Positions 1 through 64,000 of a stretch of 64,000 bases of DNA are shown here, piece after piece (within the stretch, counting starts at the first letter, position 1; the number at the start of each line of letters is the position of its first letter). The notes beneath the pieces were generated by a model that was not told the origin of the DNA, made no database searches, and saw only the letters and a list, made by a program, of their open reading frames with translations. Source of the stretch: Crambe crambe. Its lineage: Eukaryota; Porifera; Demospongiae; Poecilosclerida; Crambeidae. A program made the position numbers and the translations under genes. The DNA is taken from the NCBI GenBank assembly GCA_963924555.1, contig OZ004598.1, positions 4,686,858 through 4,750,857 of the forward strand, in the 5' to 3' direction.

Positions 1-743
1 GATATCCTCGTGGAAGAGCTTGCCAGCGAGGAGAGACAGAGGAATGAAGGGTTCTTGGACATTGATCCCCTTTACTACCTGAATCATACGTTCCTCACCA
101 TCCACAGGTAACTTGTTATAATGAACCATAATGGTGGTACCACCTCCCAAGACACTTTGAGTATTTGTTTGTTTGTTGTTTATTGTTTGTTTGTTTGTTT
201 ATTTGTTTGTTTGTTTGTTTGTTTGAGGAGTGAATCAATTGATGATGCAATAGGACAATTATAGAGATGTCCTGATTAATATTGCAATAGGACACATAAA
301 AGTGTCCTGACTGCATCCACGTTGACGGGTTCTCCTTTTATTCAGGAGATTGGGAGAGGTGGGACAGAAGTATGGAAGTTCAGCTGTTCTCAGTCATCTG
401 CACATGCTGCCCAATGGTTCTTATGTCCTGAATGTGTCCAATACCGGTCTGGGGGAGGCTATCCTCTGTCGGAGTGGCAGGGCAGTGCCTCTTACCACCC
501 CTCACTCTCCCGCCACCAATGCCAAGGAGAAAACAAGAATAGCAGACACTAAAGGCTTCATCTCACAGGTAGCCACGCTAGCCATTTGACTATGCACTAA
601 AGGCTTCATCTCACAGGTAGCCACACTAGCCATTTGACTATGCACTAAAGGCTTCATCTCACAGGTAGCCACGCTAGCCATTTGACTATGTACTATCATA
701 TCTTAGCTCCAAAGCAAACATAGCACTTACAGAATGGCTATCT

Positions 744-817
<74 letters not shown>

Positions 818-2467
818 ACTCTCTCTCCCTTGCTCCCTTAGGATAACAGAGTCAATGGCGTTTGTGGTGCTTCTCGATTGATCGGTGTCTACCACCTCTG
901 GCCCCAGATCATCCCCATACCCTCCACCGAGTCCGTTCAGCTCAGAATGGAGGACGAATACATCATCATAGCTACAGACAGCCTGTGGAAGCACGTCACT
1001 TATGATCAAGTTGTCCACGAAACAAAGAGCATATCTGACCCGATACAAGCTGCAAAGAGGCTGCGTGACCTGGCAGTTGCTCATGGCAGTCATGTGGACG
1101 TCTCTGTCATAGTTATCAAGTTAAAGATCGACAAAGACCCTCCAGTACTCAGAAAAAGTGGAATGGAAGTTCCTGAAACAGTATCAGAGTCCAATTCGGA
1201 GGAGGAAGATGAAGAATTGGGGGTTACAAATATAGATGATGCCATTTCAGACATGGATGAAGGAGAAAATGAAGAAGAGGACGTGGAGAGTGGGAGAATT
1301 CCTATCACAGCCCTACCCATGGAAGCTACCACTCAAGATGATATAGATCGGATGGTTTTGGGTGCCATCACTTCACCTCTGGGAATGGAATCTGAAATCA
1401 AAGGCGATCAAATGATGCAGTCGACTAATCTTGATGACCTCCCACTCAGTGATGATGATTCTCCAGAGTCTCCAAGTCCCCCCGTTGCTGATTCCACCAT
1501 ATCTGATCTACAGAACCAAGTGGCGAGTTCCCAGTCCCCCCAGCAGGGTAAGCAGATGTCTCACAGCATCTACAAGCAGCAGATCGAAATGGAGTACGAA
1601 GCACAGACGCTGCCAAAGATAGCCTCACAGGTGAAGAAGAGCACGGGATTCACTGATTTGGAAACATCCTTTGAGCAGACACAAGTATGGAAATTTATAC
1701 ACATAACTCAATGTCTCTATGCCTGAATGAATGAAACATTAGGCCACAATTCATTGATCATTAGTTTCTCATCAGATGGTTTTGCTCAGACTGATGAGGA
1801 GGGCAGCATAGTATTGGCCATTATTTTGATTTCATTTTCTTGGAAAAACCACAGGAGTTGATACAGTCAGAAGTGATATAGCCAAATCTTGTAGGTAAAC
1901 TGATGTGGGTGGAGGATGAGAAACAAATAATCAATGGCCTTATGTCCCATCCACCATTATCTCTGGTCATTATGACTCGCAATAAATCTACAGTAACAAC
2001 ACTTATAATTTTGCTGATTTTGTGACTTAGGAAGGGCATATGATAAGACCATCATCTGTCTGTCAGGTGTATATTCATAGGCCGGCCCTTTCTGTCACTG
2101 AATTTAGCTAATCTAATTCTCTTTCCTTTTTATTAACTTATCATTTATCATTTCATTACAGAGTGTTCCCACTTTACAAGTGAAGTGGATGCACAAGAAA
2201 CCACAGGAGCTGTCCGATCCTGTCAGTAACCAGCTTGACGTTCTGAACGCCGCCATGATCCAGCTGAATGAAGAGGAAGGTTTTGCTTCCTCCTCTCCTG
2301 GGACTTACCATGTTGAGAGCATTGAGAGACCTAGGAAAAGAGGTGGAAGGGTCTCGAAAAGGTTGTCTTACGTGGAGCACTCGTACAATAAACTCACTAA
2401 TGATACATACAGTGGATCCTTGCATCATGTGCAAGCTTCTCCTAACTTAGACACATGGGTAGCTTAG
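1..2467 (+). CDS. PHLPP-like LRR/PP2C protein phosphatase, C-terminal part
   Basis: Coding exons are 1-107, 346-568, 842-1684 and 2162-2467; the 5' part lies outside the window. Exons 1-3 encode the second half of a PP2C domain. They align by eye with PHLPP1/2: the LG.xGQK block, the NxGxxxxxLCRxGxxxPL block, then RVNGV, xxSVxLxxxDEYIIIATDSLW and a final GSHVDVSVIVIKL strand. PHLPP enzymes dephosphorylate the hydrophobic motif of Akt and PKC in the cytosol and at membranes (family knowledge). The usual DGLWD metal motif reads DSLWK here, so its second Asp is missing; PHLPPs are also degenerate at this place. The remaining ~270 residues are acidic and Ser-rich, without a domain I recognise, and end in VA. 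The exon 2 donor lies in a tandem repeat (see findings). An adenylate-cyclase-type PP2C is the alternative. Confidence 0.8.
161..224. repeat. (GTTT)n microsatellite
   Basis: Imperfect tetranucleotide repeat within the first intron of the PHLPP-like gene. Confidence 0.9.
547..690 (+). repeat. 48-bp tandem triplication spanning a splice donor
   Basis: Three near-identical 48-bp units start at 547, 595 and 643. Each holds the last 22 bases of PHLPP-like exon 2 and the first bases of the following intron, so GT donors occur at 569, 617 and 665. The period is a multiple of three, but the intronic part of each unit has an in-frame TGA (587-589 in the first). Confidence 0.9.
748..815. repeat. (CT)n microsatellite
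   Basis: A CT run of about 68 bp just upstream of the exon 3 acceptor (exon starts at 842). It extends the pyrimidine tract of the splice site. Confidence 0.95.
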
Positions 2468-2658
2468 TCACATTACAACCTTGAAGCCACCAGCATTTAA
2501 TAACTGCACAATAATATTTATACAACTTGCTTTTTACAACTTCTTTATAGCAATGAAATTTTTTTCCTCTCTATATCATTATCAAACAGTTGGATTAAAA
2601 AAAGAAAACAGTTTAGAAAAGAAAGGAGTTATTTTTTGTTCCAAGTCCTAGTTACAAG

Positions 2659-3606
2659 TTATTTTTGGTTCCAGGTTCCAGTTTCTTTCTGTTTCTTCAC
2701 TGCTGCTTCTGTTGCTGCATACCTAGCATCTGCACCTTCTATCTTTCCCAGCTTCCCTGACTGGTAGTCTTGGAAAGCCTGTTGGATCTCCTCCCAAGTA
2801 TTCATGACAAATGGCCCATGTCTAGCAATGGGTTCACGTATCGGCTCTCCTGCTATCAAGAGAATCCGTATCTCCTCATTTTCTGATGCTTCCAACCTCA
2901 CCTCTTCTCCCTGGTCGAGTAGCCCCACCTGCCCCATGGAGGCTGGCTTTCTCTCACTCCCCAGAAAACCACTCCCTCTCCAAACATATAAAAATCCCTC
3001 ATACTGTTTAGGCACAGCTTGCACAAACACAGTTTTAGGTTTCAGTCTGATGTCGAGGAACATGATGGGTATACGAGTTTCAATCACCGCCTTTGCTCCC
3101 AATGCTTCACCGGCTATGACCTTGATCCACACATTACCACCTTCGGATGTCACAATAGGAATTGCCTCAGCTGGTGTGTCCTGGTAACGAGGGGGGATCA
3201 TTTTATCCTTAGCAGGGAGGTTAACCCAGAGTTGGAATCCTTCTGATCTTCCACCGTTCTTCAGTTGATCGTCGCTCGGCATTTCGGAGTGAACTACCCC
3301 AGAGCCTGCCGTCATCCATTGCACCCAGCCTTCTTTGAGCACACCGGAGTTTCCTGCACTGTCTTTGTGCTGTGAGCTGCCATCGATGATGTAAGTGACA
3401 GTCTCAAATCCTCGATGGGGGTGATCAGGGGCACCTATGGCCTCTCCAGGCTTATGAGTCACAGGTCCAAGGTGATCCAGCATTAGAAACGGATCACACT
3501 CGCTTATCTCTCCTCCAATGGGTCTCCTCACCGTGAAACCTCCACCTTCTCTCTGCTGGTGGGCAGTTACAAGTCTCTTGATCCCTCTTTGTCGAGACAT
3601 TCTCAT
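2659..3606 (-). CDS. PIR: Pirin family cupin protein
   Basis: Intronless ORF of 315 residues. The N-terminal cupin carries the pirin signature GAPDHPHRGFETVTYIIDG, then a second His in SSQHKDSAGN and a WVQWMTAGSGVVHSEMP block. The three His and one Glu that bind the metal in pirins are visible. The C-terminal half is the second, degenerate cupin. Pirins are iron-binding nuclear/cytosolic proteins linked to NF-kB co-regulation and, in some species, to quercetinase activity; the role here is not shown by sequence. Length is slightly above the usual ~290. Start options are Met1 or Met3. It converges on the PHLPP-like gene, with 191 bp between the stops. An NRF-1-like palindrome lies about 190 bp upstream. 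Confidence 0.92.
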   Translation of the reverse strand: MRMSRQRGIKRLVTAHQQREGGGFTVRRPIGGEISECDPFLMLDHLGPVTHKPGEAIGAPDHPHRGFETVTYIIDGSSQHKDSAGNSGVLKEGWVQWMTAGSGVVHSEMPSDDQLKNGGRSEGFQLWVNLPAKDKMIPPRYQDTPAEAIPIVTSEGGNVWIKVIAGEALGAKAVIETRIPIMFLDIRLKPKTVFVQAVPKQYEGFLYVWRGSGFLGSERKPASMGQVGLLDQGEEVRLEASENEEIRILLIAGEPIREPIARHGPFVMNTWEEIQQAFQDYQSGKLGKIEGADARYAATEAAVKKQKETGTWNQK

Positions 3607-3794
3607 GAAAGTTTTTCTTTTCTTGCTGCAGTTCTTGGTCTCTTGTTCTGTGCTCTTTTGCTGTACTGCAGGCCTCTTTTTATCCTAATCCAGACAGGAG
3701 TCTAGAATTACCCAGCTGTCATTACAACGCAGCATACATGAATTTTCGCGGATTCAGAAGTGATCAGCTACGTCATCAATCACGATCATCATTC

Positions 3795-3807
3795 TACGCA
3801 TGCGCAT
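3795..3807. promoter_or_regulatory. NRF-1-like palindrome upstream of pirin
   Basis: TACGCATGCGCAT, about 190 bp upstream of the pirin start codon. One of eight such sites in the window. The remainder of 3607-4039 shows no coding signal. Confidence 0.5.
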
Positions 3808-4039
3808 CATTACGTCATGAATTTTGCAAGTAGGCTATAATTTAGACTATTGTACAATTAGGCTTTATTAGACTATTGTTATCCCATAATGGTTAACATT
3901 GTTAAGAGATTTTTATTCTTGTGGATTTTTTCTGTACAGTAGTGTAGGGGCTTCTCTTACTTATGTCTTGAAGTGATCTATAGAAGACACTCTATGAAAG
4001 GCAAGCAATCATGTTATAAATACTTCTCCACAAAACGTG

Positions 4040-7000
4040 TTATTGTATTAATACCTTATCAGGTAGCACAGCAACCACACTGCTGATCCTCACCAGCTTT
4101 CCGTGTTTGGGAGGACAAGTGAAGTACCTCTTGCTCTTGACAAGACCATCTGTGTCACCAACTAAAAAGTTTTGGATGAAACATTTTAACTTAGAGAATA
4201 TATATCTTCCAGGAGCTAGCTAGTAGCCATAGGAAACTACAGTGGACAACACACTTGGGAGCCAGCCTTTGTAGAGTGTAAACTGTTCTCACCTGCTTCA
4301 TCCAATTTTACTCCAACATAAATGCGGTGATCTACATATTCACTGTCCACCTTCCCCACATACTTCACAATCCCAGTCAGCTTCGCCGGTTCCAAATCAA
4401 ACTCCGATTTCTTGATTCTGATAACCACTCTTTGGCCAATTCGCAACTGTTTAGCAAGTGCCAATTCCCGTACATCTGTTTCCCCTTGGTAACCAGGCAA
4501 GCCTGTGGTCTTGGACGTCATTCCCGTTAAACCAGTTTCAAGTTTTCGACTGGCTGGCCCCACCACAATGGCATTCATTCTACAGAGTTCGCAGGCACAC
4601 TGAGGGTTGGAAGGGGTGTGGTCTATCACCGTCATATCTCTGAGCTTGTATTCTCGTTTCATGTCATTGCTGGTGGGGAAAACAAAATCTTTTGCCCTTT
4701 GCTGCTTAGCTTTTATAGGAGGCAGTTTTGGAACTGTACGAGACTATAGAAGAAATAATGAAAAAACTTATTAGTCAAATTATAAACAACAATAACAACA
4801 ATAACAAACTTACCCTATTTCTTGGTTTGATATGCTCATCCAGAGATGCTGTGGGCTTAGAGTGGGCAAGGAGTGGTCCATTGAGACTAGTTGTAAAAGA
4901 CTTGGCCATATGATGCGGAGCAGAAAAGTCAGTCTCCTCCACCCACTGGTCACCTTCAGGCTGAATTACAGGAGCACTGTATGGTCTGTGAACAATGAGA
5001 ACACACCAAGTTCAGCTATAATGCTATTTATGAGGAACCTCCTCCAATAAAGGACACTCTGAAAAGAGGATGAACTTCTCAACAAAGGACGATCTAGCTA
5101 CCAACCTTGGCTCTTCAAGTGCTGCTCTCAAGTCCAACTGATGCCCTTTCCCTCTTAAAGACATCCCGGCACTTCCTACTTGGGGCTGGCCGAGTTGCTG
5201 CTGATAGTGCCGAGCCGTTTTCTCAAGAACATCAGCTAGAATGACTGCTCTTCGTCCGTCCTTCTCTTCCAACTCAGCCACTCTCAGCCTGGCGTTTCTC
5301 AGCTCTTGTTTATGCTTTTCAATAAGAGCTGTCTTGGTGGTCAGGAACGTCTTGAGAGTGCGAACTTCAGACTCTGATGAACGAAATTTCTCCTGTGTTT
5401 GTTCGAGTTTCTCCATCTCCTTTTCCAGATCCTGAAATCAAGAAGTATATAAATTAATTATTATATTCGATCATTAGATTTCATACCATGTTTCTTTCCC
5501 TCGAATTTTTCAAGTGTTTTCGTGTTTGCGATAGGGCAGCGTTTCTTTCGTCCAGGATTTTCTTGGTGGCATCCAGCTGCTCCTTAGTGGAGGCTAGTTT
5601 GTTTTCCAACTCAGGAAAATTTTTCTCATAGTCCTTGAGCCTTTTCTGTTCAGACTGGAGCTGGTGCTTCAGTTTAGATAGCTCTGAGTCTTGTGCATCC
5701 ATTTCTCCCTGAGTGGTCTGTTTTCGATATTCTAACAGTCATAGCTATACAGATATAGATGAAATTTGACTTTTCTAACCTTCAGCTCATCTGTGACTGC
5801 CTCAGCCTGCCTCTGTAGATTCATCATGTTAGTGTCTCTCTCTGCGATGCTACTATCTCGGTTAGCTATTGTATCCCTGTAAGAATGGAGCAAATAATAT
5901 ATTCATACTACTTGCATGGTTACTAGCTAGTTACCTTGCTTTTTGTAGTTCTTGCTCAGTCTCCGATAGCCTTATTTTCAAGTTATCCATTTCTGCCACT
6001 GTAATAATGGTAAATCTAAATTTATAACACTATGGATCTTTATTACATTTTCCTTGAAGCAAGTCCATTTGATGATCTTTGTTGACTATCACTGCCTTCA
6101 TCTGATCAATTTCATTTTCTCTACTAATTATCTAAAAGAGTTGGAATTAATTTCACTTAGACTATTAGCAACTAGATTATTATACAGACCTCAGCATTAG
6201 CTTCGTCCAATGCATGTCCAGTCTCATAGAGCTGTGCTTCGAGTGCCTCTTGTTCTTCTGTTGCCCTTGCCAGCTGATTCTCCAAGAACTGACCTTGACC
6301 CTTGTATCTCTCCAGTTCCATATTCATCTCTTCCACATGAGCATAAGCCTGGTTGATGAAAGCAATCTCATCTTCTCTGCTGCAGGAATCATTGAGAGAT
6401 TATATAACAATTGTCATCACAGATAGTGTAGTTGGAAGGACAGCTATGGTTTCTTACCCATCTCCTGTCTGAATCCCTTGTCGTGTTTCGCCAGTGAACT
6501 TATTGATCCATATTTCGCCCACTTCTTGACTACTTATTTTGCACCATGGACTCTGCATGTGACAGAGAAAGAATTTATTGGCTGGTTGCTAATAGCTTTG
6601 AAGATTTTCATGCTAAAACTCCTACACAGTGGAACTTTGGAATAATTGGACCACTTTGTATAGAGTGTATGGTATTTATTGAGAGGTTTCGGAGTCTTTA
6701 ATGGAGGTTCCACTGTATGAAAACAGCCATTACCTCTGAAGGGTCTTTGGCTCTGTAGACACGGAGAATTAACTCCTTTGCTAAAGAGTAGAATTCATTG
6801 TACGATGCTTTTCCGTTAGGGATATTCGCATAGAAGCTCTGCATATCTGTGTAGTCTTGCTCATTCAAGAAGGGGGTCATTTCTGCTGACTGCAAGAGTT
6901 GGATGAACATGTCCCAGGTGACATAGCCTTTCCCTTCTACATCAGTTCGTCTGTACAGGTCGTTTATCACTTCAGCAAACAGATCAATCCCAGACTCGGC

Positions 7001-8442
7001 TTTATCCCTGCATATAAAGAAATCACAAGTGCATCATTTTTGTGTGTACAAATCTTCACAGAGTCAGTTCTAAATGCAAATAAATTTTACCCACAAAAAT
7101 TTCTATTACTATACATTATATGTTCATGACTATAACAATGATGCGAAAATTTCCCCCACAAAAATTTCCGCCTACATGTATACATAATATAGCTATACAT
7201 ACATGACTTCTCCAGTTTGCTTGTTATAGTTAATTATCATGTCTCCATTGAGAGTTCTCAGCTCCACCCAGTGATCCTCAGCTGCTGGTTGGTTGGTGTA
7301 GAGTGAAGCTATAACTTCAGTGGCCGATCCAGCAAACTCGGCATAAGGAATTTGCCCTGATTGGTTGGGTAGTAATACGCCTTGCAATTGAGATATTTCT
7401 GTGGGGTTCAAGCCCAGGGAAGACTGTAGTTGCTATTTTTTTTAAAAAAAGTACAGTAGTAAATTAATCATAATACACTCTCATTCTCGATCTCACCTCC
7501 CAAAATTTTGATTGTTCAACAAAGCCAGTTCCCTGTGGATCTAGAGGTTGAAACACAGAGAGAATGACTATTTCCAGATGTTTGACGCCACTTCTTGCAC
7601 TAGCTTGGCTCATCCGACTCCTCCCATCCACTCTGGATGATCTTTTCCGCAGGCTTGGAACACCTGCTGCTCCATCTCGCTTGGATTTCTTCCTTTTCTT
7701 GTCCTTGTGTCTGTCTTTCTTCTTGTCCTGTTGTCATCATCAAAGTGAAACACTCCTTTTCAAAATATACTACCTACGACTAGCTAGCTAAATAGATATT
7801 TTTCTACATTCCTAAAATGAAGGGGGGAGCCTATATTCTACCAATCAACCTTCTTGATGCTCTGTTCCGTGACTGGTCTCTCAGATTCTGTTCTCTCTTC
7901 ATCTCCCTGACTGCTACTATTAGTCATCTCTGAAGTTTCAGGGTGAGATGCACCTTTGTTTGACCCCCTTGACTCTTTCTTGCTTTCCTGATTAGCAGGA
8001 GCATCGGTTTTCGTCTCTCCTTCTTGAGTGCTGTCTTGCTGTTCTCCAGCTTTTGTCTGAGGTGGTGACTCAGAGGTTTTCTTTGCTCCCTCATCGCTAC
8101 TATTACCAGTAGTAGTCACTTCATTGTTTGCTCCTTCACTGCTTTCTTTCTCCGCCTTTTCTTTATCAGTCATATCCTTGGATTTATCTGCTTGGACAGC
8201 TGGAGTTTCAACATGACTGCCTCCAGCTTTGGCTTCAATGCCAGTATCTTCACTAGTGGCCTTCTCATCTCCATCCTTGTCTTGGAGATCCTTGGTGCTT
8301 TCCTGCTTGCATCAAACGTAAGCTAGTTCAGTTGCAAATCTATGATAGTATTAAACTAACTAACCTGAACATGAGCTTGTTCTGTAGTGCCTGAGGGCAT
8401 ATTTTCCTTATCACCTCCGGAAGAATCCGTTACTTCATCCAT
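4040..8442 (-). CDS. EF-hand-like / coiled-coil / CAP-Gly cytoskeletal protein
   Basis: Fifteen exons join in consistent phase to about 1033 residues: 8442-8365, 8305-7850, 7727-7497, 7432-7203, 7007-6734, 6552-6458, 6379-6190, 6131-6047, 5998-5935, 5876-5780, 5717-5487, 5431-5106, 4985-4814, 4743-4293, 4161-4040. Order: acidic low-complexity N-terminus (exons 1-2); Lys/Arg-rich stretch; an EF-hand-like helical region (VFQPLDPQGTGFVEQSKFW, later DLYRRTDVEGKGYVTWDMF) interspersed with WW-like strands (WVELRTLNGDMIINYNKQTG, EIWINKFTGET); a long coiled coil (exons 7-12); a C-terminal CAP-Gly domain (GIVKYVGKVD...VGVKLDEAVGDTDG...RYFTCPPKHGKLVR). CAP-Gly domains bind microtubule ends or EEY tails, so a microtubule or ciliary role is inferred. 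The usual GKNDG motif is GDTDG here. I know no named animal family with this architecture. Exon 2 uses a weak donor (GTTGAT). Confidence 0.8.
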
Positions 8443-8560
8443 CTTGTAATATTGTGGAAATAAATGGGCCTTCTCACGTTCGCGATAATGTTCATGGAGC
8501 ATAAACAAGCTCCTCCCCCCTTTTCTGCATGCCAAAATCACCATGGTAATGTCAACTTGT

Positions 8561-8574
8561 GTACGCATGCGTAC
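8561..8574. promoter_or_regulatory. NRF-1-like palindrome upstream of CAP-Gly gene
   Basis: Perfect 14-bp palindrome GTACGCATGCGTAC about 120 bp upstream of the preferred start codon (8442). An in-frame upstream Met at 8580 would place the site inside the coding region; the downstream Met is preferred for that reason. Confidence 0.55.
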
Positions 8575-10272
8575 AGCCAATGAATATCTTTATCTTCCTA
8601 TTATGATGTCATGATACATCATGTGACTAACATTTGTAGGATATGACTTAGTACATGGTGTGTTTTCTTGTCTTTACTTCTGAGCTCTTCCACCAAGTCC
8701 CTAATATAGCTTTCAGAAGAGTCCCAAGAGACTGAAGTAAAACAGTAGTCAATAGAATAAGGTAGGCAAGGTGTAATATACAGCTGCACCTAGCAAGCAC
8801 ACTGTATTGAAGGTAGCTAGTAGCTGCAGCTTCTTACGGGGGAGGGCTATATAGTTAATGATTTTCTTTAGCTATAACCTAAGTCTCTCTGTAAGTTACT
8901 GGCTATGTTTTCTCCTAGCTACTAGCTGTGTTTCTCTTATCTACTGGCTATGTTTTTCTCAATGTGATTCCAGGTGTAGTGGGCCTTCCCTTATCAAGTC
9001 GCTGTCCTTGTATCATTACATTTGGACTGTGTGCTAGGACCATGACTGAGGGTGGATCCTTAAGGTTAGTTGATTACATAGAGCTGAAATAAGGAACCTG
9101 ACGTTAGGCGCATACATGGATGTGAATGAAGGGTGGGGTATGAGCAATAAGAGGTGAAGGATGTACGATAGAGAGGGCTTGTGTATAAAAAGAGCACAAT
9201 AGCCACTTATCATGCAGGAAGAGTTTGACATTTAGTGTGGGGGAGATAGGTTGTCTTAGCCCCCACTTTCGATCAGAAGTGCTGCTGTACTGTAAGTGAG
9301 AGAGTGATGCTCCTCTGTCTGTCGGTGGTGTGAAAGAATCAAGTGTGTTCCAGGCAGTTGGTCTGAGGTCAGCTGGTTAGATGCAGTAGACGGGCTGGTA
9401 CAAACAGAATCCTCACTAAAGAGTCCTCACCTCAATCGATTCAAAAGTAGATTCCTGAGTGGAGGTAGAGTCCCCAAGTAGAATCCTGAATAGAATCCTG
9501 AGTAGAATCCTGGGTAGAACCCTGAATAGTAGTAACCCAGATAGTGGAGTAGAATAGCCTTTGGGAATCGACTATTGTCATGTGAGGTTTTTTAAAAAAA
9601 CTTTGAGGAAAAATATAACATTTGATCCTGCACCCCTAATCCATAATACATAGATGACTAGGGAGTTGTGGGCATTGATTGTGGGGAGCTTCAAAGTACA
9701 TGGAGTGTTTTGTGTGGCATGTGAGAGTACCTTACTAGGCAGAGGATGTTAGTACAGCGTCACCAACTTCAAAAGCCACTCATTTCCTGTGCCAAAATTG
9801 AATCAGTAATGGTACTAATGTATATCCATGGATACCTTTCAGTGTGTTTTGTATTGTAGAGTGGTGTGTCATATTCAAAATGGATTAGGGGTTTATTAAG
9901 AGAATGTATTATGACTTTATGATTCCAAGAGCCCTCAGTGCAGCATGAGTGATAATTACAAAGTGAGTGAGTGAACATCATTTTTATTATGAGAGGTTTG
10001 TTTAGGATTAGCTGTATGCTGAACTGTACTATGACCTTTTGTTTATAGCTGGTCCGATCAAAGGTAACATTAGTTGTTGGTATCTAAAAGTATTTTTTTC
10101 CCTATTTGCTGTTTGTTTTATTACTCTTCTGTGTCACACTGTGTTTTTTTTTTCTTTCATAACTATTCTGCATGGTGTGACATGTGATAATGGGTGTAGT
10201 TTCAAATATTTTTTTTCAATTTGTATCATTAATTTCCTTTTTAGTGAATATGTGGTACCCAGCTATTCACAG
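8575..10272. other. Intergenic region between divergent CAP-Gly and HECT genes
   Basis: I see no coding exon. It probably holds untranslated first exons of the HECT gene. A degenerate tandem array of a 10-12 bp GAATCCTGA(A/G)TA unit lies at about 9425-9535. A repeated CTAGCTACTGGCTATG motif occurs near 8890-8960. Confidence 0.6.
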
Positions 10273-16407
<6,135 letters not shown>

Positions 16408-18005
16408 TTATTTATCTTTATTACGTTCACAAATCACTGTTTAATGTGTCCTAAATGTATAGATTTGTATGTGTGTCTGTCCTACAGTATAATGTTCTAT
16501 GTAATAATTATGACACTACAAGTGAAAGATAAAAGCCATGTACTTTACCTATAGCAGTTTCTGTGAACAATTATGCTATACCTTCAATAATAATCCCTAC
16601 ATCACTGCCTCTCAATAAGCTGCTTTAATTGTTCATGTGGTGGATGAAAAGTTTACGGTAAGTGATCCAAGAGCCATCAAAGTTCCGTTTCCCCTCAGTT
16701 TCACAGAGCTACATGTATGTTCTAACTACAAGCCCATTTCTGGTTCCGTGTTCGGCCACTGTCAGCGTGCAACTGTGAAGAAGTGAAGTTTAGAAAATTT
16801 ACCATGGCTTTAGGTGTCATTTCCTGGGATAACTTTTTTGTGTGTGGTTGGTGCTCTCTGATTGGAGTCGTCTCAAATTTTCACTTCCATGCAAGGCATG
16901 TCAGTAATGAAAAATAAAGTCAGTCAGCTGTCATTCAAAGGATCCACTACATTCATCTTGGGTGGTGAACAATTGTGGTAGTCATGATGGGGGGAGGAGG
17001 GGCCATGGCTCCCCCCTTGGATCCGCCACTGCGGTTGATGGTCAACCGTGTCTACTGATTATTATTGTTCGCACACCACACTACATGCATATACTTTCAG
17101 ATCCCACTAGCTACAGCTTAGTCTCACAAGCCATCCCACTTATTTTTTTCAAGTGGGCTGGCTCACGCAGCTAGCTTCATAACAGTCATAGCTACTTGGG
17201 CACACGCCATACACAGAAAATTTCGCTAGATCTAGGAGAAGAATTCGGCATCACACAAGACTGTGTAGTGTTGACGTGCAGGATGAAGTACACAGTGCTT
17301 GGTACAGTACTGGTCTCACAGATGATCAGATGTAGGCAGTAGTATAGTCTAGTAGCTAGAGTACAGGTACAGTACAATGTTTTAACTGTCATGCAGGATT
17401 GTGCACTTCCACAACTATTTGCACCACACATGCACCACAAGTATTCTACAATTGAAGAAAGACATTCAAAAACGTGTTCCTCTCATAATTCACATTACAC
17501 AAGTAAGGGAAAAAGCATTTTGTGAAATGAAAAAAGATGTAGGGATGACCACTGCTCAAAAAAATAAGGAAACAAGAAGGATGGAAATGGGATCAATCTT
17601 TGTTCTGTATATCCAGCCAACAATCCCTCACTATAATCTGAAGCTACCGGACGTATATGTAGGGATTATTTGCTGGATATACAGAACAAAGATTGATCCC
17701 ATTTCCATCTCTCTCTCTCTCTCCAGTAGCTAGCTCTTTCTGCCAAGCTTTTTTTTAAAGTTTTCATTATGGAAGATCGTAATTCTTAGAAGTAAGTGGT
17801 TATTCATCAAGTGTTTCATCTTATAGTTCTTATCTTATTCAAAACCAATTTTATGATTAGCTTTGCTCACAACACATTCTTCTCCTTCTTAATGTAGTGG
17901 TCTGGACAGGGATACACAAATAAATTGGAATCAAACAATTTACTTGCCAGTACAGTGCTGCAAGGTATATAGGTAAAGGGTACTACCGCACAAAAGAGCT
18001 TACGT
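16408..18005. other. Intergenic region, HECT gene to oxidase gene
   Basis: No coding signal was found. The HECT gene 3' UTR with A/T-rich polyadenylation-like sequence starts here. The only clear structure is the foldback at 17580-17708. Confidence 0.6.
17580..17708. mobile_element. Foldback (MITE-like) element
   Basis: The left arm, about 17580-17630 (beginning GATGGAAATGGGATCAATC), is almost perfectly complementary to the right arm, about 17664-17708 (ending GATTGATCCCATTTCCATC). Arms are about 45-50 bp around a loop of about 35 bp. It has no coding capacity. Target-site duplications are not evident. Confidence 0.75.
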
Positions 18006-18016
18006 ATGACGTTAAG

Positions 18017-18027
18017 TGCGCATGCGC
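18017..18027. promoter_or_regulatory. NRF-1-like palindrome upstream of oxidase gene
   Basis: TGCGCATGCGC contains the perfect consensus core GCGCATGCGC, 60 bp upstream of the preferred ATG at 18087. An in-frame ATG at 18006 lies just upstream of it and is judged less likely. Confidence 0.6.
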
Positions 18028-18086
18028 GGTGTGATAAGCTAGAAAGGGGAGTGGCTCCACCTGACTTGTGTGCCATACTAAAAAGT

Positions 18087-18872
18087 ATGGGGAATGGTCA
18101 GAGCGAAAGTTTAGGAGCAGGTCCGCCGCCTGCAAAGACATCTGTGTCCTTCGTGCTCAATGGGAAGGAAGTGACGGTGGAAGGAGCCAGTCCTTTGCTC
18201 AGTTTGAACGAATGGCTCCGAACCCAGCCGGGACTGGCCGGGACCAAGAGGATGTGTGCTGAAGGGGGCTGCGGCTGCTGTGTAGTGGCTGCAGCCACTT
18301 CTTCGATAGCTAAAGTGCTCGATGATGGCTCTTGGGACTGTCAGCTGATCACTCAGCAAGACTCTACCATTGCCATCAATTCTGTAAGTGACAGCAATAT
18401 TAAGTAGAGCTACACTTGCTTTAATATTGTGCTTTTGTGAACTTTATCTCTACACTGTAGTGTTTGTGTCCACTATATGCAGTAGAGGGATGGAGTATAA
18501 CAACTGTGGAGGGAATAGGAAGGTACCTGTCTTATGCCTCGGGGCATTGCATTGGTTCCTGTTGACCTCTTACACTTGCAGTTCCAGAGAGGGTTTCCAT
18601 CCTATTCAGCTGCACATGGCTGACTACAATGGCAGTCAGTGTGGTTACTGCACTCCAGGGTTCGTCATGTCCATGTACAGGTAAGAAAATGAATCAAGTG
18701 ATCGTTTTATAGAGGAGCTAGCTAGTAGCTAGTAGCTAGAGCAAAACACATGATGTATAAAAAGTGACCATCTGTTGAGACTGTCATGATCATGATAGTC
18801 ATATTGCATCCACATGCATGCCTAGCTATGTATTAATGTCCAGCATCCATGTCTGTATGTACATGCACACAA

Positions 18873-18907
<35 letters not shown>

Positions 18908-21900
18908 TCCCATGTACACATCAATTCCTCTGTTCTGTGATAGTTTGCTCCAGAGCAATCCTCATCCAACCAAGCAAGAAATCGAGGACAACTTTGATGG
19001 AAACATCTGCAGATGCACAGGTGAGGTCTCTATGAATATTGTACATAGGAAGAAAGATAGTTGAAAGCTGGAGTTCTTGCATACTTCCAGAATACTGAAT
19101 ATCTAGCTAATGTGTATAGTCAGTAAGGTTTATTTTCTCCTTGTAGGATACCGTCCAATACTGGATGCTATGAAGTCTTTTGCTTCTGATGGAAGTGATA
19201 CTCCAGCATGCACTGGTGACATTGAGGTGGGTGGGTGGATCAGTGGGTGGAGTATTACATAGGTGGAATTAGTTTGCTTGGAGTTTGGGACATATTTTAT
19301 AATCCAACATACCACTTAGATAAATAATGGAGCACATGCATAACCACCTGGCCCCCATAATGCTTAAACCATTTCTGTAGGATCTTGGTGGGAAGGTATG
19401 CTCGGTGACAAAGGGTCCATGCCATGGCAACCCTTCTCTGTGCATGGGGTATAAAATAGCAACATCAGATCCTTCTTGGTACTCCCCCATCTCCCTGGCT
19501 GAAGTTGCTGCTCTCATCAGTGCAAACCCTGACGCCAAGTTCAGATTCATAGCTGGAGATACTGGAAGAGGTCAGGATTCATTATTGTAGTAGAGAGACA
19601 CATGAGGCTATGATTATTATTTAAAGGTGTCTATAAGACTGTTCCACAAGTGGACATGTTGATCAGCTTGACGAAGGTTTCTGAGCTGCAGAAAGTGCAG
19701 GTACATGTCATTATTTCATTGTAATTCATACTTGATCATTGTTGGTCAATGTTGGTGATCGTTGGTCATTATAGATCAATGTTCATGATTGTTGGTCAAT
19801 ATTGATCAATAAGGAGCTGCTTCTAAAAGAAGCGCTTCACATTAGTTTAACTTCAGAAGAACAGCGTTTTAATAGGGATGTAGGTCTAGAACTTCAAGGT
19901 TGCTGGGTTTCTACGTTTAAAGCCTTAAAAACTCCGAGCAATGGCACGCTATAACATAATATCCATAAGTGTATGCATGTGCGTTGTCAAGACAACAAGC
20001 GTAAATATATAAGGTCGTTTCTGTGTGCATTTTTAGTATCACCCTGATGAAGGCTAGAGTATTCTGGTCGAAATGTTGGTGGTTTATTTCATAAGCTAAT
20101 TTTATGAGAACTGAATATCAGAGATTGTTGGTCATCGTTGATCAATGTCTGTGATTGTTGGTCATAGTTGGTATGGACCACTATATTATTTTCCTTATCT
20201 CAGCTGTTGTAATGTGAAAGCATGACTTTGTGTTACAGGTATCTGACAAGTTAGTGACAGTTGGAGCAGCTGTTTCTTTGTCCAGCTTGATCACCCTCCT
20301 TCAGAGCAACACAGATAAGTCTTCCACCTTTTCCCCGTTGGCTGAGCATCTTTCGAAAGTGGCCAATGTCCCTGTCAGGAACGTTGGCACCTGGACGGGA
20401 AACATTATGCTTGCCTACAACCATGAAGATTTCCCATCTGATGTGTTTACAGTCCTCTCTGCTGCCCAAGCTGTCCTCACCATTGGTAAGTAATCCACCG
20501 TGTGGGGGTGGGATAGCTGTCTCTCTCCCTCTTCCTCCTTTCTCCCTCCCCTCCCCTCCCTTTTTTTCCTTCTCCCCTTACCTCCTCTTCCTCTCCCTCC
20601 CCGCCTTCTCCTCCCCCTCCTTTTCACCTCTCCCCCTTTCTGTTCTTAGGTTCCCTTCCTGATCTTACCACCACAACATGTTCTCTCTGGAAACTACTGA
20701 CCTTGGACATGTCTAAATCAGTGAGCTAATTACATGTGTGACAATTAATTAGTTAGGCTTTCCTTATACATGTACATGCATCACATTTAAATGTACATGC
20801 ACATGTACATGCACATGCATGTGGATGTGGACATGCATATATAATCATGTACATGATGTACATGTACATACATCATATGTACATATACATCACATTATGT
20901 AATACATATACATTTGCATGTACATGTAACTATATACATGCATGTTGCACATGCATGCAATATGGGAGGGAGGGACTTCAAATTTCTGTCATTCTGATTG
21001 GTGCAGTTGATTCTGTCGATGGATCTTCCCTTCATGTCTACAACAGTCACTTTCAGGAGCTACAAGATCATGCCTCGAGCACAAGTATGTAGCAACAGTC
21101 ACAGACTGAAGATTATTTGACGATTTCTCGTGTGATTATTTGATGACTTCTTGTGTGTGTGTGTGTGTGTGTGTTTTGTTTTTGTTTTTCATCATTATGC
21201 AGAATGCTCGGCCTTATGTCAATGCTGCATTTGCCATGGAAGTTAACAGCAGTAACAACTTCTCTGTGCTTGGTTCACCTATCCTTGTGATAGGTGGAGG
21301 CAGCACTCGTCCTGTTAGTTTTAACAGTCATACTATAAAGAGTGCAGAAATGAAATGTGCAGTGAAACCTGCTCAATACAAAGCAAATGGCCTTTTAGAG
21401 AGGTCAAAGTAGTGCTGTTGGAACACGGCAGAGTGGCCTTAATGGTGGTATGACTTGAGACAGGTGTTATTAGGGTGATCTAATTAGACAGGTTTCATTG
21501 CATAAATGCATAATCATATAGACAGACATTTGTAGTATTCTGTTTTCTAACTGTAACAGATGCTGAGCACTGCCACTTCAGCGTTCCTCAACAATAAGAG
21601 TCTGCTAGACCCCAACACCCTTCAAGGTGAGTCTGTAGAGTTGTTCACAAACCTCTATTAGCTAAAGAGCCTATCAAATCTTCAAGATAAATCTAAAGAG
21701 CTGTGCAGAACCTTTATAGCTATACAATGCAAAACAGAGACACGACCATTTTTAAGACCATTAAACTAGTATAGCTAAAGACATAATACTAAGAGGAAAT
21801 CCCATGTAATTATGTACTTCCTAGGTGCAATGCAAGCACTGCAGACCGAGCTAGAGGGATCACCCTCATCCAACGACACCTACAAGATAAGTGTAGCCAA

Positions 21901-24900
21901 AGGACTTCTCTACAAGGTGAGTGTACATGCAGTAATAGTCGATTCCAACCACAATACTGTATCATACTCTCTCTCCCCAGTTCTACCTGACCTGTATTAC
22001 TGGTCATACCAGTCCCCCGGTGCAGTCTGGATCATCCATCTTGGTCCGACCACTGTCCCAAGGTTCCCAGTCTTTCATCCCAACCACTTCAACCTTCCCT
22101 GCAGGAGTGCCAATTCACAAACTCGAAGCAAAGCTTCAGGTTACTGCAATAACACTTAATGCAATGCATTGGGTCTATACAAGCTGCAATTTGCATTGGG
22201 TCAATTAGTCCATCCTTGACCACACAACAATTAAGGCTTCAGACTGACACACATTTTATAGTCTTTGGTTTCGCTAGAAGCAGGCAGCACTAATTCAAGG
22301 TGTGGATTTAATGTACTGTAGTTGCAAATAAACTGTATATACATATTAGCCTTGTTCCTCTCTCACTAGATATAACTAGTCTCTCATCAAAGAAAAAGGT
22401 ATTAAGTACGAAGAAAAAGGTAAAGTATGGTGAAAGAATACAGAGACTATCTACTAGTGAGAGAGAAAGCCGGCTATATATATATTAAGAAAGAGTAGTT
22501 GCTTGAACTTAGTTACTCATGACATGGTCAATTCTAACAAGAAGCAAAAGTAATTATAATGAGATCTGGGTGTACATACCATGTTAAGTAAATTTTCAGA
22601 GTATGTTTTAAATTTTGACTTGATAATGGTAATGTGCCAAAGTAGCTCATAAGGTCTTCAATCACTTTGAGGCCTTGTACGTATGACCACTCTGACACTT
22701 CAAGATGCATCTTCTTACCACGATTTTATAAGCAATAATAGCGACAAAATAGAAAAATGGGATAATGAGTAGTACCCCCAGGAGCCACACTGGGATGCTT
22801 GCGACTTGAGCACTATAAAAAATTAGTATTGTACCAACTGTTAACAAGAATAAGGCAGTAGAATCAACAGTGTTCAGCCATTTCTTCCTGTAGGGTTGGA
22901 CCACTGCAAACAACAAGAACATGAGTATTGAGAGAGACACTAATGTAGGCCAGATATGCGAATAGCTTACAGAGAACAGTAAAGAGATATAGGCAAAACG
23001 AAAGAAGAGATAGAGAGAGGCAAAATAGCGACATTCTCTTTTTTGAGGTCCTGTTCTGTTTTTATAGCATCCAGTAAAAGCATCTGCAAAAGTGTGCAAA
23101 GGTATCCAGTTGAGATTACTGAGTGGTTTCCTGTTCAGAAGTTGAGCAAAGCATTTCATAGGAAGAATAAAGAGAATTATAAGAGGCAATACACAGAACA
23201 GTGTAAGCATGGTCAGTGCAAGACAGAAGTAAGGCAAGTGTTCTTGACTTAGGAAGTGAATAGATGAGTTGAAAGGCATGACTTTGAAAGGCAGTTCACC
23301 ACTCTGGTTATATATTTTCCATGGAGTAATGAGAGTAAATGAAATGTACAATACTTTTGTGTAGACTAGCACAATGAAAGTAGCGATAGTATTGACAATG
23401 GAACTTAATGGATCCCAGTTCATGGCTAGCCTCCTCATACAAACTGGAAATGGTCTGCATAAGCAGTTGAGCAACCTGCAACCCATGTAGTGGAGGTTGG
23501 TGCAAACAGATACGACAATAATCAAGAATAGTATGTAAAGTGGCGACAAGTACTGCAGAGCAACCATTTGAACTGCTGAAATATTTTCACTGATGCAGCT
23601 ATGAATATCAAGCACATTAAAGTCAAACCAGAATACATAAAATGATTGAAAGGCTTCTATCAGTTTCGAAATTCCATTACCACCAGCATTTCTGGATGCT
23701 AGGTGAATCCACCACTTAGTTGCTCTCTTGTTAGTCATAACAAAAACAGATAGGATCTGGCTAAGGAATAAGAAAGCATTCAAAGGCCCGGTGTTAGCAG
23801 GGACACTGCAGAGAAGAATAATTGCAAAAACCAGAGTGGATTGAAGCAACTCCCATGCTATGAACCCAGTCCATATAGCTGCATGCATATTATGATGGTC
23901 ACAATAGAAACATTTACCACTAAGTCTTGTTATAGAGGAACCCAATCCTGTCCCATTGATGCAACGATTGCAAAGTTCCCCTTCACGGCGTATAAACTGG
24001 CACATGTAATCATTCAAATCAGCAACATTGGAGGGTACTATGACATAGAAATCGAATTGACTCGTTTCTTCATTTTTAAAGTCATAGTATGGACACGTTC
24101 CCAGAATTATCTGCTTAGTAGTGAGGTTAAAAGTCATGCAGTATTCAATAAGAATGGAGACATTGAGCTCATCTTTACCGTATTCTTCCATGTGATCCAG
24201 ACGTATTTTCCTCTTACGTGGACACTTGATGACAGCTCCAGATTCAATCTGATGATCATTGCACTCGCAGAATGTGATGTTGTTAGCATGAAGAACAGGA
24301 ATGAACCAAGTTGGACAGGTTAGGTCCTTTTGGTACAGTTGACTCCCTTTTGCAATGCTAGAATATCCTATCTCTTGCAGCTGCTGACTGGTACCAAGAG
24401 CAATAAGTGAGATCCATATTAGCATATACTGACTGGACACGTACTGGAACACCATCACTACAAATAGATCCATAGAGTCTTCTCTCACGCATATATGAAC
24501 GGGAAAAGTCTTGAATTTTCCTCTATCATCACAATCATCAGCATCATCATCATAACCATAGTAACTAAAACTGGAACCCAAATACTGTGTCAGTGTCCTA
24601 ACTTTCCCACATCTAGCATGTATACATACACAGGGTTATATGTATCTATAACTTAAATTGAAAGTGATTAGCTATGACTTTGTTATTTTGAAAACACTGT
24701 ACGTAGCTATAATATCTCTATTGGGAAATTGAGGCAATTAAAGCTGTCCTAATTGTTTTACTTGGCTGAACAAAAGTGGTGACTTTAATACGTAACTTAT
24801 AATTATTATCCATCCATGAGTCCTACATAGAGCAACTCATTAATACCGGGTTAATAATCATCCAGAGAGCTATAATTACCACCGTGGTTGTCCATGGGTC

Positions 24901-27900
24901 TTGCCCCCTTGCCAACACAATAGTTAGCTAATGTTGACCTTATAATATATATATGTTTGGAAAAGAGAGCACAAGAAATCAATAATAAGAACTGCATAAA
25001 CTTTACTTTGTAATGACATTGGCATAATTAATAGTTGATCTAGCTGTTTGATCTAACTGTTATTATTCTTATACGTATGGCCATGGGCTTCTGGTGAGGT
25101 TCTGATATCCCAGCAATTGCGCAGTTACAGCTAGCACATTATAATTATGTTCTTAATGGCCATAGGCTTCTGGTGAGGCTCAGTATACTACAGATATCCC
25201 AATGCTTCCCAATGAACTTGCAGCTGCATTTGTACTCACTACCAAGGTAGGTACATGGAATTCCTATGATCCTGGTTATTGAATATCTATGCGACAGTCC
25301 AGAGTATAGAAATCAGATACTATAGCTTATATAGGGATGGACTGATCCTAGACATGTACACATGCTTGTCAAGCTTAAAGTGTATATCAGATACTATAGC
25401 TTATATAGGGATGGACTGATCCTAGACATATACACATGCTTGTCAAGCTTAAAGTGTATATTGTTTCAATGCCTCATAGAGTAATGTGGAGATTTTGAAG
25501 ATTGATTCATCAGAGGCAGAGGTTTGTGAATGCATAAATTAATACATTGAATCTTATTGATAATTATGTGCACTCCTTTAGCATATGCCAGGTTTTGTCA
25601 AGCTGCTCACAGCCAAGGATATTCCTCCTCTCGGTACAAATAATGTTGCAGATCCACATGCCTCAGATGAACCAGAAGAAGTAAGCTCTGTTATAACTAA
25701 CTTACTTCTTCATTTATTTTTATTTATTTATTTATTTTTGGTCTTCTTATAGTTATTTGCAGATTATAGGTCAGAATTCACTGGGCAGGCAGCTGCTTTG
25801 GTCCTTGCTGGTAAAAATACTTATAATCATGCACTCCTTGCCAGCACAAGCATGCAATATACAGTAGGGGGTATAATCAGACAGCCGCATGTAATCAGAC
25901 ACAGTAAGGGGTTAAGTGCAGACACAGTAAGGGGTTAAGTGCATATAATCAGACACAGTTCAGGCTCACTTATTTCTACTTTAGACAGTCCTCGTCATGC
26001 GGAGGTGATAGCCAAAGCAGTGAGCATTGAATATGGTGAACCTGATGGTCCTCCTATACTTTACACTCAAGATGCCGTCAGAAAGAACTCTTTCTTTGAC
26101 CAACCCCAACATTCAGTGTCATCAGGAGACACCAAAAGTAAGTCCCTTCATCTGCCTTCCCTCTCTTCCCTTGCTCCCTCTCTCCATCCCTCCTCCCTTT
26201 TCCCTCCTCTCTCCCTCCCTCCATTGGGCCTCACTGGACCAGGTCCATTGGGCCACAGTGGTCCTCAGTGGACCACTAGTCTAATTTGATGGCCTCAGCA
26301 GATCACCAGACCTGTCTAACATTCTCCTCACTCTCACACAGCTGCCATGGCTGCTTCTGATATGACTATACAAGGCCAAATAGAGTGTGGTAGCCAATAT
26401 CATTTCACCATGGAGACACAGACTGCTTTAGTTGTGCCCGTGGAAGACAGCTTGACAGTGTACAGTTCCACCCAGTGGGTCAGCAACATCCAAACAGCAG
26501 TGGCCAAAACCTTGGGTGTGCCAGTCAGCAGGTATATTGGAGAGGGGGAGGTGGGAACCTAGTAGAGGTAGGAGGGAAACTAAGAGAGGAGGGGAGGGGA
26601 ACTAGGAGAGGAAAGGGAACTCCCCTCTCCTGCTTCCCCTTCCCCCTCTCCTAGTTCCCTTACCCCTCTCCTAGTTCCAGGAACTAGGAGAGGGGAGGGA
26701 AGGGAACTAGGAGAGGGGAGGGGAACTGGAAACTAGAAGAGGGAGGGGAACCAGGAGAGGGGGGAAGAAAAAACTGAGGGTAATCAGGAAAGGGGGTGGG
26801 GGAACTATAGCTATGAATCAATATTTATACTCGATGCAGTGTTGATGTGATTACAAGGAGAGTTGGAGGAGGCTATGGCTGCAAGATTACTGGTAGCCAA
26901 TCAGTGGCCGCCGCCTGTGGCCTTGGTGCCTATGTCACTCGGAGGTAAGTAGGCCTTGGTAATAAAGAGGCCGTGGAAAATTCAGTTGGCCTGATATTTC
27001 TTACCACTGATAGAGACAATTATAGCGATGCTACAGCATTTTACTTTGATCTTTGGCTTCACTTGTGCTATGTAGTCTACTGTTGTATTTGCAGACCTGT
27101 GAGGATGCACATGGACTTAGAAACAAATATGAAGGCCATTGGGAAGAGATTCCCTTACCTGGCCACTTATCAAGTGGGCTTCTCAAAGCAAGGGGTCATT
27201 AATGCAATATCCATTAATGTCTATGCCAATGCTGGAGTGAACACCAACAATGAAGGTGCTTTTATCTTGTCACAACATATCGATAATGGTGAGGAGATGA
27301 TGATGGCATTATTATGTTGTAGCTACAATGATACCCCTTAATGTGGACCCCCTGATATCAATGTGGACCCCCTGATAACTAATACAGTGGAACCCCTAAA
27401 TATAAATGCAGACAGAATTGGGGGGTGGAGAACCCTTTTAACCTGGACTCCCTGAAATGCAATAACCTCTGTATTCTACGTAGGTGGGGGAGAACCCTCT
27501 CAATCATTACAGTGGTACCCCTAATGTGGACTCCCTGAAAATGCTTGTGAATCCCTCTGCAATATAAAAATTCACCCCCTGAATTAAGGACACAATCGAG
27601 ACACTTATTACTGGTCCCAATTGTCCTCTTATTCTAGGAGTAGTAAATTTCTTGTACTAGCTTTAAAATTCTTATCATCCGACGTTTCGGCCTGGTGCTC
27701 AGGCCTATTTTTTCATTTAGAGTAGTAACAACAATAAATTTCTTATTTGCAGCATACCATGTGGAAAACTGGTCAGTCCATACCAAACTCTGCAAGACTA
27801 ACATGGCCAACAATCTTGCTTGTCGTGCTCCAGGTAAGGATATAACGATTATTTTTTTCCATGAATTCAGTACATGATCTCATTGAAGGTTCCTTGCCTG

Positions 27901-28290
27901 CTGTTTTTATTGTGGAGAGCATCATGGACCACGTGGCAAGGACCCTGGACATGGATGTTGACACTCTCAGACAAATGAACTTTTATAAACAAGGCCAGGT
28001 ATGATTTGGGAATAATATATGGAAGTGTAACAATGGGTTACCTGCTAAGGTTGTCAGTTACCATTAGAATAACTGTACCTCAAGTTCTAAGACTATAGCA
28101 ACTTTTACAGGTGACTCCAACTGGACTTGAACTGAAATATTGTCAGATTAGCTCTTTATGGGATCGTGAGTGGCATAATTTTGTCTATAATATTTGCTTG
28201 GTTCTTCCATTCTGTTCGTCTCTTCACTTCAGAGCTCTACAAGTCAGCAGATATAGCTGCAAGAAAAGCTAAAATTGCTACCTTCAATAA

Positions 28291-28353
<63 letters not shown>

Positions 28354-30015
28354 CAATCGTAGATTTCTTGAAATGTTTTGCTCCTTCTTTATCACTAGGA
28401 GAACCGTTGGATGAAGCATGGACTCTCTGTAGTGCCCCTCAAGTTTCACCTTTCAATGACAGGTGTATTGTATCCAGTCTTAGTGAGTGTGTATGTGGAA
28501 GATGGGACAGTGGCTATTTCTCATGGTGGAGTGGAGATTGGGCAAGGCATCAACACAAAGGTGGCCCAGGTGGCAGCAATGACATTGGGCATCTCCCTGG
28601 ATATGATCAACCTGAAGCCCTGTTCCACCATCACCAGCCCCAACACTGCACCAACGGGAGGAAGTACCACAAGTGAATTTATTTGCATGGTGAGTAGCAC
28701 CCACTCAGACCCTCCCAAAATTAATGTTGAGGCTTTAATAAACATTAAATTTGGGAAAGTATTATTTTTCCATCCCCTCAGGGCACTATCACAGCTTGTC
28801 AGATGCTTAATGATAGGATCAAGCCTGTCAGAGACAAGAACCCTGACCTGTCATGGAGAGACCTGATTGCCAAGTGCTCTGAACAGTCCATCGATCTCTC
28901 AATAATGATAGAGTGAGTGCATTTGCTATAAGCTGTAATTTTACTGTATGCTCTGTGGAATATTACATTCAGTAGTGATAAGATGAGTTGTGTATCTAAG
29001 ATACTAAGTTTAATGAATTATAGTGTGACAGAGGAAGGTAATGGAGTAGCCAATTACTATTTCTCCTATGGAGTGACAGCGACTGAGATAGAACTGGATG
29101 TGTTGACTGGACAAGTACAGATCCCTCGTGTTGATATACTCTACGACTGTGGTGACAGGTATGAAGCCTCATCATTAATCAACCATTGTAACCAATTCTA
29201 AACTACTGAGTGTTAACTGTAGTTAGCTACTTTCTCCTTTATGCAGCCTGAATCCTGAAATTGATATAGGACAGGTAAGGGTTACTGCATATGCAATGAT
29301 TCATAATAATATAACTTACAGGTGGAGGGAGCATTTGTGATGGGTCTTGGTTACTGGCTAACTGAGGAAATCACCTTTGATGATGAGTCAGGAGGGGTGT
29401 CATCCTTCAACACTTGGGTTAGTGTAATATAGAGAGCAACTCACCCAACAGAATTTTCAAGTTTTTCAGATGGCTACATACAAGGTCTAAAATCATGCAA
29501 CATGGCAACCAATAGAATGAATGCAAGAATCAATAACTGTTAACTATAGCTTGTTAGTTACTTGCTATACATGCAGCTGTATAAACCTCCTTCATCAAAG
29601 GATATCCCGATCGATTTCCGAGTAGAGTTGCTCAAGAATGCTCCTAATCCTGTTGGGGTGTTGAAGTCCAAAGGTCAGAACTGATATAAAATGCTACACT
29701 ATTATGACAAAACACTTGAAGTGAAAGCAATTGAACTATATTTATTAACTGTATTCCACAGCTGTAGGTGAGCCACCATTGTGCATGAGCTGTTCAGCTC
29801 TATTTGCTGTCAAGAGAGCTGTTGAAGATGCAAGGAAGGATGCTGGAAATACAGACATTATTGCCATGTGTAGGTGTTTAGATATGTTTCTAGCTATCAT
29901 TAATGTTGTGCCATGCCAGGCTGCTATATATTCCTATCCTTATGCAGCTGGACCTGCCACGATTGAAAAGATTCACACTGCTTGCTTGGTGGATTCTGCA
30001 AACTTTTCCCTATGA
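18087..30015 (+). CDS. Aldehyde-oxidase/xanthine-dehydrogenase-like molybdo-flavoenzyme
   Basis: Thirty-four exons (18087-18383 to 29948-30015) join in phase to 1294 residues, the normal family length. Order: plant-type 2Fe-2S domain (CAEGGCGCC); helical 2Fe-2S domain (QCGYCTPGFVM, then ICRCTGYRPIL); FAD domain (VRNVGTWTGNIMLA); then the molybdopterin domain (RVGGGYGCK, CRAPGSLPAVFIVESIMDH, GGVEIGQGINTKVAQVA, VEGAFVMGLG, KAVGEPPL). The enzyme hydroxylates aldehydes or N-heterocycles in the cytosol using Mo cofactor, Fe-S and FAD. By hand alignment to bovine XDH, substrate residues Glu802 and Arg880 are both Ile here, while the catalytic Glu of GEPP (Glu1261) is kept. That argues against xanthine as substrate and for an aldehyde-oxidase-like function. 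The RAPG motif resembles invertebrate aldehyde oxidases from memory. The 3-kb intron 22140-25165 carries an antisense gene. Confidence 0.93.
18874..18904. repeat. Poly-C tract (31 bp)
   Basis: An uninterrupted C run in the intron before the fourth oxidase exon. Confidence 0.95.
19740..20180 (+). mobile_element. Retroelement remnant with hammerhead-like tail
   Basis: This stretch lies in an oxidase intron. At 20040-20078 it carries CCCTGATGAAGGCTAG followed by GGTCGAAATGTTGG. The CTGATGA...GAAA pair resembles the hammerhead-like tail of Penelope-like retroelements. Flanking copies of GTTGGTCAATGTTGGT at 19740-19800 and 20125-20170 look like short tandem repeats broken by the insertion. No reverse-transcriptase ORF is visible. 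Confidence 0.45.
20515..20645. repeat. Polypyrimidine tract
   Basis: Nearly pure C/T sequence ending at an exon acceptor of the oxidase gene. Confidence 0.9.
22662..24473 (-). CDS. Cys-rich multi-pass membrane protein, nested antisense gene
   Basis: Intronless gene within an intron of the oxidase gene, opposite strand. The ORF could begin at 24581 (639 residues), but Met37 (24473) is preferred because a hydrophobic signal-like stretch follows directly (MDLFVVMVF...WISLIALG). The N-terminal ~190 residues are extracellular-like, with several Asn-X-Thr/Ser sites and paired cysteines. CRFIRREGELCNRC precedes CFYCDHHN just before the first of roughly seven to eight transmembrane helices (start ILLCSVPANTGPLNAFLFLSQILSVF). 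A Cys-rich lid followed by a helical bundle suggests a receptor or transporter, but I do not recognise a named family and propose no function. I have the impression, from memory only, that sponges hold many similar proteins. No frameshift or stop is seen. Confidence 0.75.
   Translation of the reverse strand: MDLFVVMVFQYVSSQYMLIWISLIALGTSQQLQEIGYSSIAKGSQLYQKDLTCPTWFIPVLHANNITFCECNDHQIESGAVIKCPRKRKIRLDHMEEYGKDELNVSILIEYCMTFNLTTKQIILGTCPYYDFKNEETSQFDFYVIVPSNVADLNDYMCQFIRREGELCNRCINGTGLGSSITRLSGKCFYCDHHNMHAAIWTGFIAWELLQSTLVFAIILLCSVPANTGPLNAFLFLSQILSVFVMTNKRATKWWIHLASRNAGGNGISKLIEAFQSFYVFWFDFNVLDIHSCISENISAVQMVALQYLSPLYILFLIIVVSVCTNLHYMGCRLLNCLCRPFPVCMRRLAMNWDPLSSIVNTIATFIVLVYTKVLYISFTLITPWKIYNQSGELPFKVMPFNSSIHFLSQEHLPYFCLALTMLTLFCVLPLIILFILPMKCFAQLLNRKPLSNLNWIPLHTFADAFTGCYKNRTGPQKRECRYFASLYLFFRFAYISLLFSVSYSHIWPTLVSLSILMFLLFAVVQPYRKKWLNTVDSTALFLLTVGTILIFYSAQVASIPVWLLGVLLIIPFFYFVAIIAYKIVVRRCILKCQSGHTYKASK
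25060..25470. repeat. Local duplications in oxidase intron and exon
   Basis: ATGGCCATGGGCTTCTGGTGAGG at 25078 onward repeats the intron/exon junction at 25156-25180 (exon start 25166), and GATATCCCA follows in both copies: a decayed partial exon copy. Separately, about 70 bp at 25310-25378 recurs at 25385-25455 (ATCAGATACTATAGCTTATA...CTTGTCAAGCTTAAA). Confidence 0.8.
26560..26790. repeat. Purine-rich foldback repeat
   Basis: Many copies of GGAACTAGGAGAGGGGA, with a few inverted copies (CCCCTCTCCTAGTTCC at 26640-26675), in an oxidase intron. Both orientations mean it can fold on itself. Confidence 0.8.
27330..27570. repeat. Dispersed GTGGACCCCCTGA / AGTGGAACCCCTA repeat
   Basis: Several diverged copies lie in an oxidase intron. 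The same unit forms the regular 39-bp array at 44385-44725. Confidence 0.8.
27672..27712 (-). mobile_element. Hammerhead-like retroelement tail fragment
   Basis: On the minus strand this reads GGCCTGAGCACCAGGCCGAAACGTCGG. It resembles the element-end motifs at 20040 (+) and 43521 (-); the CTGATGA half is lost or truncated. Confidence 0.4.
28292..28350. repeat. (GA)n microsatellite starting at a splice donor
   Basis: GTGAGAGAGAG follows exon 28233-28291 of the oxidase gene, so the repeat begins inside the donor consensus itself. Confidence 0.95.
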
Positions 30016-30172
30016 AATAGCTAGCTAGCTAGCTAGCTACCACTTTTCATATCACTTTAAAAAAATCATATATATCATTATGCAAAGTTGAAATCTAACT
30101 CTGCTGTACTAAAATTAATGTGATCCCACTGTTGGCTGACTGCAGGTACACTGTACTAGGTTGATATAACAT

Positions 30173-30186
30173 GCACGCATGCGTAC
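30173..30186. promoter_or_regulatory. NRF-1-like palindrome upstream of TMEM231
   Basis: GCACGCATGCGTAC, about 50 bp upstream of the TMEM231 start codon (30235). Confidence 0.55.
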
Positions 30187-30234
30187 ACGAGCAGATATAG
30201 GTTGCCATGGTTATGCGAAGCAGAAGAAGACGGG

Positions 30235-31431
30235 ATGGTGCTCTATAGAGTGTACAGCAAGCCTTTCCTAGACAAGTACTATTCTACTATTTGCTCTAGA
30301 GCTACTCTCTTCCAGATACTAACTTATGCATTGATCATTATTCCCCCTTTCTTCATTGCCTACTATACCAACGGTACCTAACTCTAAATAATGTGCACCT
30401 ATTTTTTTTGATGTGTTTGTTTAATATCCAGACTTCTGGCAATACACAAGTACGTATCGAGAGCAACCCGATGTCAATTACTTAAACAGGCTTATCATTC
30501 AAATCAGTGGGAAGGATGGAGTTGGTGATATCAGTACCTGGAGCTCTTTTCCAAATTTCAACTTGCTTTTAGATGTTGGAGAGGTAGCTACTCCAGTCAT
30601 TGAAGTAAGTCATGAGCCAGCAGTTTCAAGTCACAAAATATTAAGCAGTTCCTGTAAACTATTTATAGTCTAGGGAGGATGATATGAATAGGGATGGGAA
30701 AAATGACATTCTCCATCTCAACGTCAGATTTTCTAATTTGAGGCATGAGGTACAAACTGTCAAATTATTGCTCTTCTATGATTTAAGATTTACAGTAAGT
30801 TTATGATTTGATCTATATTATTATAGCTAATTGATAATGCACATTCTTCTTTTCCAGCAATTTTCTTCAGTCACAATGCAATCACTTATATATCTTAGTC
30901 AATCATGGGCAGCACCAGCATCCCGGCTATGGGTAGGTGGAGCACTTGGACTTAGTCAGAGAGTCCCTTTACCTGCTTCTGGGCGTGTAGAGAGATACAA
31001 TACTTCTTTGTTTGATATCGGTGGCCAAACTGTGGAAAACTTTGAGATCAGAAATATACTGAGTTCTTATAACGAGAGAAATGGTAAGCCTCAAAAAGGG
31101 TAATGGTGTGGCCTATGGTTTAAAGGTTGTTTATATGGGATACATATCCTATACGCTATTCCTTTTTTTAGTAACTGCACATCTTATGGAACCTCCTCTA
31201 GTAGTATGGGAGGTGGGTAACTCAGGTAACTTCTCCCTGGAGGTGGAGCTGCAGTACCCAACCTTGACAGTCACCTACAGGCCAGGATTCTGGCAGCTGC
31301 TCAAGTTTGCATGGATACAGTATCTGGCCATATTTGTGGTGTTTTGGCAAATAATACGCACTGTTCAGTCATTCGTTTTTGAGAATCAAGTCATTCTGAC
31401 TATCAGAAAGAGGAAGTCACACCAGGACTGA
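30235..31431 (+). CDS. TMEM231: Transmembrane protein 231 (ciliary transition zone)
   Basis: Five exons (30235-30373, 30432-30604, 30669-30794, 30858-31083, 31172-31431) give 307 residues, close to the human length. Recognition rests on the N-terminal MVLYRVYSKP with a first helix (ILTYALIIIPPFFIAYYTN), DxNxDGKxDxLHLN, the mid-protein TMQSLIYLSQSWAAPASRLWVGG, and the C-terminal PGFWQLLKFAWIQYLAIFVVF helix followed by FVFENQVILTIRKRK. TMEM231 belongs to the MKS/B9 complex that gates the ciliary transition zone; loss in people causes Joubert and Meckel syndromes (established). It starts 220 bp after the oxidase gene on the same strand, with its own NRF-1-like promoter element. Its stop converges on the methyltransferase gene, 84 bp away. 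Confidence 0.93.
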
Positions 31432-31515
31432 ATTTAGTGATCTTCATAATAATACAGATGTGGTTTTTATTATTATTATTATTTTTGTACATAGTATAAT
31501 TATTATTGTCAAAGT

Positions 31516-32338
31516 CTAATTCTTTGTGACAATAATTCCATTGAAAGCTATATCGACTTCTGTACTTTCCACACCATTATACTGCTGTTCCCGCATCTCC
31601 TTTATGCCTTCTTCTATTTCCTCGTCTGAGAAGTTATACAAAATACTAAACATTCTGTTTCTCAGGCCTTCATACCACAGTGCCATGTTTATCTCTCCAA
31701 GTTCTGTGCCCTTCACCATCTTAGATTTCAATCCTTTTGCTCTGATCAGTTCACAGAGGATATCCAACCTAGAAGTTACTTTAAGGTAAGCCTCTCTAGC
31801 AGCATTGAACAAAGGAAGAGTGTTTTTCACTGGGTATTCAGTGATGAAACACACGCCATCATCAGGCATGTACTCTGCTAATCTTGAAAAGACAAAGTCG
31901 AGATTTTCAAAGTGATGACTGGAGCCATGCATGAATACAACCTTGAGAGGGTACTCGGGTTTAGATGCAAGGAATTCTTCTGCTGTTGATTGGACTGCAA
32001 TAAGTCCATCCTTCTGTCGAGCTACGTCCAGCATATCTTGACTGGGATCAACACACACCACTGGTTTTTTTCAGCCCAGCACTCTTCCTCAACATCAGTG
32101 TAAGTTGTCCAGTCCCTCCACCTAAATCCACCAGTTGATCATCTGGTGAGAGTGAAATTTGGCGCAGAGTGAAGCGAGTTTTAGCCCGATCTTGTTCATA
32201 GAAATACTTATCATAGTTGACAGCCAATTTCTTGTAGTGCTCTGTAGAATATACACTTGCAACCAAAGCCTTGATTTTTAATATCTATTCCTCACCTACT
32301 AATGCCTCTTTGGAATGACTTGGTTTTAACTTCTCCAT
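31516..32338 (-). pseudogene. SAM-dependent methyltransferase with apparent frameshift
   Basis: Exon 1 is 32338-32296 (MEKLKPSHSKEALV). A 54-bp intron with good GTGAGG donor and CTACAG acceptor follows, then exon 2 at 32241-31516. Exon 2 opens with the class I methyltransferase motif VDLGGGTGQLTLMLRKSAG, then motif II VVCVDPSQDMLDVARQ, then FMHGSSHHF. The two halves lie in different frames. The shift falls on a seven-base homopolymer at 32065-32071 (A7 on the coding strand); with six bases the motif would run straight through. No intron can explain this. An assembly error in the homopolymer is most likely; a recent pseudogene is the alternative. Everything else looks intact (about 250 residues). 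The substrate is unknown. Confidence 0.75.
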
Positions 32339-32391
32339 GGTCTAAGCTAGCTTCAAGTACTGTGCCCCGCCTCTTTTCAATTTAATAAATC

Positions 32392-32403
32392 TACGCATGC
32401 GCA
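32392..32403. promoter_or_regulatory. Bidirectional promoter with NRF-1-like site
   Basis: TACGCATGCGCA lies in the 156-bp gap between the divergent start codons of the methyltransferase (32338, minus) and the RING protein (32495, plus). The gap is short enough that both genes must share it. Confidence 0.6.
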
Positions 32404-32494
32404 ATTAGATAACCTGTTAACCACAAAAAATAAACTACCTTACCATTAAATTTTTGATTTGCTGAAGGCCTTATTTTTATAGTATAATAAATCT

Positions 32495-33391
32495 ATGGGC
32501 ATTGACCGTACACTGTTTGTGAATGAAATTCCAGTGGACTGCCTGTGTTCCATCTGTCAAGACGTACTGCAGGATCCAAAGGAAGCCCTCACCTGCCAAC
32601 ATGCTTTCTGTGAACCGTGCATCTTAGTTTGGCTCCAAGACCACACATCGTGTCCCCTCTGTCGCTGCAGTCTCTCTGTGGATGACCTGGTGACGTTACA
32701 CAGAGTCTGGAGAAAAAAACTTAACAACCTTCAAATGAAATGCTTTAACAATCATAGTGGCTGCAAAGAGGTGGTCCGACTGGAACAAATGGGAGAACAC
32801 TTGGATGAATGCGGGTATGCAAAAGTAACTTGTCCTCACAGCCCGTGCAGTGCTCTGACGTTACGATCATCTCTTCCCAAACATATCCTCACTTGCGATT
32901 ATCGGGTGGTCGCCTGCCAAATATGTAAGCTGAGTGTTCCAGCTAAGTCCTTGAAAGATCACGAATGTGTGTCTGCCCTCAGGGAGGATATGCAGAGAAA
33001 GATGGAGATTTTGAAAAGAGAATGGACAGACGCTGTACAGAATATGTACAGAGAACATGAAAAGTTGGAAGGAAAGATCCACTCACAAGCAAATGAAATT
33101 GATGAACTAAGGAAGACTATTGCATCGACAATTCTCCAGCAAAAATCAGAAATTACCTTCCCAGGACAGCTACCTTCAGTTAGATTTAGAGTGATAGAGG
33201 GTACACCCAGAAGGTGCCATTATGGTGGTAGAGTCGTGGAAGGAGCAGCAGCCATGGACAGTGGGAGTCAGAATTATTCAAACAACAGATCAGTGCCACA
33301 AGAGTCTCAACGGAGAACTCGTAACTCGTCCTTACCAAGACTGGCCCCTCTCCACACTCGTATGACCCTCAATAGGAACTCGAATCATTAA
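32495..33391 (+). CDS. RING / TRAF-type zinc finger E3 ligase (RNF41/NRDP1-like)
   Basis: Intronless, 298 residues. The RING finger at residues ~17-60 has the full C3HC4 pattern (CSICQDVLQDPKEALTCQHAF, then CPLCRCS). Two TRAF-type zinc fingers follow (MKCFNNHSGCKEVVRLEQMGEHLDEC; VTCPHSPC...HILTCDY). A helical, coiled-coil-like segment (about residues 165-210) and a polar tail end the protein. The RING plus TRAF-finger order fits RNF41/NRDP1 and RNF151 proteins, which ubiquitinate receptors and signalling adaptors; the RNF41 C-terminal substrate-binding domain is absent. It lacks a TRAF/MATH domain, so it is not a TRAF. It shares its promoter with the methyltransferase and converges on TIMM21. 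Confidence 0.85.
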   Translation: MGIDRTLFVNEIPVDCLCSICQDVLQDPKEALTCQHAFCEPCILVWLQDHTSCPLCRCSLSVDDLVTLHRVWRKKLNNLQMKCFNNHSGCKEVVRLEQMGEHLDECGYAKVTCPHSPCSALTLRSSLPKHILTCDYRVVACQICKLSVPAKSLKDHECVSALREDMQRKMEILKREWTDAVQNMYREHEKLEGKIHSQANEIDELRKTIASTILQQKSEITFPGQLPSVRFRVIEGTPRRCHYGGRVVEGAAAMDSGSQNYSNNRSVPQESQRRTRNSSLPRLAPLHTRMTLNRNSNH

Positions 33392-33549
33392 TTAAATGAA
33401 ACCTATAATCTTCAAATTGTACTACAGTTGACTGATGTATAAATGGAGAAATACTTTTAATTTTTGAAATGATTTACAAACTTTAGCTCACTCTTTTGTT
33501 TCCATGGGAATTTGCATTGATTATAATACTAAAAGAGAAGAGATGTGTC

Positions 33550-35578
33550 TTATCTATTGTCTTCTATAACAACAGTTCCTCCGCGGATTCCAGAAATCTC
33601 CACCATCAAAAACCGACATTCATACTTCCCTCTGTCATTCTGTTGCCAAGGAAAATAAACAAACACAGCATTCAGATGGAACAAGTTTTGAAAATCTTGA
33701 ACCCTACCCCCCACAGGAAGCTTTATTGGAGGTTCCACTTTAAAAATCACCTTTTTCAAGTCAATGGTTGCAGTTCCTTTCCTCTTGCTGCCATCCACAT
33801 AGAACTTGACACGCATGTAATCCACCCCATCCACTACATACTCTTGATGCCTATGTAGCAAAGTATTTCAAAACTAGGGATAGAAGTCTATAGAATTATA
33901 ACTGGGTAAGAACACTCAGAGGAAGAACCCAGTACTGACTTACGGGATATGTCTTCTTCTACCACGTCCAGAGTGCTCTCCATGGCCTGTAATTGGTTCC
34001 CCTAATGCTTCAATGACCTACAGACATACACACAGTGGAAACTCTCTGTAAAGGACACTTGTTGCTGTCCCACCATAGTACTTTGTGTATAATTATACTA
34101 AACTAGAGATGCTCGTATAGCATTAGTTGGGCGAGCAAGCAGCCAGTGGTCATTTCAATGTGCTCCTCCCTCACTTATGATTATATAGCCCCAACAGTGA
34201 CTTTCAATATCTAGCTATTCAGGTTGTTAACTGACTTGGTGCATTCCCAGTTAGCATTAGAGTGTCTTCTCTGAACCCAGGCTACCACTCCTGTTCAGAC
34301 TCAGTAGCCAGTCTCTCAAATAATGAGCCCTCATATGCTGTAATCTGGCAGCTCTGTGTTCTGCTGATTCTAGCTCTCATTTGCTCTGCTCTTTCAGCAT
34401 TATCTTCTGCTGACTCTGTACATTCCCTCCTCCTGGCTCTATCTGTCGCATTTCTTTGCTAGTCTTGTTTTTCTCTGTTCCTTTGACTCTGTTCTCCTTC
34501 TAGCTCTGTCTCTTTCATTTCTTTCATGAGGTCTCGCTCTTCTTTGCTGGTCAGTTTCTAGAGGGTGTTCTGGGGCCCTCCTTCGCTTGTTTTCTGGTTC
34601 TCTGGGTTCCATAATACTCACTACAATAGTGTTTCAACTTCAAGCTTAACGAAAATGATTGCTTATTATGACGTTGCTTAGTAGCTATTTCATGCGCATG
34701 CGTATTTTGAGTGACGTACGTGTAACATATAAATATCGCAATTTTCCATTTTGACCAATTAGTGTGGGGCTTCGCTCGCTCGCCAACTAAAAATGAAAAA
34801 TTATTAAAATAATGACTAAAAATAATTAAATGACACTTGTTGCTGTCCCACCATAGTGTATTAAATGACCTCTGACCTCTCTATAAAGGACAATTTCAGT
34901 GGCCCCAACTTGTTCGTTATTCGGAGATTCCATTGTATACATACAAGGGCTATGATACGTACTCACCCGAGGATCATTCTTGACTCTCTTCAGTGCCTGG
35001 GTGAAAATGGCTGAAGGACTATTATTAGCAAGGAATTCGCTTCCCACGGACCAGAATAGAAATCCTGTCAGTGCAAATCCAGCAAGTATGACCACCAGAT
35101 ATGTCATGTCCTTCCCGGCTTGCACAACTAGGTTAGGTATGAGTCAAACATAAAATCTCAGGTATTCTGCATATTCACCTTTAGTGGCCACTGTAAGCTG
35201 CTTTGGGTCATCCTTCTTCTCTGATAACTGTGCTAGAAATGATCCCTGCTCACTCCCACCAGAACCAGGGTCTTTTTTGACCCTCTTCTTGGCCTCGGAC
35301 CTCAAAAGACCCCATGTATGAAACTCAGCACAGACTGATAAACAATGTCCTTGCAATCTTGGCAGTCGGGAAGTGTGTACTCTTGATAAGTGGTAACTGA
35401 CTACTGTGGTAGGACTGGCATACTTCAAACAGTTTGCAAGAGGTGAATTCAGAGAAGCTGCAGGTGCAGGTGTCCAGGAATCAGTTTTGCTACTTCCATG
35501 GCAGCTTCTTAGTGCTGGGATTGGAGCCAGAAACGTCGCAGATAAGGTGACATGGTTCACCTTTTTAAAAAGAGCCAT
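33550..35578 (-). CDS. TIMM21: Mitochondrial import inner membrane subunit Tim21
   Basis: Five exons in phase: 35578-35179, 35118-34967, 34017-33944, 33850-33751, 33639-33550; about 271 residues. The N-terminal ~100 residues are basic, Ser/Ala/Leu-rich and poor in acids, as expected for a mitochondrial presequence. One helix (MTYLVVILAGFALTGFLFW) follows AGKD, as in human TIMM21. The intermembrane-space domain has SPSAIFTQALKRVKNDPR, EYVVDGVDYMRVKFYVDGS and the terminal RGGTVVIEDNR. Tim21 tethers TIM23 to TOM and joins respiratory-chain assembly intermediates. The last intron (33640-33750) is 111 bp, a multiple of three, without an in-frame stop, so retention would add 37 residues. The 34018-34966 intron holds an inverted-repeat element. 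It is divergent from ADAT1, with 402 bp between starts. Confidence 0.9.
34439..34612 (-). CDS. Arg-rich ORF inside the TIMM21-intron element
   Basis: About 57 codons from MEPREPENKRRRAPEHP. It has repeated RR/ER motifs and ends in a stop after AKKCDR. A second frame directly downstream (about 34440-34290) continues an RRRECTESAEDNAER-like charged sequence to a stop after SEQEW, as if one frameshift separates two halves. Arg-rich repeats of this style occur in some element-encoded proteins, but I cannot assign a family. An NRF-1-like site is 80-92 bp upstream. It may be a decayed gene or spurious. Confidence 0.3.
   Translation of the reverse strand: MEPREPENKRRRAPEHPLETDQQRRARPHERNERDRARRRTESKEQRKTRLAKKCDR
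34692..34704. promoter_or_regulatory. NRF-1-like palindrome within intronic element
   Basis: ATGCGCATGCGTA inside the TIR-bounded element, upstream of its Arg-rich ORF. It suggests the element brought a promoter. Confidence 0.5.
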
Positions 35579-35980
35579 TCAGATATTCAGTCCATGTGTA
35601 GACGTTGTGCATTAAATGGAAGGTGGGTGTGGCTAATGAACCTCGAAGTAAAGTATCTTCCGAAGTGGTGCACAGAAGAATTAATCCAGGTGTGATACAG
35701 AAAACTAATTATCTATAACAACTTTAGCTGATTATTTATTTATCCATGATCACAGAAAATTCATTAATCCAGGTGTAAGATAACCATCATTAGTTGACCA
35801 TTGAATAAGAAAGGATTCTCTATTATTTGCATGATTACTATGCAGTGAGAGATGATCTTTGTGTTTGACGTGCCTCACAAACACAGTTAACCAAACAGAT
35901 CAACCACTCTGGCCTCACAAACACACTCTGATCACAGACAACCATGGCCATTAGCTAGCTAGATACCTGCAGTGACTGTG

Positions 35981-36766
35981 ATGATGTCATGGGAAGAGAG
36001 AGTGGACTTTCCCTGCACTGTGGCCTCAGCTTCTCTGAGGAAGTACCGACAACTGCCGAAGAAGGGGAAACCAAAGGAAGGAATTGAGTGGACACCTATG
36101 GCAGCCATTGTACAGCTAAATTGTAAGGTCCTATCTTGTATCCTATCCCAGGCAGGCCGGGCAGGCCGGGCTCCCTCCATGTGCATGTTGCAAGAACATT
36201 GTGGACTACCCGAAAGAAATGCAAACAGGAGATTTATAGGGTCAAATTATTTTGAAAATTGATTTACCCTATTTACCCTATTACACCTATACAAGTAGAT
36301 AGCTATGGCCTGAAATGACAAAATGTCCACATGAGCTGCTCATCTGACCTCATTATTCTCTACTACAAAAAATTAAAAATGTGATACTCATTGTCCTTAC
36401 TCATAAGGTAATAGTGGCGGTACACCCGAGGTCATTGCCATGGGAACAGGTTCAAAATGCATAGGACAGAGCAAAATGAATAGAGACGGTAAGTCCCAGC
36501 TGCTAGTGTCACCTTCCATTCAAAGTTAATCCTGTGAGTACTACTCTATCCAGCAATAGAAAAGGAGAGTAACCTATTTCCTCCCCAGCTATAGAAGTCT
36601 TCCCTTTACTATGACTTTATCTGTGGGTACTCTACAGGTTGGATAGTGAATGACAGTCACGCTGAAGTCATCACTAGGCGAGCCTTTGTTCGGTGAGGTC
36701 ACTGAGGACAACTGAGGGGGTCTATAGAGTATAGTGTCCTGATCTCATAGGGTGTCCTGATCATAA

Positions 36767-36814
<48 letters not shown>

Positions 36815-39260
36815 GGGGGGCATCCACATAGACTGTACCCCCTGCTTGTAGTGAATTAATCAACTACGTGTTTTGTAGGTATTTGCTGAATCAGCTGAAG
36901 TTGGCCTGTGAACGAGAAAGTTCTATCTTCATTCCAACATGTGCTGACAACAGCACAAGGGGAGAGAGAGGTGAACCAAATGGTGACAACTTATTCCACT
37001 TGAAACCTGGAGTCTCCTTCCATTTCTTCTCCACACAGATCCCATGTATGTATGTATGTATGTATGTATGTATGTATGTATGTATGTATGTATGTATGTG
37101 GCAGTGAATGGTTTGCACTCTGGGCTTGTAAGCGGGAGACTATGAGTTCGAGTCCCACCAGTGACATTGGTCTTTTCACCAGTCCATCTAACACCATGCC
37201 ACCAGTCCACCCAGCTGAAAATGGGTACCTGTATTTTCCAGGGTGTTATGTATGTATGTATGTATGTATGTATGTGCCTAGCCAGAAACCACACCCACAT
37301 CTAGATTTTTGAGGTGTTGCTATGCATAATGACTATGGGTAATAGGCATTATCCTCTGGAATGATGCACACTGTATACTAATCTGATTGGTCCACAGGTG
37401 GCGATGCGGCCATCTTTCCCCAGAATCTCTCGAAGGAAGAGGAAGCATGTGGAACCGAATCAGAGCAGGCACATGTGCATGGAAGTTACCTTAACAATTC
37501 AAAGGAGGGTGAAAACTTGACCTCTTTGAAGCCACTGAGCTCAACTACAGACTCGTTTGGTGAAACTTGTACTGGTGGTATGATTAGCAGTCATGAAGAC
37601 TCTTCCTCAGAGTCTCCACCATCAAAGAAAATGAAAGTCACAACTGTGTCATCAGTGGCTGAATCATGTACCTGTGGTGGTAGTAGTAGTGTCCTCACTG
37701 AGGAAACAGGAGATGATAGCACACATAGGAGGAAAAGCTCGGAACTGAGTACTAGTGATACCACGAGCTCACTTTGCAAGGATTCTGAAAGGACCATTCA
37801 CTCCGGGGACTTACCAGTTCCTTTTTCGGCTCAAGCATCTAGAGATCTTCTTGGAATACTACAAGTAGTGGAAGATTATAGTAGAGTATCTTGTATGGAC
37901 GATAAATTGTGTGGTGGTAGGAGTAGCTGTTTTTCCCAAGCTACTGGAGGTGACCTTCCCATGTGTAGAGGGGGACCAGGTGAGATCGATGTCTTGGAGG
38001 ATAGGGTTTGTGGGTCATTTGTCAATTGTTACATTGCCACACTGGGGATGTGGGCCAATTCATTAGACACTCTGACATTACCACACCGGATTAAGTGGGC
38101 CATCCGTCAATTATCTATATAGAAGTTGAATACTCCACACTGGGATAGTGAAACCACTGAACCCACATAAGCTCAGGATCTCTATATAATATTATGAACC
38201 CACGTTGTTTAAATAATTATCCTTTCCTTGGTTCTGCCTTAGGAGAAGAACAAGATGTGCATCGCACGGGTGCTAAGTGTGTACATGGAGGTCCACAGGA
38301 TCTCAGGAGGTCAGGACTTGACTACCACACAGTTGGAGCTTTTCGGACCAAACCTGGAAGAGGAGACCCAACTCTCTCCATGTCTTGTAGTGATAAGATC
38401 TTGCGTTGGAATGTGCTTGGATGCCAAGGAGCTCTGCTTTCTCACTTCCTAAGCCAGCCGGTTTTCTTTGAAAGTTTTACGATTTCGAGCCCTTTGTTTG
38501 ATAGGAAAGCTTTAAGTAGAGCTATCTATGACCGGCTCATTCAATCTGCAGCATTGAAAGGTGAGAGCTGTGAGAGTGAACTCTTCTCTGTCAACCGTCC
38601 AAAGCTCTTCCATTGCAAGTGTCTGCTCAAGGAGCTTAAAGAGTGTGGATTGATATGTTCTGCTGATCGGAAAGTATCTCCTGCTGGTAGGTAACCATGG
38701 GAAACAGCTAGACAACACATGCATGTACTGAGACTTTAATTAAGGGGAGGAGCATACAGGACCACTAAGTTAGAACTCTCTTCTCTATAATGACCCTGTG
38801 TCCATGCTGTTCAGGTATTTGTCACTGCTCCCATCCCAACACTCATGAGGTTCTCATCCAGGGTTTGCGACAGGGAGTCAATGTCAAGTTGGGCCCAAGC
38901 GAAAAAGTGAGGTAATGGGGTAGAATGCAGTGATATATACTCAATGCTATCATGTTCAGTTATCTTTTTCTTCTATTTCAGTGTTTCCATTTGCAAAGGT
39001 AAGATATTTAAGGAATTCATCATGTTTCTGCACTCTATTCCTGTTAAGAAGTTACCTATCTCTCTAAGGTAAGAAGTAATATATTTTTTGTTATTCTCTT
39101 TTACTGTACTTTACATAGAAACTGGAGTGTGTCGATGACATATCATTTGTTTAAGGAAGGCAATACAAATTATAGTAAAAATAGAACTCTATTTTTGTCT
39201 ATCTGTTCAATGTGGTTAACCAATAATGCCGAATTGGAAAATTTCACCTATCATTGTTAA
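35981..39260 (+). CDS. ADAT1: tRNA-specific adenosine deaminase 1
   Basis: Nine exons in phase: 35981-36122, 36408-36488, 36638-36692, 36879-37045, 37398-37979, 38243-38686, 38815-38911, 38982-39068, 39119-39260; about 598 residues. ADAT1 deaminates A37 next to the anticodon of tRNA-Ala to inosine. Visible signatures: [26 protein letters not shown], the catalytic [13 protein letters not shown] (HAE), the zinc ligand in IPCGDA with the Cys split across an intron, [10 protein letters not shown], and [31 protein letters not shown]. Exon 5 carries a Ser/Glu-rich insert of about 150 residues between the two catalytic blocks, longer than in humans. The last exon ([14 protein letters not shown]) matches the human C-terminal TYQEYKE region only weakly. 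Met at 35984 is an equal start. The last exons recur in the duplication at 41219. Confidence 0.92.
36768..36822. repeat. (GT)n followed by poly-G
   Basis: About 28 bp of GT then about 24 G in an ADAT1 intron. Confidence 0.95.
37044..37275 (+). mobile_element. tRNA-derived SINE inserted in a (TATG)n microsatellite
   Basis: About 148 bp (37100-37247) lie between two (TATG)n blocks (37044-37098 and 37247-37275). The left part has a pol III A box-like TGGTTTGCACTCTGGG and a B box GAGTTCGAGTCCC at 37144-37156, about 35 bp apart, as in a tRNA head. The right part contains GCTGAAAATGGGTACCTG, close to a motif I recall from the body of several invertebrate SINEs. It does not fold as a functional tRNA. 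It sits in an ADAT1 intron. Confidence 0.75.
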
Positions 39261-39273
39261 TGTGCATTGTCAG

Positions 39274-39304
39274 TGCGCATGCGTGATATCGGGTACGACT
39301 ATAT
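39274..39304. promoter_or_regulatory. Promoter of Cys-rich gene A
   Basis: An NRF-1-like TGCGCATGCGTG (39274-39285) is followed by a TATATAATG motif (about 39299-39307), about 75 bp before the start codon. It lies immediately after the ADAT1 stop. The corresponding NRF-1-like site in copy B is 41461-41472, where the TATA-like motif has been deleted. Confidence 0.6.
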
Positions 39305-39380
39305 AATGGCGAAGATTTTCGACATTAAGCACAACTCTTCTGCTCTACAACTTTGAAGGAACTCAACAGCACTATAGAAA

Positions 39381-40219
39381 ATGAAGCTTCTCGTAGTCCT
39401 TGGACTCGTGCTTGTCGCAGCCCAGCTCAGCATGGCTGCTGACGTTCCGGAATCGGTTTTCGCTTCTATGGAGACTGGAATGGTGCAGGGAGCACATACT
39501 TATGAGGACTTCTTGCAGGCAACCTACAATTGTTAGTATGATGTAATGGTACTTAAACTTACTAGATAGTGGCCTAGTATATTGACTATGGGTTGTGGAT
39601 GAGCATTTTAATTCTTGCAGCTTCCTGTTCCAGCTGTCGCTGTGGAGGATGCTGTCCAGTCATTGTCCGGAATTGTCCTCCTAAATGGGTGGGCTCTGTG
39701 ATCCAACCTGTCAGCGGTTGGAGGGGAAACGTAGCTGTTATTGTGGACTGGGGCTGCACGGCATACAACCCCTGTGGCTGCTGTCCTAGAGGTCGACTCT
39801 GCACGCTCAATGATCATGGATTTGTGTGAGTGAATTTGACTGCTACAATCATCCTCTTCCTAGAGTATAAAAATCGTCCTTATTGAGTCTTTCGGAATGT
39901 CCTTGAGTCAGGATAGCTAACTAGCTACCATTAAGATTTCCCCCTTACAATGCATTGATTCTGCAGGTATTATATCAATTGGGGTGATGGGACACATGAT
40001 GTAGGCTACCAGGATACCATTGGACCTTTCCAGAAGCTCCATCAATACGACAAAAGCTGCCGCACTCGTAGATACCCCATAACAGTCCACTATTGTAGCA
40101 ATCCAGGCTGTCCCGCTGAGAGGTGCTGCGACACCCTCTACGGCGTCATCTATGTGAGTGAGGACCCACAGAACCCACACCCCGAAGTTGACTTCAATAG
40201 CCCTCTCAAGCCTCAGTAA
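39381..40219 (+). CDS. Secreted Cys-rich protein with PKD-like motif, copy A
   Basis: Three exons (39381-39531, 39621-39825, 39967-40219) give 202 residues. A clear signal peptide opens it (MKLLVVLGLVLVAAQLSMAA). The mature protein has 16 cysteines, many in tight clusters (CSSCRCGGCC, PCGCC, ERCC). Two similar strands occur, GNVAVIVDWGC and FVYYINWGDGTHD; the second, with the later HQYDKSC and YPITVHYC, is the WGDGT/H-x-Y pattern of PKD (Ig-like) domains. An extracellular, disulphide-rich, PKD-like fold is inferred. I know no named family with this arrangement. Function is unknown: adhesion, matrix, venom-like or defence roles are all open. It is paralogous to copy B at 41509. Confidence 0.8.
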
Positions 40220-40639
40220 ATGACTTCTTTAAGAATAAAACTGACTGTTGGATTATAATTCTTACGTATCTCAGCTGTAACAACTTGTGTTCCTATTATG
40301 TTATGGTCAAAAGAGATTTTTAATGTGTATCAAACTAATCATGGAAGGGTGCATGGTGAATTGAGTATAACCCTGTCAATTATCAGGTGGGTACCGGGTA
40401 TGTGGTAAATTTGAATTGGGTATTTAATATAAATTTTACGGATGTCATGTGACCAGATATGACTAAAGGTGTGGCATTGAGTATAACCCTCTAAAGATTA
40501 CCTTTTTAAGTGGGGTGATAGTTATAGGGTGATTTGGGCAGGACTCTGTTAATCATCCGAAGGGTCTGCAGCTGTATACAGTATACCACCCTCTTAATTT
40601 TACATCATAAAAGTGGGCGTGTACATGGTCACATGATTA

Positions 40640-41218
40640 AGTGCAGTAAATGGTGCGAACTAGTTCATGATTTTAAAAATACGTAAGCACATCCATAAAT
40701 AAAAACATATAGGATGAGGTACTTCTTTATTATTTTTTTCATGACATGTTTAAATGAACTGCTCATAATTAAGTTAAAACACCAGACAATGTTCGCTAAA
40801 ATGCATCGTCTGGATGGAAAAATTAGTAGGCGAATGAAACAAAATCCGGAAAGAATGAGGAAAAACAACAATAAAAAAATAACAAACCAAAACAAACAAC
40901 AAAACAAGAAAGAAAAAGAATAAACAAACAAACAGTCACATACACCAAAAAAAAGAGGCTATTATGATGATAATTATGCTTTTTAAAGTTATGTGCATGA
41001 AGTCGAGCAAACACATTTGTTCTTGTTTTTTTTTTCTGATGCACACAACAATATGTGGATGAACCTCTATGTTATGTTCAGAGAAGCTCGTACTTGAGCA
41101 GATGAAATTTTTGCAGGAGTCAAACACTCTTCATGATAATTATTTTTTTGCAAATGGGGAATGAAAAGAGAATATCATTAAAACGAACTGTATTCTCAGC
41201 TCACTACATATTATCTCA
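40640..41218 (-). pseudogene. Decayed copy of G-alpha-s 3' end
   Basis: About 40640-41035 matches 42700-43230 (3' UTR of G-alpha-s). 41090-41205 matches the last coding exon and adjoining intron of G-alpha-s (43267-43490), with an internal loss of about 100 bp; the LLKYELL-stop end is recognisable at about 41089-41100. It is the left-hand remnant of the tandem duplication and cannot be expressed as a G-alpha end. Confidence 0.85.
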
Positions 41219-41460
41219 TTATGTACTGAGACTTTATCCCAACACTCATGGAGGTTCTCATTCAGGGTTGCAACAGGGAGTCAATGTCAAGTTGGGCCCA
41301 AGTGAAAAAGTGAGGTAATGTCTATTTCATTGTTTCCATTTGCAAAGGTAAGATACTTAAGGAATTCATCACTCTATTCCTGTTAAGAAATTCAAAATAG
41401 TTTGCTTATCTATTCAATGTGGTTAACCACAAAGCTAAATGGGAAAATTTCTATTGTCAT
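41219..41460 (+). pseudogene. Decayed copy of ADAT1 3' exons
   Basis: ATGTACTGAGACTTTATCCCAACACTCATGG at 41220 onward matches ADAT1 38723-38911, with about 85 bp deleted. GTTTCCATTTGCAAAGGTAAG (41333) and GGAATTCATCACTCTATTCCTG match ADAT1 exon 38982-39068. Splice sites and frame are broken. It ends at the promoter of Cys-rich copy B. Confidence 0.88.
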
Positions 41461-41472
41461 TGCGCATGCGTG
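41461..41472. promoter_or_regulatory. NRF-1-like site upstream of Cys-rich gene B
   Basis: TGCGCATGCGTG, 37 bp before the start codon; identical to the site upstream of copy A. Confidence 0.55.
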
Positions 41473-41508
41473 ATAGTACTTCGAAGCAACTCAACAGCAC
41501 CATAGAAA

Positions 41509-42415
41509 ATGAAGCTTCTCGGACTCGTGCTTGTCGCAGCCGAGCTCAGCATGGCTGCTGAGGTTCCGGAATCGTCCATGGAGACTGGAATGGCCCAGGG
41601 AGCACATATTTATGAGGACTTCTTGCAGGCAACCTACAATTGTTAGTAAGTAATGGTACTTTAAGCTTACTAGTACATAGCCTAATATATTAGATTGTGG
41701 ATGAACATTTTAATTCTTGCAGCTTCCTGTTCCAGCTGTCGCTGTGGAGGATGCTGTCCGGTCATCATCCGGAATTGTCCTCCTAAATGGGTGGGCTCTG
41801 TGATCCAATCTATCAGCGGTTGGAGGGGAAACGTAGCTGTTATTGTGGACTGGGGCTGCACGGAATACAACCCCTGTGGCTGCTGTCCTAGAGGTCGACT
41901 CTGCACTCTCAATGACCATGGATTTGTGTGAGTGAATTAGATTGCTACAATCATTCTTCCTAGGTGCTGTCCTCTTACTAGAATAGCTAGCTAGCTAGCT
42001 ATCCAGTGGAGCATCTGAATCATGGACACATTTTTTTCCTTTGTATATAGAGAGTCTTCTTTTGGAGGTTATTTTGTGTAGAGTATAAATTATCTTTATT
42101 CGGTGAGAGGTTTGTCCTCTTTTAGAATTCCAGTATAGTATGGCTAGCTAGCCACCATTAGCATTAATCCCAGGGTAGAAAATATATCAAGATTTTTTTT
42201 CATTGATTCTGCACAGGTCGTATATTGATTGGGGTGATGGGACACATGATGTAGCCCACCAGTATAACATTGGACCTTTCCAGAAGCTTCATCAATACGA
42301 CAAAAGCTGCCGCACTCGTAAATACCCCATAACAGTCCACTATTGTAGCAATCCAGGCTGTCCCGCTGAGAGGTGCTGCGACACCCTCCACGGTGACATC
42401 GACGTGCGTGAGTGA
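41509..42415 (+). CDS. Secreted Cys-rich protein with PKD-like motif, copy B
   Basis: Three exons (41509-41641, 41723-41927, 42217-42415) give 178 residues. Exon 2 has the same length as in copy A with few changes; the spacing of all 16 Cys and the DWGDGTHD motif are kept. Exon 1 has lost 18 bp in frame, shortening the hydrophobic signal peptide and putting Glu into it (LVAAELSMAA), so secretion may be weakened. At the 3' end a 4-bp insertion (GTGCGTGAGTGAGG against GTGAGTGAGG) shifts the frame and stops about 20 residues early, losing the acidic/Pro-rich tail. Intron 2 is longer (289 against 141 bp). The conserved cysteines suggest it may still be functional. Confidence 0.75.
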
Positions 42416-43266
42416 GGATCCACTGACATCACACCCCAAAGTTGACTTTAATAAATCCCTCTCAACACCGAGTAAATGACGAATAAAACTGACATATTCT
42501 GTACAACTTGTGTTCATAGTTTGTAGCATGCTTAATATAAAGTTTACAGATGTCATGTGACCAGCAATCTGTTTGACTGAAGGTGTGGCTGTAGTAAATT
42601 TTCCTGAAGATTACCTTTTTAAGTGGGCTGACAGTTATAGGGTGATTTGGGCAGGACCCTGTTAATCATCCCAAGGGTCTGCAGCTGTACCACCCTCTTA
42701 ATTTAGATTATAAAAGTGGGCGTGTACATGGTCACTTGATTAGGTACGTTATATGGTGCTATAATAAGAACTAGTTCATGATTTTAAAAATTACATACGC
42801 ACATCATTAAGTTCCATAAATAAAATATATAGGGACGAGGTTACTTCTTTTATTATTATTATTTTCATGGCATGTGTAAATGAACTGCTCATAATTACAA
42901 TAATTAATAGCTTTATGGCATAAATAAAAGTTTTAAAAGCTAAAACACCAGACAATGTTCACTAAAATGCATCGTCTGGATGGAAAATTAGTAGGTGAAT
43001 GAAACAAAATCCGGAAAGAATGAGAAAACAAAAATAACAACAAAAATAACAAACAAACAAACAAACAAACAGTAGCAATATCATACATACATACACCGAA
43101 AAAAATGGCAGTTCTATAGTTATTAAGATGATATGCTGTTTAAAGTTATGTACATGAAGTCGAGCAAACACGTTTGTTCTTTTTTTTTTTTTTTTTTAAT
43201 GTTTAAGTTTTTTTTTTCCTTTTTCTGATGCACACAACAACATGTGGATGAACCTCTATGTTATGT
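42416..43266. other. 3' flank shared by Cys-rich genes and G-alpha-s
   Basis: No coding signal. Matches 40220-41090 (first duplication unit). It contains the 3' UTRs of copy B and, from the other strand, of G-alpha-s, plus A/T-rich tracts. Confidence 0.7.
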
Positions 43267-52051
<8,785 letters not shown>

Positions 52052-52492
52052 CTTCTTCTTGTCCCTGAAGAGAGAGTTTGTTTATCCTGTGATTGTTTGT
52101 TTGTTTGTTTGTTTTGTTTGTTGTCCTGTTTGGTTGCTAGATTGATTATCAGCTCCCTCTGCTTTCAGCTCTTCAGTTCAAGCCTTCACATTGAAAAAGG
52201 AGGAGGTGGAGCCTGTGATCCAGTTGAGTTGTATACTAGTCTAACTTATAGTGATAATCCAAAGTAGTTTACTGACCTATATAATATATAGCATGTAGCA
52301 TCCAAGTTAGTTTACTAGAAGAATCCTAAGTACTTGGGGAGGGGGAGGGAGAAGGTTTATGGTCCAAAAAATGAACAGAATGTAGGTAACATAAAAGGTA
52401 ACCATGGTTAATGTTATTAAATGGGGAAAATACCCCTCCCAAACATGCTCCAATTTGGGGGGGGGGGGACTTCCGGGGCAGTATATCCTCTC

Positions 52493-52762
<270 letters not shown>

Positions 52763-53153
52763 ATTTAAGAGAATCTTCTCTCTTTTTTTTTTTCATGCCT
52801 GTCCCGACCACCAGAGTGATATCTGATTTCAGATCAAGTGTCAGAACACTATCAACATATGCTTGGATTCCAGAATTGAGCTTTAGCTCTGTTTTAGAGA
52901 GAAAATTACACTTCAGCACCATAATATAAAAAGTGATATTTTTTTGCCTGTTTTTGGCACAACCAATCATACAAACATCAAAGATAACTAGGCAGGGGTA
53001 TTTACACATTTAACCCTGTTACTACCGTCACTCACTGCACTGGGTCGCCGTGATCGAATTATGCAATTCTAGCTATTTACAGCCGATCACAACCAATCAG
53101 TACTTATTACCAGCACCATGGAAAGATCTCGGGTGAGAAAATATCTTAAAATC

Positions 53154-53202
<49 letters not shown>

Positions 53203-53730
53203 TTCCACAAAATTAATATGCTAAAAAGTTAAAAATTTGGGCTGAAATTCCTTTGATGTGGTTGCCATAACTACTACAGGGAGAGGGAAGATTTTTGATT
53301 TTCTATTTCAGCTTTGAAATCAAAAGGTGGAAGATATGCCATCACGAATGTTTGACTTGAAATTTGGTAACTACAGTGAGGAGAGGAAATGGTTTCAGCA
53401 AGACCATAGCAGCTAACATCTCAATAGAACAGTAGAAGAAAATCAACATCGTTTATAGTTAATCGCAAGAATAAGACGAGATACTTTCCTTTTTTAAAAA
53501 ACTCTTTTTTTCCCCTCAAGATCTCCATCTTTTAACCGTTTTTCAGCAGCTGCAGTTTCTATGCTTATGAAAAATTAAAACCAAATATCCTAAATAACTG
53601 TCCTAAAAAAGATTGTAGTCTTGGCCAAAGATTTAGGATATAAGGTCAAAACAACAAACATTGACTAACTACTCATACACCACTGCCCCACCATTCCATC
53701 ACTTTAGTACAAAGCTTATCAAGTCCTTAC

Positions 53731-53914
53731 CTTTTCTGTGGTCAATGTGTCTCTGTCGGTTTTCTTCTTACCAAAGAGGATCAGAGTGGCAAGGAGCCTT
53801 AAAGGTCTTGGTTTAACCAGACGTAGTCGGTGTCGAGGTGGAGCTCTAGCTGCCGTTGGTGGGAACTCCTTTGGCAACTTTTGAACACCTCTGGCCCAGC
53901 ACCTAGTTTTTATA
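53731..53914 (-). promoter_or_regulatory. TATA box and 5' untranslated exon of G-alpha-s
   Basis: On the minus strand TATAAAA (53914-53908) is followed, within about 25-30 bp, by an exon ending at a good donor, GAAAAG|GTAAGG (about 53731). It contains no ATG. The matching acceptor CTCTTCAG is directly before the coding exon (GGACAAGAAGAAG-ATG, 52051). The intron between is about 1.7 kb. Confidence 0.6.
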
Positions 53915-54117
53915 CGCCGAGATCTATCCTACGCCCTGATAAATGTTCTCAAGTCTTCAGATCTGGCCGGCCCCGGTAGACTGGCACCACACCTTATGCA
54001 CGTGCGAAACACAGGGGGAGGGGCTTGTATAATTCCCCTAGAGTCAGGAACTTTAAACCCAGGGCCTTCTTTATACCCTGTACCATTCAAAGAGGATTTG
54101 GGCACAGAGGAACTGGC

Positions 54118-57100
54118 ATGGCTGCTATTTTGGAGACAGAAATTCAGGAGGAATTTACAACTGGAAAAAATGAGTGAGAAGGAGGAATTGTTTTAGTTTT
54201 TGTGTTACATGACTAGGACATTATGTCAGAGCAGAGATCCTGGTATGTGGTTTATCCATATTTCAAGTGGCTGTATAGATTCTTGGTGTGTATTAGACAT
54301 ATGACATTGGTTACTTGATCAGAAAATATCCATTTGGGTTCCAAATAAACTATTCTACTCTGAATTGAGTCTAGGAGGAGCTCACGAAGGACAGGCTGTT
54401 CTGAATGCTAGCAATTATGGCAGCAGCATAGAGCTTCTTTTTCACTCTCGTTTATACCACTCGCTTCCGTTTAAGTCTCGCTTATCTCCCGTTTATACCC
54501 GCTTATCTCCCGTTTATACCCGCTTATCTCCCGTTTATACCCGTTATTGCATGTGCCTGGAACGAGCCAGGATTGGTGTTGAATGCCATTTGGAAATTAG
54601 CTGCTTGGTGTGGATTAATGGGTGGTGTAGATTACCGGTTACAAACCACTGATTGGTGTTGAATACTGTTTCTAGCATCTTGCTGCATCCACTTCAGACA
54701 TGAAGACACCAAATCTAATTTATTGATACAAGGCCACTCAAAAGAAGAATATTTCTGAACAACTAATAACTAATTGAATTTGGCATGGCATTTTATTCAT
54801 ATTTTCAGTGGAGAAATCAATCCCTTAATACTGTTGCATTGTAGCTTAAATCAAGTAACTGACCAGAGAATTATTTTTAATGCCCTTATACTGGGAGGTT
54901 ATAGTGAAATAATGTCCTTGACTGACCAATGGAATTCTTCTTTCTTTTGTAGTTGTCAAGACGACAGTTTGCTGATTACCAGGTCCTCAAGTGACTCGTC
55001 AAGAACTAAAGACTTTGTCAAGACTATTTCAACTGAACAGAAGAAGACATCGTCAGTTGATAAAAAATCTTACTCCATTTCACTTGACCTGATGCAGGAT
55101 GGATGTAAGTACATAGGACACTACATACACACTATTATTAGTAGTTAGTATACTCTCTGTATACTACTATATACTCTCTGTGAATACTGTCTAGTATACT
55201 ATACCCTATATAGTATACTTACTTGGTTATTTCCTCATTGCTTTTTCACAAATGGTGTTTAAATTATGTTTTCATGCATGAATGATCTATCCCATGAATG
55301 AAGTAATGACTGCATTCTGATCACTTCCCTATTTGCATGCTTGTCTACAGCACTAGGCAGCTTACTCGGTCATTCACATGTGCCCTTCCTTACTTGTCAT
55401 GAGTTAAGAACTTCCTGAACATTTTCAGCTAGCCGGTCACTTACACAATACACCCAATCTCTTGAGTAAACTCCTGGAAATTTATAACAGATATGTATAA
55501 ATCCACCCCTGCCTGCATCCCTTCTGCAAAGAAAGTGGTAATGCTGAAGGGGGTAAAAGTGGTTGGTTAATGTTATGCAATTACAGACACTTGAACAAGT
55601 TATTGACACCATTACTATGACAACAAGTTATTGACACCATTACTATGACAACAAGTTATTGACACCATTACTATGACGTAAGGTCTAAAGGGACATCTGC
55701 TAAACACTCAGATAAATACCAGTGCCTCAAAAGTAAAGATGTCCTGAAAAGCATTAGAGGTGTCCTCAAAAGTAAAGATGTCCTGAAAAGCATTAGAGGT
55801 GTCAATCTCCTTAAAAGTAAAGATGTCCTGAAGGTGTCCTCAAAAATAAAGAAGTTTGATATCCTACTGAGATTTCCTCTGTATGCTACATACACAGAGG
55901 AGATCCCTGATCATTATTTAGAACTGTATGCTGCATACACAGAGGAGATCCCTGATCATTACCTCTATACCACAGATGTAGCATACAGAGCTGGGCAGTT
56001 GTTTGGCTGCTCAATAAGCATAGCTAGAGGCTACCCTGATAGAAGTCCCAGCCATTATTGAGGAATTAGAACCATTGACCTTTAAGGCTGAGGTATCTGT
56101 AATTAAGAGTGACCTTTAGTGGACGCACACCACCATGTGTATGGTTCTCTATTACACACACCTGTTTACCAATCAGAGGTGTTTGCTACTCAGTGCTATG
56201 TATGTTCACGTGTATGTATGTATGTATGTATGTATGTATGTATGTATGTATGTATGTGTTGAGAATAAGGTGTGATGTCATTATTTTATTTAGCTGGTTC
56301 TCGGGGTCGGAGGTCAGGCAGTGGCGAGATGCTGACGTCTCCTAGTAGCCTGAGGCTGAACTTTAGCAGCACCAGTTTGGATAACCGGTTGAACCTTTCT
56401 TCCCCACCTCATCTGGCCACTCACACGGAAGAGTCCATTAGCACTCCCGAGGCTCGTGCCACTTACCAGTTTGTCCAGTATGAAGACATTGATTCCAGCC
56501 AGAAAGTAGAGTTTGAAAAATTGCTCAAGAAAGTGAGTTTATGTATGGGAAGCACCTTAATGTATACATGGACTGAACTCCCATAAACCCCTCAACTTAA
56601 GCCGTGTTTACACGTGCGCCCAACCCGGGTTGCGATTCAATCCGAATTCCAATCCACCTAATTGATGTGGGTTGGGCTACCCGGATTGGAATCCGGGTTG
56701 GTACTGTTCACACGCGAAGCAAATCCGGGTCGAATCCAGGTTAGAACCCCCGTGTAAACAGGGCTTTAGAGATACCATACTCCACTCTCCTTCTAAGAGG
56801 GTATTGATTAATTAGACTTATAATTAAGGCACGTGTTTCTAATTAAAGGAACATGTTTCTAATTAAAGGAACATATTTCTAATTGCTTTCAGTTCCAATT
56901 ATATTTTTCTGCTGATCTGTAGGAGTCTGGGTGTGGTCGTTCATGGATCCATAAGGGGTTGGTTGTGAATGCTGGTTTCCTCATTGTGATGATCATTGGA
57001 GTGGTCTTAGGGGAAGTGTATTTCCCCCTGGAAGGAGTGAGGGGGCGTGGAGTTGCTTTGTTCAATGATACAAACTGTATGAATGAAATGGCAGGTAAAA

Positions 57101-59758
57101 TGCAAAGTGCAGAGTACAGTTGGATGGAGAAGTAATGCTATAGTCTCCCTCCATTCCCTTAATTAATCCCCTCTCGATCCTCTCCTCCTCTCTCCCAAGC
57201 ACCCCCTTCCCTATAGTCCCCCCCTCCCCTTCCTCCCGTCAGGCCAGGCCTGAATCATTCCCTCCCCTTCCGGCCTTGCTCCCCTCGATCCTCTCCTCTC
57301 CCAAGCACCCCCTTCCCTATAGTTCCCCCCTCCCCTTCCTCCTGTCAGGCCAGGCCTGAATAATGCCAACTGGTAGGTCAAAGGTTATCAAGCAGGTTCT
57401 TAATTCCCATATAACACTGTTGTCATAGTAACTCAAGTGATCATGTGACCTAACTATCAACACCTTTTGAAGTGTACATACCAAGCCTCATGTTTACATC
57501 AAGAGCTTTGGCCCTGATTATGACCACGAGAAAAAAAACAACTCACAAACAAGTAGCAAACATACATGCAGCAGGTGTCAAGTATCTGCAGCTATGGTTA
57601 CTAACTTGATAAGTCCTAGGTAGTTATAGTTGTACTTCTTGATGAAAGGATTAGGGGTACAAACACAAAGTGTTCATGCATGGAATGGGCCACATTGACA
57701 CTTTGAGGAGTTCAAATGTCCATTCAGAATTTCATCAGCTAGGGTGTTCAGAATTTGTGTGTTTATGTGTTTATTATTAGGTTGTTTCACTGTTAGAATC
57801 GTTCGATCTATTGGGATTTTTGGATTCCTGGGTAAGCCATACTCTTGTTATGTATACAACTCCCTCATGTGTAACAGAGATGTGTGTGATTTTGAAGTCA
57901 TGTGATCACTTCACATGTTTACATAATAAAATTATATTATGTATAGGAGGTGTTACCAACTGGATTGCCATAGAGATGCTCTTCAGACGAATACCTTTAC
58001 TCTTTGGCACGTAAGTTCATAGCAGCAGTACAAGGGGCAGAGGGGGTTATTGATATCCGTGAATGTACGAAATACTCTACGTTTTTCACCATTATTTTCT
58101 CATGGAGTATAGTATGATGCCCGTGCTATTGCTGCTAAAAAGATCTAGATTCTATTTTTCTATGATGTCATGATTTGTATGTATTGTCATGATTCTGTCA
58201 CATGATGCCGCTTTTCTAACTTTTCTATGATGTCATGATGATGTATTTATGCCTATTCTGTCACTCAGTGCATTCCATGGCAAATGGGTATATATACATA
58301 TATTTCTTCAGATCTATGGAGTGCTAAATGACCATCTCTCTCTCTCTCTCTCTCTAGAGGAGTATTTGCAAAAAAATACAAGGAGATTCGAGAACAGATT
58401 AAGAACATGGTGGTGGACACTTTATTTGACCCTTCTGCTCTCAAGCACTACTTCACAGAGAGAAGAAGAAACCTACGCGAAATCTTTCAGCTTGGTGAGA
58501 CTCTTTTAAGGTGTAATTATGATATGACCTTGTATTGTGGGTGTGGTCTATATTCATAATAATTAGAAAATCACTTTGGTGGTTTGCTGGAGTCTGATGT
58601 AACAAGCAAGATCATCGATGATAAGATCGATTCCATTTTGGCAAGGCCAGAAGGTATGGATACACACAGGTCAATAACAAATCACTGATGCATGTTGACA
58701 CATCATTATTAGTGTGTATGGTAATATCTTATGCAACTCTTTCAAGCTTTGGTTTTTCTTTTTTGTTGTTGGTAGGATTCATACTGACCATGATGGGGGT
58801 GAGCCACTCGCAACTCAAGGTCACCTTGAAACAGCACATCAGCTCCTTCATCGAGGAAATCTCACCCATTGTGAGTCTATTATTATTGCTATATACACTA
58901 TCTGGTTCATGAGGTAGAGGTGTCAAAATGGGTAAACAAAATAATCCTCCATTTAGAAATTGGATGACTCCTGCCTCTGATTGCTCCTGATTGCTATGGA
59001 GCCAGTGGCATCCCATGATGATTATACATGATGTTGTCTTTCTCTGTTTCACTGTTTGTTTTGCCAGTAGATTCTTGATAAAATATCATCTTCAGGACTA
59101 GCTGATGGAGTTGGCCTGCAAGCTGAGGTAGGTACCTACATACGCATGAAACAGTTCCCAGGTATTTCATGAATTTAACTGATATGGGACTGATTGTACA
59201 TTAACATGGAAATTGGACTGATATTAATATATTATTATTAGTATGGGAATGGGACTGATACATTAGATATACTAGTATGGGAATGGGACTGATGCCATTA
59301 GAATCTAGATTAACGTCGACGTGCATATTCTTGGTTTTCTAGGTTGAAAGGATACTGGAAGAGAGAACAGAGGATCTTACTCGTGCCAAGATCAGACAGG
59401 TTAGTGTGTTCTGAGGAAGGGTGTGGCATCATGACTGTAAGAAAGGGTAGGTGTGGCATCCATTGAATCAATGGAGTAGCTATATAGAGGCATAGGTGGG
59501 GGTGGTGGCATTCTAGTTCTGTCCTGAGGTTGTCAGAAGTTAGTGTGTACAAAGGTACTTTTAGATGCAGAATGTCCTTTATCAGAGGTACCACTGTGTT
59601 ATAACCACTTATTCCTATTGTTTTTAATGGTGCAGCTGATGTCTTTGATGATCCGAAAGCACCTGAACTGGCTGATAGTGTGGGGGAATATTCTAGGAGC
59701 CCTGGTGGGAACAGTGGCCGAGGTCATTGCCATAGTAGTGGCACGTTACAGCAGGTGA
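54118..59758 (+). CDS. DUF445-family membrane protein
   Basis: Twelve exons in phase: 54118-54173, 54953-55104, 56294-56532, 56923-57094, 57781-57831, 57947-58010, 58358-58494, 58567-58653, 58776-58870, 59071-59127, 59343-59399, 59636-59758; about 429 residues. Residues 1-150 are Ser-rich and cytosolic-like. A transmembrane helix follows (LVVNAGFLIVMIIGVVLGEVYF). The hallmark GGVTNWIAIEMLFRRIPLLFGTGVFAKKYKEI matches the DUF445 start motif (GxxTNWxAIxMLF..P...G.GxxP). Long amphipathic helices come next, then a terminal helix HLNWLIVWGNILGALVGTVAEVIAIVVARY, the usual DUF445 ending. Known mainly from bacteria; function undefined. The first-exon assignment rests on phase only. It is divergent from G-alpha-s, with about 200 bp between putative transcription starts. 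Confidence 0.85.
54470..54545. repeat. CGCTTATCTCCCGTTTATACC tandem repeat
   Basis: Three to four 21-bp units in the first intron of the DUF445 gene. Confidence 0.9.
55590..55975. repeat. Cluster of tandem repeats in DUF445 intron
   Basis: Three 27-bp copies of ACAAGTTATTGACACCATTA... (55596-55677). Then two to three copies of CTCAAAAGTAAAGATGTCCTGAAAAGC-type units (55725-55850). Then two copies of CACAGAGGAGATCCCTGATCATTA (55890-55965). None is coding. Confidence 0.88.
56213..56258. repeat. (TATG)n microsatellite
   Basis: About 11 units, upstream of DUF445-gene exon 3. Confidence 0.95.
56599..56766. mobile_element. Foldback MITE with 16-bp terminal repeats
   Basis: AAGCCGTGTTTACACG (56599-56614) is inverted as CGTGTAAACAGGGCTT (56751-56766), one mismatch. 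The GC-rich interior holds further inverted copies of CCCGGATTGGAATCCGG. It is flanked by TTA on both sides, possibly a target duplication. No coding capacity. Confidence 0.85.
57150..57365. repeat. Duplicated polypyrimidine segment
   Basis: CTCGATCCTCTCC...CAAGCACCCCCTTCCCTATAG...CCGTCAGGCCAGGCCTGAAT occurs twice, with a period of about 113 bp. Confidence 0.88.
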
Positions 59759-59949
59759 TCACAATAAGATCATCACGAATGATAGAAGTACCTCCAAGTC
59801 ATTATTATCGTGCATCACTTCCATTTCTCTTTTTAGAAAAAAAAAATCTGTTGTATTTGAATTACAATTGAGTGCTTTATAGCACAATAATTATCATCAT
59901 TGAGATTTTGAAGAAGGAAAAAAAAAATTAATTACCATTCGGTTTCCTT

Positions 59950-62481
59950 TTATTCACTGTCTCTGGAATGTTTATGTCTATGCTTCTTGCGTTCTTTATG
60001 GCTCTATGTAAAAACATAGAAATGAAGAAAAAGGGGTGGGTTACAAAGAAATATGAGTAAGTGTATTATTATGGTATGTACTATGTATGAAGGGCACAGT
60101 CACTGATTGCAAAGAAATAATATATCCCTAAGCCAAATACCAGATAGGTACTGGTACAGTAGCTCCTATGTACAGTAGCCCAGTGCACCGAGACACTTTT
60201 CTGATCTGCCTTCTAATTTATTATCCTTGACCTGGTGACTCACCTTTGTGTCCTTGTGCTTATGATGGTGGTGTCGATGGTGATGATCTCTGTGCTTCTT
60301 GGGACCTGCCACCTCTGCCGCCTCTTCTTCATCCTCATTCTGGGCAGCAGTATATGTAGGAAGAGGAACAGTGGTGGGAGCCACGTCCAAGTCTAGAGTA
60401 AAAGAGGAATTTTAAACAAAAATTCATGACTCTTTCTCGGGACCTCCCAATGCAGTTAAGATAAGCAAAGGGCATCTTTAGTGGAACCTTTGAATAATGG
60501 ACATGCTTGGGAGTTGGGACCCAGCCTTTTGTCCTTTGTACAGAGGTTGTCCTCTTTTGGAGGTTATATTGTTAATAGAGGTAGATTGTCCTTTGTTGAG
60601 AGGTTTGTCCTCTGTCGGAGTGTCCTTTATACACACCATTGCTCTGGGGAATAGGGACACAAGATTATTAGTATGTCATGAGTCCATATTTATTGAGGGA
60701 TTCTACTGCTGTCCATGCTGAGAGATTCCACTGTGCTATGGATTGGAAACGTTCTTGACTACTGAAAAAAAAATAAAAATTTTTTTAAGATGGGCCAAAA
60801 AATTTACTCAAGGTGACAAAATCATAGAGTCAATTGGGATAAGGACCTCTGTTTATTTCACACTTTGATGCCATGATTAACGGCAAAAGACGGTGGGGTA
60901 AGTGTGAATAAGAGATAATTGGTGAGAAAAGGTGCGTTCATCCGGTTGTGGGTGGTTTGCGGGGTTGAGCTGTCGTCAGGTGATAGTGAGACTGGGAAGA
61001 GATGCTTGTGATAATCATTGAGGTATTTCAAGGACTATGAAACTAATGATCGGTGTGTGAAAGCACGAAAGCTTAGGAATTAGCATACACAGGGAGGTGT
61101 AGGAAGAAGGGGGCGGTGACCCCGCACCATTATCAACTCTGATACACACGGCATGTGCTCAGTGATCGCACATGCTTAGTGACTGCACATGCTCAGTGAC
61201 TGCACATGCTTAGTGCAGTGGCACATTGTGCTACTCGTTACTATGGGTGAAATAGTCTCATACCCAGAGTACCAGACTGAGGCATGGGTCTGACTGGATA
61301 GGAGTAATTTTATTACCTGGAGGGAGTGATGGACCATAATTGCTCGTCTGTGCTGGAACAGAGGACACTTCCATTGGTACTTGGACTTTATCAGAGTCTC
61401 TCTTCCTCTCATTTCTATCTTCTCTCTCATAATCTTTCCTCCTTTCATTCACATCTTCTCTTTTATTTTGTTTACTATCCCTCCTATCTCCATGGTGATG
61501 CTCATTGCCCCTGTCATTACGACGAGGTATTTGACCCCCTTTAAGGTCATTACCAACTCTACCCTTATTTTTGTCACCGTCATCAACTTTGTCTCTTCTG
61601 TTAGTAGCAAGCCGGCTGCCTTGAACCCTGTCCCTTTTGTCTTGGTATTCAGAAGGCATCTTAGTATTTGCTGAGGTTTGGAGATTCTTATTCCCTAACT
61701 GTTTAGATCCAGTCACTATTGATGGGAGGAGTGTCTTTGTTATATGAGATAAATCTTGCCATTTCTTCTCCATGGGATGGTCACTCCCTGACATTCTGGG
61801 AATGTTCTCATCATTTCTGTCAACACTCGTCTCAGTTTCACTGTCAGAGGAGTCATTTTCACTTGAGCTTTCAGCAAAGATGGCCTTGAATAAGTCCATT
61901 GGTGGTCTCACCTATAATGAAAGAGATATAAAAAATATATTGATGAACTCCTCACCAGCTGCCTCCTTGGCGCAGTCGGCAGCGCGTCAGTCTCATAATC
62001 TGAAGGTCGTGAGTTCGAGCCTCACAGGTGGCACGTTTTTTTTCCCCCCTCTTTTTTTTTCTTTTCCTCCCCTCTCTTCCCACATCCCCATCCCCAAGAA
62101 TAACTACTCACCTCTTGAATGGATTCATCCTTAGCAACTATAACTTCAGTGGTAGAAGTAGTTGTAGCTTCTTTACCAGATGCATCATTCACTGATGGAG
62201 GTTTTAACTCCATCTTCCTTTCAGAAGCTTCTAAATTTTGTTGCATAATACCTGCACTCTTATCATCATTGTCAGGCAGAATTCGCTGTGTGTGTAGAAA
62301 TTTGATGTTCCTGTTAGTATCTCGACTACGTGTAGCTGTCCTCCTCTCACTAGCCACTCCAACAACATGAGAACTGTGTGTACAAGAAGAGTTATCCTTA
62401 ATACCATTTTGGATGTAGTTCAGTATATCCTTAGCATAGGGGGTGAAGCAAGGTTTGTATTTCCAGGCAAGAGTCTCTGTA
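59950..62481 (-). CDS. GPATCH1: GPATCH1 C-terminal part
   Basis: Exons: about 62481-62112, 61911-61317, 60392-60244, 60003-59950. The decisive match is VRPPMDLFKAIFAESSSENDSSDSE, the conserved motif near the C-terminus of GPATCH1, followed by YGPSLPPG and a His/Lys/Arg-rich tail (HRDHHHRHHHHKHKD, KERKKHRHKHSRD), as in the human protein. GPATCH1 is a G-patch protein of late spliceosomal complexes. The G-patch and DUF1604 regions are not in the window; they should lie beyond 64000, which would make the CARD gene nested in its intron, unless this is a truncated copy. The upper limit of the first exon is uncertain: acceptors at 62482 or 62505. The middle exon is Arg/Asp-rich and low-complexity. 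It converges on DUF445, with 191 bp between the stops. Confidence 0.8.
60475..60735. repeat. Dispersed AGTGGAACC / TGTCCTTT repeat
   Basis: Several copies of TTGTCCTTTGT and GTTGTCCTCTTTTGGAGG, bounded by AGTGGAACC at 60480 and GATTCCACTG at 60723 (inverted). This is the same foldback family as at 34030, 34880 and 42110. Located in a GPATCH1 intron. Confidence 0.6.
61961..62033 (+). tRNA. tRNA-Met(CAT), elongator
   Basis: A 73-base cloverleaf without intron. Acceptor GCCTCCT pairs with AGGTGGC (one T-T mismatch at pair 4-69), D stem GCGC/GCGC, anticodon loop CTCATAA with CAT at 61994-61996, T arm GTGAG-TTCGAGC-CTCAC, discriminator A. The A box (TGGCGCAGTCGG) and B box (GAGTTCGAGCC) are intact, and a pol III terminator T8 starts at 62036. 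The sequence is close to animal elongator Met tRNA, not initiator. It lies in a GPATCH1 intron on the opposite strand, and was probably inserted there. Confidence 0.95.
62036..62046 (+). terminator. Pol III terminator of tRNA-Met
   Basis: A T run begins three bases after the discriminator position. Confidence 0.9.
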
Positions 62482-63114
62482 CTGCATGTAATTAGAGTTG
62501 ACACCTTGTGATGGAATCAAATTAGAATCACAGAGAAGGCTGCTTAAGCAGGGCTGGGACCTGGTACAGGGTTAGGTTTAATTCTGTTTACTGAGGTCAA
62601 AGGTTAAGTAAGCTATAAATCTCACTATGTGCACACACAATCTAATAGTGGTCATAATATAACTGATGACCACTCACTGTGTAAGTAAAGTGGCTGCCAT
62701 AATTGCTCTAATAGTTTATGCTCTAATAGTTTATGCTACCCAACTTCTTTTTAAAACGGAGGCACTATTGAAAATTTTAAAAATTAGTGGATTTTCTATT
62801 AAAAGTGAGTCAGCTATGTGAGTTAGCTAAAGGTCCTACTGTACTATTCATATTTACAATAAGCATAAAGCCTTGAAGCCTTGGTTTCTATTCTTGGAGA
62901 GCTCACACCTAATTAAAGCCACCCTATCGATATGATTGTATGACAGTACCATAGTACCATATTCCAACTTTGGGACAACCAGTAGGCACATTTGAGTGTA
63001 ATTTTGTGCCAATTTAGCTTAAAGTGTAACAGTCACACTGTTTTAGGCCTGCATTCAGTTACCTCTAACAGTGTTACTGAAGTTTTGCAGTCTCGAGGTA
63101 TTGATCATATCTAC
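62482..63114. other. Gap between GPATCH1 exon and CARD gene
   Basis: No coding exon recognised. A direct repeat of GCTCTAATAGTTTATGCT lies at 62703-62738. A possible 5' untranslated exon of the CARD gene ends at acceptor TTTTGCAG (63090). Confidence 0.5.
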
Positions 63115-63963
63115 ATGATGGCTGAGTTTTCTACCATTGTCAACTGTGATAGGAAGCTTGAGATTGCTCTAAAGTCTGATCGAGAGATTGCTAAATTTCT
63201 CCTTCAGCAGGGATTCATCACACAAGAACTTTATGACGATATTAGTGACCCTAGATCAAATCTAACCAATGCCCAAAAGGCTAGAATGCTAGTTACTGCT
63301 ATCAGAGACAGAGTTGAACTCAATCCTCGCAATTATCATATTCTTGTTGACTATTTGTGTCAAAACAGAATAAGGTATGGAGATATCATTGATATCCTCC
63401 ATGGAGAATACAATGCATGTACAGGTCCTGCGATAGCTCACTTTCGTAACCCTCAAGCAGCAAGTACAGGTCCTGAGGTACCGGATAACCAACAAGCTGC
63501 AGGTATAGGTCCTCCTGAGGTACCAGCTATAACTTCTACTCGTAACCCTCAAGCAGCAAGTACTATAGCTCCCATTCATAATCCTCAAGCTCCAAGTTCA
63601 GGTCCTGAAGTACCAGCCATAAGTAACCCTCAAGCAGCAAGTACAGGTCCAGCGATAGCTCCCATACAAGCAAGTATAGGTCCTGAGGTACCAGCCATAA
63701 GTAACCCTCAAGCAAGTCCTGAGGTACCAGCTATAGTTCCCATACATAACCTGCAAGCAGGTCTTGATGTAAGTGGTGCTTCGTCATTATCACCACCAAG
63801 ATCTCCAGAAAATCTCTCAATGATAATGAATACAACTTCACCCACTCCATCATCCAGTGAATTTTCTCCTCCGTCAACATCTCTCTCTGTCAGGAGATTA
63901 CCATGTGAGTTTATGAACTTTACATCAATAGGCCATAATAATATTAGATTTCAACCTGATTAA
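63115..63963 (+). CDS. CARD-like death-fold protein with Pro/Ala repeat tail
   Basis: About 282 residues. Residues ~5-95 form a six-helix death-fold, most like a CARD (ALKSDREIAKFLLQQGFITQ; DPRSNLTNAQKARMLVTAIRDRV; LNPRNYHILVDYLCQ). CARDs recruit partners in apoptotic and innate-immune complexes by homotypic binding. The C-terminal half repeats a GPEVPAISNPQAAST-like unit six or seven times with varied length, then a Ser/Pro tail. The start is set by adjacent ATGs at 63115 and 63118 after a good acceptor at 63090. The ORF ends at a stop (63961), but a GTGAGT at 63905 could be a donor into further exons outside the window. No protease or NACHT domain is present here. Confidence 0.7.
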   Translation: MMAEFSTIVNCDRKLEIALKSDREIAKFLLQQGFITQELYDDISDPRSNLTNAQKARMLVTAIRDRVELNPRNYHILVDYLCQNRIRYGDIIDILHGEYNACTGPAIAHFRNPQAASTGPEVPDNQQAAGIGPPEVPAITSTRNPQAASTIAPIHNPQAPSSGPEVPAISNPQAASTGPAIAPIQASIGPEVPAISNPQASPEVPAIVPIHNLQAGLDVSGASSLSPPRSPENLSMIMNTTSPTPSSSEFSPPSTSLSVRRLPCEFMNFTSIGHNNIRFQPD

Positions 63964-64000
63964 TTGCATTGCTCCCAAATTACATTCGCTAATTGTTCCT

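Follow-up and report, generated by a model that had tools for sequence, protein, structure and literature searches.

A stretch of 64,000 nucleotides from the genome of the sponge Crambe crambe (the window) contains two three-exon genes in tandem, here called A and B, and both belong to a family of short proteins that is probably a distant, sponge-specific offshoot of PKD-like domains. The interpretation we favor, with a confidence that is about evenly balanced, is that gene A encodes a secreted single PKD-like Ig module acting as an extracellular binder with variable loops, and that B is its weakened tandem copy. The window is located on contig C21 (5.67 Mb) of a genome of 143 Mb in 119 contigs.

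The computed gene structure is given in Table 1. In both genes the reading frame is continuous across the two exon joints, all introns are of the GT..AG type, and the products comprise 202 (A) and 178 residues (B). The predicted joints are spanned by alignments to two relatives, P0001 and P0004. Both N-termini contain a hydrophobic stretch that, judged by eye, may serve as a signal peptide. Each protein possesses 16 cysteines in identical spacing, at positions 53, 56, 58, 61, 62, 69, 96, 102, 104, 105, 111, 150, 162, 167, 172 and 173 of A and at each of these positions minus 6 in B. The motif VIVDWGC is common to both, and a second motif reads INWGDGTHD in A versus IDWGDGTHD in B. The hydrophobic starts, the cysteine spacing and the two motifs were present as the original prediction had described them, and its statement that the proteins cannot be assigned to a known family agrees with a Pfam scan of A and B, which returned 0 families, including no PKD (PF00801, PF18911), fn3 or growth factor domain. 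Further copies were sought in the same genome with three family queries (E<=0.001 for one, E<=10 for two), and among the best candidates, to which scoring was confined, only the exons of A and B occurred.

Table 1. Features of genes A and B and of the junction between them, in positions of the window.
Feature	Position	Strand	Remark
TATATAA, TATA-box-like, 5' of gene A	39300..39306	+	within some 59 bases (roughly 39289-39349) absent from copy B
Gene A exon 1: hydrophobic start and linker	39381..39531	+	exon 1/2 joint lies within the sequon NSS (N50)
Gene A exon 2: GCCPVIV, strands A and B, B-C loop with added cysteines	39621..39825	+	strands by alignment to P0001
Gene A exon 3 including stop: WGDGT, GPFQ, HQY, YCS, CC, tail	39967..40219	+	
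AATAAA 3' of gene A, poly-A-signal-like	40234..40239	+	
Relic of the downstream G-alpha gene (3' end)	41020..41132	-	matches about 43209-43334
Relic of 38833-39053, the putative 3' end of the upstream A_deamin gene	41236..41392	+	assigned by position
Gene B exon 1	41509..41641	+	two 3-residue gaps compared to A
Gene B exon 2	41723..41927	+	
Gene B exon 3 including stop	42217..42415	+	early end from a 4-base insertion near 42400-42412
AATAAA 3' of gene B	42482..42487	+	

To place the pair in a wider context, three protein searches were evaluated, which yielded 55 clusters (P0001 to P0055), 53 of them with E<=1e-8. P0054 (E=4.3e-3) was counted as part of the family and P0055 (E=0.24) was placed outside. 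The pair does not stand alone. As many clusters are single exons, clusters should not be equated with genes. Four clusters carry a species name, namely Dysidea avara (P0005, P0027) and Ephydatia muelleri (P0011, P0017), both Demospongiae from two subclasses, and nine more, including P0054, bear Em gene names in the same form as that of P0011. Judged by these names there are 11 Ephydatia models, nine of which fall between Em0014g188 and g244, compared to two copies at one locus in the Crambe genome. For the other 41 clusters of the family no organism is given, and a restriction to sponges is therefore likely without being proved. No relative came up when prokaryotic species genomes and viral contigs were each scanned with two peptide patterns: the patterns matched 28 stretches in the prokaryotic genome contigs and 5 in the viral contigs, and tblastn identified 0 relatives. 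A PKD scan of the viral contigs gave 40 stretches and no relative.

We define the demosponge GCCP/WGDG family here by six core cysteines, WGDG, GPxQ, HxY, short length and a hydrophobic start, all of which are found in A and B. The uncharacterized proteins of Ephydatia muelleri (e.g. EMCRGX_G027172 / Em0014g240a) and Dysidea avara (P0005, P0027) share GCCPxIV, RGNxAxIVDWG, WGDG, GPxQ, HxY and CC with them, but have a shorter B-C loop and fewer cysteines. The WGDG motif is not a chance occurrence: among the 35 family clusters that cover this site, only P0033, P0034 and P0053 differ, at the last residue, and the other 32 carry the motif. Exon 2 of A and B ends at a GF site, and nine clusters terminate there to within a few residues, which points to a conserved intron at this position. 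In three Ephydatia models (P0042, P0049 and P0054; Em0014g232a, Em0770g2a and Em0014g234a) the reading frame appears, by eye, to change inside the family domain, as in decayed paralogues or model errors, and in P0007 (Em0337g9a) a family member is joined to a TIM21 domain (PF08294), probably in a fused gene model. The titles and abstract openings of the literature found do not name the family, and absence there is no proof of absence elsewhere; six Ephydatia gene names led to no papers in the literature search, and the main text of PMC4633127 contains 0 occurrences of 'PKD' and of 'WGDG'.

The duplication that separates A and B, as well as the losses of B, was computed from the DNA itself. The comparison yields collinear blocks between 38833-41132 and 41236-43334. 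The upstream neighbor is an adenosine-deaminase gene (Pfam A_deamin, E=2.1e-29 at 38161-38691), and the downstream neighbor, on the opposite strand, is a G-protein alpha gene (67.9 bits at 43948-44370, above the cut-off) with a C-terminal piece at 43270-43482 that scores below the cut-off. Between A and B lie the truncated 3' ends of both neighboring genes, marking the duplication junction. Position and open frames suggest 38833-39053 as the 3' end of the deaminase gene; the exon there has no Pfam match. Gene B would have originated by tandem duplication of a segment of approximately 2.2 kb, bounded by the 3' ends of the deaminase gene and of the G-alpha gene. Between the copies, intron 1 is 86% and the 3' flank 80% identical; intron 2 aligns poorly (48% identity) and was, like the 5' flank, excluded from the rate estimates. 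Because the copies share about 80-87% identity in their alignable non-coding DNA and the relics of the neighbors are truncated at the junction, we prefer a real tandem duplication over an assembly artefact in which two haplotypes were joined, which the same observations disfavor.

Within or beside the G-alpha gene there are two tandem arrays, at 44393-44743 (period 39, 7 overlapping copies listed) and at 45074-45285 (period 55, 3 copies listed). Elsewhere in the window, a tRNA-like stretch seen by eye at 37104-37175 (GTTCGAGTCCCACC, B-box-like), located beside a TATG repeat and not called by ARAGORN, is possibly a tRNA-derived SINE, and a tRNA-Met (cat) gene occupies 61961-62034 on the forward strand.

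Selection between the copies was assessed by Nei-Gojobori counts over 178 codons. The overall values are dS 0.110 and dN 0.047, leading to a dN/dS of 0.426 (Fisher p=0.022), and exons 2-3 give a dN/dS of 0.445 (Fisher p=0.051). Selection on the folded core had been proposed from a strong conservation of exons 2-3 relative to a drifting signal peptide and tail. The ratio, which is not near 1, agrees with selection. The proposed contrast fails between the copies because dN is highest in exon 3 (0.073, compared to 0.040 in exon 1 and 0.026 in exon 2), making it the least conserved by this measure; exon 1, however, has two 3-residue gaps. The domain core is instead the part shared between species. 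The identity of A and B alone says little, since intron 1 of such young copies is still so similar. In the coding DNA we observed 3 gap runs, compared to 13.6 predicted from the gap rate in intron 1 and the 3' flank (p=6.5e-4). This deficit becomes weaker if only one branch is regarded as neutral (p=0.09).

Gene A looks complete, and the losses are on the side of B: it lacks approximately 59 bases, which in A contain TATATAA, and its shortened tail is due to a 4-base insertion that shifts the frame into an early stop. Exons 2-3 differ at 15 residues. With 10 relatives per exon, chosen by the analyst, as the reference, 10 of these differences are derived changes in B and 2 in A (p=0.039); the other 3 were not counted, as the relatives show both states or neither. 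Two of the B-derived changes (A66 and A177) fall on sites that are fixed in 10 out of 10 relatives compared. These observations would fit a recently silenced pseudogene in place of a working second gene, a possibility that we take seriously although we rate it somewhat below even. The 16 cysteines, the splice sites and the frame are all intact, the coding gap deficit points the other way even if weakened with one neutral branch, and in a neutral simulation B remained open over 522 nt in just 0.26% of the runs. The simulation is a simple one, with 0.065 substitutions per site and half of the non-coding gap rate. As an open frame is so rare under these settings, constraint probably acted on B over a large part of its history. 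We therefore keep to B as a weakened copy: having lost the TATA-containing segment and the tail, it may be under weaker constraint than A, and we infer that its expression is lower.

The kinship to PKD domains appears at the level of profiles. In Pfam scans of relatives (10 members and 9 members, respectively) no PKD domain exceeded the gathering cut-off, and the only matches were TIM21 in the fused model and Apq12 by chance. Scoring of single sequences against PKD was weak, with a best value of 8.9 bits (P0016) and A and B below 0 bits, and a profile comparison was used for this reason. The PKD feature looked for, a GDG turn followed by H-x-Y and a Y-x-[VI] strand, is present, as WGDG and not FGDG; W-G-D-G and H-x-Y are invariant in a 16-row alignment (A6). 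Compared to 34 PKD segments, the 17-row family alignment scored 26.6, more than all 200 column shuffles (maximum 23.5; reversed 12.9), and a 28-row core alignment scored 25.9, more than all 300 shuffles (maximum 20.1). The PKD comparison set was selected by a motif filter. If WGDG is masked the score falls from 25.9 to 19.1, which was equalled by 1 out of 200 shuffles. HHalign gave a probability of only 32-36% for the general PKD set and of 2.4% for the PKD domain of this genome. The control with 22 FnIII sequences of the same genome reached a score of 10.0 and a probability of 0.12, and the profile comparison thus favors PKD over FnIII, distantly. FnIII domains are very numerous in this genome (2146 first-look candidates, 150 of them scored), with dense arrays on several contigs; they occur on contigs C9, C11, C12, C13 and C20, in part as loci L097-L126.

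A further hint comes from P0055, a bacterial protein with V-x-WGDG repeats that carries Pfam PKD domains. Chosen as the best match outside the family, it aligns over 47 columns (VTWGDGS ... SHAYT ... YTITV) with an HHalign probability of 84%. It differs from the family by two PKD repeats and by the lack of the family cysteine pattern, and its E-value in the database search is not significant. The NCBIfam model NF058578 (CPR pilus PamR, RbmA-like) matches weakly around WGDG in 7 of 10 members (best E=7.8e-4); for gene A the score is 11.7 bits, below the cut-off of 300.

For two relatives, though not for A or B themselves, AlphaFold models predict a seven-stranded Ig-like sandwich. A Foldseek comparison of these models with the PDB gave no match at E<=0.001, and in the structural ranking PKD ties with FnIII and GH2 Ig-like domains. 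A library of viral structures yielded one match at E<=0.001, a PhoD-like N-terminal domain (E=4.6e-4), which we take as a general match of sandwich folds. The fold would also be compatible with an Ig-like sandwich of other origin, be it FnIII-like, GH2-type or a sponge invention, with a convergent WGDG turn and an only apparent kinship to PKD. The tie in the ranking, the missing Pfam PKD match and the drop in score upon masking speak for such an origin. We nevertheless consider it unlikely, as the FnIII profile of the same genome stays far below that of PKD, a single shuffle equals the masked score, and the best outside match in a large protein search has PKD domains.

For the family, a PKD-like label is reasonable but remote. 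It shares with the PKD domain (PF00801; PF18911, PKD_4) the GDG turn, H-x-Y, the Y-x-V/I spacing and, in the two models, the Ig-like sandwich. It differs in the absence of a Pfam match, in WGDG instead of WDFGDG, in its six conserved cysteines and, judged by sequence, in being a free-standing short secretory protein whereas the PKD domain is a repeat in a large one. This bears out the original prediction of an apparently free-standing PKD-like protein of secretory type, given the shuffles, the FnIII control and the Ig-like models; no named non-PKD family matches.

Differences between members concentrate on loops and cysteines. Strand lengths are constant across 17 aligned members, while the stretch before strand A (13-19 residues) and the loops B-C (13-27), E-F (5-8) and F-G (8-12) vary. 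Only six of the 16 cysteines are general, A61, A111, A162 and A173 in 17 out of 17 members and A62 and A172 in 15 out of 17. The other ten occur in at most 3 of the 17 and would be additions to a six-cysteine family core, although some recur in exon fragments outside the 17 (e.g. P0003, P0024, P0035, P0039). Four of the ten are located in loop B-C and one in loop F-G. A sequon between start and core was found in 10 of the 14 members with a complete N-terminus, compared to 3.4 expected from shuffles; it is absent in P0013, P0017, P0025 and P0027.

On this basis the product of gene A would consist of a signal-peptide-like start, a short linker with an N-glycosylation sequon as in most members, a single Ig sandwich of the PKD-like type (about 120 residues) and a short tail. 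The strands with the conserved WGDG, GPxQ, HxY and CC could form a rigid scaffold, probably braced by disulphides. Loops B-C and F-G are located at the same end in Ig folds; variable in length and, in the A/B lineage, stapled by extra cysteines, they might be presented to an extracellular partner. From these features we infer secretion, glycosylation, disulphide pairing and, as the most likely job, extracellular binding (matrix, mucus or a microbe surface) via the B-C/F-G end. Loop E-F and the stretch before strand A, which also vary in length, argue against a focus on these two loops. A structural or defensive secreted product, such as a matrix cross-linker or an antimicrobial effector, with a role for the cysteines but no specific partner for the loops, would suit the 16 cysteines in about 180-202 residues and the several gene models in Ephydatia. 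It is improbable in our view; heavy cross-linking is not a family trait, because most members lack ten of the 16 cysteines. A cystine-knot growth factor of the PDGF/VEGF type, prompted by RCGGCC and by a phmmer search of the PDB with VEGF-A at the top (E=0.037, residues 34-107 of A), is very hard to uphold with no Pfam growth-factor match, no result from a profile search of the PDB, only the GCCP part of RCGGCC shared by relatives and an Ig-like predicted fold.

Returning to the binder interpretation, it might be extended to demosponges as a group. In these animals a PKD-type domain standing on its own would serve as a secreted scaffold for recognition; its strands would be rigid, and loops B-C and F-G would differ in length and in cysteine stapling from one species or paralogue to the next, with an expansion in Ephydatia. 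We offer this extension as a speculation with little probability so far; if true, it would represent a PKD-based way to make diverse extracellular binders.

The results define a sponge protein family outside the Pfam coverage searched, with a likely fold. It is named only from demosponges so far and has no covering Pfam model, and its fold class appears recognizable from sequence comparison and predicted models. The sponge molecules involved in matrix building and in the handling of microbes are poorly known, and free-standing PKD-like secreted domains represent a testable target in these animals. Ligand binding by the variable loops, if it occurs, would make the family a natural scaffold for PKD-based binders.
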